This document shows positions 1-64,000 of a DNA stretch of 64,000 nt, in pieces (position 1 is the first letter of the stretch; the number at the start of each line of letters is the position of its first letter). Origin of the DNA: Paraglaciecola sp. T6c (GTDB lineage Bacteria > Pseudomonadota > Gammaproteobacteria > Enterobacterales > Alteromonadaceae); assembly GCF_000014225.1 (NCBI RefSeq), contig NC_008228.1, positions 3,596,001-3,660,000 of the forward strand. Reading direction: 5' to 3'. The notes below the pieces were generated by a model. That model was given only the letters and a program-made list of their open reading frames with translations, ran no database searches and was not told where the DNA came from. The translations under genes and the position numbers were made by a program.

Positions 1-548
1 TGCAAGGCGCTGCAGATGGTCATACCATGGCAACGCCTCTTGATGCCATTAAAACAGGACTTGCCCAGGGCTTAACCTATGAAGAAGGACTCCAGTCGGC
101 CATATTTGACGGCAGTTTAGGCATTGGGTGGTGGTGGGTTAGCACTGGATACCTGCTTGGTGGCTTATATCTGATACGCGCTAAGATCATCAATTGGCAT
201 ATTCCAGGGGGCATGCTTGCAGGCGCGGCTCTATGTGCCGGTGTAATGTTTCTAGTGGATGCAGACCGATTTGCGTCTCCGTTATTCCATATTTTTAACG
301 GTAGTTTGATCCTCGGTGCATTTTTTATCGCGACAGATCCTGTATCCGCGTCAACCACCAATAAAGGGCGTATTATTTTTGGCGCTGCCATTGGGTTTTG
401 GGTGTATGTGATCCGCACATGGGGCGGTTATCCTGACGCAATTGCCTTTTCTGTTTTAATCATGAATATGGCAGTACCGCTCATTGATTACTACACCCGC
501 CCACGCACTTATGGCCATACAAAACGCACTAAGGGAGAGCCAAAATGA
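1..548 (+). CDS. rsxD: RsxD/RnfD, electron transport complex membrane subunit (5' partial)
   Basis: This is the C-terminal part of the RnfD/RsxD subunit of the ion-translocating ferredoxin:NAD+ oxidoreductase, which in enteric bacteria keeps the SoxR regulator reduced. The frame is already open at base 3, so the gene begins before the window. The first residues ([13 protein letters not shown]) match the region of the covalent FMN-threonine motif of RnfD (normally S/T-x-A-T-P-L), and several hydrophobic membrane helices follow. The stop overlaps the rsxG start in an ATGA at 545-548, showing translational coupling in an rsx operon. The N-terminal half cannot be assessed. Confidence 0.95.
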
Positions 549-1192
549 AGCAGATTATTGCCAAAAATGGGCTGATCCTAAGTTTGTTTGCAATTATTAC
601 CAGCGGCTTGATTGCCCTCACCTATTTCGGAACACAAGAACAAATAGAGCTACAACGTCAACAAACGTTGTTGGCCATCCTAGATGAACTTGTTCCAAGG
701 GGTAGTTACGATAACCTGATGCAGCATGACTGTGTGCTAGTCACCTCACAGGCATACCTTGGCAGCAACAGTCCGCAGCATATTTACCGGGCAACCAGAG
801 CTGGCGAGCCAGTTGCAGCAGTCATCGAAGCCACTGCTCCCAATGGGTATAGCGGGCGTATTGAGCTCGTGGTGGGGTTGTCAGGGGATGCAACCGTATC
901 TGGTGTAAGAGTGATAGACCACAAAGAGACACCAGGCCTAGGTGACAAAATTGACTTACGTATCAGTGATTGGGTTTTGGGCTTTAACAATCAGCAACTG
1001 ACACAAGACAATGCATCTAACTGGGCCGTAAAAAAAGACGGTGGTCAGTTTGATCAGTTCACCGGTGCAACCATTACCCCGCGGGCAGTAGTAAGTGCCG
1101 TTAAAAATACCGCGCTGTATTATCAAGCTAACAAAGAGGCGATTTTTTCTGCCAGCAACGAATGTCGCAGCCAACTTGCATCACAAGGGTAA
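545..1192 (+). CDS. rsxG: RsxG/RnfG, FMN-binding electron transport subunit
   Basis: RsxG carries a covalently bound FMN on the periplasmic side of the Rnf/Rsx complex. The 215-residue protein has one N-terminal membrane anchor (about residues 8-27) and the FMN-attachment motif TGAT at residues 173-176, with Thr176 the expected phosphoester-linked residue. The conserved segment [11 protein letters not shown] lies at about 126-136. Length is usual for the family. It overlaps rsxD by 4 bp and is followed by rsxE after 6 bp, so the three genes are clearly one transcript. Confidence 0.96.
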
Positions 1193-1198
1193 AATAGA

Positions 1199-1897
1199 AT
1201 GAATGAATTCAAACAGTTAAGTTGGCAAGGCCTGTGGAAGAATAACCCGGCCCTAGTACAACTACTTGGTTTGTGCCCGCTACTTGCCGTTACTGCGACC
1301 GTTACCAACGGTCTAGGCCTAGGCTTAGCCACGACCTTGGTCTTGATTGGCTCAAATGCGACCGTATCGATTATTCGTAACCTAGTGCCAAATGAAATCC
1401 GAATTCCTATTTTCGTCATGATTATTGCCGCGTTTGTCACTGTCGTGCAGCTTTTAATGAATGCCTACACGTACGAGTTGTATCAGGCGCTTGGTATATT
1501 CATTCCCCTTATTGTGACCAACTGTGCAATTATCGGCCGAGCTGAAGCTTACGCTTCTAAAAACCCTATTGGCTATGCCGCATTCGACGGGTTGATGATG
1601 GGGCTCGGGTTTACCGTGGTGCTCGTGCTTTTGGGGGCAATGCGTGAACTGCTTGGCTACGGTACTTTATTTGCCGGAGCTAACCTGCTGTTAGGCGATT
1701 GGGCAACCAGTTTAAAAGTGACAATTTTCACTACAGATTCCCCCTTCTTACTTGCCATTTTACCTCCAGGGGCATTCTTAGGTATGGGCTTGCTGATCGC
1801 CGCTAAGAACATACTTGATAAGCGTTTTGAACGTATGTTTGCAGCCAAACAAGAAGCCAAAGTCGTTCAGCGTGCTCGTGTCACTGCCGAAACCTAA
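1199..1897 (+). CDS. rsxE: RsxE/RnfE, electron transport complex membrane subunit
   Basis: RsxE is a polytopic inner-membrane subunit of the Rnf/Rsx complex, homologous to RnfA and to NqrD/NqrE. The 232-residue product has about six hydrophobic segments with the family sequences [17 protein letters not shown] near the N terminus and [10 protein letters not shown] near residues 115-124. It follows rsxG by 6 bp and precedes nth by 34 bp. The order rsxD-rsxG-rsxE-nth is the standard one in gammaproteobacteria. Nothing is abnormal in the gene. Confidence 0.96.
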
Positions 1898-1931
1898 GCG
1901 AAATTTGACGAATACAGGACATTACTCGTAG

Positions 1932-2564
1932 ATGAACCAACAGAAACGTGTAGAGATGTTAACGAGGTGGCGTGATGCTAACCCGCACCCTACAACTGAA
2001 TTGAACTTCACAAGTCCCTTCGAGCTACTGATTGCCGTTTTGCTCTCAGCTCAGGCGACCGACGTGAGCGTTAATAAAGCCATGGCCAAGATGTTCCCTG
2101 TAGCCAATACACCTGAAGCTGTTTACGCCCTGGGCGTGGATGGCGTAAAAGAGTTCATTAAAACCATTGGGCTGTTTAATACCAAAGCCGTGAATGTGAT
2201 CAAAACCTGCAAGATGCTTATCGAGCAACATAACAGCGTGGTTCCAGAGGATCGCGCAGCCCTAGAGGCATTACCTGGCGTTGGTCGCAAAACAGCAAAT
2301 GTGGTGCTTAATACGGCCTTTGGCTGGCCGACAATCGCAGTAGATACGCATATATATCGTGTTTCTAACCGCACTAAGTTAGCAATGGGTAAAACTGTTG
2401 ATGACGTTGAACAGAAACTGCTTAAGGTTGTTCCTACAGAATTTAAAGTCGACGTGCACCACTGGCTAATACTCCACGGACGTTACACCTGCATCGCTCG
2501 TAAACCACGTTGCGGTTCTTGCATTATCGAAGATTTGTGTGAATTTAAAGATAAAGTAGATTAG
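1932..2564 (+). CDS. nth: Endonuclease III (DNA glycosylase/AP lyase)
   Basis: Nth removes oxidised pyrimidines from DNA and cleaves the abasic site in base-excision repair. All functional elements are present at the same numbering as in E. coli: helix-hairpin-helix LPGVGRKTANVV with catalytic Lys120, catalytic Asp138 (AVDTH), and the [4Fe-4S] cysteines 187, 194, 197 and 203 (C-x6-C-x2-C-x5-C). The 210-residue length is normal. It is the intact member of a set of three nth 3' ends: broken copies at 4181-4426 and 8196-8447 both start at the codon matching Phe130. Its own last part may therefore have been replaced during insertion of the island that follows. Confidence 0.98.
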   Translation: MNQQKRVEMLTRWRDANPHPTTELNFTSPFELLIAVLLSAQATDVSVNKAMAKMFPVANTPEAVYALGVDGVKEFIKTIGLFNTKAVNVIKTCKMLIEQHNSVVPEDRAALEALPGVGRKTANVVLNTAFGWPTIAVDTHIYRVSNRTKLAMGKTVDDVEQKLLKVVPTEFKVDVHHWLILHGRYTCIARKPRCGSCIIEDLCEFKDKVD

Positions 2565-2636
2565 TTAATCGTTTGCTTTTAAAGCGCTAAACTGCCATTC
2601 AACTATAGAATTTTCGTCACCATGGTTATTAACCGT

Positions 2637-2662
2637 ATTAGGCACATTGTGTTGTGCCTAAT
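2637..2662. terminator. Hairpin downstream of nth
   Basis: A perfect 10-bp inverted repeat (ATTAGGCACA / TGTGCCTAAT) with a 6-nt loop lies 72 bp after the nth stop. No run of T follows, so it is at most a weak or factor-dependent terminator. A second, AT-only 10-bp inverted repeat lies at 2674-2697, just before the 3' end of the convergent DoxX gene. Confidence 0.35.
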
Positions 2663-2720
2663 TCGACAAATTTAAAAAGAAAATACATTTTCTTTTTGCG
2701 TATAAAATACGTTTTGTAGG

Positions 2721-3077
2721 TTATACCGGATACCAAATCGCTTCTTTTTTACGAATAAAAATCGCGTAAACGGCCAAACCGATAAATATCACCGCTGGTA
2801 TTGCTGAAGGTTCTTCATAGGCAATATGATAGTAAACAGCACCTATCATTACTGGAATTACTCCAGTCGCGGCCAGTGCAGTCCACTTGCGGACAAACAT
2901 TGCAATACCAGCGAGCAACTCAGCTAGGCCAATAAAATACCCAAACCACTCGGGCAACCCCATTTTTGCAAAACTAGCGTGTACCTCCGGCAAACCAGCT
3001 AATTTAGCTCCACCAGCCAAAATCATTACCAATCCAAGCAGTACAAGCGGCACCCAAAGTAATATTTTTTTCATCAT
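2721..3077 (-). CDS. DoxX-family small membrane protein
   Basis: This 118-residue protein consists of four predicted membrane helices and has the pattern of DoxX/DoxX-like proteins (LAGGAKLAGLPEVHASFAKMG near the N terminus, GLAELLAGIAMF in the middle). Members are small inner-membrane proteins, some linked to quinone or thiol oxidation, but no specific reaction can be assigned. ATG codons at 3077 and 3074 are both possible; GAGAGAAA precedes them. It is divergent from the LysR gene at 3177 with a 99-bp gap, the usual arrangement of a LysR regulator and its target. It sits in the accessory segment between the intact nth and the first broken nth copy. Confidence 0.85.
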   Translation of the reverse strand: MMKKILLWVPLVLLGLVMILAGGAKLAGLPEVHASFAKMGLPEWFGYFIGLAELLAGIAMFVRKWTALAATGVIPVMIGAVYYHIAYEEPSAIPAVIFIGLAVYAIFIRKKEAIWYPV

Positions 3078-3176
3078 TTTCTCTCAAGATTATCAATTTC
3101 AGTGCGTAGACTATAAACAACCATTTAGTTAACATATATTGATATTAACTTATAAACTTGATGCATAATTTTTATC

Positions 3177-4070
3177 ATGATTACAATCGAACAATTAAAA
3201 GTGTTGAAAGCAATTGCAGAAGAAAAGTCACTAAGGGCAGCAGCAAGTAAACTAAACAAAACACAACCCGCATTAAGCCATTCACTTAAGCAGCTAGAAA
3301 CACAACTCGGATTGGAACTATTCACAAGAGATAGCTATAGGTTAAGCTTAACTAACGCAGGTAAAACTGCGCTTCAAATGGCCCTTAAAGCTCTTCGAGA
3401 GGTATCGTTGATTGAACAATATGCAAATCACTTAAATCTAGGAAATGAAGCAAAAGTCATTATTGCTATAGAAGCAGCATTCCCTATTGAACCGCTTTTT
3501 CCGGTATTTGAACAAATAAAAAACCAATTCCCTTCGACTCAACTTTCTTTAACTCAAGAATATGTAACCGGCGCTTTACAACTTGTGGCGGAGGGTAAAG
3601 CACAATTAGCCGTGACTGGTGCCCCAATTGATTACTTAGCCAAGTCTAGCGAACTTTTCTCAAAACAGATCGCAGAAGGTGAGTTGATTAACGTAGCAAC
3701 ACCACAAATGCTAGAAAGATATCAACCATTGGATTCAATAGAAGCGCTTGTCAATGAAAATCAGATCATAGTGAAAGACACAGGTAAAATAACGCAGGAC
3801 AATTATTTCAACACACAAACAGGACAAAAGCGCTGGTACGTAAACAGCTTTGAAGCGAAGCATAAACTCATATCCCATAGTCTAGGTTGGGGAATGTTGC
3901 CTGAACATTTCATTTCTAATCAATTAGCTTCGGGAGCCTTACAGAAAATTAGGGTCGCAGATAAAAAATGTTCAAGTACGTTTCCATTTTATTTGATAAA
4001 AAATAAATCAAAAATCCTTGGTCCAGTAGCGACTGAAATTTGGAATGCCTTCTCAGAACTCAAGCTTTGA
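3177..4070 (+). CDS. LysR-family transcriptional regulator
   Basis: A 297-residue LysR regulator. The N-terminal winged helix-turn-helix (about residues 1-60, with LNKTQPALSHSLKQLE and LGLELFTR) is typical, and the remainder is the effector-binding domain. It is divergent from the DoxX-like gene at 2721-3077 and probably controls it, by analogy with LysR pairs; the effector is unknown. The gene is rich in AT and lysine codons compared with the rsx/nth genes beside it, fitting recent acquisition. It ends about 110 bp before the first broken nth copy. Confidence 0.9.
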   Translation: MITIEQLKVLKAIAEEKSLRAAASKLNKTQPALSHSLKQLETQLGLELFTRDSYRLSLTNAGKTALQMALKALREVSLIEQYANHLNLGNEAKVIIAIEAAFPIEPLFPVFEQIKNQFPSTQLSLTQEYVTGALQLVAEGKAQLAVTGAPIDYLAKSSELFSKQIAEGELINVATPQMLERYQPLDSIEALVNENQIIVKDTGKITQDNYFNTQTGQKRWYVNSFEAKHKLISHSLGWGMLPEHFISNQLASGALQKIRVADKKCSSTFPFYLIKNKSKILGPVATEIWNAFSELKL

Positions 4071-4180
4071 AACTAGTACATATCGCTACGTATCAGAATG
4101 AACCCATTCAAAATATTGTTTGCAAATACTCGAATGTAATCATATTAAACGCTTAGAAATAACCTCTACCTTCCTTGTGC

Positions 4181-4426
4181 TTTGCTGGGCCTACCATTGC
4201 GGTAGATGCACATATATTCAGTGTTTCCAACCGCATTAAGATCGCCATGGGCAAAAATGTCGATTTAGCTGAACAGAATCAGCTTAAAGTGGTACCGGCT
4301 GAATTTAAAGTGGACGTGCATGATTGGTTGATACTACATGACAGATACATTTGTATGGCCCGTCAACCGCGCTGTGGCGCATGTGTTATTGAAGACTTGT
4401 GTGAGTTTAAAGATAAAACAGAGTAA
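4181..4426 (+). pseudogene. Broken nth 3' end, copy 2
   Basis: This stretch encodes 81 residues colinear with residues 130-210 of the intact Nth (FAGPTIAVDAH ... CEFKDKTE) and ends in TAA. The Fe-S cysteine pattern and the Asp138 equivalent are kept, but the helix-hairpin-helix, catalytic Lys120 and everything before are absent, so it cannot be an active glycosylase. Similarity to nth starts at the codon for Phe130. A TTG start could open a short frame at 4175, but there is no convincing ribosome site. Over the 77 nt at 4301-4377 it differs from the intact gene at 21 positions, so it is not a recent duplicate of it. Confidence 0.88.
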
Positions 4427-4512
4427 GTAATAAAATATCTCTAATAATATGTAAGTTGCTTTACCTAAACAAATGTAACTAATCCAATATGAAATATTAT
4501 TAATATCACTCA

Positions 4513-5253
4513 TCAATGCTTAAACATTCCTTTTTGCAAAAAGTGAATAGTTTGCTGGGCAACTTCTAGGTTATAACGCATCATAGAATGACTCACTTCA
4601 ATGGTAATGAAATCACTCATGGTATCTACCTTGGTTGACGCCACCGATACTAATCCATCATTTGGGCCTGTAAAGTTTGCATTGGTTAGGCCAAATGATT
4701 TTGTACCTGCAATTACCCCAATATTCACATCTAAAGCATTCAAGTTGTTGCCTAAGCTGTGAGTCCCAGTAACCAATGCGCGACTTATGCCGCCGCCAAT
4801 ATCCATTAACCACGAGTCACTCAAGTGATCGGCCAACTCACTTCCTTTGTTGGGGGTGCCAATGAGTACAACTTCGCCAATTCTAGCTTTTTGTAACTTG
4901 TGAGTTTTATTTTGTAGGTAACCTCTAATAACCAATCCGCCAAGGGAGTGCCCCACAAAATGCACCTTTGGGGCGTTTAAAATACATGCGTCGATTTGGG
5001 TGCGTGTTTCTGTCAATACCTCAGCAACACTTACACCGATACTCTGATAATCCAAACTACAGACTTTATAGCCAGCATCCTCTAATCGTTGTGCAAAACG
5101 CCACATTGCCCAGTCGCTTCTCCCTAACCCATGAGCTATTACTACAAGCTCATCATCTGGTTTGTAGGTAGGTAAGCTTTCAGTAGAGTTGGCACAGCCA
5201 GCTATTTGCTGGCTTAGAAAAAATAGAATGCTGGTAACTATGCTCTTTGTCAT
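4513..5253 (-). CDS. Lipoprotein lipase/esterase of the alpha/beta-hydrolase fold
   Basis: Starting at the ATG at 5253, the 246-residue product has a lipoprotein signal (MTKSIVTSILFFLSQQIAGC, lipobox IAGC, Cys20). The alpha/beta-hydrolase core follows: oxyanion region IAHGLGRSDW (39-48), nucleophile elbow GHSLGG with Ser103, a probable acid Asp199 (PNDGLV) and His222 (SHSMM). It resembles triacylglycerol lipase/PGAP1-like enzymes anchored in the envelope. The frame stays open upstream to 5346, but that would run into the neighbouring gene and hide the signal peptide. It lies 8 bp downstream of the FISUMP gene, probably in one transcript. Substrate unknown. Confidence 0.85.
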   Translation of the reverse strand: MTKSIVTSILFFLSQQIAGCANSTESLPTYKPDDELVVIAHGLGRSDWAMWRFAQRLEDAGYKVCSLDYQSIGVSVAEVLTETRTQIDACILNAPKVHFVGHSLGGLVIRGYLQNKTHKLQKARIGEVVLIGTPNKGSELADHLSDSWLMDIGGGISRALVTGTHSLGNNLNALDVNIGVIAGTKSFGLTNANFTGPNDGLVSVASTKVDTMSDFITIEVSHSMMRYNLEVAQQTIHFLQKGMFKH

Positions 5254-5261
5254 TATTGGCT

Positions 5262-5993
5262 CTAATTTTTCACGCATCTTACAGAAAACATGTAATTCTT
5301 GTTTAGCTTTTCCCGGCGAATTTCTCCTTTGTGTGTATTCCACCAAGAATAAGCAAGGGTTCTGGCGTAGGCTTGTTTTTCAGTGGCAGAGCTGCCGGTC
5401 CAAAATTCTGTATACATACCTTGTGTAAGATACCAATTGCCAATTTTGACACCCGCTGGGCTAGCTGAGAATTGATATTTGTTTACCTGTGACTGATCAA
5501 AACCTTTAAAAATTGTGTCTTGTTGCTCGGCTTTAAGTGTAATGGCAATATCATTGTCACCTCTCCAGCCGAGTGTATCTAGTTCAGACTCAGATATACC
5601 AATACTTTTTTCCAAGGCTTTCCAATCATCATCTGATGCTATTCGCCAACCAACTGGGCAAATATTTCGCTCATCCACTACATCGTGCCAATCGTAGAGT
5701 CGGCCATGTTTTAATAGGTTTTCTTCTTTATCATCGGGAATAAAGCCAGTATTAATCTTAGTTCCGTCTTGATACTTAGTGACCCTTAAGTTTTCAGCTA
5801 ACCAGATTTGCTCGCCAATTTTCACTGTGCGATAAGTGTTACCGTCAATGTCTTGAACTGTTTCTTGGTTAGCGTTTTGAATCGCGTCGCGTGCGCTGCT
5901 TTTCAGATTATTCTCGTCGTTAGCTGATGACGATATAGGAGTTAACATACCTATCCCCAAAATAAAGATTAATGCTTTCATAATTTTTGCCAA
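5262..5993 (-). CDS. Secreted FISUMP-domain protein
   Basis: The 243-residue product has a signal peptide (about residues 1-24, ending SSSA) and one FISUMP domain: DGNTYRTVKIGEQIWLAENL near residues 50-69, then GRLYDWHDV, CPVGWRIASDDDWKALE, a central WTGSS segment and the terminal FSVRCVKN. FISUMP domains are most common in Bacteroidetes and Fibrobacteres surface proteins; their biochemical role is poorly known. An alternative start is the ATG at 5981 (MKALIF). The gene is flanked by the lipase and the SDR gene on the same strand with 8-bp and 15-bp gaps. A single such protein in an Alteromonadales-like genome suggests acquisition by transfer. Confidence 0.82.
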   Translation of the reverse strand: MAKIMKALIFILGIGMLTPISSSANDENNLKSSARDAIQNANQETVQDIDGNTYRTVKIGEQIWLAENLRVTKYQDGTKINTGFIPDDKEENLLKHGRLYDWHDVVDERNICPVGWRIASDDDWKALEKSIGISESELDTLGWRGDNDIAITLKAEQQDTIFKGFDQSQVNKYQFSASPAGVKIGNWYLTQGMYTEFWTGSSATEKQAYARTLAYSWWNTHKGEIRREKLNKNYMFSVRCVKN

Positions 5994-6008
5994 ACATAAT
6001 AGATTGAA

Positions 6009-6959
6009 TTAAAAGGGCCAATAAATAGATGTTTCTCTTTCAGATAGCGTCCATAACTTTGTTAATACCTCTTTGTTTAATGCAAATGACTCAAGTTTGC
6101 CTTCTCCTACTGGGCCTCCGAAATTCATAAACCCAGTTGGGCCGTAATACGCACGCTCCTTTAAGCTATCTTCGGTCGCACACATCACTTCTGGGTAAGC
6201 GCCTTTTTCTGCGGTTTGCGCAATGCCTATCTTTACCATGAATGCCCAAGATATTCTGGTCATAAAGCTGGCGCTTTCTCTGATAAGGGAGGTGTTAGAT
6301 GCGCCAGGGTGGCAAACGTAAACTTTGACATTTTTACCTGCTGCTTTGACCTTGTCTTGTAATTCGTATGCAAACATCATTTGGGCAAGTTTACTTTGGC
6401 TATACACTTTATTTGGATGATAATTTTTATCCCAATTCATATCGTCAAACTGAATGCTTCTTATCCCCATTTTATGGCCTTCACTCGACACCACCACAAT
6501 TCTGCCCTGTGATGCTTCGATGCGACCAAAAAGTAAACCGCACAATAAGAAATGGCCGTAATGATTTACCCCTAGTTGGCTTTCAAATCCATCTACCGTT
6601 AATTGCTGGGTAGAGATCTGTGCAATAGCGCCGTTACACATAAGTGCATCAATTTTAGGGACTTCCGCTAATACTTGTTTCGATGCTTGTCTAATTGAGG
6701 CTAGCTCTGCTAAATCCATCCGTATATAGCTTACAGCGGTAGCATCACCAAATTCATTTTTAAGCTCTGCGATTGCAGCTTCTGATTTACTTGGGTTGCG
6801 GTTCAACATTACCACGTTAGCGCCCTTAGACAACAAGATACGTGTAGCTTGAAAACCTGCTCCAGTATTGGCTCCAGTAATAACAAAGGTTTTGCCCGCA
6901 AGTGAGCCGATACGCTCTGGGGTCCAACCATTCGGACCAAATCGATTTGTAGTAGTCAT
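6009..6959 (-). CDS. Short-chain dehydrogenase/reductase
   Basis: A 316-residue classical SDR oxidoreductase. The cofactor motif TGANTGAG is at residues 28-35, the segment NGAI (109-112) corresponds to the NNAG strand, Ser158/159 lies in the active-site strand, and the catalytic YxxxK is Tyr186/Lys190 (YSQSK). It resembles the retinol dehydrogenase/protochlorophyllide reductase-like SDRs, which prefer NADP(H). The substrate cannot be told from sequence. It is divergent from an AraC regulator at 7170, which probably controls it, and the FISUMP and lipase genes follow on the same strand. Confidence 0.9.
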   Translation of the reverse strand: MTTTNRFGPNGWTPERIGSLAGKTFVITGANTGAGFQATRILLSKGANVVMLNRNPSKSEAAIAELKNEFGDATAVSYIRMDLAELASIRQASKQVLAEVPKIDALMCNGAIAQISTQQLTVDGFESQLGVNHYGHFLLCGLLFGRIEASQGRIVVVSSEGHKMGIRSIQFDDMNWDKNYHPNKVYSQSKLAQMMFAYELQDKVKAAGKNVKVYVCHPGASNTSLIRESASFMTRISWAFMVKIGIAQTAEKGAYPEVMCATEDSLKERAYYGPTGFMNFGGPVGEGKLESFALNKEVLTKLWTLSERETSIYWPF

Positions 6960-7169
6960 AAATCACCCTCAATTTTAATTAAACCAGTAACGGCTAAAGC
7001 AGTTACTGATTCAAAACTTAAATTATTTTATGAAGCTAATATAATCTCTTTGCCTAGAGCTAAATAGGCGGAATAGTCTCTAAAAATTGCCTATTTGTAT
7101 CATCATGTTGATTTTTGATGCTCATCTGGTTAATTTGAAAATAATTTCATAGGAGTGAAGGCAATTCAC

Positions 7170-8063
7170 ATGAGTAAAGAGTTAATTAGACAGCTCATTG
7201 ACGCAAAAGCAGGCCAAAGTGGCATGATAGAAACCAGAATTAGTGGCGTGCAATTGTTTAAAATAACGGAGCCAATTCGCTGTGCTCCTGCACTGTACGA
7301 ACCATCTGTTACGGCAATAGTCAGTGGTGGAAAAGAAGCCATTTGGAATGGCAATAAACATTATTATGATAAAAATAAATATATTTGCTGCACTATGTCT
7401 ATGCCAATAGAAGCTGGTACCCCAGAAGCTTCACCTGATAACCCTCTTATGGGTGTGTACATATCCTTAAATACTAGAGTGATGACAGAGTTAGCCATTG
7501 AATTGGAAAGTGCTACAGGCGTGACATACAAAGTCAAAGAGTCTGTGCATCCGCAAGGCATATCCACAGCTAATTGGGATGAGGCGTTCACTGACGCTCT
7601 ATATCGGTTAATAATGTTAGAAAAAAGTACTACAGATATAGCAATACTTGGTAGTAGCCGTATACGAGAGCTTTACTATGCAATATTAAAAGGAGATTCA
7701 GGTTACGCGGTCAGACGCTCATTTGGGGTAGGAAACGAAATTGCTCGTTCGATTGAATTGCTGTCTTCTAATCTAAACGAGTCTGTAACAATCGAAAACC
7801 TAGCGCATCAAGTCGGTATGAGTCGCGCGGTGTTTCATCGTAAATTCAAACAAGCAACGAGTATGTCACCTATCCAATTCGTTAAATCTATGAGGCTGAA
7901 CAACGCTGCCATGAAAATTGCTGAAGGGAGAAATGTTAATGTCGCCGCCATGGAAGTCGGCTATGTCAGTTCATCGCAATTCAGTCGAGATTTTAAAAGA
8001 ATGTACGGTCAAGCTCCAAAGCAATGGAGCCAAACAATAGAAAGAAAAAACAACAGGGTTTGA
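7170..8063 (+). CDS. AraC-family transcriptional regulator (YqhC-like)
   Basis: The product is about 297 residues: an N-terminal AraC-type ligand domain followed by two helix-turn-helix motifs in the last 100 residues (ENLAHQVGMSRAVFHRKF and VAAMEVGYVSSSQFSRDFKR). The ATG at 7170 is preferred over the in-frame GTG at 7155 because GAAGG lies 8 nt before it. Regulators of this type often sit divergent to an oxidoreductase gene that responds to aldehydes, and here the divergent neighbour is an SDR with a 210-bp gap. The inducer is unknown. The gene is in the accessory segment bounded by broken nth copies. Confidence 0.9.
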   Translation: MSKELIRQLIDAKAGQSGMIETRISGVQLFKITEPIRCAPALYEPSVTAIVSGGKEAIWNGNKHYYDKNKYICCTMSMPIEAGTPEASPDNPLMGVYISLNTRVMTELAIELESATGVTYKVKESVHPQGISTANWDEAFTDALYRLIMLEKSTTDIAILGSSRIRELYYAILKGDSGYAVRRSFGVGNEIARSIELLSSNLNESVTIENLAHQVGMSRAVFHRKFKQATSMSPIQFVKSMRLNNAAMKIAEGRNVNVAAMEVGYVSSSQFSRDFKRMYGQAPKQWSQTIERKNNRV

Positions 8064-8195
8064 GCGTCGAATAAAATAATTTCATTCCCACGGTTTACTC
8101 TGAACGATTCAACTATGTCAATAAACTGGAAAAATTGAAGAAAGTCTCAAAATAGTGCCAATATGTAGACCATTTTCCATCTATCTTTCTTTTCT

Positions 8196-8447
8196 TTTAG
8201 CTGCCCTACTATTACGGTAGATACCCACATTGACCGTGTCAGTAACCTGACTAAATTTGCGATAAGAAAAAATGTTGATTTGGTTGAGAAAAAGCTGCAT
8301 AAAGTCGTACCCGCTGAATTTAAAGTCGACGTGCACCACTGGCTAATACTCCACGGACGTTACACTTGCATCGCTCGTAAACCACGTTGCGGAAGCTGTA
8401 TAGTGGAAGATTTATGTGAGTTTAAAGATAAAACTTCAGACGAATGA
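8196..8447 (+). pseudogene. Broken nth 3' end, copy 3
   Basis: This segment encodes residues matching Nth 130 to the C terminus (CPTITVDTHIDRV ... CEFKDKTSDE) and ends in TGA, with no start or N-terminal domain. The frame is intact although it is not a functional gene. It begins at the TTT codon equivalent to Phe130, the same breakpoint as copy 2. Comparison with the intact gene by eye: 38 differences in the first 120 nt, then one difference in the next 77 nt (8316-8392 against 2439-2515), then divergence again. The ywbE-like gene follows after 33 bp, so this may be the original nth end displaced by an insertion. Confidence 0.88.
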
Positions 8448-8480
8448 TCTCCTTAGTTTTAACGTGAGAAGGAACAAACA

Positions 8481-8675
8481 ATGGACGGCACTAAACGTGC
8501 GAACGTAAAAATAGGGGCTGAGGTGTCAGTTGTGCTAAAAGAGCATCAGCGCTCTGGTGAATTAACACAGGGGACCGTTGCAAGGCTTCTGACTAACTCC
8601 CCTAACCACCCCCATGGTATTAAAGTGAGGCTCGAAGACGGTCAAGTGGGCCGGGTTAAGGTTATTCACAATTAA
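8481..8675 (+). CDS. YwbE-family small protein
   Basis: A 64-residue protein of the YwbE family (DUF2196), recognised by the pattern KIGAEVSVVLKEHQRSGELTQG, the conserved SPNHPHGIKVRLEDGQVGRV and its length. The fold is a small beta domain of unknown function. A good ribosome site (GAGAAGGA) precedes the ATG. It lies 33 bp after the broken nth copy 3, which suggests it once followed nth directly. Confidence 0.88.
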   Translation: MDGTKRANVKIGAEVSVVLKEHQRSGELTQGTVARLLTNSPNHPHGIKVRLEDGQVGRVKVIHN

Positions 8676-8748
8676 ACTATCACTGCAAAGAAGTACCTCC
8701 TTAAAGGGCCTATCTTTTAGCTTACTTGAGGATGAATAGCGACTGCTA

Positions 8749-9501
8749 ATGTTTGATTTATTCTCTTATTCATTGACCTACTCCACTGCGGGCATGCTAC
8801 TGCTTACGGCTTTTCTAATAGGCATGTCAAAAACTGGTGTCGGTGGCGTCGCTTTATTTACTATTCCAATTATGGCTATCATTTTTGGCGGGAAAGACTC
8901 GTCAGGCTTGATGTTACCTTTGCTTGTCATGGCTGATTTATTTGCCGTTACCTATTACCGAAGGCATGTCAATTGGTCTTATTTGATGAAGTTGTTTCCC
9001 TCAGCGGCGGTGGGAGTTGTTTTAGCCACTTTAATAGGCAGTTATATAGACGATCAGCTATTTCGCGTCGCGATGGGGGTTATTATCTTTGTCAGCCTAG
9101 CCATCATGTTGTGGATGGAAACCGCCAACAAAGAGACTATCCCTGATTACATGTGGTTTGCCGTATTGATGGGGTTGCTAGGTGGGTTCACCAGTATGAT
9201 TGGTAATTTGGCGGCCGCTGTCATGGCGCTTTACTTACTCAGCATGCGCTTACCGAAAAACGAGTACATTGGCACTGGAGCATGGTTCTTTCTTGCTGTG
9301 AACGTGTTTAAGGTGCCCTTCCATATTTTCAGCTGGCACACCATTTCTCTCAATTCATTTTCGTTGAACTTGGCCTTGCTGCCTTTTATTGCGATCGGGG
9401 CGTTCGTTGGCATCAAGATAGTGAGATACATACCAGAGAAGCAGTATCGTTGGTTAATATTGGCCGCTACAGGTGTTGCAGCCGTTATGATGGTCGTATA
9501 G
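8749..9501 (+). CDS. TSUP-family (TauE/SafE) membrane transporter
   Basis: A 250-residue integral membrane protein with about eight hydrophobic segments and the TSUP/TauE family pattern: GMSKTGVGGVALFTIPIMA near residues 25-43 and GLLGGFTSMIGNLAAAVMALYLL near 144-166. Such permeases are proposed to carry sulfite, sulfonates or other organic anions out of or into the cell. Substrate cannot be assigned here. It is 73 bp downstream of the ywbE-like gene, on the same strand, and ends convergent to the next gene. Confidence 0.88.
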   Translation: MFDLFSYSLTYSTAGMLLLTAFLIGMSKTGVGGVALFTIPIMAIIFGGKDSSGLMLPLLVMADLFAVTYYRRHVNWSYLMKLFPSAAVGVVLATLIGSYIDDQLFRVAMGVIIFVSLAIMLWMETANKETIPDYMWFAVLMGLLGGFTSMIGNLAAAVMALYLLSMRLPKNEYIGTGAWFFLAVNVFKVPFHIFSWHTISLNSFSLNLALLPFIAIGAFVGIKIVRYIPEKQYRWLILAATGVAAVMMVV

Positions 9502-9579
9502 CCTGGCGCTATAACATCGCCATCAAACTTACGTTTTGAAAACCTGTTGCGGGGAAGAGCTAGCCCCCTCTGGTTTGGG

Positions 9580-10086
9580 TCAAAATTCCTTCAAGAGTGA
9601 ATCGTTATAGTCTTCTACATGCAGAATGAGTTGGTATTGTGAAATAAGTGCATCTAGCTTGGCTTGCTCAATCGTTAATTCTTCCATCACAATGGTATTG
9701 TCGTCTAATTCCCACAGTAAACGTGAGCCAGAGTAGCTATACTGCAATGCAATCATGGCATTAAGGTTACCTTTTGCCGCTGCAGCTTTAAGTTTGGGCA
9801 GCTTGCGATTAATTTTGTTGAGCGCTTTTTTCAGTTCCCAAACATAGGTAACTTCAGTCATAAAGTCGTGATGGCGATATTTGTTTAATAACCAACCAAT
9901 GGTGACGCTAGATACGATGACACCGAGTAGATTCCAATGAAAGTGGCTGCCGCTTTGATCCGGAAATAGTGCAATCAATAGCTGTGAAATGTCCAAGCTA
10001 CCAGCAGCTAATCCAGAAATACACATACCAATAACCCAGTTCAAGTGGCGACGGTAACGCTCTTTGTTAACGTTAATCAGTTGCAT
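9580..10086 (-). CDS. DUF3087-like membrane protein
   Basis: A 168-residue protein with two membrane segments (about residues 16-40 and 50-67) and a charged, helical cytoplasmic part. It looks like the DUF3087 family of marine gammaproteobacteria (N-terminal NKERYRRHLNWVIG and the later segment WELKKALNKINRKLPKLK), but this is from memory. No function is known. It follows the Hsp70 gene on the same strand with a 61-bp gap. Confidence 0.7.
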   Translation of the reverse strand: MQLINVNKERYRRHLNWVIGMCISGLAAGSLDISQLLIALFPDQSGSHFHWNLLGVIVSSVTIGWLLNKYRHHDFMTEVTYVWELKKALNKINRKLPKLKAAAAKGNLNAMIALQYSYSGSRLLWELDDNTIVMEELTIEQAKLDALISQYQLILHVEDYNDSLLKEF

Positions 10087-10147
10087 AACAGCTCTTTTTT
10101 GGAGATCAGTAGATACATCGACGAATTACGCTTCAACTTAATCTCTA

Positions 10148-11653
10148 TCATGCAGTCAATTTAGCTGCTTGGATGGCTAACCCTTCGCACACTGAGTTAA
10201 ACGCATCTCCCTGCATTAGAGGTAAGTGCGGTAACATAACCTCTCCTAATTCTTTTCTTACAATCGGAGATAAACTCATCCCCCCCGTAATAAAGAGCAT
10301 CTCTGGCTCTTGTGCACTATTTTGCAGACACTCCTTAACCAATCCCTTTACGCGAGACAGCCAAGGCTGCATAGAGCTTTTTAGCGCCTCTATATCGATA
10401 TTGACTTCGTAATCTTGCTCAACATAATGCAGAGGTAAGGTAATGCTGTCTTTTGATGAGAGCATTTCTTTTGCCAAGCGAGATGAATTAACCAGCCGCG
10501 CAGAAAGCTTATCCTCCTGAACCGTGAGTAATCGCGCTAGGAGCTTTGGCTCTTTCACATCTGATTTGGTTTGTGCGATAGCTAACCAGTATTCTTCAGA
10601 AAAGAAATGATTTAACTTTGGAATATCATCTACTGCGCACATATCAGAGTAATAGGTAGGCGGTACCGGTAACCCATTACGCATCAATAAGCCACGCCCC
10701 ATTGTGGGTGCAATACTCTTTATTATGAGATTTTTATCACACTCCATTCCACCTAAGCGCGCCCCCGTCACTGATAATACGTCTTGCTGACGGTCAAGGT
10801 TTATCTGCTTATCGGGTGATAACGTGATACAACAGATATCGGTAGTACCTCCTCCAATATCGGCCACCAACACATTGGTTTGTTTATTGAGGGTACGCTC
10901 AATTTGATAAGCAGCAGCAATAGGCTCCTCTAAAAACTCAACATGTAAGAAGCCAGCCTGTTGAGCGGCCTGGGTCATAATCTCTATCGCTTGCTCATTT
11001 CCTTCTTGACCGCGAGTACCATGGAACTTTACTGGACGTCCTATTACAGCACTATCGACGGTCATGTTGAGCTGATCTTGAGCGCTTAAACGAAAGAATT
11101 CTAGCTGCTTGGCAATAAGACCGACAAAAGCGTGCTGCTGCCCTGCCACCAAATTTGCACCTAAGAAATTCTTAGGTGAGTAAATCAAACGCCCCTTATC
11201 AGGTGTTTGCAGATAACGTCTGAACCCCTCTTCGCCAAAGGCAAATTTACCCGTTTCAACGAGCTGTTTTAACGGCAGATCTTGAACCGTCATATCTTTA
11301 AGTAATATTTCTATTGCACGACGTTGCAGCTCAGGCAAGTTGTGAAATTCGACTCGAAGGGAATCAATTCGCTCGCTGTAACGCTGCTGTTCTTTTGGAT
11401 CAGGGGCTTCGTAATAGCCGTCCTTCGCTTTGTCGATTTGCTCACTAATAGCACGTTTTATTTGCGCTACTTTCGCTTCAATCATCGAGACAGGAGGAGT
11501 AGGTAATTCATTCTCGTAATAGATAAAGACAGACGAACGGATTTTATGCGCACCTTCAAGCTCCGCATCCAGTTTTATGAAGTGATGTTGTTTTCCGTCA
11601 AAATAAGAGACCTCTGAATTTGAGGTTCCGTAATCAATACCTATCGCTGCCAT
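10148..11653 (-). CDS. yegD: Hsp70-family protein, YegD-like
   Basis: A 501-residue actin-fold ATPase of the Hsp70 superfamily, YegD type. The phosphate-1 motif is GIDYGTSNSEV (residues 5-15) and the phosphate-2 motif is ADIGGGTTDICC (about 266-277); ITGGMSLSP near residue 455 is the adenosine-site loop. The protein ends soon after the nucleotide-binding domain, with no DnaK-type substrate domain, as expected for YegD (about 450 residues in E. coli). It is presumed a specialised chaperone; clients are unknown. It is followed by the DUF3087-like gene, and a 273-bp stretch upstream (11654-11926) holds no gene. Confidence 0.88.
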   Translation of the reverse strand: MAAIGIDYGTSNSEVSYFDGKQHHFIKLDAELEGAHKIRSSVFIYYENELPTPPVSMIEAKVAQIKRAISEQIDKAKDGYYEAPDPKEQQRYSERIDSLRVEFHNLPELQRRAIEILLKDMTVQDLPLKQLVETGKFAFGEEGFRRYLQTPDKGRLIYSPKNFLGANLVAGQQHAFVGLIAKQLEFFRLSAQDQLNMTVDSAVIGRPVKFHGTRGQEGNEQAIEIMTQAAQQAGFLHVEFLEEPIAAAYQIERTLNKQTNVLVADIGGGTTDICCITLSPDKQINLDRQQDVLSVTGARLGGMECDKNLIIKSIAPTMGRGLLMRNGLPVPPTYYSDMCAVDDIPKLNHFFSEEYWLAIAQTKSDVKEPKLLARLLTVQEDKLSARLVNSSRLAKEMLSSKDSITLPLHYVEQDYEVNIDIEALKSSMQPWLSRVKGLVKECLQNSAQEPEMLFITGGMSLSPIVRKELGEVMLPHLPLMQGDAFNSVCEGLAIQAAKLTA

Positions 11654-11926
11654 ATCTGCTGTACGTTATCCACTGTTAGTTATTCGAAGACAAAGCGCAG
11701 GAGTGTAAAGTAAAAATATTATTTCTTCATTAAATGTTTTGATTGCTGCCACAGCAAATAGGATAAATAGCCTTATGAATCCACATAATCACCTCTTTGC
11801 AGGGTAATAAGATGCACAGGCTGAATTAGTTAAGGCCAGATTATATGACCCTGTAACAGAGCAGTTTAATTGCTTAGTTGGCGTACACTAAACAATAATC
11901 AACTGCCCTGAGGGATAATGAGCAAT

Positions 11927-12709
11927 CTAATTAAATAAGCCTTTGAGCTTATCACCCGCCTTATCTAGCAACTTCTCTTTTTGCTTTTCAAGTTCTTCAT
12001 TTACTTTCTTTTTAGCTTCCTCTGCTAACCGCTTCTTTGCTTCAGACTTAGCAGCTGCCATGACATTATCGAGCATACTCTTTACTACGGCTGCACCGAC
12101 TTGATCAGCAGGCATACCACTAGGTTCCCCAATAGGTCCCGCATTGAATGTCGGTAAAGTGACTTCGTAGGCTTTAGTTTTAAGCGCTAAGTCTCCTGTA
12201 GAAAGTTGCTCAAAATTTAACTTCAGGCGTACGTTACTCACAGTTACGTTTTCAACAATGACCAACGGATTAGCCCCGCCGGTCGTTTCAGGCTCAGCCT
12301 TACTTTCTGTCTTTGAAAGTTTACTTTCTACGTTATTTTTTAATACAAGTAGATTCCCCTTACCGCTTGCATCGACTTCATACAATACTTCTGGCGCATT
12401 CACACTAATAGTTTGTACCACGTAAGGCTCGCTGAGTACCTCACCTATATCAAGAGTGATATCTCCTAGGCTAAACGCATTTTCGTCACTAAAACCCTGG
12501 GGGTTTTTGACGTTTAAGCCACCAATGCTCATGCGGCCATCTGCAAGCGCTAATTCAACTTTCGCAACGGAAACTCTAGTACCAAGAAAGTCACTCCCAT
12601 GCTCCTCTATTTGGGTACGAATGAAATCCCCCGCACCACTGAGTAGGTACCAAGCTACGCCTACGGCAAGCAATAATAATAAAACTAAAAATCCTAATCC
12701 TTTTTTCAT
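11927..12709 (-). CDS. AsmA/DUF748-like membrane-anchored protein
   Basis: A 260-residue protein with an N-terminal membrane anchor (residues 4-25) followed by a repeat-poor beta-strand region like the start of AsmA/DUF748 proteins (TRVSVAKVELALADGRMSIGGLNVKNPQGF, given here as the region 45-75) and a lysine/glutamate-rich coiled-coil tail (about 220-257). AsmA-like proteins act in lipid traffic between membranes, but this one is short and its role is unknown. It stands alone between the Hsp70 gene and the TonB2 operon. Confidence 0.65.
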   Translation of the reverse strand: MKKGLGFLVLLLLLAVGVAWYLLSGAGDFIRTQIEEHGSDFLGTRVSVAKVELALADGRMSIGGLNVKNPQGFSDENAFSLGDITLDIGEVLSEPYVVQTISVNAPEVLYEVDASGKGNLLVLKNNVESKLSKTESKAEPETTGGANPLVIVENVTVSNVRLKLNFEQLSTGDLALKTKAYEVTLPTFNAGPIGEPSGMPADQVGAAVVKSMLDNVMAAAKSEAKKRLAEEAKKKVNEELEKQKEKLLDKAGDKLKGLFN

Positions 12710-12856
12710 AATGTCTTCTTTAAATTATTCATCTTCAATTCGTAGTCTATCAGAACTATTAAACTATCAGATATTCGCCTAATGTATAACGCACTGATCA
12801 AGTAGAGAAGTCTCGAGATAAAAGGCATTAATAGACAAATAAACGGGCTTTAGAAA

Positions 12857-12886
12857 CGAAAAAGGCTCCACAAGGGAGCCTTTTTT
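12857..12886. terminator. Rho-independent terminator of the TonB2 operon
   Basis: The hairpin AAAAAGGCTCC-ACAA-GGGAGCCTTTTTT has an 8-bp stem flanked by A and T runs, so it can work on both strands. It lies 22 bp beyond the stop of the TPR gene at 12909 and closes the TonB2 operon read on the minus strand. Confidence 0.85.
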
Positions 12887-12908
12887 AACGAACTACTATT
12901 TAGTATGA

Positions 12909-14168
12909 CTAAAGCGTAATACCGCGATTCTTCGCTTTCTCTTTTATATAAGGTTCCCAACTTCTCGCACTGCGTGAAGTTGATTTGTCCTTTTTGGCTT
13001 CTAAGACGTGCTTGTAAGCACTTCTGTATTTGCCTGTATAAAAGTTCGCTTCCATCATGGCCATGTGAATACGACCGCGATCATCTGCGCCCTCATCCAA
13101 TGCCTTTTGAAGGGCAGCAAGTGCATCACTGTACTTTTCAGCCGTTAGCAATAACGTACCTTGTTTGCGATAAAGGTCAGGGTCTGAATTCATCTTAGCA
13201 GCTTCGCCATAGTACTTGGCAGCTTTCAAATGATTCTTAGCCTGATGCCAAGAGTTCGCAAGATTAGTTAGTGCTTTATCATCACGTTTGATCAAACCAC
13301 TTTCAACGTTCTTTTCGAATACCACAGCGGCTTTGTAAGGGATCTCATTAGTTGCGTACAACTGAGTCAATGCCTTAATTTCCGCTGCTTTCGTCAAGTA
13401 ACCTTGGTCGTAAGCCATTTCGAACGTAGACAAACCTTTCTTATAGTCTTCAACTAACATGTAGAAGAAACCAAGTTGCGTCCAATTCGCCTTGTTGTCA
13501 GGAAAGATTTTCACCATTTCCTCAGCGACTTCCACAGTTTCTTTATACATCTTACGACTATAATAAGAGGTCAACTTCAATGCATATGCATTTTTGTTGG
13601 GCTTATCATCCAGTGCGATAGACTTATTCAGAGGCGAAATCATATCTGCATATGCTTTCGTCTCATACAGCGCTTGCCCCATACGAAGATACACATCAGC
13701 ATCTTCTTTACAGGTAAAGTCCATCCACTCTTGATAACGCTTAACAGCTTGTTCATAACGCTTTTCTTGCATGTTCAGATCTGCAATTAAACGTAAGGTA
13801 CCAGCTTGTTCAGTGTCATTGAGCGCTTTAGCGTTTACTGACTTTTCCAAATATTCTAAGGCCTTGGGGCCAGATTCAGATTTAGTCGCTAACAAGTTAC
13901 CGATAAATCTGTCTGTAAAAGCGCGGTCAAAAGTCTGCGACGTATCAATGTCATACAAAATAGACAGGGCTTCATCAACCAAATCTTCGTTGTATGCTTC
14001 GAACGCTTTTTGAACTTTTTTACCGGTTCTCTCACTAGGAATATTTGTAGGGCCACGTTTGTAACCAGGACAAACAATCGCTGCGGACTGAGCACTAACG
14101 AAACTGGAACTTAATGTAGAAGCAGCAAACGTTGCGCCAACCAACAATGTTTTAAAATATTTATTCAT
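12909..14168 (-). CDS. Periplasmic TPR protein of the TonB2 system
   Basis: A 419-residue protein with a signal peptide (MNKYFKTLLVGATFAASTLS to about residue 27) and a series of tetratricopeptide-like helical repeats through most of its length (for example AYETKAYADMISPLNKSI and YKKGLSTFEMAYDQG). A TPR gene occupies the same last position in TonB2 operons of Vibrio and Shewanella. Its start overlaps the tonB stop (TAATG at 14166-14170), so the genes are translationally coupled. It probably helps or scaffolds the energy-transduction complex in the periplasm; this is inference from context. Confidence 0.87.
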   Translation of the reverse strand: MNKYFKTLLVGATFAASTLSSSFVSAQSAAIVCPGYKRGPTNIPSERTGKKVQKAFEAYNEDLVDEALSILYDIDTSQTFDRAFTDRFIGNLLATKSESGPKALEYLEKSVNAKALNDTEQAGTLRLIADLNMQEKRYEQAVKRYQEWMDFTCKEDADVYLRMGQALYETKAYADMISPLNKSIALDDKPNKNAYALKLTSYYSRKMYKETVEVAEEMVKIFPDNKANWTQLGFFYMLVEDYKKGLSTFEMAYDQGYLTKAAEIKALTQLYATNEIPYKAAVVFEKNVESGLIKRDDKALTNLANSWHQAKNHLKAAKYYGEAAKMNSDPDLYRKQGTLLLTAEKYSDALAALQKALDEGADDRGRIHMAMMEANFYTGKYRSAYKHVLEAKKDKSTSRSARSWEPYIKEKAKNRGITL

Positions 14169-14782
14169 TATGATTGATCCAACTTAAAGTCTAACTGAAC
14201 TTTCATACCGAACTGCTTCATAGGCTTACCGTCTTCAACCTTAGGCTTATACTTCCACTTTCTCAGTGCACGTTTAGCTTCACGGTCAAATACACGCTTA
14301 GGATCAGCTTCGATAACGTCGACATCTTCAACACCACCAACTTCATTAATGGTGAAAGACAGTTTAACCCACCCTTCTTTGCCATCACGAGCAGCCTGTG
14401 CAGGATACTTAGGTTCAATTCGAACGATAGGTGTTGCATCGCCATCTCGTTGCATTGCACCAACACCACCGATGTCAACTGAAGCTCCGCCAATATCGAC
14501 AGCTGGCATATTGAAACTCAAGCCATCAGTATTAGCATCTGCTGTATCCGGCTCAACTGGCTCCAATTTAGGAGGCTGCTGGGGCGGAGGCGGAGGCGGA
14601 GGCGGTACACGAGTTCTAGTTTGAGTAGAATCATCCGGTGTAGACATAACAATATCAATTACAGGCGCAGGTGGTACCTTATCTGCTGGACGTGACGAGT
14701 TAGCAATTAACTTGGCCATGACAACAAATAATACAAACGCGATTACCCCACCAAGGAGTACAGAAACAATTAAACGTCCCAT
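14168..14782 (-). CDS. tonB: TonB2-type energy transducer
   Basis: TonB couples the proton-driven ExbB/ExbD motor to outer-membrane receptors. The product, about 204 residues from the ATG at 14782, has one N-terminal membrane helix (residues 3-24), a short proline-rich linker with eight consecutive prolines, and a C-terminal TonB domain with the YP motif (PKYPAQAARDGKEGWVKLSF) and KWKYKP. The linker is short, as in TonB2 proteins. An in-frame upstream start at 14803 would overlap exbD and is less likely. The gene starts 1 bp after exbD. Confidence 0.94.
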   Translation of the reverse strand: MGRLIVSVLLGGVIAFVLFVVMAKLIANSSRPADKVPPAPVIDIVMSTPDDSTQTRTRVPPPPPPPPQQPPKLEPVEPDTADANTDGLSFNMPAVDIGGASVDIGGVGAMQRDGDATPIVRIEPKYPAQAARDGKEGWVKLSFTINEVGGVEDVDVIEADPKRVFDREAKRALRKWKYKPKVEDGKPMKQFGMKVQLDFKLDQS

Positions 14783-14783
14783 A

Positions 14784-15185
14784 TTAGTTCCCCTTCGCAG
14801 CAATAGAAATGCGATCTATACCTGCAGCTTTGATTTGATCCATTACGTCGATCACCACACCATGTTCTGCATTTTCGTCAGCTTGAACTATTACAACATC
14901 TGAAGGCTGTTCAGCCATCAGGCGCTCTAAATTAGCACGAACACTGTCAACATCAATTTCACGCTTATCCATCCAGACGTCACCGTCTTCAGTAATTGCG
15001 ATAAAGATGTTGGCATTCTTGGGCATAATCGCTTGCGTAGCACCAGGTTTGTTAACCTCGATGCCCGCTTCTTTAACGAAAACAGTCGTTACAATAAAGA
15101 AGATCAGCATGATAAACACGATGTCCAACATCGGCGTCATGTCTATCGCAGCATCTTCTTCTTCAACACGTACTTTGCGAGCCAT
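14784..15185 (-). CDS. exbD: ExbD2-type biopolymer transport protein
   Basis: A 133-residue ExbD/TolR family protein with a single membrane helix (about residues 17-39) that contains the essential aspartate in the motif DMTPMLDIVFIMLIFFIV (Asp21 of LDIVF region), followed by a periplasmic domain. With ExbB it forms the proton channel that powers TonB. It lies between exbB (12 bp upstream) and tonB (1 bp downstream) in the TonB2 operon. Length and motifs are normal. Confidence 0.95.
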   Translation of the reverse strand: MARKVRVEEEDAAIDMTPMLDIVFIMLIFFIVTTVFVKEAGIEVNKPGATQAIMPKNANIFIAITEDGDVWMDKREIDVDSVRANLERLMAEQPSDVVIVQADENAEHGVVIDVMDQIKAAGIDRISIAAKGN

Positions 15186-15197
15186 AAATTCCTCTCT

Positions 15198-15722
15198 CTA
15201 ATGATGGGGCAAACTGTCAACTAACTTTTCTTTAGCCATTTTTACTTTCGCCTCAAGACGAGAACTAAAAAATACGCCAGATAAAGCAGCGACCATCCCA
15301 GCCATCGTTGGAATCGTAGCCATTGAAATACCAGCAGCCATCAGGCGCGGGTTGCTTGTGCCTTGTGTTGCCATTGTTTCGAAAACGCCGATCATTCCGG
15401 TAACCGTTCCTAAAAGACCGATTAGTGGACACATTGCAACAAGAGTTTTAATCAACAACATTCTTGCACTAAGTCCATCGGATGCTTGCGAAATCCATGC
15501 GTCACGGATTCTATGCGCATACCAAGAGGTAGTATCTTCTCGAGCATCCCAATTAGAGACAATTTCTTTTCTCATTTTAGGGAATACGGAAGCTAAGTAC
15601 CAATAACGCTCTATCATCAAAACCCACATTAAGAAGAGCGCTAGGGCGACAACGTATAAAACGTCACCGCCGGCAGCGATAAAGTCCCTGACAGACTCCC
15701 ATAGTTCTATCAGGTATAACAT
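15198..15722 (-). CDS. exbB: ExbB2-type MotA/TolQ/ExbB proton channel protein
   Basis: A 174-residue ExbB-family protein from the ATG at 15722 (MLYLIELWESVRDF). It has three membrane segments and the family signature around GLLGTVTGMIGVFETMA (about residues 108-125) and MAAGISMATIPTMAGM. The frame is open upstream to 15776 but that would overlap ttpC; the ATG at 15722 lies 1 bp after the ttpC stop. It is the short ExbB2 form found in TonB2 systems, where the longer TtpC works beside it. Confidence 0.93.
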   Translation of the reverse strand: MLYLIELWESVRDFIAAGGDVLYVVALALFLMWVLMIERYWYLASVFPKMRKEIVSNWDAREDTTSWYAHRIRDAWISQASDGLSARMLLIKTLVAMCPLIGLLGTVTGMIGVFETMATQGTSNPRLMAAGISMATIPTMAGMVAALSGVFFSSRLEAKVKMAKEKLVDSLPHH

Positions 15723-15723
15723 C

Positions 15724-17076
15724 TTAGGCTTTCTCCGACTCAGCGTGTGCCGCAATAATACCGGCAGTTTGCTCATCTAGAATATGAACGATTGACTTAC
15801 TACGACCAGCAACGATGCTGTGCATAAGAATCAGTGGCAATGCCGCAATAATACCTTGAGCAGTTGTTACCAACGCCATTGATATACTACCAGCCATCAA
15901 TCTTGGGGCGCCCGTACCGAACAAAGTAATTTGTTGGAACGTTGCAATCATACCTAGTACCGTACCTAACAAACCAAGTAACGGAGCGATTGCTGCGAAA
16001 ATCTTGATGATGTTAATACCGCTTTCAATCTTAGGTAGTTCTTTAAGGATCGCTTCATCAAGTTTCAATTCAAGATTCTCAGCATCAGTTGCTTTGTTAT
16101 CTTTGTAAACTTGAAGGATACGACCAAGAGGGTTGCCATTTGAAGGGTTACCAGTGTTGTTTAACTGAGAACGCATTTTGCCGCTGATAATAGTCAGAGT
16201 AATAATCTTATAAAGACCAATAAGAAGACCAAGAATCAACATTGCTGTAATAACGTAACCCACTACACCACCAGCATGGTAACGCTCAGACATAGTTGCT
16301 TTTTCTTTAAGCAAGCCAAGAATACCGCCACGTGATGGATCTGCGTAGAAAGGCACTAAGCCAGATGTAGCTGATAGCAAATCTTGCGCTGAGCTAACTA
16401 GGTAACCGTCAGGTTGACGACCTAGAGGCTGAACGATTTCGTTTTGATCATCATATACCAAGTAACCTTGGTCACCAATCAAGTTAAACGTACCTACACG
16501 TACAACTTCTTGTGTAGTAGAACCACCATCCAAGCTGATAACTTCAGTTTGAAAACGTGATACTTGACCTGATTCAGTCATCTCAGTTTGAAGTGCGAAC
16601 CATAAGTCTTCTAATTCCTGAATATTCGGAAGACCTTTAGACTCTTCTGACATGCTCTTCAAGAACTCGCCACGACCTGGGAATTCAGCACTTACGATAG
16701 ACGTTGAAATCTGACCGAATGCTTCAGAAGATGCTTGACGAACAACACCAAACATTTCACCAAGGGTACCGGTTGCTTGATTAAGCTCCTGCTCTTTCTC
16801 TGCAAGGGCTACTTCATTATCTGAATATTTCTTGGCAAGGTTATCACCACGAGTCTGTTCAGCTTTAAGAGCAGATTGCGCTTTTCTCAAAAGAGCTTGT
16901 TTATCGGCACGTGCAGATTGGAATTCTGCTTCACGTTCTTTATTGATACGAGCTTCAGAAACTCGATTTTTCTTAACTTCTTGCAGTAAGTCTTCTAGAG
17001 ACGTAGCCGCATGCACTGAGGATGCGAATAAAGCTACCGATGCCGCAGCTAATACTGATTTATAGATTGTTTTCAT
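15724..17076 (-). CDS. ttpC: TtpC, TonB2-system ExbB-like protein with periplasmic N-terminal extension
   Basis: A 450-residue protein with a signal peptide (to about residue 23), a long coiled-coil periplasmic region (about 25-110, rich in E, K, R and Q), and a C-terminal MotA/TolQ/ExbB channel domain (about 270-440, with AIAPLLGLLGTVLGMIATFQ and AGSISMALVTTAQGIIAA). This architecture is that of TtpC, the fourth essential component of Vibrio TonB2 systems. It precedes exbB by 1 bp and follows the DUF3450 gene by 5 bp. Confidence 0.93.
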   Translation of the reverse strand: MKTIYKSVLAAASVALFASSVHAATSLEDLLQEVKKNRVSEARINKEREAEFQSARADKQALLRKAQSALKAEQTRGDNLAKKYSDNEVALAEKEQELNQATGTLGEMFGVVRQASSEAFGQISTSIVSAEFPGRGEFLKSMSEESKGLPNIQELEDLWFALQTEMTESGQVSRFQTEVISLDGGSTTQEVVRVGTFNLIGDQGYLVYDDQNEIVQPLGRQPDGYLVSSAQDLLSATSGLVPFYADPSRGGILGLLKEKATMSERYHAGGVVGYVITAMLILGLLIGLYKIITLTIISGKMRSQLNNTGNPSNGNPLGRILQVYKDNKATDAENLELKLDEAILKELPKIESGINIIKIFAAIAPLLGLLGTVLGMIATFQQITLFGTGAPRLMAGSISMALVTTAQGIIAALPLILMHSIVAGRSKSIVHILDEQTAGIIAAHAESEKA

Positions 17077-17081
17077 CGATA

Positions 17082-17855
17082 TTACTCCGCAGCTTTAATG
17101 GGTAGTTTGATTAGGTCAGCTGGCACGAGTTTGTTGGCCATACGAACAGCCGTTACAACAGAGCTTAGGTATTCATCACCTAATTTCTGCCAAGCTCTCG
17201 CGTCATTATCCCACACCCAAGCGTTTTTCTGATCCAAAGAAAGTGCTGCTAAAACAGTACGACCTAGGTTAAAGAAATCTACCGTAATTTCAGTTCCTTC
17301 GAAATCAAGTTTACCTTGATATGCACGAATGTTCTGACCATATTGGTTTTCGATTTGGTAAGCTTCAATTACCTGACGGAACTGTTCAGACGTAGTTACG
17401 TTTGAATTAGCCATAACGTCACGAAGACGCTCAACACGAGCACGACGTTCTTCAAGGTTAATTGGAATATCAAGTTCAATGAATTGCTCTAAACTATCGA
17501 TCATTCTGAACATCAATGGAACAACACCACGTTTAACACCTTCAATACCGTCAATTTGACGTTGAAGAGAATCGATACCGCGCTGCTGGTCTGCAACCAA
17601 AGTTGCTAGATAGTCGTTATAAACTTTAAGGTTTTCTGTTTCATCAACAACTTGGCGATATTCAGAAAAGATGTCTAACGATTGCTCGTATAGTTTGTTA
17701 ATTTTTTCTTGAGACTTCGCTGCATCCACGTGAATCTTTGACTCTTCTTTATGAAGATCATTCAACGGGTCTGCAGAGACAACAGCACTACTACCGAGTG
17801 CTAGTGCACCGATAACGGTAGAAGCAATAAGGTTTCTCTTGCTCATTTTGGACAT
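17082..17855 (-). CDS. DUF3450 periplasmic coiled-coil protein of the TonB2 operon
   Basis: The product, about 257 residues, has a signal peptide ending near VVSADP and a long coiled-coil region (about residues 35-110), followed by the conserved DUF3450 core (LRDVMANSNVTTSEQFRQV, YGQNIRAYQG, LDQKNAWVWD). DUF3450 genes head TonB2 operons in Vibrio and related genera. Start codons are ambiguous: TTG at 17864 and ATG at 17855 and 17846 are in frame; 17855 is chosen as the first ATG after the GGGA. It is the first gene of the operon; function is unknown. Confidence 0.9.
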   Translation of the reverse strand: MSKMSKRNLIASTVIGALALGSSAVVSADPLNDLHKEESKIHVDAAKSQEKINKLYEQSLDIFSEYRQVVDETENLKVYNDYLATLVADQQRGIDSLQRQIDGIEGVKRGVVPLMFRMIDSLEQFIELDIPINLEERRARVERLRDVMANSNVTTSEQFRQVIEAYQIENQYGQNIRAYQGKLDFEGTEITVDFFNLGRTVLAALSLDQKNAWVWDNDARAWQKLGDEYLSSVVTAVRMANKLVPADLIKLPIKAAE

Positions 17856-17864
17856 AATTCCCAA

Positions 17865-18364
17865 CCAATTTTCTTGTTTTGGATCCTCGCCGACGGGTAA
17901 AAAAACGTCGCAAGGGGCTTCTAAGCTTTATAAGTTATAGGGGCTTAGCATTAATGGAATTTAACACTAAGACTTCAAGATATTCACATGGAACCCTGCG
18001 AATTGTCAAGGTGACACATTCATATTAAGCGACAAAGTAGCTGAACTAAATGCATAGAGATTTCACTGTTTTTCATTGTTCTTACTCAAATTTCGAACAA
18101 AACTGGCTTTACATGACCGAACGAGATTATTTTTTATACAATGTAAGTACTAACAGTTATAAAAATAAGAAAACTTGATACTTAAATGAATACCCATGAA
18201 TTTTCCGTATTGTAATATAAATAAAATTTTTAGACTTAAAAGAACCTACATTTTCTCCAAGACTTAATTAAATCATCAACCGCTAGAGGTGAGCGTCTGC
18301 CGTGATACTTTTGTGAATACTAATGTCTGCTATAACGCACTATTATCCCGTGGAGCATTCAATA
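17865..18364. other. Intergenic region between TonB2 operon and methyltransferase gene
   Basis: About 500 bp between two divergent genes. It must hold the promoters of the TonB2 operon and of the methyltransferase gene. It is AT-rich with many A/T runs around 18130-18250. No Fur box, clear sigma-70 pair, RNA gene or further ORF could be recognised by eye. Confidence 0.5.
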
Positions 18365-19339
18365 ATGGGATATATTATGGCTTCTGCTGTTCCCCTGAAA
18401 TCACAACTGAACAACAATTCATGGAATAATCACTGGGGCAAAACGTCTGATGTCGCTGCTTATGATGCTAGTGCAACGCACGTAAAAACCCTAAACCATT
18501 TTTGGAAAAATAGGTTCAGTGCAATCTCGCTGGAGAGAAATAAGTTATTAGACATAGCCTCTGGTGGGGGAGCATTGCTTGAAACCTTGGTTAGACAAGA
18601 CTGTATATTGCCTGAAAAACTGTCTGAATTTTACTCTGCAGACTTATCTTATTCTGCTTTACGCTCTGTTAAATCAAAATATCCACTTAGCAAAGTTTTG
18701 CAAACTAACTGTGCACAGCTCCCATTTAAAAATGAATCATTTAACTTCATCATAAGTCAATTTGGAATTGAGTACTGTGGACTCAGCGCATTTAAAGAAT
18801 GCAGTCGTGTATTGCGTAAAGACGGTAGGTTTATTGCTATATGTCACTACCAAGATGGCGCTATTCAAGCTGAATGCGAGCGTAACTTAAAAGTCTTATA
18901 TGCTTTAAGCGATATTGATTTTTTTGCACATGCTAGGCGTGCTTTTAACGCAAAAGATGACAAAATGTCTGGAGATTTTTCCATAAAAATTGATGCAACA
19001 TTTAGGAATGCGCTTTATGACGTCTCTGATTTGGTAACGCGGCAACCATATGCAGCTGGGGGACAGTTACTTAGGCTATTTAACGACACGCGTTACATGT
19101 ATGAAAATTTAACTCGGTTCGATACGTCTGCTGTGTTGCATTGGCTAACTAAAATGGAAGAAGAGTTAACCAATTATCAAGAAAGAATGATTTTGATGCT
19201 TCAAAGTTCACTCAATAATTTATCGTTGAACAAAGCAGTCGAAGCGTTTACAGCTAATGGGGTTAGAAACGTTAAAATCGATGTTTTGAGCGCTAATCGA
19301 AATTTTAAACCATTTGCTTGGGCAATTGAGGTCTTTTAG
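18365..19339 (+). CDS. Class I SAM-dependent methyltransferase
   Basis: The product, 324 residues from the ATG at 18365, has a Rossmann-type methyltransferase domain: motif I LLDIASGGGALLE (about residues 61-73), an acidic end of strand 2 (SADLSYS), and motif IV/post regions (NFIISQFGIEYCG, ECSRVLRKDGRFIAICHY) typical of Methyltransf_11 enzymes. The ATG at 18365 has GGAG 9 nt upstream; the earlier in-frame ATG at 18323 lacks a ribosome site. The substrate is not evident. It lies alone between the TonB2 operon and the sulfotransferase/receptor block. Confidence 0.85.
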   Translation: MGYIMASAVPLKSQLNNNSWNNHWGKTSDVAAYDASATHVKTLNHFWKNRFSAISLERNKLLDIASGGGALLETLVRQDCILPEKLSEFYSADLSYSALRSVKSKYPLSKVLQTNCAQLPFKNESFNFIISQFGIEYCGLSAFKECSRVLRKDGRFIAICHYQDGAIQAECERNLKVLYALSDIDFFAHARRAFNAKDDKMSGDFSIKIDATFRNALYDVSDLVTRQPYAAGGQLLRLFNDTRYMYENLTRFDTSAVLHWLTKMEEELTNYQERMILMLQSSLNNLSLNKAVEAFTANGVRNVKIDVLSANRNFKPFAWAIEVF

Positions 19340-19563
19340 TAATCGTTGTTGTGTAATTAAACAAGATCTTACTACACAAGTTATGATGAGCTCTAAGAGA
19401 CTACCTAGATGCTTAGCATGAGCTTGAGAGTTTAAGGCAATCAAACTCTAACAGAACGACCATTGATAGTTGCAAAGTATAAAGTTAATTTAGCTCGAAC
19501 CTAACCAGAACTCCACGAAAATTACATGTAGTTACCTGTCAGATCAGGTCTGAGCTATTACTG

Positions 19564-19836
19564 TTAACTACCTTGTGCACCTACATTATTTCGAGCATCA
19601 TTTAAGACTTTTTTCGCATCCTCTAGTTCTCTGGCTCTTTGAGCTGCAGTAGTACATCTCTTCACAGGAAAACGGCTTCCAGTCACCGTAACGTTTTTAC
19701 AGCGTAAATCACCTGTGTTACTAGCTGCTGAAGCACTCTCTTGGTTTTCAGCCTCCACTTGGTCTGCGTTATTATTGGTACTGCAAGCTGAAACTAGTGC
19801 AATGCAACCAACAACAATAATTTTTTTGAAAATCAT
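19564..19836 (-). CDS. Small lipoprotein with C-x12-C TGSR motif
   Basis: A 90-residue lipoprotein: signal MIFKKIIVVGCIALVSAC (lipobox VSAC, Cys18), a low-complexity acidic stretch, then a cysteine pair enclosing RCKNVTVTGSRFPVKRC (about residues 45-61) and a TTAAQRARELED tail. Small proteins with a CxxV-x-TGSR-x-C-x-T-x-Q pattern are widespread in proteobacteria and have no assigned function; this is from memory. It is separated by 109 bp from the TPR-sulfotransferase gene upstream on the same strand. Confidence 0.78.
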   Translation of the reverse strand: MIFKKIIVVGCIALVSACSTNNNADQVEAENQESASAASNTGDLRCKNVTVTGSRFPVKRCTTAAQRARELEDAKKVLNDARNNVGAQGS

Positions 19837-19945
19837 GAATATTCCCTTTTAACTGTGACTTATATACTTAAGTCTATTATATTTGAGTTTCAATCTTATA
19901 ATTTCCACCATCAAACAACAATCTACTTTTCAAATTAGTCTCATT

Positions 19946-21592
19946 CTATTGGCCTGTAGAATTAAAACCCTCGAAAGCTTTAATATGATGTATTTCAGAT
20001 TTGTAGTTTTGACTTCTCGAAACGCCCCTTTTTAGAGGTTTCCTAACTTGCCATATGCTAGCGGTCTTAACTAATCTATTACTGTTATAAAAGTCTAAGT
20101 AATCGTCATCCCAAACCAAATTGCAGTGTTCGAACACTTCATTACACACCTCCATAGGAAAGTCGACGAGACGCTCATAGTCAGCTACGTAAATATCATT
20201 TGGGAAAAGATTCTGCCAATGGCGTAAAAGCTTTTTATATTCTTGATAATAGTGTGCAATGTACTCAAGTTTAACAGCGTATCCCAATGATGAATCCAAT
20301 TGTTGAAAGTACACAGATAAGCAAGTATCTATGGTATTCCTATCAGTACAGATGATTTTAGCGTTTGGAAAAATAGCTTTAATTAAGCCAATATATTTAA
20401 AGTTATCTGGACGTTTATCCACTACTAATCCATTCTGTATGTTTGCCTTTGAGACAAGATTTCGATAATTTTCTGAAATTATTTTGAGCTCTGGTTTGCC
20501 TAAATTTGTAATGTCAGCTTCCAAATTTCGAATTGATTGGTGTAAAAAGTTAAGCTCTCCGCCCGGTACTACATGGGGATGTTCTGATAATAAGCTTTCA
20601 ATTAAAGTTGAACCGCTTCTAAACATGCCACATACAAATATTGGAGCGAAATCATTATCAAGTTGATTTTTTTCGCGCCAAAGCTCAGTGAAATGTGAAA
20701 GAATTTTTATTGTTTCGTTTTCAGTCCGAATTGGTAAATATTTATCTACACGCCTGCTTCCTAGATCATTTGCAAGCGTAAAATAATAGAAAGCTTTAGG
20801 GTAATCTCTACCTACATCATGGCTATGACCTAAAGCAAAATAAGAAGCTTCTAATTCAATATTTGAAATATTTGTACTTGACCTTCTTAGGACAGATTCG
20901 AGCCTCTGAAGCTCTTCGCTACCTAACGCTTGATCACCTTTTAGATATAATAATCTTGTAAGTGCTTTAATATTGTCAGGTTCAAGGCTACAAATTTTCA
21001 AATACTGTTCAGCAGCTTGATTTTTTTCTCCTAGCTCTTCGTATATCCCCCCCAAATTATACATAGCGGGTAGATAACTTTTGTTAGCTTTCAGAGCTTT
21101 GAAATAATGTTCAATCGCATTATCAGCATCGTTAATTCCTGCGTATATCACTCCCATATTTAAATAAACTTCGCTTGGATTATCGATATTTAACGATAGC
21201 GCCACACGATAACTTTCTAATGCTCGATTAGGCTCACCGCATCTCTTTAAATATATAGCGAAGTTATATCTTGCATTTGCATAGTCAGGCCTTCTAGCAA
21301 TTAACTTCTCGTAGCAGGATATGCCTTCCTTTATCATTCCCCTCTTGTAACAAAGTTCCGCCTTCTCGTAATAGAAACACGTTTTCTTATTATTGAGTTC
21401 AATAAGAATCTCAAGGTATCGAAAAGTAAGTGCGTCATCTTTTCGCCTTTTTGATATCTCTAGGAGGATGATATATAACGATTCTTTTTCAACATTACTC
21501 TGCTCTAACAAGGCTAAACAACTTTCTTCCGCCTCGTCGAACTTAAGCAATTCAAATAAGCCAACTATTTTTTCCAATCCTACATTTTGCAA
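19946..21592 (-). CDS. TPR-sulfotransferase fusion protein
   Basis: A 548-residue protein with tetratricopeptide repeats over about residues 1-270 (for example YPKAFYYF, PSEVYLNMGVIYAGINDADN, YNLGGIYEELGEKNQAAEQY) and a C-terminal sulfotransferase domain. The 5'-phosphosulfate-binding loop is FVCGMFRSGSTLIESLL (about 318-334), followed by VPGGELNFLH and a 3'-phosphate region KIICTDRNTIDTCLSVYFQQ. It should transfer sulfate from PAPS to an unknown acceptor, perhaps a carbohydrate or peptide held by the TPR part. It lies just downstream of a TonB-dependent receptor but beyond a strong terminator, so it has its own transcript or depends on read-through. Confidence 0.88.
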   Translation of the reverse strand: MQNVGLEKIVGLFELLKFDEAEESCLALLEQSNVEKESLYIILLEISKRRKDDALTFRYLEILIELNNKKTCFYYEKAELCYKRGMIKEGISCYEKLIARRPDYANARYNFAIYLKRCGEPNRALESYRVALSLNIDNPSEVYLNMGVIYAGINDADNAIEHYFKALKANKSYLPAMYNLGGIYEELGEKNQAAEQYLKICSLEPDNIKALTRLLYLKGDQALGSEELQRLESVLRRSSTNISNIELEASYFALGHSHDVGRDYPKAFYYFTLANDLGSRRVDKYLPIRTENETIKILSHFTELWREKNQLDNDFAPIFVCGMFRSGSTLIESLLSEHPHVVPGGELNFLHQSIRNLEADITNLGKPELKIISENYRNLVSKANIQNGLVVDKRPDNFKYIGLIKAIFPNAKIICTDRNTIDTCLSVYFQQLDSSLGYAVKLEYIAHYYQEYKKLLRHWQNLFPNDIYVADYERLVDFPMEVCNEVFEHCNLVWDDDYLDFYNSNRLVKTASIWQVRKPLKRGVSRSQNYKSEIHHIKAFEGFNSTGQ

Positions 21593-21630
21593 ATCTATTC
21601 TCGTTTTAAAAACTCTAAATATTTAAAATG

Positions 21631-21666
21631 TCAAAAAAAAGGTCGGCATATAAGCCGACCTTTTAA
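21631..21666. terminator. Rho-independent terminator after the TonB-dependent receptor
   Basis: Perfect 7-bp stem GGTCGGC / GCCGACC with a 6-nt loop (ATATAA on the plus strand), preceded on the plus strand by eight A residues, so the minus-strand transcript ends in eight U. It lies 16 bp after the stop of the receptor gene. Confidence 0.92.
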
Positions 21667-21681
21667 ACGGTAAATCAGTAA

Positions 21682-24582
21682 TTAGAACGTTACTGTAACG
21701 CCACCGAATACATAACGACCTAAAGCATCGTAGAATCCAGGGAAAGTATTACCATTGCCCGTACCAGAAGGGGCGTTAACAATGATAGGTGGATCGCGGT
21801 CTAAAATGTTATTTACACCAACACGTAAATTAACATTCTCATGCGCTTGCCAGTTAGCACTCAAATCAAGATAGTTTTGAGCATCAATTTTACCTGGACC
21901 ATCTTCTTGTCCAACACCTTCGTACTCATTGACTTCAGACATATGTCTCCAAGTAGCCGTCACATTCACGTCCCAAGGTGAAACCCAAGTCGCTTTCAAA
22001 TTATGACGCCATTCTGGGGTCGGCTGTCCACATACCGTACGGTCCCAGTAACCAGCACACTCGTCGACGTCGCCACCAGGAATCGATTGTGTAGCCAACG
22101 AATCAAGTAAGGTTGCGATAAAGCCAAGTCTAAGCTCGCCACCTTCACCTAAGTCCATCTCGTAGTTAGCGTCAAAGTCAACGCCTTCAGTCTTAAGATA
22201 ACCAATGTTAAGATCAGTTGCTGTAATTGATGAAGTACCAACCCATAAGTTTCCGTTAGGTCCACGATTAATCAAATCACAGTAAGCAGCATTGCCCGTA
22301 TCACCACATAGTTGGAGTATTGTGGTCTCAGGAATTGAATCAATTGCGTCTTCAACTTCAATTTTGAAGTAATCGATATTAAGTGTGAAACCTGGTAAGA
22401 AATCAGGCGATAAAGCAACACCGAAAGAGAACGTATCTGATTCTTCTGGGTTCACTTCAGTATTACCACCAGTGATACTATTGTACTGGCCAGCAGGGCT
22501 TTCTAAAGCACTAGTCTGATACTGCGCCTCTGTGAGGCCAGTATTTAGACACTGGGCCAATGTAAAGTCTCCGCCTACTCCACATGGATCGATATCCATG
22601 TTGAACAAACCTAGGGAAGAAGGACGGAACAACTCACGTATGTTGCCGGCTCTAACAGCGCGTTGGAAGCTGGCCCGAACGCGTGCTTGCTCGTTAATAC
22701 CCCAGTTCAATGCATACTTGTAAGTATTCGTTGTTTTGTCTGTTGAGTAATCAGAATAACGATAAGCAAGCTCTAACGTCAGCTCTTCAGCAAACTCTTT
22801 TCCTTCTAGTAAAGGAACGTTCAACTCGCCGAAGATTTCTTTAACACTGAAGTCACCACGTACACCCGCAGTTGGTCCACCTTGACCTGCACCGTCACCA
22901 GATGTGAAACCAAAATCAGGCTCAAGAATTAGTTGTTCTTTACGATATTCAACACCAGCGACAACACCAACACCCGTTGATGTACCCGGAACAACAATAC
23001 CTGAGTCAGTCAAATCACCCGTTACATAACCACTCACTTGCGTTGATTTAGTATCACCGCGAGAGTAAAGCGGCTTAATTAAATAAGCTAATGCTTCGTC
23101 TGTGACTCCACCTTCGCTGAAAATATTCCACGTTACACAGCTAGGATCGCTTCCATCTAGGACTGATGCACACACAATGTCGCCTGAATCAGGATCAATT
23201 CGAGCGTCTAACGCTTTTTTCATATGATCAACAGATAGTTCATTACGGTACGTTTCGAGGTAAGAAACTGTTCCGTAATTAGCAAATACGTCATAGGACC
23301 AGTTGTCATCGATAATACCGCGAACACCTAGTACCCCACGTAATGAAGTATGGCGAAGATCATCTTGACGAGGGCCGCCTTCAACATTACGACGGCCAAT
23401 ATAAAAGCCTTCATAATAATCTTCATCAGTTAAACCTGCAGCGCCACATGTTAGATCGAATTGAGAATCTGAAAGATAAGGGTTACCACAGTATAAACGG
23501 TCAGTGCTAAAGAAGTTACCAGATGGAGCGATTTGCGCAACGCTGCGATCATCCATGTAACTTAACTCTGCGTACACTTCTACATGCTCATTAATCTCAT
23601 AATGACTGGTCGCACCAAACGTTTTACGCTCATCTGGGCGTTGGAAGTAGTTTAAAGGACCATAGTTATACAGGTCAGTAAACGGCACAAACTCTTCGCC
23701 GCTTAATTGATAGTTAAATGTGTCAAAATCGGTAAAACGACCTAAAGGAGTAGTACTTGAACCACCACATCCCATTGCATCTGGTGAGCCGTTTATTGCA
23801 CAAGAACTGTAATCACGTGATGACTGAACCACGGCTTGAATGTCACGGAAAGTACCATACATGGTAACGTTTCCTCGACCGTCATCAGTGTTTGCACCAA
23901 ACAAGAATGAGAAGTCGTTCGCATTACCATCATCAACGCTGCCGCTGGCAACTGGGAAACCAGAGCCTGATACTAGGTCTTGAATACCAGAGTTATCATT
24001 ATCGTGTTGGTAAAAACTGTGTTGATAATCAAAGGAGAAACCTTCGAAGTCATCTTTAAGAATAAAGTTAACTACGCCTGCAACCGCGTCTGAGCCATAA
24101 GTAGCAGAGGAACCACCTGTTAGTACTTCGATTCGCTCAATTAATGCAGCTGGAATTTGGTTAACATCCGCGCTGATACCACCAGCAGAAGGTGAACCAG
24201 ATGGTAAACGGCGACCGTTTTGTAGAACTAGTGTACGCTCAGGACCAAGGTTACGTAAGTCAATAGTAGCAGTACCGGTAGCCCCGTTAGCTGTACCTGA
24301 AGTTTGTCCAGCAAACACTGCTGGCATATCATTTAATATATCTTCTACGCGAGTAATACCACTTACTTTGATATCAGCAGCTGAAATTTCAGTAACTGGG
24401 CTAGCGCTAACCATGTTAGCGCGTTGAATGCGTGAACCTGTAACTTGAATTTTTTCAACGGCTGCGTCTTCCGCAGCGCTTGCAGCCTCTTGTGCGTAAA
24501 CATTACTAGATGAAATAGCTGCAACTGTACCAACAGCCATAGCAAGACGAATCGACTTCGTCAACTTTGAGTTTGTAAACAT
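21682..24582 (-). CDS. TonB-dependent outer-membrane receptor
   Basis: A 966-residue TonB-dependent receptor. It has a signal peptide (to about residue 30, VYAQEA), the start VEKIQVTGSRIQR that is common in receptors of this class, a plug domain (about 55-170, with RNLGPERTLVLQNGRRLPSG and GGSSATYGSDAVAGVVNFILK) and a long beta-barrel ending in Phe (VFGGVTVTF). The size and the many cysteine-bearing extracellular loops fit the Alteromonadales/Caulobacter receptors for oligosaccharides, peptides or other complex ligands, not small siderophore receptors. Ligand unknown. The TonB2 operon 4 kb away may power it. A 496-bp region upstream (24583-25078) has no gene and no recognisable Fur site. Confidence 0.94.
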   Translation of the reverse strand: MFTNSKLTKSIRLAMAVGTVAAISSSNVYAQEAASAAEDAAVEKIQVTGSRIQRANMVSASPVTEISAADIKVSGITRVEDILNDMPAVFAGQTSGTANGATGTATIDLRNLGPERTLVLQNGRRLPSGSPSAGGISADVNQIPAALIERIEVLTGGSSATYGSDAVAGVVNFILKDDFEGFSFDYQHSFYQHDNDNSGIQDLVSGSGFPVASGSVDDGNANDFSFLFGANTDDGRGNVTMYGTFRDIQAVVQSSRDYSSCAINGSPDAMGCGGSSTTPLGRFTDFDTFNYQLSGEEFVPFTDLYNYGPLNYFQRPDERKTFGATSHYEINEHVEVYAELSYMDDRSVAQIAPSGNFFSTDRLYCGNPYLSDSQFDLTCGAAGLTDEDYYEGFYIGRRNVEGGPRQDDLRHTSLRGVLGVRGIIDDNWSYDVFANYGTVSYLETYRNELSVDHMKKALDARIDPDSGDIVCASVLDGSDPSCVTWNIFSEGGVTDEALAYLIKPLYSRGDTKSTQVSGYVTGDLTDSGIVVPGTSTGVGVVAGVEYRKEQLILEPDFGFTSGDGAGQGGPTAGVRGDFSVKEIFGELNVPLLEGKEFAEELTLELAYRYSDYSTDKTTNTYKYALNWGINEQARVRASFQRAVRAGNIRELFRPSSLGLFNMDIDPCGVGGDFTLAQCLNTGLTEAQYQTSALESPAGQYNSITGGNTEVNPEESDTFSFGVALSPDFLPGFTLNIDYFKIEVEDAIDSIPETTILQLCGDTGNAAYCDLINRGPNGNLWVGTSSITATDLNIGYLKTEGVDFDANYEMDLGEGGELRLGFIATLLDSLATQSIPGGDVDECAGYWDRTVCGQPTPEWRHNLKATWVSPWDVNVTATWRHMSEVNEYEGVGQEDGPGKIDAQNYLDLSANWQAHENVNLRVGVNNILDRDPPIIVNAPSGTGNGNTFPGFYDALGRYVFGGVTVTF

Positions 24583-25078
24583 GTATGTCTCCCTGGACCA
24601 CTATATGTGTTTAGTGTTTATTCGCTAATGCGATTTTTTATTAAATAAAGGTAGTGAACCTCATCTGAATAGTATCCAAACAAACTTGCCTAGGTCAATG
24701 CTTTAGAACATCTAATACTCAAAAGTTATGAACGAAATACCAATATAGGGCGGTAAAAGTAAATTTATATTTACAATACACAACGTTTGACCTGTTCTCC
24801 TGACACTTATATAACTGCGAATACACGTTCAAGACTAAATTTTATAAGCGATGTTAAAAATAATTAAAAGTTTAGCTAGAGAAAGGCATCAAAGGAAAAG
24901 TGACAACATTTATTCGTCTAGGCGATTAAACGTTTTATCAAAAGGTTAAAAGTGTAAAGCTCTGAAACAAAGACTTTCATATTTTTCGTGTTGGTTTATG
25001 CTGACTTTGTTCTGACACGCACCTGAGCTAAAAAGTGCGCGCGAGATCAATTATTTAAGCAACACAGGAACAATTAGG
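24583..25078. other. Gene-free region between TonB-dependent receptor and comFB-like gene
   Basis: A 496-bp AT-rich stretch between two divergent genes. It must carry both promoters. Nothing else was recognised: no RNA gene, inverted repeat of note, or conserved operator. Confidence 0.5.
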
Positions 25079-25345
25079 ATGAAGCTTGATGATGACATAC
25101 ATAATTATTACGAGCACTTGGTGCTTGAACACATTGCAAAGTTAAAGTTGCCTTTGTCCCAGGACGAGGACTACATAGCAGATTTATGTTGTTTAGCACT
25201 GAACCAGCTGCCACCTAGGTATATACGTTACGAAGTAGACATGTCTTTTTATTTGGCGCAGAGCGAACGTCAGCAAATGGAGATGAATACACAGGACGCC
25301 GTGAATAAAGCCATTCAATTCTTAGATAAGAAAGACAATAAATAA
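25079..25345 (+). CDS. ComFB-like protein (late competence development family)
   Basis: An 88-residue protein matching the ComFB family: HNYYEHLVLEHI near the N terminus and the conserved core YIADLCCLALNQLPPRYIRYEVDMSFYL, of which the segment LCCLALNQLPPRYI is diagnostic. In Bacillus comFB lies in the comF competence operon; in cyanobacteria and proteobacteria ComFB proteins have been linked to cyclic-di-nucleotide signalling and pili. No competence genes are adjacent here. AGGA precedes the ATG. Confidence 0.85.
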   Translation: MKLDDDIHNYYEHLVLEHIAKLKLPLSQDEDYIADLCCLALNQLPPRYIRYEVDMSFYLAQSERQQMEMNTQDAVNKAIQFLDKKDNK

Positions 25346-25364
25346 GTTGATGCGGGGAATTGGG

Positions 25365-25473
25365 TGGCGGTTCTCCAGCCACATTCCGGCACATGAGTCG
25401 TCTGCTGCGGCTGCTCCCTTCCAGGCCTGACCGAGTTCACAGAGTATCATTGCGGAGGGACCAAAGAACCACC
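25365..25473 (-). ncRNA. ffs: 4.5S RNA of the signal recognition particle
   Basis: Read on the minus strand, the sequence has the bacterial small SRP RNA core: GTCAGGCCTGGAAGGGAGCAGC (Ffh-binding region with GGAAG tetraloop, here split as GGTCAGG, CCTGGAAGG and GAGCAGC) and its partner strand GCAGACGACTCATGTGCCGG. The ends GGTGGTTCTTTGG and GGAGAACCGCC pair to close the rod. About 109 nt, close to the 114 nt of E. coli 4.5S RNA. The RNA with Ffh targets membrane proteins to SecYEG. Confidence 0.96.
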
Positions 25474-25585
25474 ATAGAAACTTGCCTAAATGATATAAAG
25501 TTGCTCTACATCAGTTAGGCGGCGCATTATGACAAAACTAGATTTAGATGCAAGCCACATCCTTGATATAAGGACTTTTTTGCCA

Positions 25586-26635
25586 CTATTTTTTGAATTT
25601 TTCTTCTGCAATAGTGTTAGCGACCCTATTAGTGGCTAAGTTTTGTTCATCGGCACGTGTATATACTTCCATTAGTGTTGCGCCAATTTTTTCCAAGTGC
25701 GTTTTTAATGCTTCATTAGAACTCAACATCTTTTGATGGTAAATATCGATGATCCCTCCAGCATTAATAACGTAGTCAGGGGCATACAAGATCCCCTTAT
25801 CTTTAAGCAATTCACCTAAATCTTCCGACGCCAATTGATTATTTGCGGCTCCTGCAATGACCTTTGCTTTTAGCGTATTAATCGACTGACGGTTAATAGT
25901 AGCGCCCATTGCACAAGGGGCGACCACATCCACATCTAATGTAAGAATTTCATCGGGTGATACTATAGTCGCATTTAATTTTTCTTTCGCTCGATTTACC
26001 CCTTCAGGGTAAATATCAGCAACAAATAGTTCAGCCCCCTCCCGGTGCAAGTGTTCCGCAAGCCTGTACCCAACATGCCCTAGTCCCTGAATAGCGACTT
26101 TCTTACCCTGTAAATCAGAGCCAAAGTGATATTTAACAGACGCTTTAACACCTGTGAATACGCCATAAGCGGTTGAGGGCGCGGGGTTTCCGTCTGCTTC
26201 CTCTCCTGCAAAATGGTAGGTGGCTTTGGTACCTGAAACATGTGTGGTTTCCTCAGCCATGATTTGTAGATCAGCGACTGACATGCCCGAATCTTCTGCA
26301 CTGATGTATTTACCACTTAAGCTTTCCACAAAGCGGCCCATAGCACGCATCATATCAGCTGTTTTATGCATGCGAGGGTCCCCAAGAATAACGGCTTTAC
26401 CGCCACCCTGGTTTAGATTGGCCATCGCCGCTTTGTAGGTCATGCCTTTTGACAATCTAAGCACATCGTTCAGTGCCTCATCCGAATTAGCATATGGCCA
26501 CATCCTACAGCCACCAAGAGCGGGACCTAAATGACTATTGTGCACGGCAATAATAGCTTTTAATCCGGTCTTTTTATCGTGGCAGAAAGCGACGTGCTCG
26601 TGTTCATCAAATTCGATATGGTCAAAAACAGACAT
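25586..26635 (-). CDS. ldh: Leucine (Glu/Leu/Phe/Val) dehydrogenase
   Basis: The product, 349 residues from the ATG at 26635 (MSVFDHIEFDEHEHV), is an NAD+-dependent branched-chain amino acid dehydrogenase. The substrate segment HNSHLGPALGGCRMWPY (about 31-47), the catalytic lysine region LSKGMTYKAAMANLNQGGGKAVI and the Rossmann motif GLGHVGYRLAEHL are all present. It converts leucine and related amino acids to 2-oxo acids for catabolism. The frame remains open to 26740 but without a start that suits the family. An Lrp/AsnC regulator is divergent with a gap of about 220 bp and probably controls it. Confidence 0.93.
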   Translation of the reverse strand: MSVFDHIEFDEHEHVAFCHDKKTGLKAIIAVHNSHLGPALGGCRMWPYANSDEALNDVLRLSKGMTYKAAMANLNQGGGKAVILGDPRMHKTADMMRAMGRFVESLSGKYISAEDSGMSVADLQIMAEETTHVSGTKATYHFAGEEADGNPAPSTAYGVFTGVKASVKYHFGSDLQGKKVAIQGLGHVGYRLAEHLHREGAELFVADIYPEGVNRAKEKLNATIVSPDEILTLDVDVVAPCAMGATINRQSINTLKAKVIAGAANNQLASEDLGELLKDKGILYAPDYVINAGGIIDIYHQKMLSSNEALKTHLEKIGATLMEVYTRADEQNLATNRVANTIAEEKFKK

Positions 26636-26857
26636 TCTAATAATACTCTGAGTAAGGTTAACGAAACTTGTCGCTATACTAGCGCAAATCAAAGAGGACA
26701 TGCCTTGCGATGTTAATGTGACAGAATTACTACCTTGCAACAGTGGTCATTATCCGGTAGTTAATATAGGATATATATCCTAATATTCGTGCTTGAAAAT
26801 GATAGAAATATTCAGCATGCTAGCCGCGAATTTTACTTCGCTAAAAATTGAAAATTA

Positions 26858-27328
26858 ATGATGAAATTGGACAAGTTCGACCGCGAAATTTTAAGAGTGA
26901 TGCAAAAAGATGCCACCGTTTCTATGGCTGAGTTAAGTCAAAAAGTTGGACTTTCCCATACTCCATGTTGGCGCCGAGTTAAAAGAATGGAAGCTGACGG
27001 CATTATTTTGCAAAAAGTGACTTTACTCAACAGCAAAAAACTCAACCTGGGTGTATCTGTATTTATATACGTGACGCTGAAAAATCACGATGGGGAATCA
27101 TTAAATGATTTCGAAAAAGCGGTACAAAATATAGATGAAATAGTTGAGTGTCACACCACCAGTGGTGATAAAGATTATTTATTAAAAGTGATTGTCGAGA
27201 GCATCGAAGAATACGAACACTTACTCAAGTCTACATTGACTCATCTACCTTTAGTGGATCACCTCAGTTCAACCTTTGCTTTAAAGCAAGTGAAAAACAC
27301 CACAGAGTTACCGATCAAACAGCAGTAA
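26858..27328 (+). CDS. Lrp/AsnC-family transcriptional regulator
   Basis: A 156-residue Lrp-type regulator: winged helix (residues 3-60; LDKFDREILRVMQKDATVSMAELSQKVG, with SHTPCWRRVKRME as recognition helix) and a C-terminal RAM/ACT-like ligand domain (HTTSGDKDYLLKVI). Two ATG codons, 26858 and 26861, are adjacent. It is divergent to the leucine dehydrogenase gene, as BkdR-type regulators of branched-chain amino acid catabolism often are. A 7-bp hairpin at 27343-27361 follows. Confidence 0.92.
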   Translation: MMKLDKFDREILRVMQKDATVSMAELSQKVGLSHTPCWRRVKRMEADGIILQKVTLLNSKKLNLGVSVFIYVTLKNHDGESLNDFEKAVQNIDEIVECHTTSGDKDYLLKVIVESIEEYEHLLKSTLTHLPLVDHLSSTFALKQVKNTTELPIKQQ

Positions 27329-27342
27329 CATGGGAAGTATTT

Positions 27343-27361
27343 AAGCAGGTTAAGCCTGCTT
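27343..27361 (+). terminator. Possible weak terminator after the Lrp/AsnC gene
   Basis: Inverted repeat AAGCAGG-TTAAG-CCTGCTT starts 15 bp after the stop codon. The T run is poor, so function as a terminator is uncertain. Confidence 0.35.
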
Positions 27362-27459
27362 CATTACTAGTTTAAACATTAGCTCACGCAGACATATCAA
27401 CTTAAAATTAAACTGGCATATTGCGAACTGCGGCGCCAATGACTATTAGCCTTATTTGA

Positions 27460-28542
27460 TTAACGATCTTGATCGATAACACCGCGACGTATCTGGTCTT
27501 GCTCAATCGATTCAAATAGCGCTTTGAAGTTCCCTTCCCCGAACCCCTCGTTCCCTTTTCTCTGAATTATCTCAAAAAAAACAGGTCCGATAACCGTATC
27601 AGTGAAAATCTGTAGCAAAATGCCGTCTCTCATTGGTGCGCCATCAATTAAGAGTTTTAAGCTTTGTAAGTCAGCCAAGTTCTCACCGTTTCCAGCAACG
27701 CGAGCGTCAACGCCTTCATAATAGGTGTCGGGAGTATCCATAAAGTTTACACCTACATTGCGTAAGGTTTTAACCGTCTGATAAATATCATTAGTACAGA
27801 GCGCGATATGCTGAATACCCTCTCCATTGTACTCACGAATAAACTCTTCAATTTGGGATTTATCGTCAGAAGATTCGTTTATTGGAATACGAATTTTTCC
27901 GCAAGGCGATGTCATAGCCCTGCTCACCAGACCGGTTAATTTCCCTTCGATATCAAAATGACGAACTTCTCTAAAATTACCTAACCGTTCATAGAAGTTT
28001 GCCCACACTACCATGTTGCCGCGTTTCACATTGTGCGTTAGGTGATCCAGAGTCAAAAGACCAGCGTCACACTCTTTCATCTTCTCACGCCAGTTGGGGT
28101 AAAAGCGAAAATCCACCTCATAAATAGAATCATCACCATAGCGATCAACAAAGTAAAGTGTACTCTCGCCTATGCCATAGACCGCAGGAATATTCAGCTC
28201 CATAGCTCCTAAGTTCCCAACAAATGCTTTTGCGCCGTTCTCAAGCGCGTGTTCGAACGCTACCTTGCCGTCTTTTACTCTAAATGCCATACCGCACACA
28301 CTAGGACCGCGCAACCTAGCGAACTCCTGTGCTTGCGAAGCATGTTCAGCGTTAATAATGAAGTTAATGTCTCCCTGCTTATACAACCAAACACGCTTTG
28401 ATCTGTGTTTTGCTACCTCAGCAAACCCTAAAGAGCTAAACAAATCAGCTAAATCCTTTATTCCTTTTTCATCGGCTGCGGTATATTCGACGAATTCGAA
28501 ACCATCGGTATTTAATGGATTGTAGTGCGTATCTGGACACAT
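27460..28542 (-). CDS. hppD: 4-hydroxyphenylpyruvate dioxygenase
   Basis: HppD converts 4-hydroxyphenylpyruvate to homogentisate in tyrosine degradation. The product is 360 residues from the ATG at 28542 (MCPDTHYNPLNTDGFEFVEY). Two vicinal-oxygen-chelate domains are seen. The iron ligands are in LDHLTHNV, GIQHIALCTND and GPVFFEIIQRKG, a 2-His-1-Glu set. The upstream extension of the frame to 28644 lacks the family N terminus. Homogentisate 1,2-dioxygenase and the later enzymes of the route are not in the window. A TyrR-box-like site lies about 105 bp before the start. Confidence 0.96.
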   Translation of the reverse strand: MCPDTHYNPLNTDGFEFVEYTAADEKGIKDLADLFSSLGFAEVAKHRSKRVWLYKQGDINFIINAEHASQAQEFARLRGPSVCGMAFRVKDGKVAFEHALENGAKAFVGNLGAMELNIPAVYGIGESTLYFVDRYGDDSIYEVDFRFYPNWREKMKECDAGLLTLDHLTHNVKRGNMVVWANFYERLGNFREVRHFDIEGKLTGLVSRAMTSPCGKIRIPINESSDDKSQIEEFIREYNGEGIQHIALCTNDIYQTVKTLRNVGVNFMDTPDTYYEGVDARVAGNGENLADLQSLKLLIDGAPMRDGILLQIFTDTVIGPVFFEIIQRKGNEGFGEGNFKALFESIEQDQIRRGVIDQDR

Positions 28543-28646
28543 AATTTTCTCGTTATTGTTTGTCGATAAGGCACTAATAGAGCGTAAAAACGAAGTGGTG
28601 AATAGAGGAAAAAAGTGATCAGTTAAAACAAACGAAACGAACAAAA

Positions 28647-28664
28647 AGTAACATAAACTTTACA
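28647..28664. promoter_or_regulatory. TyrR-box-like operator upstream of hppD
   Basis: AGTAACATAAACTTTACA matches the TyrR box TGTAAA-N6-TTTACA at 10 of 12 half-site positions with the exact spacing. It is in the 203-bp gap between tyrR and hppD. Confidence 0.6.
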
Positions 28665-28745
28665 TTACATTTTTTGCTCGCTTCAAGCGGTCAGAATCGC
28701 CAATATTAAGTATGAGCTTGTCAACTTAACGCTACAGAGTTGTAG

Positions 28746-30302
28746 TTATATCTTTACGGACTTTTTATTTATTCCATAATCACGAAGCTTATTCGCAATA
28801 GCGGTATGACTAAGACCCAGTTTTTTTGCTAAAAGCCTTGAGCTGGGGTAACTCGGGTAAAGCCGCTGTAAAATACTTTTTTCAAAGCGTTTTACTTCTT
28901 CGTCTAAACTACCATCGAAGTCTTCGGTCACAAAACTCATGGCATTGGCACTCGAAGGGATTTGAATATGCTCCTTTCCAAGCTCATTGCCTTCCAGCAA
29001 AGAGACCGCCCGATAGAGCACATTCTCTAATTGACGCACATTGCCAAACCAAGGATAGGCTTGAATATAATCGACACAGGATTTGGTTAATTTAGGGACT
29101 TTACGACCCAGCGTCAGGCTGTGCTGCTTCAAAAAGGTTTCCGCTAAAGGAATGATGTCCATTTTACGTTCACGCAATGGCGGAATTCCCAAACTGAGCA
29201 CATTTAAACGGTAATATAAGTCCTCTCGAAAACGTCCCTCTTGGACTAACTGAGCGAGGTCTTTTTGCGTTGTGCAAATAAACCTGACATCTACTTTTAC
29301 TTCTTTAGTATCTCCAACGCGCCTAAACTTTCCATCTTGAAGCACGCGTAGTAACTTCGCTTGTAGTTGAGGCGACATATCCCCGACTTCATCAAGGAAT
29401 AAACTTCCACCCTGTGCAAGTTCAAGTAACCCTTCTTTCCCTGTACTTTGCCCAAAGGCGCCGGCGGCATATCCAAATAGCTCAGTTTCAGCTACGTTGT
29501 CAGGCAGCGAAGCACAATTTAACACTAAAAAACTGGCGTCTTTTCTTCGACTTGCTTCGTGACAGGCATGGGCGATTAACTCTTTGCCTGTGCCTGTTTC
29601 GCCGTACAATATAATTGGGCCATCAAGCTCAGCCATCCGCTTAGCCTCACGAACCACTTTTTTCATCACCTTGCTCGAGGCTTGAATCGACATAAAACTG
29701 TCAAGTGACGCCTCGTGAAATACGGTTAATTGCTGTCCTAGGCGCTGTTCTGACTTAAGCATAAATACTGCTCCAGCTAAAATAGGGTCGCCTCCAGAAT
29801 CAGGCACCATAACGGGTAAGATATCGGCTAAGTAATTTTGCTCAATGAAGCGTACCTTCTGCGTAAGGCTGGCAATCTTCTTACTTTCTAACCAGCGCAG
29901 TGTATTGAACCCTTTCACTAACTCATCGATATCAACACCGATCAGTGCTTCACGCTCGGTTTCTAAACTCGCTGTAACCGCATCATTAATAAGCAAAATC
30001 CGCCCTTTGGTATCAACGGAAAATACAGGGTCTGGTAAGGTTTGTAGAAGTGCGCGTAACTGATTTTGCTCCCGTTCGAGGGGCATAAAAGGAATAGTTT
30101 TCACATCATCGATACCTGCTATCTTTCTAATTTTTGGCATCAGATGTTGGAAGTGCTCGAAATCCATATTTGGGAAACTTAGGTAAATTTTACCCATTTC
30201 ATTGATTTCAATACCGCGTAAGTCGACCTCATGACTGACCAAAATATCGAGGACATCTTGCGTGATCCCCAGACGGTCCTGACAGCTTATTTCCAGACGC
30301 AT
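28746..30302 (-). CDS. tyrR: TyrR, aromatic amino acid-responsive regulator
   Basis: A 518-residue TyrR/PhhR protein: ACT domain (residues 1-75), PAS domain (about 78-185), AAA+ domain (about 205-440; Walker A GETGTGKELIAHACH) and a C-terminal helix-turn-helix (SSRLLAKKLGLSHTAIANKL). The sigma-54 contact loop reads GAFGQS where sigma-54 activators have GAFTGA, so it should act at sigma-70 promoters like E. coli TyrR. It lies between phhA and hppD, whose products degrade phenylalanine and tyrosine, and TyrR-box-like sites precede all three genes. Confidence 0.94.
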   Translation of the reverse strand: MRLEISCQDRLGITQDVLDILVSHEVDLRGIEINEMGKIYLSFPNMDFEHFQHLMPKIRKIAGIDDVKTIPFMPLEREQNQLRALLQTLPDPVFSVDTKGRILLINDAVTASLETEREALIGVDIDELVKGFNTLRWLESKKIASLTQKVRFIEQNYLADILPVMVPDSGGDPILAGAVFMLKSEQRLGQQLTVFHEASLDSFMSIQASSKVMKKVVREAKRMAELDGPIILYGETGTGKELIAHACHEASRRKDASFLVLNCASLPDNVAETELFGYAAGAFGQSTGKEGLLELAQGGSLFLDEVGDMSPQLQAKLLRVLQDGKFRRVGDTKEVKVDVRFICTTQKDLAQLVQEGRFREDLYYRLNVLSLGIPPLRERKMDIIPLAETFLKQHSLTLGRKVPKLTKSCVDYIQAYPWFGNVRQLENVLYRAVSLLEGNELGKEHIQIPSSANAMSFVTEDFDGSLDEEVKRFEKSILQRLYPSYPSSRLLAKKLGLSHTAIANKLRDYGINKKSVKI

Positions 30303-30324
30303 AGCAATTCTTAATTTTAATTAA

Positions 30325-30342
30325 TGTAAAGATAATATTACA
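30325..30342. promoter_or_regulatory. TyrR-box-like operator upstream of tyrR
   Basis: TGTAAAGATAATATTACA matches TGTAAA-N6-TTTACA at 11 of 12 half-site positions. It is 22 bp before the tyrR start codon, a position fit for autorepression. Confidence 0.65.
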
Positions 30343-30434
30343 CAAAGTCACGCAGCAACACACCACATAAAACTATCCAGATGTGCCTTTAGGTGAGTAA
30401 ATTCTCTGCAGATTGTTACGAAATGTAAGTGTTG

Positions 30435-31235
30435 CTAGCTAGTCACGCTACTCTTTTGCTCAAACATAGCGGGATATAAACCTAATTGCCGTCCCTGCTC
30501 TACTAACGCCATAATATCTGTGTTAGCTAAATCAAATAGTGATGAAAGCGAGTCGATGACAAAATATATAGGTTGAATAATATCAATACGATAAGGCGTA
30601 CGCATCACCACGAGTGGGTTCATTTCACGACGCTCCGCGCTGGCATTTTCTAGCGCGAAGCGAGTCTCTTTAGGTGAGGATAAAATTCCCCCACCATAGA
30701 TACGCATTCCTTCATCAGTATTCACTAAACCAAATTCCACAGTAAACCAATAAAGGCGCGCTAGATATTGGCGCTCTTTTGGCGAGGCGGCATATCCGAG
30801 TTTGCCATAGGTATGGGTAAAATGAGCAAAATCAGGGTTGGTAAGTAACGGACAGTGACCAAATATTTCATGAAAAACATCTGGCTCTTGTAAGTAATCA
30901 AATTCCTCTTCATTGCGAATAAATGTCGCGACAGGGAATTGCTTATTGGCCAGTAATTTAAAAAACGAATCGAAATTAATTAAGGCTGAAACTTGAACGA
31001 CCTGCCAGCCGGTAGTCTCTGCCAGTACGGCATTAACCTCTGCCAGTTGCGGCACGCGATCCTCAGGTAAATTAAGTAACGCTAAGCCTTGCAAGTATTC
31101 ATCACAGGCACGTCCGTTTAGCAGGCCTTTTTGCTGATGAAACAGGCGCTGCCACCTTTTATTTTCAGAGTCACTCCAATGAACAACACCGTTTGCATCA
31201 GGATCATGTGAGATATATTGAGATTGCTTAGTCAT
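30435..31235 (-). CDS. phhA: Phenylalanine 4-hydroxylase
   Basis: PhhA hydroxylates phenylalanine to tyrosine with a pterin cofactor and iron. The 266-residue protein has the iron-binding HEIFGHCP (about residues 130-137) and the third ligand Glu in YWFTVEFGLV, together with PDVFHE and YGGGILSSPKET. Length is that of bacterial monomeric enzymes. The usual partner gene phhB (pterin-4a-carbinolamine dehydratase) is not adjacent. It lies upstream of tyrR and hppD on the same strand, giving a phenylalanine-to-homogentisate set. Confidence 0.96.
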   Translation of the reverse strand: MTKQSQYISHDPDANGVVHWSDSENKRWQRLFHQQKGLLNGRACDEYLQGLALLNLPEDRVPQLAEVNAVLAETTGWQVVQVSALINFDSFFKLLANKQFPVATFIRNEEEFDYLQEPDVFHEIFGHCPLLTNPDFAHFTHTYGKLGYAASPKERQYLARLYWFTVEFGLVNTDEGMRIYGGGILSSPKETRFALENASAERREMNPLVVMRTPYRIDIIQPIYFVIDSLSSLFDLANTDIMALVEQGRQLGLYPAMFEQKSSVTS

Positions 31236-31661
31236 AATAACAAAACTGCCATATTTGAGTCATTCTTCGCACGAAGTCTACCCAAAACTGACTAAATCAG
31301 AAGACACAAGCTAGCAACAATAAAATTACAAAATGTAAACATTAAGCTACAAAACAGTATTGTCCATACTCTAAAGAAAAGTAGATCTGTTTTAACTTAT
31401 CCGTGCGAATTTCGGCTTATATGGAGGCTAGGTTAATCTCAAGACAAACCTGCAGATTTTATGGTTAGGGGGTATAAAAAAGAGTAAAGCACACCAATGG
31501 CGCCTTAGATAACACTAGTGCACAACTCATACTGCGCTGGATGCTTTTGAAGCAACGCCACTCACTTATACATACTCCATACAAACTCACCTTCCGTAAA
31601 TGGCTTACGGGCTGCAGCGGTGCATCACAGTACAGGTCCACAATCCTTAAATAAAAAGCCC
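31236..31661. other. Gene-free region between ycjF and phhA
   Basis: A 426-bp stretch that should contain the phhA promoter. The only site recognised is a TyrR-box-like sequence at 31334-31351. No ORF, RNA or terminator was evident. Confidence 0.5.
31334..31351. promoter_or_regulatory. TyrR-box-like operator upstream of phhA
   Basis: TGTAAACATTAAGCTACA has a perfect left half-site and 4 of 6 matches in the right half-site, with the correct 6-bp spacing. It lies about 100 bp before phhA, weaker than the sites before tyrR and hppD. Confidence 0.5.
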
Positions 31662-32738
31662 TTATTTCAGCTGCTTATGCAAATCTGTCAATATTTTCTT
31701 ACTTAACTGATTCAAACCTGGTCGCTTCACTGACAGCCAAGGTAAAGGCCTACAACTATGGATTGCATTTAAACCAATTCTGGCGGTTAGTACCCCCGCC
31801 CCCATTCCTTGGGCGATACGAGTGGACAGCTTGCCAGTAATACTTGCCCCAAGGGCGTAATTGCCTGCGTCAGAGATGATTTCAGCAGCACCTGCGTAAA
31901 GCATATTTTTAAACACTTGCCGAATCAAAGCGATGCGTCCCCAATACCCTAAGTGTACACCGTACACTTCACTCACCTGTTGCATCATGCGAATATTCCG
32001 CCACAGCACAATTGCCATATCCACCAGCGCAAACGGACTCACTGCAATCATCACGCTTGATGCGCCTGCGTTACGCATCACCTTAGCCAGTGCAGCTTGA
32101 TCCACCTTGGTGATGACTTGTTGTTCAAACAAGCTCAATACTTCAGTGTCGGTATGGTGCTCATCAATGCTCTTTTGCCACAACGCTACCTCGTTTTCGT
32201 AGCCTGCTGGCAGCGTGTTAGCAATGTCTAAACAATGTTGTTTAGCCAGCCCTATTGCGGGTGTCGCGTAAAGCTCCAAAGAGATTTGGCGGGAAGCGCT
32301 TTGTCTTTTAAGGCGCTTTAAGCCACGCCACTCACTGTACAAAGCAGCAAATACTAACGCTAATATGGACACACCAATGGCCAACCAGATGCCACTAAGC
32401 CAATCTTCGCTTAGATACATATCGCGTATAAAAAGGCCTATCTCTACAAAGCTTGCAAGCAGTACAACCACGCTCAGCATAGTGAAAAACGTTACCAACC
32501 ATCGTTTACGTTTAGGCGTGTTTTCATCAACATCATTATCATGCGTAGTGTCAAATTCATACTCATCTTGAGCCAAAGCCTGCCAATTTGCAGCAGGATC
32601 GATAGTCGCGGCGCGTCGAATAGGTTCGAGTGGAACCTCTTCAGATTGGGAGGGTAAAAGTACCTTGGACTTGATATTCTCAGGGCCTTCCTTACCTTCA
32701 ACCTCTGGTTTGTCAATATTGTTGTCAAGCGTACTCAT
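31662..32738 (-). CDS. ycjF: YcjF, inner-membrane DUF697 protein
   Basis: A 358-residue protein of the YcjF/TIGR01620 family: a polar N-terminal third, two adjacent membrane segments (about residues 82-130), and the DUF697 region with further hydrophobic stretches (SSVMIAVSPFALVDMAIVLWRNIRM, about 232-256). It is partner of YcjX in Psp-linked loci and its start overlaps the ycjX stop by 4 bp. The function is not established; both are induced with phage-shock genes in E. coli. Confidence 0.9.
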   Translation of the reverse strand: MSTLDNNIDKPEVEGKEGPENIKSKVLLPSQSEEVPLEPIRRAATIDPAANWQALAQDEYEFDTTHDNDVDENTPKRKRWLVTFFTMLSVVVLLASFVEIGLFIRDMYLSEDWLSGIWLAIGVSILALVFAALYSEWRGLKRLKRQSASRQISLELYATPAIGLAKQHCLDIANTLPAGYENEVALWQKSIDEHHTDTEVLSLFEQQVITKVDQAALAKVMRNAGASSVMIAVSPFALVDMAIVLWRNIRMMQQVSEVYGVHLGYWGRIALIRQVFKNMLYAGAAEIISDAGNYALGASITGKLSTRIAQGMGAGVLTARIGLNAIHSCRPLPWLSVKRPGLNQLSKKILTDLHKQLK

Positions 32739-34159
32739 CGTATTTTATCTCCAAGAATAAACTCTAGGACTCTGTCCATTCTGATATGCGGCAATGCATG
32801 ATTTTCTTCTCTGACGGGCGGTGCGAAGCGGGGAAAATCAAACCCCTGCTGACGCCAAAATTGACCGTCGGGGCACTTTGCTGGTACATCCCCTGGAAAC
32901 AAACGAATAGGTTTTCCGTCAGCATCTGCGCCTTGCAAAATCTGAATGTCTTGCCCCGCATGCTCAGCTCTGCCAGCACGAGACGCCCGAATAGCGGCTA
33001 TTGCTGTAGATTCTGTGGATACACCATCAAATTGCATTTGTTTTCTTGCATTGTGTAGCATGGAGTCCAACAATTTCACCAAGTTACTTTGCTGATCAGG
33101 AGTGACATGATCAGCTTTGCTTGCGGCAAAAATGAGTTTATCAATTTTAGGTGTGAACAAACGTGATAATAAATTCGATTTTCCATAGGAAAAACTGGTT
33201 AGCAGCCAATTCAATGCGCGCTGCAAATCGTCAAAATGCGCTTTGCCATTATTTAACGCAGATAAACAATCTACCAATACAACTTGGCGATCGAAGCGTT
33301 TAAAATGCTCTACATAAAACGGTTTAACGACTTGCTCTTGATAGTGTTCATAGCGTCTGAAAAGTAAGTCTTGATTGCTGCCCTTTCGCTTACGATTTTG
33401 TGCGAGTCGTTCAATCTGTGTTGCTGATAATGGGAAAAAGTCCAACACTGGCGCACCGGCCAACTCACCTGGCAGAATAAAACGCCCAGGTTGCAGCAGT
33501 TGAAACCCAGCATTGCGACACTTATGCAGATAATCAGTATACAGTTTGGCAACGTGCTTTAGGCCGAGCTCATCTCCCTCCGCGTCTAAATCGAGTGCAT
33601 CCCTGGCTATCAGAAAATCGCTGGCCAGTGCTTGACGCTCCAGTGACTGAAGCTCCGATTCACAATATTCTGACCATGCTAAAAAATCCATTTCCAATAA
33701 AGGTAAGTCGAGCAACCATTCGCCCGGATAATCAGTAATATCAAGTGTGAGCTTAGTATCTTCACTTATGTAACGGGATAGGCCAGAGTCTTTGCGATAA
33801 CGAATGTGTAGCCTCACTTGACTGATGCCAGTCGTTGACTCAGGCCAAGTCGGCGGCGAAGCATTCAGCGCTTGCATCGCTTGCTCATAGGCAAAACGTT
33901 TTAAACTAAGATTGGGTTGCGCTTCACGCTTTACCCCAATCAAGCGCTCTTCTCTCACCACTGAGAAAAAGGCTAATTCAGCCGTTTCATTTGCTTCTAA
34001 TAGCTGGTTAACAATCGAGGTTATGAACGCTGTTTTGCCACTGCCACTCAAACCGGTCACGGCAAGATTAAGATGCCTATCGGCGATACGTGCCCCAGTC
34101 ACTTTCACGTTATGCTTCACTTTCTCGATTAAGTGGCTGGTATTTAACAGTTTTTTCAT
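32735..34159 (-). CDS. ycjX: YcjX, P-loop protein (DUF463)
   Basis: A 474-residue predicted P-loop NTPase of the YcjX family, with Walker A VTGLSGSGKTAFITS (about residues 33-47), the following switch-like segments LDITDYPGEWLLDLPLL (about 126-142) and VVLVDCLSALN, and a C-terminal RMDRVLEFILGDK. It is coupled to ycjF by a 4-bp ATGA overlap. It lies downstream of pspABC, the usual place, and belongs to the envelope-stress regulon in other gammaproteobacteria. Confidence 0.92.
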   Translation of the reverse strand: MKKLLNTSHLIEKVKHNVKVTGARIADRHLNLAVTGLSGSGKTAFITSIVNQLLEANETAELAFFSVVREERLIGVKREAQPNLSLKRFAYEQAMQALNASPPTWPESTTGISQVRLHIRYRKDSGLSRYISEDTKLTLDITDYPGEWLLDLPLLEMDFLAWSEYCESELQSLERQALASDFLIARDALDLDAEGDELGLKHVAKLYTDYLHKCRNAGFQLLQPGRFILPGELAGAPVLDFFPLSATQIERLAQNRKRKGSNQDLLFRRYEHYQEQVVKPFYVEHFKRFDRQVVLVDCLSALNNGKAHFDDLQRALNWLLTSFSYGKSNLLSRLFTPKIDKLIFAASKADHVTPDQQSNLVKLLDSMLHNARKQMQFDGVSTESTAIAAIRASRAGRAEHAGQDIQILQGADADGKPIRLFPGDVPAKCPDGQFWRQQGFDFPRFAPPVREENHALPHIRMDRVLEFILGDKIR

Positions 34160-34321
34160 TGCGACATCCTATTAAACTAATGAACGGTCTTGAGCACAGA
34201 GCAATCACACAGAGTAAGTCATTCGATATGGAGGCAAGAGGTCAAATTGAAAGGGTATCGGCCTGCTCATGTTTACTAAGCGTAACCATGGCACAGGCCT
34301 AAAAATCAGGTACAGCAAGGT

Positions 34322-34783
34322 TTATAAATTATTAATTTCGCGATTTAATTGATATTGAGCAGAAGTTACATACGTTTCAATCTGTCTTAATCGCACTTCA
34401 TTTTTCTCAAATCGCTGTTTTATATCCGCGAAGGCTTGCTTAGGGGGCTCACCTGATTGCCACACCTTAGATTTTACTTTTACCTTCTCTTCTTCATCTT
34501 CACTGGCGTTTTGCCACCCTTTACCGCCTGAGGTCGATTGACCTCCTTGATGGCGGGTACTTTTAGCAGTCGAAGAACTGTGACGCGTTGATTTTTTTTC
34601 TAAAATAAACCAAGCCGCCACATAACTTACCACCACAAACGTGCCTGCCGTTAAGAAGAAAGCAGATACCACTAAAATACGTACTAGCCATAACTCGATG
34701 CCAAAGTACTCTGCGACTCCAGCACACACCCCGGCAATTTTACCTTTGTCCGGATCACGTGTTAACTCGCCTCTGGTATTCAT
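34322..34783 (-). CDS. pspC: PspC, phage shock protein C
   Basis: PspC is an inner-membrane activator of the phage shock response. From the ATG at 34783, which overlaps the pspB stop in ATGA, the product is 153 residues. The PspC domain is TRDPDKGKIAGVCAGVAEYF, followed by a membrane helix (about 37-63). The C-terminal part is charged and predicted coiled coil. An earlier in-frame start at 34798 is less likely because of the overlap pattern. Confidence 0.92.
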   Translation of the reverse strand: MNTRGELTRDPDKGKIAGVCAGVAEYFGIELWLVRILVVSAFFLTAGTFVVVSYVAAWFILEKKSTRHSSSTAKSTRHQGGQSTSGGKGWQNASEDEEEKVKVKSKVWQSGEPPKQAFADIKQRFEKNEVRLRQIETYVTSAQYQLNREINNL

Positions 34784-35016
34784 ACCTTGTTTCTCCACTG
34801 CGGCGCCTCTGCGTCAAGAATAGATTCTAACGTGTGGATCCTATCTGCCATTTTCTCTGCTCGGTCAGCTAGCCCTTGAAGGGTAGCGTATTCTTCATCA
34901 GACAATCCTTGGCTAATCTGTTTCTTACTGCGGTAATGCAAAATTAACCAAATCGGGGCGACAATCACCATAAATATGATGATTGGCGCAATAATTATCC
35001 CAATGATATCTTCCAC
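34780..35016 (-). CDS. pspB: PspB, phage shock protein B
   Basis: A 78-residue protein with one N-terminal membrane helix (about residues 6-28) and a cytoplasmic coiled coil with the family pattern GLSDEEYATLQGLADRAEKMADRI. PspB and PspC sense membrane stress and relieve PspA inhibition of PspF. It lies 22 bp after pspA and overlaps pspC by 4 bp. Confidence 0.93.
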   Translation of the reverse strand: MEDIIGIIIAPIIIFMVIVAPIWLILHYRSKKQISQGLSDEEYATLQGLADRAEKMADRIHTLESILDAEAPQWRNKV

Positions 35017-35038
35017 AACCTTTCTCCTTTAATCGATA

Positions 35039-35722
35039 TTAGTCTTGATTTTTCGAATCAGCTGATTGCTTCTTCACTTTCTTCTTCAATGCCGCTAACG
35101 CATCATCTATGTCATCATCGGCGGCTAAATCAGCAAACTCATCCGCTAAGGTCTTTTTACCAAGATCATATGCATCCACTTGAGATTCTAGATCATCTAT
35201 TTTACGCTCATATTGCTCAAAGCGTCCCATAGCGGCATCGACTTTGCCATCGTTCAAGGTACGCTTAATATCCAAACGAGAACTTACCGTTTTTTGACGC
35301 ATGATAATGGTTTTCTGACGAGCTTTAGCATCTGCCAGTTTATCCTGTAATTGCGTCACTTCACTTTGTAATTTACTAATTTGCTCATCTACCGCTGATA
35401 GCTCAGCGTCAAGCGTTACCGCATATTCATCACACTTTTTCTTTTCTTGTAGGGCCGCACGAGCAAGATCTTCTCGGTCTTTATTGATCGCTAGCTCAGC
35501 TTTGCTCTGCCAGTCACGACCCTCGTTTTGCAATTTACTAATTTGCGCTGTAATTTCCTTTTTATTAGCGATTGTTTTCGCCGAGGCTGAACGTACTTCA
35601 ACCAATGTGTCTTCCATTTCTTGTATAATTAAGCGCACCATTTTTTCAGGATCTTCCGCCTTATCTAAAATGGCGTTGATATTTGAGTTCACTATGTCTG
35701 TGAAACGCGAGAATATACCCAT
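35039..35722 (-). CDS. pspA: PspA, phage shock protein A
   Basis: PspA is an ESCRT-III-like coiled-coil protein that binds stressed membranes and inhibits PspF. The 227-residue product is almost wholly helical, starts MGIFSRFTDIVNSNINAILDKAEDPEKM (amphipathic membrane-binding helix and family motif) and is of usual length. It heads the pspABC operon, divergent from pspF. A possible sigma-54 promoter is at 35799-35813. Confidence 0.96.
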   Translation of the reverse strand: MGIFSRFTDIVNSNINAILDKAEDPEKMVRLIIQEMEDTLVEVRSASAKTIANKKEITAQISKLQNEGRDWQSKAELAINKDREDLARAALQEKKKCDEYAVTLDAELSAVDEQISKLQSEVTQLQDKLADAKARQKTIIMRQKTVSSRLDIKRTLNDGKVDAAMGRFEQYERKIDDLESQVDAYDLGKKTLADEFADLAADDDIDDALAALKKKVKKQSADSKNQD

Positions 35723-35798
35723 AGTCTTTACCTCTATATAATGTCAGCTAATGGTGAACAACTAGCATGTGCTGGAAGCTCGTCTTGGTGATTACTAT

Positions 35799-35813
35799 TC
35801 AATTAGCAGGCCA
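35799..35813 (-). promoter_or_regulatory. Possible sigma-54 promoter of pspABC
   Basis: On the minus strand TGGCCTGCTAATTGA has the TGGC of the -24 element and TTG of the -12 element at the right spacing (consensus TGGCAC-N5-TTGC), but A replaces the C of the -12 GC. It lies 76 bp before the pspA start, and pspF encodes a sigma-54 activator. Confidence 0.4.
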
Positions 35814-35861
35814 ACTTAGTGTAATGACTAAATATCTGATTTTAAACAAATATTAATTTAC

Positions 35862-35877
35862 TCTCAGTCGACTGAGA
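35862..35877. promoter_or_regulatory. 16-bp perfect palindrome between pspA and pspF
   Basis: TCTCAGTCGACTGAGA is a perfect 16-bp palindrome, about 50 bp upstream of the putative pspA sigma-54 promoter and 62 bp before the pspF start. Its position fits a PspF enhancer-binding site that also represses pspF, by analogy with the E. coli arrangement. Confidence 0.5.
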
Positions 35878-35938
35878 TCTACAATTATAATTACATACAC
35901 CACAAGTTAGTCGATTAGACCACTTTTTGAGGATATTG

Positions 35939-37051
35939 ATGAACCGCTTTCGCCAACAAGATAATTTGTTAGGACAATCCAATAGTTTCCTCGAAGTGTT
36001 AGAGCAAATATCGCAAATTGCGCCGCTGAATAAACCTGTATTGATTATCGGCGAACGAGGCACAGGTAAAGAAGGTGTAGCCGCCCGATTGCACTTTCTG
36101 TCTAAACGCTGGGACCAAACCTATTCAAAGCTCAACTGCGCAGCATTAAGTGAAAGTTTACTAGAGAGCGAACTTTTCGGTTACGAAGCAGGCGCATTTA
36201 CTGGCGCAGCTAAAAGAAGAGAAGGTCGATTTGAGGCGGCAGATAACGGTACCCTTTTTTTAGACGAGTTGGCGAACACGTCAGGGTTAATTCAAGAGAA
36301 ATTATTACGGGTTATCGAATACGGAGAATTTGAACGAGTAGGTGGTTCAAAGAGTGTAAAAGTAGATATACGCCTGATCGCAGCCACCAACGAAGACTTA
36401 CCAGGGCTTGCCCAAACAGGGGAGTTTAGAGCTGACCTTCTCGACAGACTAGCGTTTGATGTTATTACCCTGCCCCCACTTCGCGAACGTAAAGACGACA
36501 TTATGATGCTGGCTGAGCACTTTGCGATCAATATGGCGCGAGAGCTCGAAATGGAAGTATTCAGTGGTTTTACTGAAAAAGCTAAACGCACCTTGCTCGA
36601 ATATCAATGGCCAGGCAACATTCGAGAACTTAAAAACGTTGTTGAGCGCGCAGTATATCGCGCTAATAACCCTGATATTCCAGTGCACAATATTATACTC
36701 GACCCATTTGAGTCCATATATCGCCCTGCCACAAGAATGCGTACCGCCGATAGAATAAAAACCCCAGATGCAACAATACCAGATATTGCACCTACAACAA
36801 CGGCGCCCCAAGCGAATTCGGTTGATAACGAACTCAATTCTACCAGCTTGCACTCAAATAGCTTTCATTTCCCAGTTGATTTAAAAGAGCTTTCACAAGA
36901 CTTTGAAATTGATTTAATCAAGCAAGCCCTTGCTGATAGCCAATACAATCAAAAGAAAACCGCGGAGCGATTGTCTCTAACGTACCATCAATTACGCGGC
37001 TATCTAAAGAAATACAATTTGCTTGATACGCCCCCAGAAGACAGAGAATAA
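35939..37051 (+). CDS. pspF: PspF, sigma-54-dependent activator of the psp operon
   Basis: A 370-residue AAA+ activator without a sensory N-terminal domain, as in PspF. It has Walker A GERGTGKEGVAARL, the sigma-54 loop GAFTGA, Walker B GTLFLDEL and a C-terminal Fis-type helix-turn-helix (QYNQKKTAERLSLTYHQL). The ATG at 35939 has GAGG upstream; a TTG at 35927 is also in frame. It is divergent to pspA, with 5 bp before sapA, so pspF and sapABCDF may share a transcript. Confidence 0.95.
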   Translation: MNRFRQQDNLLGQSNSFLEVLEQISQIAPLNKPVLIIGERGTGKEGVAARLHFLSKRWDQTYSKLNCAALSESLLESELFGYEAGAFTGAAKRREGRFEAADNGTLFLDELANTSGLIQEKLLRVIEYGEFERVGGSKSVKVDIRLIAATNEDLPGLAQTGEFRADLLDRLAFDVITLPPLRERKDDIMMLAEHFAINMARELEMEVFSGFTEKAKRTLLEYQWPGNIRELKNVVERAVYRANNPDIPVHNIILDPFESIYRPATRMRTADRIKTPDATIPDIAPTTTAPQANSVDNELNSTSLHSNSFHFPVDLKELSQDFEIDLIKQALADSQYNQKKTAERLSLTYHQLRGYLKKYNLLDTPPEDRE

Positions 37052-37056
37052 CAGTC

Positions 37057-38691
37057 ATGAATTATGCTTGGCTGCCCTCTTCCACCGTTATGTTTGTCAG
37101 CATGTTCGTGACAATATCATTGACGTTAATTGGCTGTAGTCCTGAGTCCAGCGAATACCAGCACCCCAATGGCATCATCTATTGTTCAGAAGGTAACCCG
37201 GTCAGCTTTAACCCTCAACTTGACACGTCGGGCACTACGGTTGACGTATCGTCTCATCAAATTTATGACCGTCTGCTTGATTTCGACTTGGTCACTGGGG
37301 AAATCATTTCTGGCCTTGCCAGCAGCTGGATGACCAGCGTTGATGGCTTGACCTATACCTTCCAACTGCGAAAAGATATTGCTTTTCACAGTACCGGTTA
37401 TTTCACCCCAACTCGTTCATTTGATGCTGATGATGTGGTATTTAGTTTTAATCGCTGGCGCGACAAGAACCACCCTTACCATGATGTATCAGGCGGGCGT
37501 TATCCGTATATCAATAGCGTTGGCTTGGGCGATCTTATCAGCGATATTAAACGCATAAACAGATACCGAGTCGAAATCACACTGGTGCGCCCTGAAAGCT
37601 CTTTTTTAGCCAATTTAGCCACCGATTTCTCAATTATATTATCCGCTGAATATGCTGAAAAACTTGCAGCTGCAGGCACACCAGATCTGATAGATACACA
37701 TCCTGTAGGCACAGGACCATTTAAATTTAATAGCTTTAGACAAGACAGGTACGTACGTTTTGATGCTCATCCTAAATATTGGCGCGAGCGCAGCACAACG
37801 CAACAACTCATTTTCGACATTACTCCTTCAAGTTCATTACGCTTGGCGAAGCTCATGACTGGCGAATGCGACTCTATGGCGTTCCCAACACACAGCCAGC
37901 TGGATATCATCCGTAAGCGAAAGGAATTAACACTCGATGAAAAACCAGGGTTAAATGTAGGTTTTTGGGCATTTAACACCACAAGGCCACCGTTTGATAA
38001 ACCAGAGGTACGCCGTGCACTGGCCATGGCGATTGATAAGAACGCGCTTATGGAAGCGATTTATTTTGGTAGTGCGATCCCTGCAACATCCATCATTCCT
38101 CCTTCTTCATGGGCCTTTCAACCGGATACCAGATCATCCACTTTTAATCCTTTAGCTGCAGCTAAATTATTACGTGAAAATGGTGTTGAGGAAGGCTTTA
38201 GTATGACTATTTGGGCAATGCCCGTTGAGCGTGCTTATAATCCTAACGCCATGAAAATGGCCGAATTAATGCAGCGCTACCTGCGAAATGTTGGTATTGA
38301 TGCAAATATTGTCAGCTACGAATGGTCAACTTTCCGAGCGAGGTTAAATCAAGGTTTGCATGATTCCGTGTTAATTGGCTGGTCTGCTGATAACGGCGAT
38401 CCCGATAATTTTTTCAGGCCGCTACTCACATGCTCAGCTATAGACTCAGGTACAAACCGCGCTCGTTGGTGCTCCAAGGAATACGACAAACTAATTGACC
38501 AGGCGCTCAATTACACCGCACAGGAAGACAGAGCATACTTTTATAGCAAAGCAATTGAACTGATTAATGAGCAAATGCCACTCATGCCTATTGCCCACGC
38601 ATTTCGCTATCAAGCGTACCGGGACAATGTAACTGGCATTGAAATAAACCCGTATGGCGGCATTCAGTTTAGAAACGTGAGTAAGCAATAA
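37057..38691 (+). CDS. sapA: SapA-like peptide ABC transporter substrate-binding lipoprotein
   Basis: A 544-residue SBP family 5 (DppA/OppA/SapA type) solute-binding protein. It has an N-terminal hydrophobic segment with a lipobox (LIGCS, about residue 27) and the family segments SFNPQLDTSGTT, LAFSLRKDIAFHS-like (YTFQLRKDIAFH), GTGPFKF and RRALAMAIDKNAL. SapA binds antimicrobial peptides or heme in other species. First gene of sapABCDF, whose order matches that of enterics. Confidence 0.93.
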   Translation: MNYAWLPSSTVMFVSMFVTISLTLIGCSPESSEYQHPNGIIYCSEGNPVSFNPQLDTSGTTVDVSSHQIYDRLLDFDLVTGEIISGLASSWMTSVDGLTYTFQLRKDIAFHSTGYFTPTRSFDADDVVFSFNRWRDKNHPYHDVSGGRYPYINSVGLGDLISDIKRINRYRVEITLVRPESSFLANLATDFSIILSAEYAEKLAAAGTPDLIDTHPVGTGPFKFNSFRQDRYVRFDAHPKYWRERSTTQQLIFDITPSSSLRLAKLMTGECDSMAFPTHSQLDIIRKRKELTLDEKPGLNVGFWAFNTTRPPFDKPEVRRALAMAIDKNALMEAIYFGSAIPATSIIPPSSWAFQPDTRSSTFNPLAAAKLLRENGVEEGFSMTIWAMPVERAYNPNAMKMAELMQRYLRNVGIDANIVSYEWSTFRARLNQGLHDSVLIGWSADNGDPDNFFRPLLTCSAIDSGTNRARWCSKEYDKLIDQALNYTAQEDRAYFYSKAIELINEQMPLMPIAHAFRYQAYRDNVTGIEINPYGGIQFRNVSKQ

Positions 38692-39722
38692 TGCTGAAGA
38701 TTATATTGCGTCACGTGAGCTTACTGATATTGACCTTATTTATTTTAAGCTTTTTCTCATTCTCTTTAGCGTATTTATTTCCGGGCGATCCCTTGGTGAA
38801 TTTAACCGGTATCCGCGATAGTTCTGAGCAAGGGTATGCTATTTTGGCTCAACAATACGCTATGCAAGACTCCTTCTTAAGCCAATATTGGCAGTACGTT
38901 AACCATCTATTTTCTGGAAACTGGGGGCTGAGTTTCAGCTCTGGCTTGCCGTTAGCAGAAGAAATCAGCCGCTCACTGGCAGCCAGCGTTGAACTTAGCG
39001 CATACGCACTGATTGTTTCTTTTGTTGTTGGATTACCCTTGGGCTTCCTTGCGGGCTTACGGCATCATAAATTGACCGACTTTGCCCTTTTGACCACCAG
39101 TGTAATCGGATACTCTATCCCCGTCTTTTGGGCAGCCTTAATTGCTATTTTAATTTTCTCGATTCAACTGGGCTGGTTCCCGCTTTCAGGCAGAATTAGT
39201 TTGCTTTACGATGTCCCCTACCAGACGGGATTCATTTTAATTGATATATTGTTAAGTGACTTACCCGACAAAGAATTTGCCTTTAAAGATGCACTTCGTC
39301 ATTTAGTCTTACCAAGTGTTTCGATCGCCATTGTGACCTGTACTATTGTCATGCGTATTACACGGCGCTCAGTAGTTGAGGTGATGAGCAGTGAGTACAT
39401 ACAAGCGGCTTATGCTCGTGGCTTAAGCCCGAGACAAGTTTTTTTGCGCCACGGAGTGAAAAATGCACTTATTCCGATTTTACCCTTATTGGTTATGCAA
39501 TTTACCACCTTGCTTACCAACGCTATGATTGTAGAAACCATATTCTCTTGGCCAGGTATTGGCAACGGACTCATTCAAGCTATTTACCAACGAGACTTTC
39601 CCGCTATCCGTGCTGGTATGTTAGCCGTATCTGCTTTGGTACTTACTTTTACCATTACGATAGATATGGTTATTCAAATATTTGACCCTGCGGGCAGAAG
39701 GCCAGAAAATGCCACGTCTTAA
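38691..39722 (+). CDS. sapB: SapB-like ABC transporter permease
   Basis: A 343-residue inner-membrane permease of the DppB/OppB type, six membrane segments, with the EAA-loop region YIQAAYARGLSPRQVFLRHG (about residues 237-256). The first base of its ATG is the last base of the sapA stop. It ends 14 bp into sapC, so the genes are coupled. Confidence 0.93.
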   Translation: MLKIILRHVSLLILTLFILSFFSFSLAYLFPGDPLVNLTGIRDSSEQGYAILAQQYAMQDSFLSQYWQYVNHLFSGNWGLSFSSGLPLAEEISRSLAASVELSAYALIVSFVVGLPLGFLAGLRHHKLTDFALLTTSVIGYSIPVFWAALIAILIFSIQLGWFPLSGRISLLYDVPYQTGFILIDILLSDLPDKEFAFKDALRHLVLPSVSIAIVTCTIVMRITRRSVVEVMSSEYIQAAYARGLSPRQVFLRHGVKNALIPILPLLVMQFTTLLTNAMIVETIFSWPGIGNGLIQAIYQRDFPAIRAGMLAVSALVLTFTITIDMVIQIFDPAGRRPENATS

Positions 39723-40602
39723 TTTATACCAAGAAGAGTATTACCCTTCTCCCATACAAAATACGTGGAAAGAATTTAAAGAGAATCATGCAGCCGTATT
39801 GAGCCTGTATTGCGTTGTTTTCTTTATTTTTATTATGATTTTCGGTCCGTTCTTGGCCCCATATGATCCATTGCAACAAAATATTGATTTGCTATTAGTG
39901 CCTCCCGCTTGGGATAACAACGGCGATATCAGTTACTTATTTGGTACCGACGGTCTAGGCCGAGATATGCTATCGCGTATCATTTATGGCTGCAGAATGA
40001 CGTTTGGTATTAGCTTAGTGTTGGTAATCATTTCAATGCTGATAGGCGTTGCGCTAGGCGCCATGGCTGGTATGAGTAAAGGATTGCGCTCCAGCGTGGT
40101 AAACCACCTACTTGATTCAATCATGGCTATCCCTACTTTACTCATTGCCATTATCATTATTGCCATTGTCGGCACGGGTCTTGTGAATAGCATGTGGGCT
40201 ATCTCACTCGCGCTTATTCCACAGTTTATTCACCAAACCCGAGACATAGTGCGCCAAAAAATGAAGAAAGAATATGTACTGGCCGCCCAGCTCGATGGAG
40301 CGGGCAAGGTACACATATTTTTCAATTCAATATTGCCCAACATGGCTGAAATGCTAGTAGTGCAAGTGACCCTTTCATTGTCTGTTGCGATATTGGATAT
40401 CAGCGCATTAGGCTTTTTAAATTTAGGTGCGCAAGCCCCTTCTCCCGAGCTTGGCGCGTTATTATCTGAAGGGTTAACCACAGCTTACGTTGCCCCATGG
40501 AACATTGCTATTCCAGGGGGAGCAATATTCTTTATGATGATGTCAATTAACTTAGTGGGTGACGGTTTACGCTCAGCTTTACGCTATAGGTTGTTACGCT
40601 AA
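39709..40602 (+). CDS. sapC: SapC-like ABC transporter permease
   Basis: A 297-residue permease of the DppC/OppC type from the ATG at 39709 (MPRLNLYQEEYYPSP). It has six membrane segments and the EAA-loop YVLAAQLDGAGKVHIFFNSILPN (about 194-216). The in-frame TTG at 39682 is less likely. It overlaps the end of sapB by 14 bp and its stop touches the sapD start. Confidence 0.92.
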   Translation: MPRLNLYQEEYYPSPIQNTWKEFKENHAAVLSLYCVVFFIFIMIFGPFLAPYDPLQQNIDLLLVPPAWDNNGDISYLFGTDGLGRDMLSRIIYGCRMTFGISLVLVIISMLIGVALGAMAGMSKGLRSSVVNHLLDSIMAIPTLLIAIIIIAIVGTGLVNSMWAISLALIPQFIHQTRDIVRQKMKKEYVLAAQLDGAGKVHIFFNSILPNMAEMLVVQVTLSLSVAILDISALGFLNLGAQAPSPELGALLSEGLTTAYVAPWNIAIPGGAIFFMMMSINLVGDGLRSALRYRLLR

Positions 40603-41597
40603 TGAGCCTATTGGATATTAAGAATCTCACCCTGGAAATTGACTCTCAAAGTGGCTGGATAAAAGCCCTCGACAAAATTAATCTTGTCATTAACGAAGGG
40701 CAGATCCACGCCTTAGTAGGCGAATCAGGCTCAGGGAAAAGCATCATTGTTAAAGCGATTGTGGGCGCCATTTCGGATCGTTGGCGTATTACTGCTGACA
40801 GAATGACGTGGCGCGGCCAGGACTTACTAAAAATGTCAGTACGCGAGCGGCGTAAAATTATCCGCTCGGATATTTCGGTTATTTTTCAGAACCCTAAAAG
40901 CTCGCTTGATCCCATAGTGACCTTAGGGGACCAGTTAAAAGAAGTTATATTAGCCACCCGTTTAGAAAAAGGCATGTTTTGGAACCGCGCAAAAGCCCGT
41001 AAGAAATATGCCTCTGAGCTACTCCATCGCGTGGGGATTAAAGATCATGAGGTGTATATGCGCAGCCTACCTCACCAAATCCCTAATGACGTTTGTCAGA
41101 AATTTATGATTGCCATGGCACTTGCTTCACAGCCTAAATTGGTGATTGCAGATGATCCTACCCGTGGCATGGAAATAACGGATAAAAGCCAAATCTTGAA
41201 GTTGCTAAGTCGGGTGAATAAGGTACGCAAACTAAGCATTCTCTTTGTGAGCCACGACTTATTGGCCATCTCCAGTATGGCTGACCATATGACGGTACTT
41301 TATTGTGGACAGACGGTGGAAAGCGGACGCATGTCGCAGTTACGTAAGCGTGCTTTGCACCCTTACACAAAAGCTCTGTTAGAAAGCGCCCCTAGTTTTC
41401 GCACGGACTTAGCGCCTAAGTCGCCCCTGAGCTCATTAGGAGGAACAATTCCCTCATTTCAACATTTACCTATTGGCTGTCGTTTAGGGCCGCGCTGTCC
41501 TAGGGCTCGCAGAGAATGCGTGAAAGTGCCAGAAGTGCGGCGCATTCATGAACATACTTACAGCTGTCATTTTCCTTTGCATCGAGACCAGAAGTGA
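40602..41597 (+). CDS. sapD: SapD-like ABC transporter ATP-binding protein
   Basis: A 331-residue ATPase of the DppD/OppD type. Walker A GESGSGKS is at residues 40-47, the Q-loop is FQNPKSSLDP and the C-terminal cysteine-containing oligopeptide-transporter region (CRLGPRCPRARREC) is present. The signature LSGGQ is replaced by PHQIPNDVCQK (157-167), and Walker B is LVIADDP, with Asp185 where the catalytic Glu is expected. E. coli SapD also has an unusual signature, so one ATP site of the SapDF pair is probably degenerate. Confidence 0.92.
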   Translation: MSLLDIKNLTLEIDSQSGWIKALDKINLVINEGQIHALVGESGSGKSIIVKAIVGAISDRWRITADRMTWRGQDLLKMSVRERRKIIRSDISVIFQNPKSSLDPIVTLGDQLKEVILATRLEKGMFWNRAKARKKYASELLHRVGIKDHEVYMRSLPHQIPNDVCQKFMIAMALASQPKLVIADDPTRGMEITDKSQILKLLSRVNKVRKLSILFVSHDLLAISSMADHMTVLYCGQTVESGRMSQLRKRALHPYTKALLESAPSFRTDLAPKSPLSSLGGTIPSFQHLPIGCRLGPRCPRARRECVKVPEVRRIHEHTYSCHFPLHRDQK

Positions 41598-42379
41598 ACA
41601 ACTTACTTTCAGTTGAAAATTTAACCTTTGAGAACTGTCACGGCAAACGATGGCAGAAAAAGGGAGCTAAATTTACGCTAGGCCCGGTTAATTTCAGCAT
41701 TCAAGCGGGAGAGACCTTGGCTATTGTGGGGGCTAATGGCTCAGGCAAGTCCCTGCTTGCTAAATTATTAGTAGGCCTCGAGCAACCTGATAGCGGCTCT
41801 ATCTATCTGAATGAGAAAAAATTAGAGCAATATGACAACAAGCATCGTGTGCTGAATATTCGCATGGTGTTTCAAAACAGCAATGAATCACTTAACCCAG
41901 GTATTACTTTAGGCTCCATCTTGGAAGAGCCTTTAAAGCTAAATACAAATCTAGGTGCGCAAGCGCGAGTCGCTAAAGTAGAACAAACATTAAGACAAGT
42001 AGGATTGCTGTCTGAACATCGATTTTTTTACCGCCATATGCTCTCTGATGGGCAGCGGCAGCGTGTTGCGTTAGCAAGGGCGATCATTCTCAATCCTCAA
42101 GTGATCGTGGCTGACGAGCCGTTTGCGGCACTTGATCCCTCGGTGCGCTCTCAAACTGTCAATCTGTTACTGGAGCTGCAACGAGAGCTGGGCCTTGGCT
42201 TTATTTTTATCTCTCATAATTTAGGCATAGTGCGCCACATAAGTGACAAAATGCTAGTAATGAAACAAGGTAAGGTCGTTGAGTCAGGTAAAACGGAAGT
42301 CATTTTTCATTGGCCTAAAGATGACTACACAAAAAAATTGGTTCACGCCCATCAAGCCCTTATTGATGGCCAAAGCTAA
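41594..42379 (+). CDS. sapF: SapF-like ABC transporter ATP-binding protein
   Basis: A 261-residue ATPase starting with GTG at 41594, overlapping sapD by 4 bp (GTGA). Walker A GANGSGKS (about residues 50-57), signature LSDGQRQR and Walker B VIVADEPF with catalytic Glu are canonical, unlike in SapD. It completes the sapABCDF importer. A terminator follows at 42416-42454. Confidence 0.93.
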   Translation: MNNLLSVENLTFENCHGKRWQKKGAKFTLGPVNFSIQAGETLAIVGANGSGKSLLAKLLVGLEQPDSGSIYLNEKKLEQYDNKHRVLNIRMVFQNSNESLNPGITLGSILEEPLKLNTNLGAQARVAKVEQTLRQVGLLSEHRFFYRHMLSDGQRQRVALARAIILNPQVIVADEPFAALDPSVRSQTVNLLLELQRELGLGFIFISHNLGIVRHISDKMLVMKQGKVVESGKTEVIFHWPKDDYTKKLVHAHQALIDGQS

Positions 42380-42415
42380 TCCTCATTCCACCAAGGTCGA
42401 AAAACGATATCCAAT

Positions 42416-42454
42416 AAAAAAGGGCTTAGCAGTGTATGTTGCTAAGCCCTTTTT
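42416..42454. terminator. Bidirectional terminator between sapF and oadB
   Basis: A-run, 11-bp stem AGGGCTTAGCA / TGCTAAGCCCT, 8-nt loop, then TTTT. It lies between the convergent sap and oad operons and can end both. Confidence 0.93.
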
Positions 42455-42481
42455 AGTGGTGTGTGCAGTTTTGTAGCGGGG

Positions 42482-43612
42482 TTATCCCACCAGTGCTAAT
42501 AAGATACCTGCAGCCACTGCCGAGCCAAGTACACCGGCCACGTTCGGGCCCATAGCATGCATCAGCAAGAAATTATGCGGGTTAGTTTCAAGACCTACTT
42601 TATTGACGACTCGCGCGGCCATGGGCACAGCAGATACGCCAGCAGCGCCAATCAATGGATTAATTTTCTCGCTGGAAAGTTTACCCAAGGCTTTAGCCAT
42701 CAAAATACCTGCAGCAGTACCAATTGAAAATGCTATTGCTCCTAAGCCCAAAATACCCAAGGTTTCGATGGTCAAAAATTTATCTGCTGATAGTTTAGAG
42801 CCAACCGCTAAACCAAGAAATATCGTGACGATATTAATCAATTCGTTCTGAGCAGTATTGCTTAAACGGTCAACCACCCCCGACTCTTTCATCAAATTAC
42901 CAAGGCAGAACATTCCAACTAATGGGGTTGCCGAAGGTAAGAACAAAATCGTCGCCAATAAAACCGCTAAAGGGAAGATGATTTTCTCACGCTTGGAGAC
43001 CACTCTCAGTTGTGCCATCTTGATGTTACGTTCGTCTTCAGTGGTCAATAGGCGCATTATTGGTGGCTGAATAATAGGCACCAACGCCATGTATGAATAT
43101 GCCGCAACGGCAATGGCACCTAATAATTCCGGCGCTAATTTCGAGGCTAAAAATATTGCAGTTGGTCCATCAGCTCCGCCGATGATGGCAATTGCCGAAG
43201 CATCTTTTAAAGTAAATTCAAACCCCGGAACCAAATTCAATGCAATCGCGCCAAACAAAGTACCAAAAATACCAAACTGAGCGGCTGCACCCAGCAGCAG
43301 CATTCTCGGGTTAGCGATTAAGGCGCTGAAATCGGTCATAGCGCCCACCCCCATAAATATGAGTAGTGGGAACACCCCAGTTTCGATCCCTACATAATAG
43401 ATGTAGTAAAGCAGACCGCCCGGATCGCTAAACCCTGCCAATGGAATATTGGTTAAAATGGCACCAAAACCAATGGGCACGAGTAGTAAGGGCTCGAACT
43501 TCTTTACGATCGCCAAAAATAGCAACAAACACCCAACAGCCATCATGACAATCTGACCAATTTCGAAATGGGCTAACGACGTGCTTTGCCAAAGTAAGGT
43601 TAATTTATCCAT
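42482..43612 (-). CDS. oadB: Oxaloacetate decarboxylase beta subunit
   Basis: OadB is the membrane subunit that decarboxylates carboxybiotin and pumps sodium ions out. The 376-residue product has about nine membrane segments and the conserved regions [18 protein letters not shown] (about residues 142-159, with the Asp of the Na+ site) and [14 protein letters not shown] (about 322-335). Length is below the 433 residues of Klebsiella OadB but fits the marine form. It lies 9 bp after oadA. Confidence 0.95.
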
Positions 43613-43621
43613 AAATAATCC

Positions 43622-45412
43622 CTACGCCAACGTCAGCATCGTTTGGCCAGACTGCACTGCATCACCTTCTTTAACCAATATATCTTGGATGGTACCTGAA
43701 GCGGTGGAGCGAATTTCGGTTTCCATTTTCATCGCTTCCATGATGACAATTACATCGCCTTCGCTGATTGAATCACCTGAGCGCACGAGCAACTTGAAAA
43801 CATTACCCGCTAGCGGTGCTACAACATCTTCACCTGCAGCGGATACCGGGGCAGATGTAGCTGGTGCACTATTTTGAGGGGCTGTGCCTGCTACCTGAAT
43901 ATCTGTCAGCTCCCCGCCTTGGGCCACTTCAACAGCGTAGACTTTTCCATCAACTCTTACAGAGTAGGATTCTGTGGCTTTACTTGGTGTCGCACTCACC
44001 GCTGCGCTAGCGTCAATATTGTCAGCGGTGGGCACGGGCTCAAATGCATCGGGATTATGGCGATTCTTCAAAAATTTCAAGCCAATCTGTGGGAATAGCG
44101 CATAAGTGAGTACATCGTCTATCGCATTCTCAGCGAGCGTAATCCCTTGCTCTTTCGCTTGATTGAGTAAATCTTGCTCTAAGGTGTCTAATTCATCATC
44201 CAATAAATCAGCTGGTCGGCAGTTTATTGCTTCTTTGCCATCCAATACACGTGCTTGTAGCTCAGCATTCACTGGTGCGGCGGTGGCGCCATACTCGCCT
44301 TTTAATACACCAGCCGTTTCTTTGGTAATACTTTTATAACGCTCGCCGGTTAGCACGTTAAGTACAGACTGAGTACCGACGATTTGAGAGGTGGGAGTGA
44401 CAAGCGGAATAAAACCGAGGTCTTCACGCACCCGAGGAATTTCCTTAAGGACTTCATCTAATTTGTCCTGAGCGCCTTGCTCAACTAGCTGCGATTCCAT
44501 GTTAGTCAACATGCCGCCGGGCACTTGAGCTAATAGGATACGTGCATCTACCCCTTTCAAACTGCCTTCGAATTTAGCGTACTTTTTACGAACGTCTCGA
44601 AAGTAAGCTGCTATTTCAGCCAGTAAGGGCAAATCAAGGCCTGTGTCTCTTGGTGTATCTTCAACAATCGCCACCATGGTTTCTGTCGCACTATGGCCAT
44701 AGGTCATACTCATAGACGAGATTGACGTATCCAGCATGTCGATCCCTGCGTCAATCGCCTTCTGATAGGTTGCTGTGCTTAAACCGGTAGTAGCATGACA
44801 CTGCATGGCGATAGGCACGCTCACGGTCTCTTTGAGGCGCGTAATAAGCTCTTCACATACATACGGCTTAAGCAAACCGGCCATATCTTTTATACAGATA
44901 GAATGTACACCCAAATCCTCTAACTGCTTTGCCATATCAAGCCACAGCGGCAATGAGTGCACGGGACTTACAGTGTATGAAATGGTGCCTTGGGCATGTG
45001 CCCCTACTTTGATTGCTGCACTAAGAGCCGTTTTGAGGTTACGAATGTCATTCATTGCGTCAAAAATACGAAAAACATCTACACCACTGGTGTGAGCTCG
45101 CTCAACGAACTTTTCGACCACATCATCAGCATAATGTCGATAACCTAACAAGTTTTGTCCGCGTAAAAGCATTTGTTGCTTGGTGTTTGGCATGGCCTTT
45201 TTAAGCAAACGAATACGCTCCCATGGATCCTCGCCCAAGTAACGAATGCAGGAATCAAATGTTGCGCCGCCCCATGTTTCTAAAGACCAGTATCCGACCT
45301 GATCAAGCTTTGCCGCAATGGGCAGCATATCTTCAATTCGCATTCGCGTAGCAAGTAATGATTGGTGTGCGTCACGCAGCACTACATCCGTGATGGCTAG
45401 AGGTTTTGACAT
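43622..45412 (-). CDS. oadA: Oxaloacetate decarboxylase alpha subunit (biotin-containing)
   Basis: OadA transfers the carboxyl group of oxaloacetate to biotin. The 596-residue product has the N-terminal carboxyltransferase TIM barrel ([11 protein letters not shown] at 13-23, metal ligands in the DMAGLL and [10 protein letters not shown] segments), a conserved linker domain and a C-terminal biotinyl domain with the EAMKMETE motif near residue 560, whose Lys is biotinylated. A proline/alanine/serine-rich linker joins them. It is in oadG-oadA-oadB order. Confidence 0.97.
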
Positions 45413-45442
45413 CTTGGGTTCCTATTAAACAATAAGTAAAAA

Positions 45443-45706
45443 TTAACGTTGGCGACGGTACTGATCAACAGCGGCGGTAATAGCCGCAACCACGGGCGCG
45501 GAAACGCCTGACTGATTAGCTGCGGGCGTTGCGCGGTTGCGAGTCTGGTTGAGGACGGACAATTCTTCTTCGGGAAATTTAGCACACACCCATGCAATCA
45601 AATTAACAGCGCCAATTAATAAGGTCAGAAATAGAAAAACCACTGACATCCCCACTAAGAGGAGCATTCCAGCTTCAAGTAATAACGACATTACATCAGG
45701 TTGCAT
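45443..45706 (-). CDS. oadG: Oxaloacetate decarboxylase gamma subunit
   Basis: An 87-residue OadG: one N-terminal membrane helix (about 14-38, LLLVGMSVVFLFLTLLIGAVNLI) and a hydrophilic tail. The tail ends VAAITAAVDQYRRQR, the family's typical assembly/Zn-binding end region. The start is the ATG at 45706; a longer frame to 45772 lacks support. It stabilises the OadA/OadB complex. It heads the operon, 30 bp before oadA. Confidence 0.92.
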   Translation of the reverse strand: MQPDVMSLLLEAGMLLLVGMSVVFLFLTLLIGAVNLIAWVCAKFPEEELSVLNQTRNRATPAANQSGVSAPVVAAITAAVDQYRRQR

Positions 45707-45983
45707 AGTTAGTATTTCTCCGGTAACTGACAAAACGACCCGATAAGTACCATGTGCACTGAAATAACACAACTTTTAAGGCGGTTTAAAAAGGAATAAA
45801 AAATAAGGAATAATTCACTTTTCTTGCATGAATACCCAATAAATAGCTATTACACCTGCCTACTCTACATGTTGTAGAGAAAGATCAGGCTAACATTGTC
45901 TAGTAGTAGATGATAAGCAGCGCGTCAAAATCGTGAGGAAGCGCTAAAAACGAGTGTGATAAATGGGAGAGCGAAATTCTGAG
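45707..45983. other. Upstream region of oadGAB
   Basis: About 280 bp with no gene between oadG and the tRNA-Arg terminator. It should hold the oad promoter. No operator was recognised. Confidence 0.4.
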
Positions 45984-46017
45984 CAAAAAAAAACCCACTG
46001 AAATCAGTGGGTTTTTA
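45984..46017 (-). terminator. Terminator of the tRNA-Ser/tRNA-Arg transcript
   Basis: Read on the minus strand, AAAAACCCACTG-ATTT-CAGTGGG is followed by nine T. It lies just after the 3' end of the second tRNA-Arg. Confidence 0.93.
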
Positions 46018-46020
46018 ATG

Positions 46021-46097
46021 TGGTGCGCATGGAAGGATTCGAACCTCCGACCACCTGGTTCGTAGCCAGGTACTCTATCCAGCTGAGCTACATGCGC
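46021..46097 (-). tRNA. tRNA-Arg(ACG)
   Basis: 77-nt cloverleaf with encoded CCA: acceptor GCGCATG/CATGCGC, D-arm TAGCTCAGCTGGATAGAG, anticodon loop CTACGAA (anticodon ACG) and TΨC arm GGAGGTTCGAATCCTTC. Differs from the copy at 46145 by one base, in the variable region. Confidence 0.97.
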
Positions 46098-46144
46098 AAA
46101 AACAGGACAATTTAATATCAGACTATTTATATTAAACTTAATAA

Positions 46145-46221
46145 TGGTGCGCATGGAAGGATTCGAACCTCCGACCGCCTGGTTCGTAGCCAGGTACTCT
46201 ATCCAGCTGAGCTACATGCGC
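46145..46221 (-). tRNA. tRNA-Arg(ACG), second copy
   Basis: 77-nt cloverleaf with encoded CCA and anticodon ACG, tandem with the copy at 46021. The 47-bp spacer is not itself a repeat. Part of the alaS-csrA-tRNA-Ser-tRNA-Arg region typical of gammaproteobacteria. Confidence 0.97.
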
Positions 46222-46327
46222 AAAATCGTTATCGAATAAAACATATTAGGCACTCTACCTTGTTTTACTCAAGCTTACTTCCTTTAGTCTAAGCTTCTTA
46301 GCAATCTAATGATTACCGTTTAAGTTA

Positions 46328-46418
46328 TGGCGGAGAGGGAGGGATTCGAACCCTCGATACGAGTAATACGTATGGTTCCTTAGCAGGGAACTGGTTTCAG
46401 CCACTCACCCACCTCTCC
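46328..46418 (-). tRNA. tRNA-Ser(GCT)
   Basis: 91-nt class II tRNA with encoded CCA: acceptor GGAGAGG/CCTCTCC, anticodon loop CTGCTAA (anticodon GCT), and a long variable arm (CCATACGTATTACTCGTAT region). First tRNA of the operon, followed by the two tRNA-Arg. Confidence 0.97.
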
Positions 46419-46567
46419 GGAAAACCGCTAAATTGTTGCTACTGATTTAGTCTTAGTTTGAGTATTATGCCAAAGCATAAACCATCTTACAAAGGCCTTA
46501 TTTACTTAACTTCCGTAGCGTTGGAAGCGCCTTTCACCGTTTGGTGTCTCTCCTAAATCTGGAGCCG

Positions 46568-46596
46568 AAGTTTACCGACACACAGGAGTAAGTCAA
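46568..46596 (-). promoter_or_regulatory. Possible promoter of the tRNA operon
   Basis: On the minus strand TTGACT, a 17-bp spacer, and AAACTT (weak -10), followed by the GC-rich discriminator CGGCTCC typical of stable RNA promoters. It lies about 140 bp before tRNA-Ser. The -10 is poor, so this is tentative. The rest of 46419-46720 holds no other recognised feature. Confidence 0.4.
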
Positions 46597-46723
46597 ACAC
46601 TTTTTATAAAGATTCTTACTGCTTGCTGGTATTTTAAGCTGTTCGTACAAAAAGCGTCTTAAACGTATGATAATTCATCGCTAAAATGCGTATATCATGA
46701 AATTAACCACGGTTCTTTCGCAT

Positions 46724-46753
46724 AAAAAAAGCTGGGTAAACCAGCTTTTTTTT
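46724..46753 (-). terminator. Terminator of csrA
   Basis: Stem GCTGG / CCAGC with loop GTAAA (plus strand), bounded by seven A and eight T, so it can act in both directions. It is 17 bp after the csrA stop. Confidence 0.9.
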
Positions 46754-46769
46754 ATCAGAAAAAATAAAA

Positions 46770-46985
46770 TTAATTATCTTCATCCGATGATGATGAGTCA
46801 TGTCCTGCAAGCTGACCATTTTTTTCAGCTTGAATTCGCATGTAAATCTCCTCTCTGTGCACAGATACTTCTTTAGGCGCGTTAACACCAATTCTTACCT
46901 GATTACCTTTTACCCCTAATACCGTTACTGTGACTTCGTCACCGACCATTAAGGTTTCACCAACACGACGGGTCAAAATTAGCAT
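46770..46985 (-). CDS. csrA: CsrA, carbon storage regulator
   Basis: CsrA binds GGA motifs in mRNA leaders and controls carbon flow, biofilm and motility. Residues 1-55 are nearly the E. coli sequence ([36 protein letters not shown]), including Arg44 for RNA binding. The C terminus is extended by an acidic serine-rich tail ([11 protein letters not shown]), so the protein has 71 residues compared with 61. AAGGAGC lies 7 nt before the ATG. It is downstream of alaS. Confidence 0.97.
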
Positions 46986-47120
46986 TTTTTAGCTCCTTAT
47001 CCATTTACAAAAAATAATCCCTAATTTAAAACTAGCGTATCCCTTTGAAATAACCAAAGAATTACACACTCGACGCTTCCTTATTTTTGTTGTCACGGCA
47101 AAAATTCGTCGGTTTTACAT

Positions 47121-49718
47121 TTACAGCCTTTCTTGCAACCACTCTGAAACAGAGGCAATCGCAGTGTCTAAGTTCTCAGGTTGAGAGCCACCAGCTTGCG
47201 CCATATCAGGACGTCCGCCACCTTTTCCACCTACTTGCTGAGCCACAAAATTGACTAACTCGCCGGCTTTCACCTTGTGGGTTAAATCCTTCGTAACGCC
47301 AGCAATTAAACTAACCTTATCGCCAGTTGCTAACCCTAAAAGGATAACGCCACTGCCGATTTGATTCTTTAGATCATCTATCATGGTGCGTAAAGCCCCA
47401 CTTTCAATGCCTTGTACATGATAAGACAATACTTTTACCCCATTTATTTCGTTTATCTGGGATAAAAGATCACTCCCCGCGCTATTAGCTATTTCCTGCT
47501 TAAGTTTAGCGACTTCTTTTTCGAGCGTTTTAGTCTGCTCGATAAGTTGAACAACGCGCTCACCCGCAGAATTAACATCCGTTTTTAAGACTGCGCTAAT
47601 AGAACTTAGTTCGAATGTCTGTTGCTGTACATGTTGGAGTGCAGTCAAACCTGTTACCGCTTCTATTCGTCGCACGCCTGACGCGATACCGCTTTCTGAG
47701 ATGATTTTGAATAATCCAATATCACCAGTGCGTTCAACGTGCGTACCGCCGCACAGTTCCATCGAGAAACTCCCCATGGACACCACGCGCACATCATCAT
47801 CGTATTTCTCACCGAACAAGGCCATCGCACCAGCTTCTTTTGCTTGCTCTAAGCCCATTAGTTGAGTTTGCAAAGGATGATTAGCGAGTATCTGCTCATT
47901 CACCATGGTTTCCACAGCCAGCACTTGCTCTTTACTCATCGCTTCAAAATGCGAGAAATCAAAGCGCAAGCGATCCGCTTGTACTAACGAACCTTTTTGG
48001 TTTACATGCTCACCAAGAATCGATTTCAGTGCTGCGTGCATTAAATGCGTCGCGCTGTGGTTTAGCTTAATTGCATGGCGACGAACACCATTAACCTTTG
48101 CTAATACGCTATCTCCCACGCTTAGCTTGCTAAGGGCAGCGCCTTTATGGGCGATTGCTTTCCCTAACTTAACCGTATCTTTTACGCTGAAACCACCCGC
48201 GTCAGTGACTAACGTACCTGTATCACCAGCTTGACCACCCGCTTCGGCATAAAATGGACTCTCATCTAAAATAACTGTGCCCTCAGCACCTGCTGCTAAT
48301 TCGTTAACTGATTGCCCTTTGAAAAACAGCTCAGTGATTGTTGCAGTGTTATCTTCATGTTCATATCCCACAAAGATTGACTCTAAATCGCTGCGAAGTT
48401 GCTCGTTGTAATCCACGTCAAAGTTACTGGCTTTTTGGGCTCGTTTTCGCTGCTCAGCCATCGCCTGCTCAAACCCTTCCTCATCAATGCTCAAACCTTT
48501 CTCTCGGGCTACATCATTGGTCAAATCTGCTGGGAAGCCATAGGTATCATAGAGCTTGAAGACCACATCACCCGGTACCACTTTACCTTCAAGCTCGTTC
48601 AATGCATCGTTTAGAATTAGCATTCCGCGCTCAAGCGTACGGGAAAACTGCTCCTCTTCCACTCGAAGCACTTTTTCAATCACTGCACGTTGTTCGTTTA
48701 GCTCTGGATACGCGTCGCCCATCTCTGTGGCCAATGCTGCTACTAATTTATAGAAAAACACGCCGTTTGCACCCAGCTTATTACCGTGGCGCACCGCGCG
48801 GCGGATAATACGACGCAGTACATACCCTCGCCCCTCATTCGATGGCATGACGCCGTCTGAAATAAGGAAACTACAGGAGCGAATGTGATCCGCCACCACG
48901 CGCAACGATTTGTCTTCAAGGCTTGTTACCCCAACAATCTTTGCAGTGGCTTTTATCAAGTTTTGGAAAATATCAATTTCATAGTTGCTGTGCACATTTT
49001 GTATAATAGCCGAAATACGTTCTAACCCCATCCCGGTATCGATAGAGGGTTTAGGCAAAGGCAACATGTCACCATTGGCTTGACGATTGAACTGCATGAA
49101 GACCAAGTTCCAGATTTCGATAAAACGATCGCCATCTTCCTCCGGGGAGCCAGGAGGACCACCCCAGATGTGTTCACCGTGATCATAAAATATTTCAGAA
49201 CAAGGCCCACAAGGCCCGGTGTCACCCATTGACCAGAAATTATCTGAGGTGGCAATACGAATAATTTTTTCTTTAGGAATGCCAATGTCGTTGTGCCAAA
49301 TGTCAAACGCCTCGTCGTCCTCTGAATAAACAGTGACTAATAACTTGTCTTTCGGCAGTTTCAATACTTCGGTTAAAAAAGACCATGCATAACCAATGGC
49401 TTGGTGCTTGAAATAATCACCAAAACTGAAGTTACCTAGCATTTCAAAAAAGGTGTGATGACGCGCCGTGTAGCCTACATTTTCTAAATCATTATGTTTA
49501 CCACCCGCTCTTACACACCGTTGAGATGAGGTTGCACGTGTGTACTTGCGTTGTTCAGTGCCTAAAAACACATCTTTGAATTGGTTCATACCCGCGTTGG
49601 TAAATAACAATGTGGGATCGTCGCTTGGAACCAGAGACGAACTAGAAACTTTTTGATGCCCTTTGTCTGCAAAAAAGTTTAAAAAGGCTTGTCGAATTTG
49701 CGCTGTGCTCTTACTCAT
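47121..49718 (-). CDS. alaS: Alanyl-tRNA synthetase
   Basis: AlaS charges tRNA-Ala and removes mischarged Ser. The 865-residue protein has the class II catalytic domain (motif 1-3, [19 protein letters not shown] and GMGLERI), the editing domain with [13 protein letters not shown] and [13 protein letters not shown] (zinc/editing site) and the C-terminal C-Ala domain ending in [16 protein letters not shown]. Length is normal. The order recX-alaS-csrA is that of E. coli. Confidence 0.98.
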
Positions 49719-49754
49719 GGATGATCCTGAAACAACATTTAATGATTTGAGGGT

Positions 49755-49780
49755 AAAAATGGCCTCAAACGGCCATTTTT
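49755..49780. terminator. Terminator between recX and alaS
   Basis: AAAAATGGCC-TCAAAC-GGCCATTTTT: a 10-bp stem with A and T runs at its ends. It lies 63 bp after recX and 36 bp before alaS on the minus strand and separates the two genes. Confidence 0.9.
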
Positions 49781-49843
49781 AACTATTTATTAGTCGGCAA
49801 AGATAGCATGTTTTTTGCTAACTTGTTAAGGACTTCAAGGCAC

Positions 49844-50293
49844 TTAGCGCACGCTTTTCATTGCCCGAATTTGTTCATGGCTAAAGCCTCTGTATTGCAT
49901 AAAACGATTACGCTTTTGTTGCTCCTGCCAATCCTTCGCGGGCTTATGGCCAAACTTTTTTTCAGCTACTTGAATGGCGAGCGCATCCCAATCGATCTCT
50001 TGCTCGGTAATAGCAATGTCGATGAGCTCAGGCGCAATAGCGTGCTGACTCAGCTCACTACGTATGATTTTTTCACCTTTACCTTTTGCTACTCGGCTGC
50101 GCACAATCATCTCGGCATAACGTAGTTCGCTTTGAACGTCTGCTTTGTTAAATTGAGCAATACGCTCTTCGCATAACCCCTTGTCATACCCCTTAGCTGT
50201 CAATTTCTGCAACAATTCGTGACAACTATGCTCGCGCATCGATAAATATTTGGTAATACTATATTTAATGTTCTTACTGTCGTTATCTGTCAT
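49844..50293 (-). CDS. recX: RecX regulatory protein
   Basis: RecX inhibits RecA filament growth. From the ATG at 50293 the product is 149 residues, with three-helix repeats and the family segments YLSMREHSCHELLQKLTAKGY and RVAKGKGEKIIRSELSQH, ending in FMQYRGFSHEQIR. A GTG at 50311 is also in frame. recA, its usual upstream neighbour, is absent: the upstream gene is the divergent FemAB-like gene 44 bp away. Confidence 0.93.
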   Translation of the reverse strand: MTDNDSKNIKYSITKYLSMREHSCHELLQKLTAKGYDKGLCEERIAQFNKADVQSELRYAEMIVRSRVAKGKGEKIIRSELSQHAIAPELIDIAITEQEIDWDALAIQVAEKKFGHKPAKDWQEQQKRNRFMQYRGFSHEQIRAMKSVR

Positions 50294-50337
50294 ATCAGGT
50301 AATATATTCACCCATCAAAGGGATCCTGTAGAGTGTT

Positions 50338-51492
50338 ATGCGCCAAATATTTGATTTTAAATTTCTAAGCAGCATAGAGCAAATAGACAGTGAGAGTTGG
50401 AATGCGATTGCTGAGCAAAGTGACCCATTTCATCAATATGCTTTTATTGAAGCACTGGAGCTTTCAAAATCTGTGGAAGCCAAAACAGGCTGGCACCCGC
50501 AACACCTCACAATTTATCACAATGACACTTTGGTAGGCATTCTACCTTTGTACACAAAGAATCATAGCTATGGGGAGTACGTTTTTGATTTCGCTTGGGC
50601 TAATACCTATCGCGAGTACGGTCTAAATTACTATCCCAAATTGATCTGTGCCATCCCCTTTACTCCGGTGCCAGGTTCAAGGTTAATGTTAAAAACCGGC
50701 ACGGATAAATCACAATTGCTGCCCCAACTCTGCAAAGCCATTCAAACTTACATTTCGCAAAATAGACTTTCATCTATGCATTGGTTGTTTGTGCCTGAGG
50801 ATTTAAGCGCAGCGCTAAATACACATCAGCACATGATGCGCAGGGCAGTTCAATTTCAATGGTTTAATCGAGACTACCAACATTATGACGATTTTTGCGC
50901 GGCGCTTACCTCTAGGCGACGAAAGTCGATTAGAAACGAAAGAAGAAAAGTACGGGACCAAGAGGTAAAACTCGAAAGAGTATTTGCTAAAAACCTGACC
51001 CCTGAACATATCGACTTTTTCTATCAGTGTTATCAGCAAACCTACTTGAAACGCAGTGGTCATCAGGGTTACCTTAATCGCGATTTTTTTAACCGATTGT
51101 ATCACTCGATGCGTGACAATATTATGCTGGTGATGGCCACGCGTGACGATCAGCTTATCGCCAGTGCCCTTTACCTGTATGACGATAAGCAGCTCTATGG
51201 CCGATACTGGGGAGCGATGGAAGACATCAATAACCTGCATTATGAATGTTGTTACTATCAAGGCATCGAGTTTTGCATTGAGCAAAATATCGCTACATTT
51301 AATCCTGGCACTCAAGGTGAACATAAGATTTTACGCGGCTTTGAACCGATTTTCTGCTACTCAAACCATTGGTTAGCTGAGCCAGCGTTTCATGACGGTG
51401 TAAGACGCTTCCTTCAGCAAGAAGACGCGGGGATCCGATCATATAAGCAAAACGCCACAGAATTATTGCCTTTCAAAGCAACGCAAGACTAG
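50338..51492 (+). CDS. FemAB-like GNAT protein (DUF482)
   Basis: A 384-residue protein of the DUF482 family (COG3146), two GNAT-like domains as in FemAB peptidyltransferases. Segments that identify it are SDPFHQYAFIEALE (about 28-41), HPQHLTIYHNDTLVGILPLY, VFDFAWANTYREYGLNYYPKL and YWGAMEDINNLHYECCYYQGI. The true substrate is unknown; some annotations call it peptidoglycan biosynthesis. It is divergent from recX and stands alone. Confidence 0.9.
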   Translation: MRQIFDFKFLSSIEQIDSESWNAIAEQSDPFHQYAFIEALELSKSVEAKTGWHPQHLTIYHNDTLVGILPLYTKNHSYGEYVFDFAWANTYREYGLNYYPKLICAIPFTPVPGSRLMLKTGTDKSQLLPQLCKAIQTYISQNRLSSMHWLFVPEDLSAALNTHQHMMRRAVQFQWFNRDYQHYDDFCAALTSRRRKSIRNERRKVRDQEVKLERVFAKNLTPEHIDFFYQCYQQTYLKRSGHQGYLNRDFFNRLYHSMRDNIMLVMATRDDQLIASALYLYDDKQLYGRYWGAMEDINNLHYECCYYQGIEFCIEQNIATFNPGTQGEHKILRGFEPIFCYSNHWLAEPAFHDGVRRFLQQEDAGIRSYKQNATELLPFKATQD

Positions 51493-51545
51493 GACGCTGG
51501 TGTCACAGAATTATCACGCTCGCCGATAGAGCGCGATGGATTTTA

Positions 51546-52133
51546 CTAAGGTTTACGCCAAATGAGCATGAAATTATTAGCAGGCATAGGCTGTTGCTCT
51601 ACAAGCTCTAGCTCCCCAGCCCACTGCGTTAACTCTGCTATATCGCGTATGCCACCACAGTCTTCATTCAACAAGTGTTGGTTGAAATCATGATTACTTT
51701 GGCTAGTGAACTCCCCGTTTATCGTAAACGGCCCGTACTGACAAAACACACCACCTGAGGGTAACTCTTTAGCTACTGTCTGCATCATGATCTCAGCTTC
51801 ATGAGGTTGCATAATGTGAGTGGTGTTCGCGGTATATACGCAATCAACGCGGCTGACAGGCCAATTATCAGCCCCGACTTGAAACACCACAGGTTGGTAT
51901 AGATTAGGTGCCGGCAAGTCATCGAGCCAGGCTTGAATACTAGGGTGGTTATAGGCTAAATCACTGGTTTGCCAGTTTAAGTGGGGTAACTCTGGGGCAA
52001 AATACACGGCATGCTGGCCTGTGCCAGAACCAATTTCGAGTAAATGACGACGATCTTTCAATGCGCTTTTTAACACCGCTAGGATCGGTAGGCGGTTATT
52101 TTCGCATGAGGGACTATAACGTTTTTCAGTCAT
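51546..52133 (-). CDS. DUF938-family methyltransferase
   Basis: The product, 195 residues from the ATG at 52133 (MTEKRYSPSCENNRLPIL), is a class I methyltransferase of the DUF938 family: SCENNRLPIL at the start, motif I LLEIGSGTGQHAVYFA, and VYTANTTHIM. An ATG at 52175 would add 14 residues without a match to the family. Substrate unknown. It lies downstream of the metH part 2 gene on the same strand with a 75-bp gap. Confidence 0.87.
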   Translation of the reverse strand: MTEKRYSPSCENNRLPILAVLKSALKDRRHLLEIGSGTGQHAVYFAPELPHLNWQTSDLAYNHPSIQAWLDDLPAPNLYQPVVFQVGADNWPVSRVDCVYTANTTHIMQPHEAEIMMQTVAKELPSGGVFCQYGPFTINGEFTSQSNHDFNQHLLNEDCGGIRDIAELTQWAGELELVEQQPMPANNFMLIWRKP

Positions 52134-52208
52134 CTTACTATGAATATCCTTGTGCAGGTTGTACTGCAATAGCATTGGCTAATGGCTAAAAGCACATCGA
52201 ATACAGTA

Positions 52209-54833
52209 CTAAGCATGTAGATTCGGGCCTAACCATTTCTCAGCTTCCAACTCAGTCCAACTTTTACGCGTCGCGTAGTCGAGCAACTGATCTTTTTGGA
52301 TCTGTGCAACAGCGAAGTAACGCGCATCGGGATGAGAGAAGTACCAGCCCGAAACGGCAGCCCCTGGCCACATGGCGTAACTTTCGGTCAATTTCATACC
52401 TGTGTTCTTCTCGGCATCAAGTAAGTCCCAAATGGCTTGTTTTTCAGTATGCTCAGGACACGCCGCATAACCTGGTGCAGGGCGAATACCTTGGTATTTT
52501 TCACGAATGAGCTCTTCGTTACTCAGAGATTCATCCGGTGCAAAACCCCAGATTTCTTTGCGTACTTTCTCGTGTAAATACTCAGCAAAGCCTTCTGCAA
52601 GACGATCTGCAAGGGCTTTAACCATGATCCCGTTGTAGTCGTCACCATCGGCGATGTAGGCCTCAGCGAGTTCGTCTTCGCCTATACCTGCGGTCACTGC
52701 AAACGCACCAATGAAATCCGCTTTTTGCGATGACTTAGGTGCAATAAAGTCACTTAAACAGTTATTAAAGCCTTTGGCCTTTTCTGTTTGCTGACGAAGG
52801 TGATGACAGACTTCTCTAACATGAGTGCGCGTTTCGTCTGTATAAACTTCTATATCATCTTCAACCCTATTTGCAGGGAAAATCCCCATGACACCTTTCG
52901 CTTGCAGCTTTTTGTTTGCACACAAGTCATCAAGCATAGCGTTGGCATCATCGAATAACGACTGTGCTTCTTTACCGACTACGTCATCTTGTAAAATTCG
53001 AGGATACTTGCCAGCCAATGACCATGTTAGGAAAAACGGTGTCCAGTCTATGTAAGCGCGCAGCTCTGTCAGCTCTACAGACACGGTTTGAACACCTAAT
53101 TGTTTAGGTACAGGCGGTGTGTACTGGCTCCAGTCGAAGTCAAAGGCGTTAGCTCGGGCTTGCTCTAAGGTGACGGGACGACTGCGAGGCTTCTTACGGG
53201 CATGTTGCTCTCGAACCACGTCATATTCTTTGGAAATTTGCTCGGCGTAAGCAGGCCGATGCTCTTTTGATATCAGCTTTTGGCAGACACCAACAGCACG
53301 ACTGGCATTGGGCACGTAAACCACGGGTTGATCGTAATTCTGTTCAATTTTGACTGCGGTATGCGCTTTTGATGTGGTTGCACCGCCGATAAGCAAAGGT
53401 AAATCCAGACCGAGACGTTGCATTTCTTTTGCCACGTATACCATCTCATCAAGGGATGGGGTAATAAGCCCAGACAAACCAATCATGTCGACGTTTTCGT
53501 CTTTGGCTACTTGCAAGATCTTAGCGCAAGGCACCATCACGCCTAAGTCGATAATATCGAAGTTATTACACTGCAAAACCACCCCAACAATGTTTTTACC
53601 GATATCGTGAACGTCACCTTTTACCGTCGCCAACAAAATCTTACCGTTCGAGCTGCCAACTTCCTTGGTGGCTTCAATGAAAGGATTTAAATAAGCCACT
53701 GCTTTTTTCATGACTCGTGCAGATTTAACCACTTGAGGCAGGAACATTTTACCCTCACCGAATAAATCCCCTACTACATTCATGCCATCCATTAATGGCC
53801 CTTCAATTACGTGTAGCGGTTTTTCTGCTTGCTGACGCGCAAGCTCGGTATCTTCATCAATGTAATCAGTGATACCGCGCACAAGTGCATGCTCTAGGCG
53901 CTTATTCACTGGCAGGTCGCGCCATTCGAGGTTCTCTTTTACTTGCGCTTTACCATCGCCTTGATATTTGGGCGCAAGTTCTAAAAGCCGGTCAGTGGCA
54001 TCAGGATGACGGTTGAGAATAACGTCTTCAACCGCGACTTTCAGCTCGGCTGGGATCTGGTCATACACTTCAAGCTGACCCGCGTTCACTATGCCCATAT
54101 CCATTCCCGCTTTTATGGCATGAAATAAAAACACTGAGTGCATAGCTTCGCGTACTGGATTATTGCCGCGAAATGAAAACGACACATTTGATAACCCACC
54201 AGATATGTGGGCATGAGGTAAACCTTGTCTGATTCTGCGCGTGGCATTAATAAAGTCCACAGCATAATTATTGTGCTCTTCAATCCCCGTGGCAACCGCA
54301 AAAATATTCGGGTCGAAAATGATATCTTCTGGAGGAAAGCCTATTTTTTCTGTTAATAACAGATAACTACGCTGACAAATTTCAAATTTTCTATCTTCGG
54401 TATCCGCTTGCCCTGCCTCATCGAATGCCATTACAACGGTGGCTGCACCATAACGTTTCAGTAATTTAGCTTGATGTAAGAAGTTTTCCTCGCCTTCTTT
54501 TAAACTAATGGAGTTAACAATGGCCTTACCTTGAACACACTTTAAACCTGCTTCGATTACTGACCATTTTGATGAATCAATCATAATCGGTACGCGAGAG
54601 ATGTCAGGCTCTGAGGCAATCAAATTCAAAAAGCGCGTCATTGCTGCTTCTGAGTCCAACATGGCTTCATCCATATTGATATCAATGATTTGTGCGCCGT
54701 TCTCCACTTGTTGACGAGCAACATCTAGTGCTTTTTCAAAATCACCTTCTAGAATAAGGCGTTTAAACATGGCGGATCCGGTGACGTTAGTACGTTCGCC
54801 AACATTGATAAAAGATGCACTTGCTTGGGTCAT
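52209..54833 (-). CDS. metH: Cobalamin-dependent methionine synthase, pterin/B12/activation part
   Basis: An 874-residue protein equal to residues 354-1227 of E. coli MetH: the pterin-binding domain ([19 protein letters not shown] near the start; [20 protein letters not shown]), the cobalamin domain with the lower-axial-ligand motif [10 protein letters not shown] and [13 protein letters not shown], and the activation domain with [15 protein letters not shown]. The homocysteine domain is encoded separately by the gene at 54922 with 88 bp between. Both must work together to make methionine from homocysteine and methyltetrahydrofolate. Confidence 0.95.
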
Positions 54834-54921
54834 AGGTTACTCAATTTACTTAATTTCATTCACTTGCCATTTCACTAAGCCAAAACTCGTCATGGCTCAA
54901 TACCACTACTTCAATCCGTAT

Positions 54922-55980
54922 TTAGTGTACAAAGGGCTCAAGCCCAGAAAGACGTAGTTTAATTTCATGTTTTGGGATGACGCGCGGGGCAACGTCTTTA
55001 ACCACGTTGGCGATAGCGGCGATGTGCTCTGGAGTAGAACCGCAACATCCTCCCACAATATTGACGAGGCCTGATTGCGCCCACTCGCGAATATGCTCAG
55101 CCATTTCATCACTCTCAAGGTCATACTCGCCAAATTCATTAGGTAAACCGGCGTTGGGGTGAGCGGATACCAAACATTCCGCCACAGTAGATACTTCATC
55201 AACATACTGACGCAACAAATCTGGCCCCAAAGCACAATTAAGACCGAACGAGAAAGGATTTGTATGGCGCATTGAATAATAGAAAGCTTCTGCGGTTTGC
55301 CCAGATAAAGTTCGACCTGAGGCGTCAGTGATCGTGCCTGAAATCATTATTGGTAACGTTTTGCCTAATGACTCAAAAACAGTGTCTACGGCGAATAAAG
55401 CTGCTTTTGCATTTAACGTATCAAAGATGGTTTCCACCATAATCAAATCAGCGCCCCCCTCTATTAAGCCATTCGTCGCTTCTACATATGCTTCAACGAG
55501 CTCGTCAAATGTAACATTTCGCTCCCCTGGGTCGTTCACATTAGGTGATATTGAAGCAGTGCGACTTGTTGGGCCTAACACTCCGGCCACAAAGCGCGGT
55601 TTGTCAGGTGTCAGCGCTGTGAATTTATCAGCGGCTTTGCGGGCCAATTTAGCCGATTCTATATTTATCTCTTTGGCCAATGACTGCATGTTGTAATCAG
55701 ACATGGATATTGTGGTGGCGTTAAAGGTGTTTGTCTCGATGATATCCGCACCTGCGGCTAGGTATGCACAATGAATATCAAAAATAGCGTCAGGCTGGGT
55801 AATCGTTAATAAGTCATTATTGCCCTTAACATCACTATGCCAGTCGGCGAATCGTTCACCACGATAGTCATCTTCTTGAAAGTCATGCGCTTGGATCATA
55901 GTGCCCATTGCGCCATCTAAAACGAGGATCCGTGATCGTGCGGCGTCTAGTAATGCTTGTTCTGAGGTTACCATTGACAC
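54922..55980 (-). CDS. metH: Methionine synthase homocysteine-binding part (separate gene)
   Basis: A 352-residue homocysteine S-methyltransferase domain corresponding to MetH residues 1-353. The zinc ligands are present: Cys in FGLNCALGP (about residue 239) and the pair in [11 protein letters not shown] (about 305-306). [13 protein letters not shown] is near the start. It ends with its own stop after the end of the domain, 88 bp before the rest of MetH. The size of both proteins together, 1226 residues, is that of full MetH. It follows metA by 32 bp. Confidence 0.94.
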
Positions 55981-56012
55981 ATTTTTTCCTTTAAAACTGA
56001 TAATAAATAGGT

Positions 56013-56939
56013 CTAAGCTTTGTTCGACAATGATGCTAAATCATAAGGCGTATTCTGATACACGTAATAGTTTAACCAATTGGTAAACAGCAAACTACCG
56101 TGAGCACGCCAAGTAACTAAAGGCCCTTGTGCCGGGTCATCGTCAGGATAGTAATTTTCTGGCATGTTGGGGGTTAATCCCGCTTTTAGGTCACGCTTGT
56201 ATTCTTGATCCAACGAATCAGGATCATATTCAGGGTGTCCCGTGACGAAGACCAATCGTTTGTCGTCTGAGGCAACTATATAAGCCCCCGTCTTTTCTGA
56301 ACTAGCTAACACACTAAGTCCTTCAACCGACTCGTAGTCTGCTACGCTTATTTCACCATAACGCGAATGAGGGGCATGAAATACGGGGTCAAAGCCGCGC
56401 ATTAGTTCGTTATGTTCATCCTTCACTTGATGAGCAAATATCCCACTGAGCTTTTCGTCACGCAACCTACGGTTTTTACCGTGGAAGTGATATAAGGCAG
56501 CGTGTGCAGCCCAGCATGAAAACAAAGTGGATTGCACATGGCGCTGAGCCCATTCCAACACCACTTTCATTTTTTGCCAATATTTTACGTCGTCATAATC
56601 CAACAATGCCAAAGGCGCACCAGTGACAATCAATCCGTCGTATTGCTTATCCGCCACATCGTCAAAGTTTTGATAGAACGCCTTCATATGAGATTCAGGG
56701 GTGTTCTTTGGCGCTTGATTGTCGATGCGTATCAAGTCCACATTGATTTGTAACGGCGTATTGGATAAAAGACGCAAGAACTGCACTTCTGTTTCCATCT
56801 TGTTGGGCATTAAATTCAAGATACCAACTTCCAACGGACGAATGTCCTGCATGGCAGCACGATCGGTATCCATCACAAAAATATTCTCACTATTTAGAAT
56901 GCTTTGTGCAGGTAATTCTGTCGGAATTCGAATAGGCAT
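56013..56939 (-). CDS. metA: Homoserine O-acyltransferase MetA (probably succinyltransferase)
   Basis: MetA acylates homoserine in methionine synthesis. The 308-residue product has the active-site Cys142 (SCWAAHAAL), His235 and Glu237 (GHPEYD) at the same numbers as in E. coli. Residue 111, which in characterised family members is Glu for acetyl-CoA and Gly for succinyl-CoA, is Ala here, so succinyl-CoA is more likely but not certain. It is first of metA-metH1-metH2 and preceded by four met boxes. Confidence 0.95.
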
Positions 56940-56995
56940 AGTGGCTCCAAGATGTGTTTAGATAGGTTAAATCTGGAGCAAAACGCCGTAAATGT

Positions 56996-57027
56996 CAACA
57001 TCTTTACGTCTAGACGTCTAAACGTAA
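56996..57027. promoter_or_regulatory. Four tandem met boxes (MetJ operator)
   Basis: Four adjacent 8-bp units CAACATCT, TTACGTCT, AGACGTCT and AAACGTAA; the third is the perfect MetJ consensus AGACGTCT and the others match at 4-6 positions. They lie 57-88 bp before the metA start. MetJ with S-adenosylmethionine should repress metA and the metH genes. The metJ gene is not in the window. Confidence 0.88.
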
Positions 57028-57252
57028 AAACTGCTTAAGTTCAAAAGAGCATAACCAAGTGCTCCTGTGTTTATCATTTCAACATTTTATGGAGAGACAC
57101 GCTGCGTTGCGAGATAATTAAATCGATGCACTAGGTGATTAAGAGGAGAATAACCGTGTAGAAAAGCAAGTTAACGCCAAGCAAAAACCGCAAACTTTAC
57201 CTTAGGGATAATACGATATGGGCACCTGCAACGTAACTTGCTCAGTTGAATT

Positions 57253-57669
57253 TTAGCGTTTATGTAGATTGTAGATTAGTTCAGCTTCGGCTTTTGGCAT
57301 ATCACATTCGTGCATCAAATCTTCAACTGAGTAACCACTGGCCACCAATTTAGCCGCTTGTTGGTACAGGCGACTTTGGGGATCCTGACTGGCGAGTTGC
57401 TCTTGTTGGCTAGCGGTTTGTCTTACCGTAGCAACGAGTGCTTTTATCTTGTCTCCCATGCCAATGCTGCCCACGCGCACTTCCTGCAACTCTTGTTGGT
57501 TAGCAAGCAATTGCTCTTGTAATTCGCTCAACGATTCTTGTTGCCACTCATTCTGACGCTGCAATAAGGCAATACGTTTCGCCAAAACGGCGAAAGCACC
57601 GATAAATAATAAAATGGCGACCACAATAACCACGTAAATCAGATGGCTTATTTCCACAATTGCGTCCAA
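57253..57669 (-). CDS. DUF2802 protein of the chemotaxis operon
   Basis: A 138-residue protein with one N-terminal membrane helix (about 9-30), a coiled-coil (about 35-65) and a conserved C-terminal helical region (AKLVASGYSVEDLMHECDMPKAEAELI). DUF2802 genes follow cheW at the end of polar-flagellum chemotaxis operons in Vibrio and Shewanella. Function unknown. It starts 24 bp after cheW. The 313-bp region on its other side (56940-57252) has no gene; only met boxes were found. Confidence 0.88.
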   Translation of the reverse strand: MDAIVEISHLIYVVIVVAILLFIGAFAVLAKRIALLQRQNEWQQESLSELQEQLLANQQELQEVRVGSIGMGDKIKALVATVRQTASQQEQLASQDPQSRLYQQAAKLVASGYSVEDLMHECDMPKAEAELIYNLHKR

Positions 57670-57693
57670 ATCAGTTAATAACGAAACAGAGCA

Positions 57694-58188
57694 TTAAATA
57701 TTGGTTAACTCTTCCCACTCTTCATCACTTAAGAGTTTATTCAGATCGACTAAAATAAGTAACTCACCTTCTCGATTGCTTACACCTTGAATAAATTTGG
57801 CACTTTCTTCTGTACCTACATTAGGCGCGCTGTCTATTTCTGATGAGCGCAAATAAACAACCTCAGCAACACTGTCTACTAAAATGCCCACTACTTGCTC
57901 GTCAGACTCAATAATGACGATACGTGTGTTGTCCGTTAAATCTGTTGGCTCCAAGCCAAAGCGCGCACGAGTATCGATAACCGTTACCACATTACCTCGT
58001 AAGTTTATGATACCTAATACGTAATCTGGAGCGCCAGGAACAGGGGCAATCTCGGTGTGACGTAATACTTCTTGAACCTGCATAACATTGATGCCATAGG
58101 TTTCTTCCCCTAGCTTATATGTTACCCACTGCAAGACTTCATCGTTTCGATCAGATGGTACGTTATTTGATGTTTTGTCATCACTCAT
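57694..58188 (-). CDS. cheW: CheW, chemotaxis coupling protein
   Basis: CheW links CheA to chemoreceptors. The 164-residue product has one CheW domain with the family pattern ITYKLGEETYGINVMQVQEVLR, APDYVLGIINLRGNVVTVID and IQGVSNREGELLILVDLNKLL. It is 23 bp downstream of parP. The length is that of a plain CheW. Confidence 0.95.
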   Translation of the reverse strand: MSDDKTSNNVPSDRNDEVLQWVTYKLGEETYGINVMQVQEVLRHTEIAPVPGAPDYVLGIINLRGNVVTVIDTRARFGLEPTDLTDNTRIVIIESDEQVVGILVDSVAEVVYLRSSEIDSAPNVGTEESAKFIQGVSNREGELLILVDLNKLLSDEEWEELTNI

Positions 58189-58211
58189 TTTTAATACTCC
58201 AGCAGCAATTG

Positions 58212-59075
58212 CTAGTTGTCTTTACTATTCATACCCTGCTGCAAAAGTGAAATTAATTGCTTCACGTTTACCAAGGCACACATCTTTTTCTTTACCATAC
58301 CGCTAAGCCAAGTGCGCTTTCCGTCAAACTTGCGCCACTTAACATCTTCAGCTTGTAAGGTGATGGTGTCAATAATACGCTCACACGCCAAACCCCAACC
58401 GCTGCTATCTAGCATGATAAGATATTGATTTTTAGCTGAATCCGCCAGCTTTTCATTACATTTTTCAGGCATAACCCACATTGCAGTGTCGACAACTTTC
58501 ATTTTTTCATCACGATGAAGCATCACACCTTTAAACCAGTTCGGTTTACCAAAAATAGGCGTAACATCAGCTAACTGGTGGATCCCGCCAAGCTCAGTAA
58601 GTGGCAGTGCCAGAGACAACCCGGCCACTTCGAATATAAGTACTTGAAATGCTTCATGATAAATACCTGTATCTTTAGCTACAGGGTTATCCGCGTTTTG
58701 GCTTTGCTTATTAACGGCACCGTCATTATCTACCGTGTTGACCGTCACGCTCTCGTGTTGTTCGTGGCTGGGAAGTTCGGCGTCCTTTAGACTGTGTTCA
58801 AATACTTCATCGCTAGCAGGTTGCTCGTCGATACGTTTAGCCAGCACGTTATCGCTATCAATTTTTGCAGGCTCAAGCACAACTTCACTGGAGACTGAAC
58901 TAGTCAGTTCTGTATGCAACACTGAGGCAGAGTCGAGCAACTGACTGACATGCTGCAACGACGCGTTTTGCTCAATCTCTTCGGTGAGTGGCCCATCTTG
59001 CTCGACATCTTCGATAAGTAAGGAAGACAAATATTCTTCCATAACGCTTTTTTTGCCTGGCGGTTTAGCATTCAT
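58212..59075 (-). CDS. parP: ParP-like protein with C-terminal CheW/AIF domain
   Basis: A 287-residue protein with an acidic, disordered N-terminal half (about 1-135) and a C-terminal CheW-like domain (FQVLIFEVAGLSLALPLTELGGI, PNWFKGVMLHR, LDSSGWGLACERIIDTI). This is the architecture of ParP, which holds chemotaxis arrays at the cell pole by binding CheA and ParC. It overlaps parC by 4 bp and precedes cheW, as in Vibrio. Name from context and architecture, not alignment. Confidence 0.85.
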   Translation of the reverse strand: MNAKPPGKKSVMEEYLSSLLIEDVEQDGPLTEEIEQNASLQHVSQLLDSASVLHTELTSSVSSEVVLEPAKIDSDNVLAKRIDEQPASDEVFEHSLKDAELPSHEQHESVTVNTVDNDGAVNKQSQNADNPVAKDTGIYHEAFQVLIFEVAGLSLALPLTELGGIHQLADVTPIFGKPNWFKGVMLHRDEKMKVVDTAMWVMPEKCNEKLADSAKNQYLIMLDSSGWGLACERIIDTITLQAEDVKWRKFDGKRTWLSGMVKKKMCALVNVKQLISLLQQGMNSKDN

Positions 59076-59851
59076 TTCGCAGCCCCTAACAAACGTAAAT
59101 GACGCAACAAACTTGTGTACGCTACCACGCCTCGTGCTTTAGGCGCGTGAATTGAAGGTAACGCGTGGTTTGAACTGGCGTCTCTAAACTTAGTATCGAT
59201 AGGAATTAATCCCTGCCAAACGTTATCACCATGGGTTTCTCGTAATGTGTGATAGGCGCCTATTGCCGCTTTTACGCGTTTATCAAACATGGTCGGCACT
59301 ATGGTATAGCGAAACTCCTTACGTAATGACTGCTGCATAATGTGCAACGAGCCAAGCATTCGCTCTAACCCCTTGAGCGCTAAAAATTCGGTTTGAACTG
59401 GAATAATCACTCGGGTAGACGCAGCCAACGCATTGACCATGAGTACACCTAACACAGGCGGGCAATCAATTAACGCGTACTCGAACTCATCTTCGATCAA
59501 CCCGAGCGCTTTTTTAAGGGTTAACCCCATGCCACTTTGATTCCCTAGCTTGCGATCTAATGTGGCTAGCGCCATGCTAGCAGGCAAGATGAACAGCGAG
59601 TCAAGTTTAGTTGGGCATAAGCAATCTAAAACAGCGCCTTTGTCTAAAGGCCCTTCGTGAATAAAGATATCGTATAAACTGCGTGATAATTCGTCAGAGT
59701 CAATACCAAAATAGTAACTTAAGGACGCATGGGGATCGGTATCGATTAGGACGACCTTTGCTCCACGCTGCGCAAGCAAACCACCTAGGGTGACTGTTGT
59801 CGTAGTTTTACCAACGCCCCCTTTTTGGTTTGCTACTGTCCATACTTTCAC
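59072..59851 (-). CDS. parC: ParC, ParA-like ATPase for polar chemotaxis arrays
   Basis: A 259-residue ParA/MinD-family ATPase: Walker A deviant KGGVGKTTTTV (residues 10-20, with both lysines), Walker A' DTDPHAS, Walker B YALIDCPPVLGVLMV. It is not linked with parB and lies between cheB and a parP-like gene, so it is the polar array-positioning ParC and not a chromosome-segregation ParA. Confidence 0.87.
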   Translation of the reverse strand: MKVWTVANQKGGVGKTTTTVTLGGLLAQRGAKVVLIDTDPHASLSYYFGIDSDELSRSLYDIFIHEGPLDKGAVLDCLCPTKLDSLFILPASMALATLDRKLGNQSGMGLTLKKALGLIEDEFEYALIDCPPVLGVLMVNALAASTRVIIPVQTEFLALKGLERMLGSLHIMQQSLRKEFRYTIVPTMFDKRVKAAIGAYHTLRETHGDNVWQGLIPIDTKFRDASSNHALPSIHAPKARGVVAYTSLLRHLRLLGAAK

Positions 59852-59919
59852 GATAAATACCTTTCAGTCGCCTGCTGTTTTTTTAACTCTCTATCGAAAG
59901 TGTCAAAATACGTCAGTTT

Positions 59920-61059
59920 CTACGCCATCTCTTTTAAAATATGGCTTTCAAACGCATCTATAGAAAACTCTTTTTCAGCGATACCTGCATTCATTACAGC
60001 TTGTGGCATGCCATATACTACTGAGCTTAGCTCATCCTGCACCCAAATTTTTGCACCTTTACTTTTTAGCTTGCTGGCGCCAAGTTTTCCGTCAGAGCCC
60101 ATCCCTGTGAGTATGACCCCTAAGACATCACCGTGATATACATGCGCAATTGACGCAAACGTAATATCAACGCAGGGCTTATACAGTATATCGGCACTGT
60201 CTGGTGCATCATAAATTCGAAAAGAAACACGTTGACTATCGCCCTGAACGGTCATTTGACGGCCACCAGGTGCTAAATACGCGACGCCTGCTTTAACTTC
60301 TTCACCGTTCATCGCTTCTTTTACAGTCAATTGCGACAACTGATTCAGTCGCTCTGCAAATGCCTTAGTAAAGGAGCCCGGCATGTGTTGCACAATAAAG
60401 ATAGGATAAGGAAAATTCTTTGGGACAGCTGTGAGCACTTTTTGTAGAGCAACCGGCCCGCCTGTGGACGTGCCAATCGCTAAGCAGCGATACTTTTTAC
60501 CCGACGGAATACCACTGGACGAAGAATGATAAAGTGGGGCTCCCAACGGAATACTACTGGTCGCTTGCACTGAGCGTTTAGCAGGATTTCGACTAACCGG
60601 CTTATTGAACAAAATCGCTTTAGGAGGGGCCACACGCACAGAAGCGGGGCGCAGTCCGTGTTGCTTTCTACACAAGCTTTTGACCCGAGATTGCAAAAGC
60701 GCAACGGCATCTTGACGATTTGCCGCGATATCTTCGAACTTCTTGGGTAAGAAGTCCATTGCGCCTGAGTCCAGTGCGTCCAAGGTGGCTTTAGCACCTT
60801 GAAGTGTCAATGAAGAAAACATAATGATGGGGACGGGTTTACGGGCCATTATTTTTTTGACGGCAGTGATCCCATCCATGATAGGCATCTCCACGTCCAT
60901 AGTGACTACATCAGGATTAAGCGTAGCGACCATCTCAATTGCTTCTTGACCATTTCTGGCCTCACCTATGACTTGTAAACTGGGGTCTTGCTCTAGAATT
61001 TCTTTTACACGGCGCCTAAAAAAAATCGAATCATCAACAACTAATATCTTGTATGCCAT
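59920..61059 (-). CDS. cheB: CheB, chemotaxis protein-glutamate methylesterase
   Basis: CheB demethylates chemoreceptors. The 379-residue product has an N-terminal receiver domain (Asp55 in [11 protein letters not shown] is the phosphorylation site), a linker, and a C-terminal methylesterase domain with the serine motif AIGTSTGGP, the His in FIVQHMP and the Asp in [10 protein letters not shown]. It follows cheA by 24 bp and precedes parC by 68 bp. Confidence 0.96.
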
Positions 61060-61083
61060 GTGTATTTTGTAAAAACCTCGTGT

Positions 61084-63348
61084 TTAACGCGCTTGTCGAA
61101 TGGCATCGGCTTTTTTCTTAGCATAATGCTTTAGTAGGCCTGGAACATCTAGGATCAACGCAATCCCACCATCACTGGTAATCGTTGCGCCAGCCATGCC
61201 AGGAGTACCTTGTAGCAATTCATCTAATGGCTTAATCACCACTTCTTCTTGACCGATGAGCGCATCAACCACAAAACCGAGTTGCTGGGTACCAATTTGC
61301 ACGACAACAACATGTCCCTTAGCGCGATCTAGCGGGATTGGCTTAGCATTTTTGCGTACTAACCACTCGCGTAAATAGAATAATGGGATCGCTTTGGAAC
61401 GAACGATTTTTGTTAATTGGCCATCAACTGTATTGGTTTTACTCATATCCATGTTGATAATTTCGTTTACCGAGCCTAATGGTAATGCGAAGGTTTGATC
61501 GCCAACCACTATCATAAGAGTCGGTAATATTGCCAAAGTCAGTGGCACTTTAATTTCTAGCGTGGTGCCTTTGCCCAGCACAGAATCGATATTGACCGTA
61601 CCATTTAGCTGGTTAATTTTGGTTTTCACCACGTCCATACCAACGCCGCGGCCTGACACTTCGGATATTTCAGTTTTGGTCGAGAAACCCGGAGCGAAAA
61701 TTAAATTGAATGCTTCTTCATCTGTCATTCGAGCCGCGGCATCAGCATCTAATACGCCTCGAGAAATAGCTATTTCTTTAAGCTTATCAGGGTCCATGCC
61801 TTTACCGTCATCGACTATGCTCAGCAAAATATGATCACCTTCTTGAGAAGCTGATAGCTTTACCGTACCTAAAGATGGCTTGCCCGCTGCGACCCGATCC
61901 GCTGGCATTTCTATACCATGATCCACTGAATTTCGTACTAGATGCACCAAAGGATCAGCAAGGGCCTCGACTAAATTTTTGTCTAAATCTGTTTCTTCAC
62001 CCTCTAGTTCAAGGGTAATTTCTTTCTTCAAGGTGCGCGCTAAGTCACGCACGACTCGAGGAAAACGCCCAAACACTTTTTTGATGGGCTGCATGCGCGT
62101 TTTCATCACGGCGCCTTGCAAATCGCCGGTGACCACGTCTAAATTAGCAATCGCTTTTGACATACTTTCGTCGTTGACGGATAAACCTAAACTAAGCAAC
62201 CTGTTACGCACTAATACCAACTCACCTACCATATTCATGATTTGGTCTAAGCGCTTGGTATCCACCCTAACCGTCGTTTCCGGCTGTGGTGCTGCGGGAC
62301 GCTTTTCCTCACGCTTAGAAACAGCCGACTTTTCCGCCGCCCCAGGGCTTTTAGCAGGTATATTGGCTTGGCTAGAGGCAATGCTGGGCGCACTCGACTT
62401 AGTGTCGTTACTTTTATCAGTGGCTTTTTCACTTGCGGATTGCGACGGCGTGTTATCAGATACTGCCGACGTTACTGGAGTGTTTGGCGCTTTACTTGTT
62501 TCTCCGTTAGCTTCTTTTTTGGTAACAGGCCCTTGCCCTTTACCATGGAGCTGATCGAGTAACGCTTCGAATTCATCATCACTGATATCTTCTGATTCAG
62601 AATTTGTGCTTGCTACGGGCGCGTCAGTCGATTCAGAGGGAGCGTCTTGAGAGCCGCCAAACTGCCCTTCTCCATGAAGCTGATCGAGTAACGCTTCAAA
62701 CTCATCATCACTAATATCGTCACCATCACTACTCATATCAGCGCCACTGGAAGACTCTGTGGATTGTGGCGGCTTAATTGATGGTGATTGCGATGCTCCT
62801 CCAACGGGATTACCTTCACCGTGAAGTTCATCAAGCAAGGCCTCAAACTCGGATTCGTCAAAGTCATCCGAATTTGTTTTAGGCTGAGATGCCGCTTCAC
62901 TGGGCGCCTCGATTACTGGCGTTTCGATAATTGGAGGCGCAGCAACTTGGTCTTGCGCCTCTGGCTTACTCAGGCGATGCAATGTATCTAATAACGATTG
63001 CTCTGCTGCTACCAAGGGTTTGTTCGATTTTACATCTTCAAACATGGCGACGACTTCGTCGGTTGCTTGAAGAATAATATCCATTAACTCTGGCGTTAAT
63101 GAACGTTGGCCGTTACGCATGACATCGAATACGTTTTCAGCGCCGTGACAAATATCGACTAATTCGGTTAACGAAAGAAAGCCCGCGCCACCTTTAACCG
63201 TGTGGTAGCCTCTGAAAATCGCATTCAGTAAATCCGAATCTTGCGGATTATTTTCCAACTCAACCAGCTGTTCTTGAAGCTGCTCTAGTATTTCACCCGC
63301 TTCTACTAAAAAATCCTGAAGGATCTCCTCGTCAACATCAAACCCCAT
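61084..63348 (-). CDS. cheA: CheA, chemotaxis histidine kinase
   Basis: A 754-residue CheA. The P1 domain has His49 (YHTVKGGAGFL). Residues 130-350 are a long low-complexity linker with no visible P2 domain and three copies of an acidic motif (161-179, 210-228, 254-272). Dimerisation P3 (about 360-420), ATPase P4 (N box HLVRNSVDHGIE 469-480, G1 DDGKGMD, G2 GRGVGMDVV) and CheW-like P5 (about 600-745) follow. It lies 12 bp after cheZ and 24 bp before cheB. Confidence 0.97.
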   Translation of the reverse strand: MGFDVDEEILQDFLVEAGEILEQLQEQLVELENNPQDSDLLNAIFRGYHTVKGGAGFLSLTELVDICHGAENVFDVMRNGQRSLTPELMDIILQATDEVVAMFEDVKSNKPLVAAEQSLLDTLHRLSKPEAQDQVAAPPIIETPVIEAPSEAASQPKTNSDDFDESEFEALLDELHGEGNPVGGASQSPSIKPPQSTESSSGADMSSDGDDISDDEFEALLDQLHGEGQFGGSQDAPSESTDAPVASTNSESEDISDDEFEALLDQLHGKGQGPVTKKEANGETSKAPNTPVTSAVSDNTPSQSASEKATDKSNDTKSSAPSIASSQANIPAKSPGAAEKSAVSKREEKRPAAPQPETTVRVDTKRLDQIMNMVGELVLVRNRLLSLGLSVNDESMSKAIANLDVVTGDLQGAVMKTRMQPIKKVFGRFPRVVRDLARTLKKEITLELEGEETDLDKNLVEALADPLVHLVRNSVDHGIEMPADRVAAGKPSLGTVKLSASQEGDHILLSIVDDGKGMDPDKLKEIAISRGVLDADAAARMTDEEAFNLIFAPGFSTKTEISEVSGRGVGMDVVKTKINQLNGTVNIDSVLGKGTTLEIKVPLTLAILPTLMIVVGDQTFALPLGSVNEIINMDMSKTNTVDGQLTKIVRSKAIPLFYLREWLVRKNAKPIPLDRAKGHVVVVQIGTQQLGFVVDALIGQEEVVIKPLDELLQGTPGMAGATITSDGGIALILDVPGLLKHYAKKKADAIRQAR
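62533..62868 (-). repeat. Three acidic EFEALLDxLHG repeats in the CheA linker
   Basis: The core DISDDEFEALLDQLHGEG occurs three times in CheA at residues 161-179, 210-228 and 254-272 (first copy DDFDESEFEALLDELHGEG), separated by 30 and 25 residues of Ser/Pro/Gly-rich linker. At DNA level the last two copies share TTCGAATTCATCATCACT-like stretches on the plus strand, so the repeats arose by duplication or are kept by selection. Confidence 0.85.
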
Positions 63349-63360
63349 ATTGTAACGCCT

Positions 63361-64000
63361 CTAAAATCCTAAACTTGACAGTAAATCATCAACATCATCT
63401 TGATTAGATGCGACGTCGTCACGGTTAGCTGCATCGAGAATTGGGCCTTCCGCTTTAACACTATCGGCTTGTTTATCAGATATATGAGGAATTTCCGCTG
63501 ACTCTGATCCACCGAACATCGTTAACATATGCACTAGGCTGTCTTCTACTTCTTTAACTAGTTCAATGACCCGGCGAATAATTTGCCCTGTGATGTCCTG
63601 ATAGCCTTGAGCTAGTAGCATCTCGGTTAATAATGCGTTTAATTTTCCAGACTCGTCCTTGCCCTCTTCTAAAAAGGTGTCGAGGCGTCTGCACAGGGCA
63701 TTGAATTCGCCCAGCTCTAACTGACGATTAAAAAGCTTCTTCCACTCAGGAATGATTTCGTTCATTTCAGAATTGAGCTTTTCGGCAATGGGCATGCAAT
63801 CATCGACTAAGTCCATCGTGCGATTCGCGGCTTGCTCAGTGGTTTCAATAACATACGTGAGCCGCGTTTTAGCGTCAGGGATCTCTTCATTCGCTAAATT
63901 AGCAATACGTTCATCGAGTTGAAAGTTATTCAAAGAATCATGAAGTTGGCGAGTTAATTTACCTACCTCTTCGAACAGTTCGACAGAATTGGTGTCATTG
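63361..64000 (-). CDS. cheZ: CheZ, protein phosphatase (5' partial)
   Basis: CheZ dephosphorylates CheY-P. The frame continues to the window edge, so only the N terminus is missing; the visible 212 residues start N-D-T-N-S-V-E-L-F-E-E-V-G-K. The catalytic glutamine region EMLLAQGYQDITGQII (E. coli Gln147 equivalent) and the C-terminal CheY-binding helix (DDVDDLLSSLGF) are present. It lies 12 bp upstream of cheA in the order cheZ-cheA-cheB-parC-parP-cheW. Confidence 0.95.
   Translation of the reverse strand, partial: NDTNSVELFEEVGKLTRQLHDSLNNFQLDERIANLANEEIPDAKTRLTYVIETTEQAANRTMDLVDDCMPIAEKLNSEMNEIIPEWKKLFNRQLELGEFNALCRRLDTFLEEGKDESGKLNALLTEMLLAQGYQDITGQIIRRVIELVKEVEDSLVHMLTMFGGSESAEIPHISDKQADSVKAEGPILDAANRDDVASNQDDVDDLLSSLGF

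Follow-up and report, generated by a model that had tools for sequence, protein, structure and literature searches.

Why is the intact nth gene of Paraglaciecola sp. T6c followed by two further copies of its own 3' end, with other genes between them? An earlier note on this 64,000-nucleotide stretch (the window) had described both fragments and placed their breakpoints at the same codon, Phe130. Alignment bears this out: both copies begin at that codon and stay open to the stop. The first, f1, shows 72% amino acid identity to intact nth in a match spanning codons 128 to 209, and the second, f2, 80% over codons 129-209. The sole further nth match in this genome is a distant homologue located elsewhere (30% identity). 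Pfam also agrees with the cargo that had been named, DoxX/LysR and lipase/FISUMP/SDR/AraC, the lipase being an alpha/beta hydrolase. The features are as follows.

1932-2564: intact nth
1932..2318 (+): host-derived nth 5' part, codons 1-129; 94.1% nucleotide identity to G008, the nearest relative with an empty site
2319..2329 (+): core TTTGGCTGGCC, predicted crossover point at codon 130, where identity to G008 falls
2319..2564 (+): foreign 3' end of intact nth; 74.1% (codons 130-165) and 78.8% (codons 166-209) identity to G008
2565..4180: cassette 1, with DoxX at 2721-3077 (-) and LysR at 3177-4070 (+) (Pfam)
4164..4180 (+): P arm of cassette 1, a degenerate attP arm; matrix rank 19 of 127,968
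4181..4426 (+): f1, displaced nth 3' copy (alignment to nth)
4427..8195: cassette 2, with four cargo genes (Pfam)
4513-5346 (-): alpha/beta hydrolase, cassette 2 (Pfam)
5262-5993 (-): FISUMP domain gene, cassette 2 (Pfam)
6009-6959 (-): SDR, cassette 2 (Pfam)
7155-8063 (+): AraC, cassette 2 (Pfam)
8179..8195 (+): P arm of cassette 2; top score among 127,968 window positions
8196..8447 (+): f2, displaced native nth 3' end; 83.5% to the nth end of G008
8314..8382 (+): part of f2 with near-identity to intact nth (block-wise identity)
8481..8675 (+): ywbE (DUF2196), right neighbour (Pfam)

The first question is what the locus looked like before. In 7 of 22 same-genus genomes (a set that includes the window's own) nth stands directly before ywbE, as the earlier note had proposed to check; another seven carry an insert between the two genes on one contig, and the remaining eight gave no clear call. 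The gene ywbE, which starts 33 bp past the end of f2, is the ancestral right neighbour of nth, as had been supposed. Once joined, the flanks of nth and f2 align through to ywbE, and f2 shares a KTSDE tail with the native nth end of G008. The intact gene itself is a chimera of a host 5' part and a foreign 3' end: identity to G008 is 94% over codons 1-129 and 74-79% over the remainder. Seven same-genus pairs share 84% identity or more in the nth 5' part: all five with an occupied site drop in identity after codon 130 (94.1 to 75.1, 91.7 to 81.8, 87.6 to 66.7, 85.0 to 79.6 and 84.5 to 69.8), and neither of the two empty-empty pairs does. Across the full set of same-genus pairs, the N-minus-C difference in identity barely separates empty from occupied sites (-3.3, -1.1, -0.8), which counts against our model. 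The core TTTGGCTGGCC is common, with small changes, to intact genes and most fragments. Within f2, the tract at 8314-8382 reaches 95-100% identity to intact nth in three blocks, most other blocks lying at 65-73% and the last at 91%; it is probably the product of gene conversion with the intact gene.

The arrangement is widespread. Of 118 family genomes, 27 or more have extra nth 3' copies, the largest array holding seven, and the codon-130 breakpoint, which the earlier note had suggested looking for, recurs in many genomes. Intact 3' copies start at codon ~130, each preceded by a conserved arm of ~17 bp. When a matrix built solely from other genomes was scored over the 127,968 window positions, the arms before f2 and f1 ranked 1st and 19th. 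Since the same start and arm recur in many genomes, the common start of f1 and f2 is not due to chance or, as had been argued, to random decay. The degenerate state of the f1 arm weighs against our model; a similar flank stands before the nth fragment of G054. Allowing at most 3 mismatches, the arm pattern matched 21 times in 394 genomes of the order, always at nth copies (control, 0). Use of the arm at other sites was considered and rejected: 24 genomes gave 58 matches, 28 at nth and 30 elsewhere, against 76 for the reversed control. Five junctions carry a different, type-2 arm, a further point against the model; a sixth match to the type-2 pattern sits in G197. Within a single bacterial order, the hotspot in nth spans three or more families.

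How, then, do the inserts arrive? The earlier note had reported no integrase, and this stands for the window's genome, which has no PF00239 match. The likely integrase, a large serine recombinase (LSR), lies elsewhere: it adjoins the arm and an nth fragment in three other genera, Glaciecola, Pseudoalteromonas and Shewanella. Homologues at 56% or more are present in 5 of 395 family genomes, and in six of the seven genomes that have it the gene starts beside the arm and nth fragment, providing the linked recombinase for which a search had been advised. In the seventh, G069, it adjoins neither element end, and this counts against the model. The protein matches PF00239 (Resolvase domain, E 2.3e-14). 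Its zinc-ribbon score falls just under the cut-off, the Pfam Recombinase-domain model gave no match and neither did a search for a PDB relative or solved structure, all of which we count on the opposite side. So, too, do we count the absence of resolvase-family genes from the window's genome and the finding of no LSR remnants in the arrays retrieved beyond the LSR elements.

The predicted attP is a near-palindrome of ~48 bp, with two ~23-bp arms around a TG centre; a near-palindromic attP of this length is what is expected for serine integrases. Each arm matches the reverse complement of the other at 18, 19, 21 and 15 of 26 positions (control 8, 9, 12). All five left ends read carry the inverted arm, that is, the other attP half, inside nth, and these five genomes (G107, G132, G314, G182 and G069) combine it with the P arm at attR, the two element ends of G182 lying on separate contigs. 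In the LSR elements attL and attR can be built from one attP and attB, and their Resolvase-domain recombinase lies at the element end. Type-B nth has a host 5' part and an element 3' part; AlphaFold modelled the hybrid Nth at a mean pLDDT of 62.7, and at less than 50 in the insertion, too low a confidence for use. The second attP arm is absent from the window nth and other standard-type nth genes. With no PF00239 match in its genome, the window can hold no more than a derivative of an LSR island.

A phage or plasmid vehicle was considered and rejected. LSR matches are distant, at ~34-37% in five phage records and 26-29% in five plasmid records; in IMG/VR the patterns used turned up no LSR relative, and there was no exact arm match. 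The cargo surveyed consists mostly of regulators, enzymes and unknowns.

We consider it likely that nth is the integration site of LSR islands whose integrase-less cassettes are then shuffled by homologous recombination. The attB would be nth, with core TTTGGCTGG at codon 130. On integration, nth would gain the right attP half and the nth 3' end of the island, and the left attP half would remain ahead of the displaced native 3' end. LSR elements would thus have founded the junctions. In the window, where the recombinase and second attP half are absent, units of cargo, attP arm and nth 3' copy would remain as cassettes in tandem. Homologous recombination among the nth 3' copies, clear in one exchange, may move, swap and lock them, also across genera and families. 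The junction, the chimera and the LSR at the junction are documented at the sequence level, and the LSR is the candidate catalyst of integration. Because the intact nth of the window lacks the second attP half, its loss or repair must be assumed.

The evidence for exchange includes a recombination test on the nth copies, which we count in favour of homologous recombination. Between G018 and G090, the switches in identity fall within the nth copies. Two further genome pairs share cargo without its nth copies, and in one of them, G106/G472, the change in identity lies 150-190 bp beyond the copies, towards the cargo, which counts against the model. The switch thus lies inside the copies in one of three exchanges only; the other two fit homologous recombination. 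Because the copies have been reshuffled, the cargo now adjoining an intact nth is not necessarily the source of that gene's 3' end. The earlier observation is confirmed and its interpretation, repeated integration at nth, largely right: empty sites, chimera, displaced native end and LSR elsewhere uphold insertion at codon 130 with replacement of the gene end and displacement of the old one, but not the origin of each intact end in the neighbouring insert.

Cargo is more alike across genera than the backbone. Cassette 1 is 85.7% identical in nucleotides to DNA between nth copies of G054, from another genus, although the two rsxE-nth5' backbones agree at no more than 64.6%; in G054 other genes separate this relative from the next upstream nth copy, which we count against the model. 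Cassette 2 aligns over 4515-8046 at 69% to DNA between nth copies of G093, and a 2.8-kb part of it aligns at 69.5% to DNA lying between nth and its fragment in G423, from another family. Comparison of G085 with G117 suggests that newer cassettes stand beside the fixed site. We surveyed 128 of 141 located cargo ORFs, leaving out 13 of G117, largely duplicates of those of G085; one additional ORF had no location. They are mostly regulators, enzymes and unknowns (Pfam survey, 25 commonest of 127 families). PADLOC matched two families, one ORF each, and PHROG matches were mostly unknown, regulators or enzymes; defence or phage cargo was rejected.

A stronger version, for which we would not quite give even odds, makes nth 3' ends universal homology adaptors: after founding by LSR, integrase-free arrays would spread among marine genera and families by homologous recombination alone, via the 240-bp copies, and repair of the hybrid gene would lock the old cassette and reopen the site for its successor.

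Rather unlikely, in our judgement, is that the integrase-less cassettes are moved in trans by an LSR or other recombinase encoded elsewhere. The cassettes do keep the attP arm and codon-130 junction, and they are found as units across genera and across families. Yet 7 of 23 genomes tested have no PF00239 match (the window's, G009, G018, G019, G036, G042 and G050), standard-type nth lacks the second arm, G018/G090 switch inside the nth copies, and in the two other exchanges these did not move with the cargo. That the 3' copies are kept for a function of their own (cargo expression, a small protein), integration being incidental, is highly improbable: many are stop-free, at 72-91% amino acid identity, but others are shortened or have stops and deletions, and homologous exchange with intact nth can keep copies open. 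We give barely any credence to a tyrosine integrase or Xer system as the agent. Conserved gene segments are common targets of tyrosine integrases, which commonly restore the ends of genes; a 65-kb Glaciecola island contains two PF00589 genes, and short ORFs near the locus in G012 and G004 resemble, by eye, pieces of tyrosine recombinases; against this, the retrieved arrays of 11 of 12 genomes searched have no PF00589 match, and the element end has the LSR and a ~48-bp near-palindromic attP. Decay of full-length nth duplicates around ancestral cargo, which the shortened or stop-bearing fragments might recall, is practically excluded by the common start behind a conserved arm, the empty nth-ywbE sites and chimera break, and cargo more similar than backbone.

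Our preferred reading, the shuffling of LSR-founded cassettes, places an integration hotspot within a core DNA-repair gene and names its likely recombinase and attachment sites. Mobile DNA repeatedly rewrites the enzyme's sequence near the active site, so that trees built from nth can be misleading, as can pseudogene calls made here. Integrase-free gene exchange might build ordered gene arrays, and the predicted attP/attB pair could serve as a new integration tool.

The earlier note had not known nth as an established hotspot, and in the literature searched we found no paper naming it as an integration site; genomic-island databases (e.g. TIGER/Islander) may list nth islands without comment. 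The part of PMC4246890 available reports that the Nth protein helps CTXphi integration; that of PMC12884075 does not mention nth.

Among known systems, LSR islands and prophages in coding genes likewise have a Resolvase-domain recombinase at the attachment site, an attB in a coding gene and a near-palindromic attP longer than the shared core. Here, in contrast, the site is nth, the element brings ~80 codons of the gene, one attP half is translated within the protein and most cassettes are seen without a recombinase, as in the window. SCC and pseudo-SCC elements of staphylococci, inserted by the serine recombinase Ccr at the 3' part of the housekeeping gene rlmH (orfX), also form tandem composites with recombinase-less members; SCC adds only a short att sequence, whereas the exchange at nth involves a diverged gene end of 240 bp and alters the hybrid protein. 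Like these nth elements, e14 and phage 21 at icd carry a diverged 3' end of their target gene, but they use a tyrosine integrase and insert singly. Integron arrays are likewise ordered, with newer cassettes apparently next to the fixed site; there was no integron integrase among the window's cassette genes and no PF00589 match in arrays of 11 genomes. By eye, integron-integrase-like genes or pieces were seen only in G107 and G004. Unlike in integrons, the repeat unit here is a gene end and movement appears homologous. Judging from the literature found, the nth system would be a form of gene-restoring genomic island not described before, with nth as its site.

In the window (G000:C1:3596001-3660000), an intact nth is followed by two further copies of its 3' end, each preceded by cargo, and ywbE starts 33 bp downstream of the last copy:

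1932-2564, intact nth
2565-4180, first interval (cassette 1), with DoxX and LysR
4181-4426, nth 3' copy f1, from the codon for Phe130, open to the stop
4427-8195, second interval (cassette 2), with an alpha/beta hydrolase, a FISUMP-domain protein, an SDR and an AraC regulator
8196-8447, nth 3' copy f2, from the codon for Phe130, open to the stop

Alignment confirms the shared start and open frames of the two copies that the earlier note had described, and the cargo is as it had named it, its lipase being the alpha/beta hydrolase. We compared the nth/ywbE arrangement across 22 same-genus genomes, the window's own (G000) among them. Seven comparison genomes (G002, G003, G007, G008, G010, G013 and G016) have an empty site, with 15-45 bases between the nth and ywbE matches, and the ancestral order is therefore nth-ywbE, so that ywbE is indeed the original neighbour that the earlier note had suspected. 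Another seven (G000, G005, G009, G011, G014, G019 and G020) have an occupied site on one contig, with a spacing of 1.3-11.7 kb; in the remaining eight the two genes lie on separate contigs or one of them was not found. The inserts of G005 and G009 (loci L033 and L034) are single AraC genes that match the end of cassette 2 at about 75% identity, with short nth remnants only, and are probably deletion derivatives.

The nearest empty-site relative of the window, G008, has an identical ywbE protein. Between the nth genes of G008 and the window, identity is 94.1% in codons 1-129 but falls to 74.1% in codons 130-165, with 78.8% in codons 166-209. The best match of f2 is the end of the G008 gene (83.5%, with a KTSDE tail common to both), and the window's flanks, once joined at codon 130, align with G008 through nth into ywbE. 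It follows that the native end has been displaced and is now f2, and that the intact gene carries a foreign one, as expected if an insertion brings a new end and pushes the old one downstream. Seven same-genus pairs reach 84% identity or more over the 5' part of nth; among them, identity drops behind codon 130 in all five occupied-site pairs (94.1 to 75.1%, 91.7 to 81.8%, 87.6 to 66.7%, 85.0 to 79.6% and 84.5 to 69.8%), and there is no drop in the two empty-empty pairs (92.5 to 96.1% and 84.5 to 86.8%). G085 and G117, of another genus, go from 99.5 to 83.6%; G314 and G182, which bear the same recombinase element, go from 96.9 to 100%. The effect does not show in the average over all pairs, which we attribute to saturation.

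The nth gene is a hotspot throughout the family, with an extra 3' copy in at least 27 of 118 family genomes, counted by eye among the matches listed. The largest arrays hold seven extra copies (G085), six (G054, one a weak partial match) and five (G093 and G123). In aligned junctions the core, TTTGGCTGGCC, is preceded by a conserved arm, the putative attP half, with the consensus ATCTACCTTCATTATCT; several old copies are truncated and fall short of the core. A matrix built on 47 junctions from other genomes, two visibly out-of-register ones retained, ranks the f2 arm 1st and the f1 arm 19th of 127,968 positions in the window. Allowing up to three mismatches, arm plus core is matched 21 times among 394 genomes of the order, in 15 genomes from three families, where the reversed control gives no match. 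By coordinates all 21 sit at nth copies, including the seven in two other families, and two are an inverted arm inside nth genes of type B, described below (G043 and G116). At five junctions of G043, G020, G004 and G011 (L130-L134) the core follows a different type of arm, TTTTATCAACGGCGATAATGCCGTA, with about 100 bp of common sequence in front; none of these has a linked recombinase.

The earlier note had seen no integrase. The window's genome has no gene of the resolvase family, but in other genomes a large serine recombinase (LSR) lies at the arm and the nth fragment. That of G107 has 561 aa and a Pfam Resolvase match. Of 395 family genomes, 5 encode a homologue with 56% identity or more, and the best hit below these does not exceed 40%. 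A scan of named genomes gave five loci, in Glaciecola pallidula (G107), Pseudoalteromonas distincta (G182), Pseudoalteromonas sp. EB27 (G314), Pseudoalteromonas sp. A601 and Shewanella olleyana (handles as inferred). Both searches together yield seven genomes, in six of which the start of the LSR gene adjoins the arm and the nth fragment; the LSR of G069 lies inside its island, distant from both ends. At each of the five left ends read (G107, G132, G314, G182 and G069), nth has an inverted arm just behind the core. This left arm matches the reverse complement of the right arm at 18 (G107), 19 (G132), 21 (G314) and 15 (G069) of 26 positions, against 8, 9 and 12 for the nth 5' flank, the control, in the first three. 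The arms are symmetrical about the TG of TTTGGC-TG-GC. From position and symmetry we infer that the LSR would catalyse integration at nth. The 65-kb Glaciecola island (L074, G107:C2) also contains two PF00589 tyrosine recombinase genes, integron-integrase-like by eye, and a short related piece is found in the G004 region (L044, 1895-2167).

Translation of the hybrid gene runs through the arm and puts LKDNEGRYF in place of PT, behind Trp132 and ahead of the VDTHI motif with its catalytic aspartate. Seven of 36 intact nth genes are of this type (type B, with host 5' part, element 3' part and second arm). Within the window's genus, their 3' parts share 91% identity with the corresponding parts from other genera and are 28% different from own-genus standard genes; their 5' parts show no such cross-genus grouping. 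Standard genes would have lost the second arm by gene conversion or exchange. The nth of G069 reaches a stop soon after the inserted arm, but a complete divergent Nth comes with the element, another way of rescuing target function; at about 883-1990 of L108 (G069:C1:4380500-4400499) the arm breaks the native gene behind codon ~131, with the element's Nth, ~41% identical, right behind.

Judging from sequence comparison, we read cassette movement as homologous exchange through the nth copies. Cassette 1 is 85.7% identical to its relative in G054, of another genus, against 64.6% for the backbone, and further genes separate that relative from the next upstream nth copy; cassette 2 has relatives flanked by nth copies in G093 and, in a different family, by nth and its fragment in G423. 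The clearest sign of exchange is an integrase-less 1.9-kb cassette ~99% identical between G018 and G090 (backbone 69-70%), where identity starts 38 bp inside the left nth copy, which has an additional diverged patch, and stops ~89 bp inside the right one. In G038 and G544 the cargo is 90-100% identical and the left copy 51-75%, identity stopping short of the next copy; in G106 and G472, of two families, the cargo is ~90% and both copies ~75% identical, the change lying 150-190 bp away from the copies, towards the cargo. In these two pairs, either the cargo moved independently of its nth copies or the copies were replaced later. For 79 standard copies, the null hypothesis of no recombination is rejected by a pairwise-homoplasy test (0 and 2 of 500 permutations). 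G085 has the G117 array plus three more cassettes on the nth-proximal side, and the displaced G085 copy at 9554 shares 95% identity with the intact nth end of G117. This agrees with cassettes being added beside nth, the alternative being loss of cassettes in G117. Plasmid pSbal01 (117 kb) of Shewanella baltica OS155 has the entire rsxABCDGE-nth operon at 75306-89545 (L128) and is a possible carrier of nth homology.

We found no report of the nth integration site, the translated attP half or the integrase-free arrays in the open-access papers searched for nth or endonuclease III; all three appear to be unreported, although such absence is no proof. They join a known kind of element, the recombinase islands that restore their target gene.
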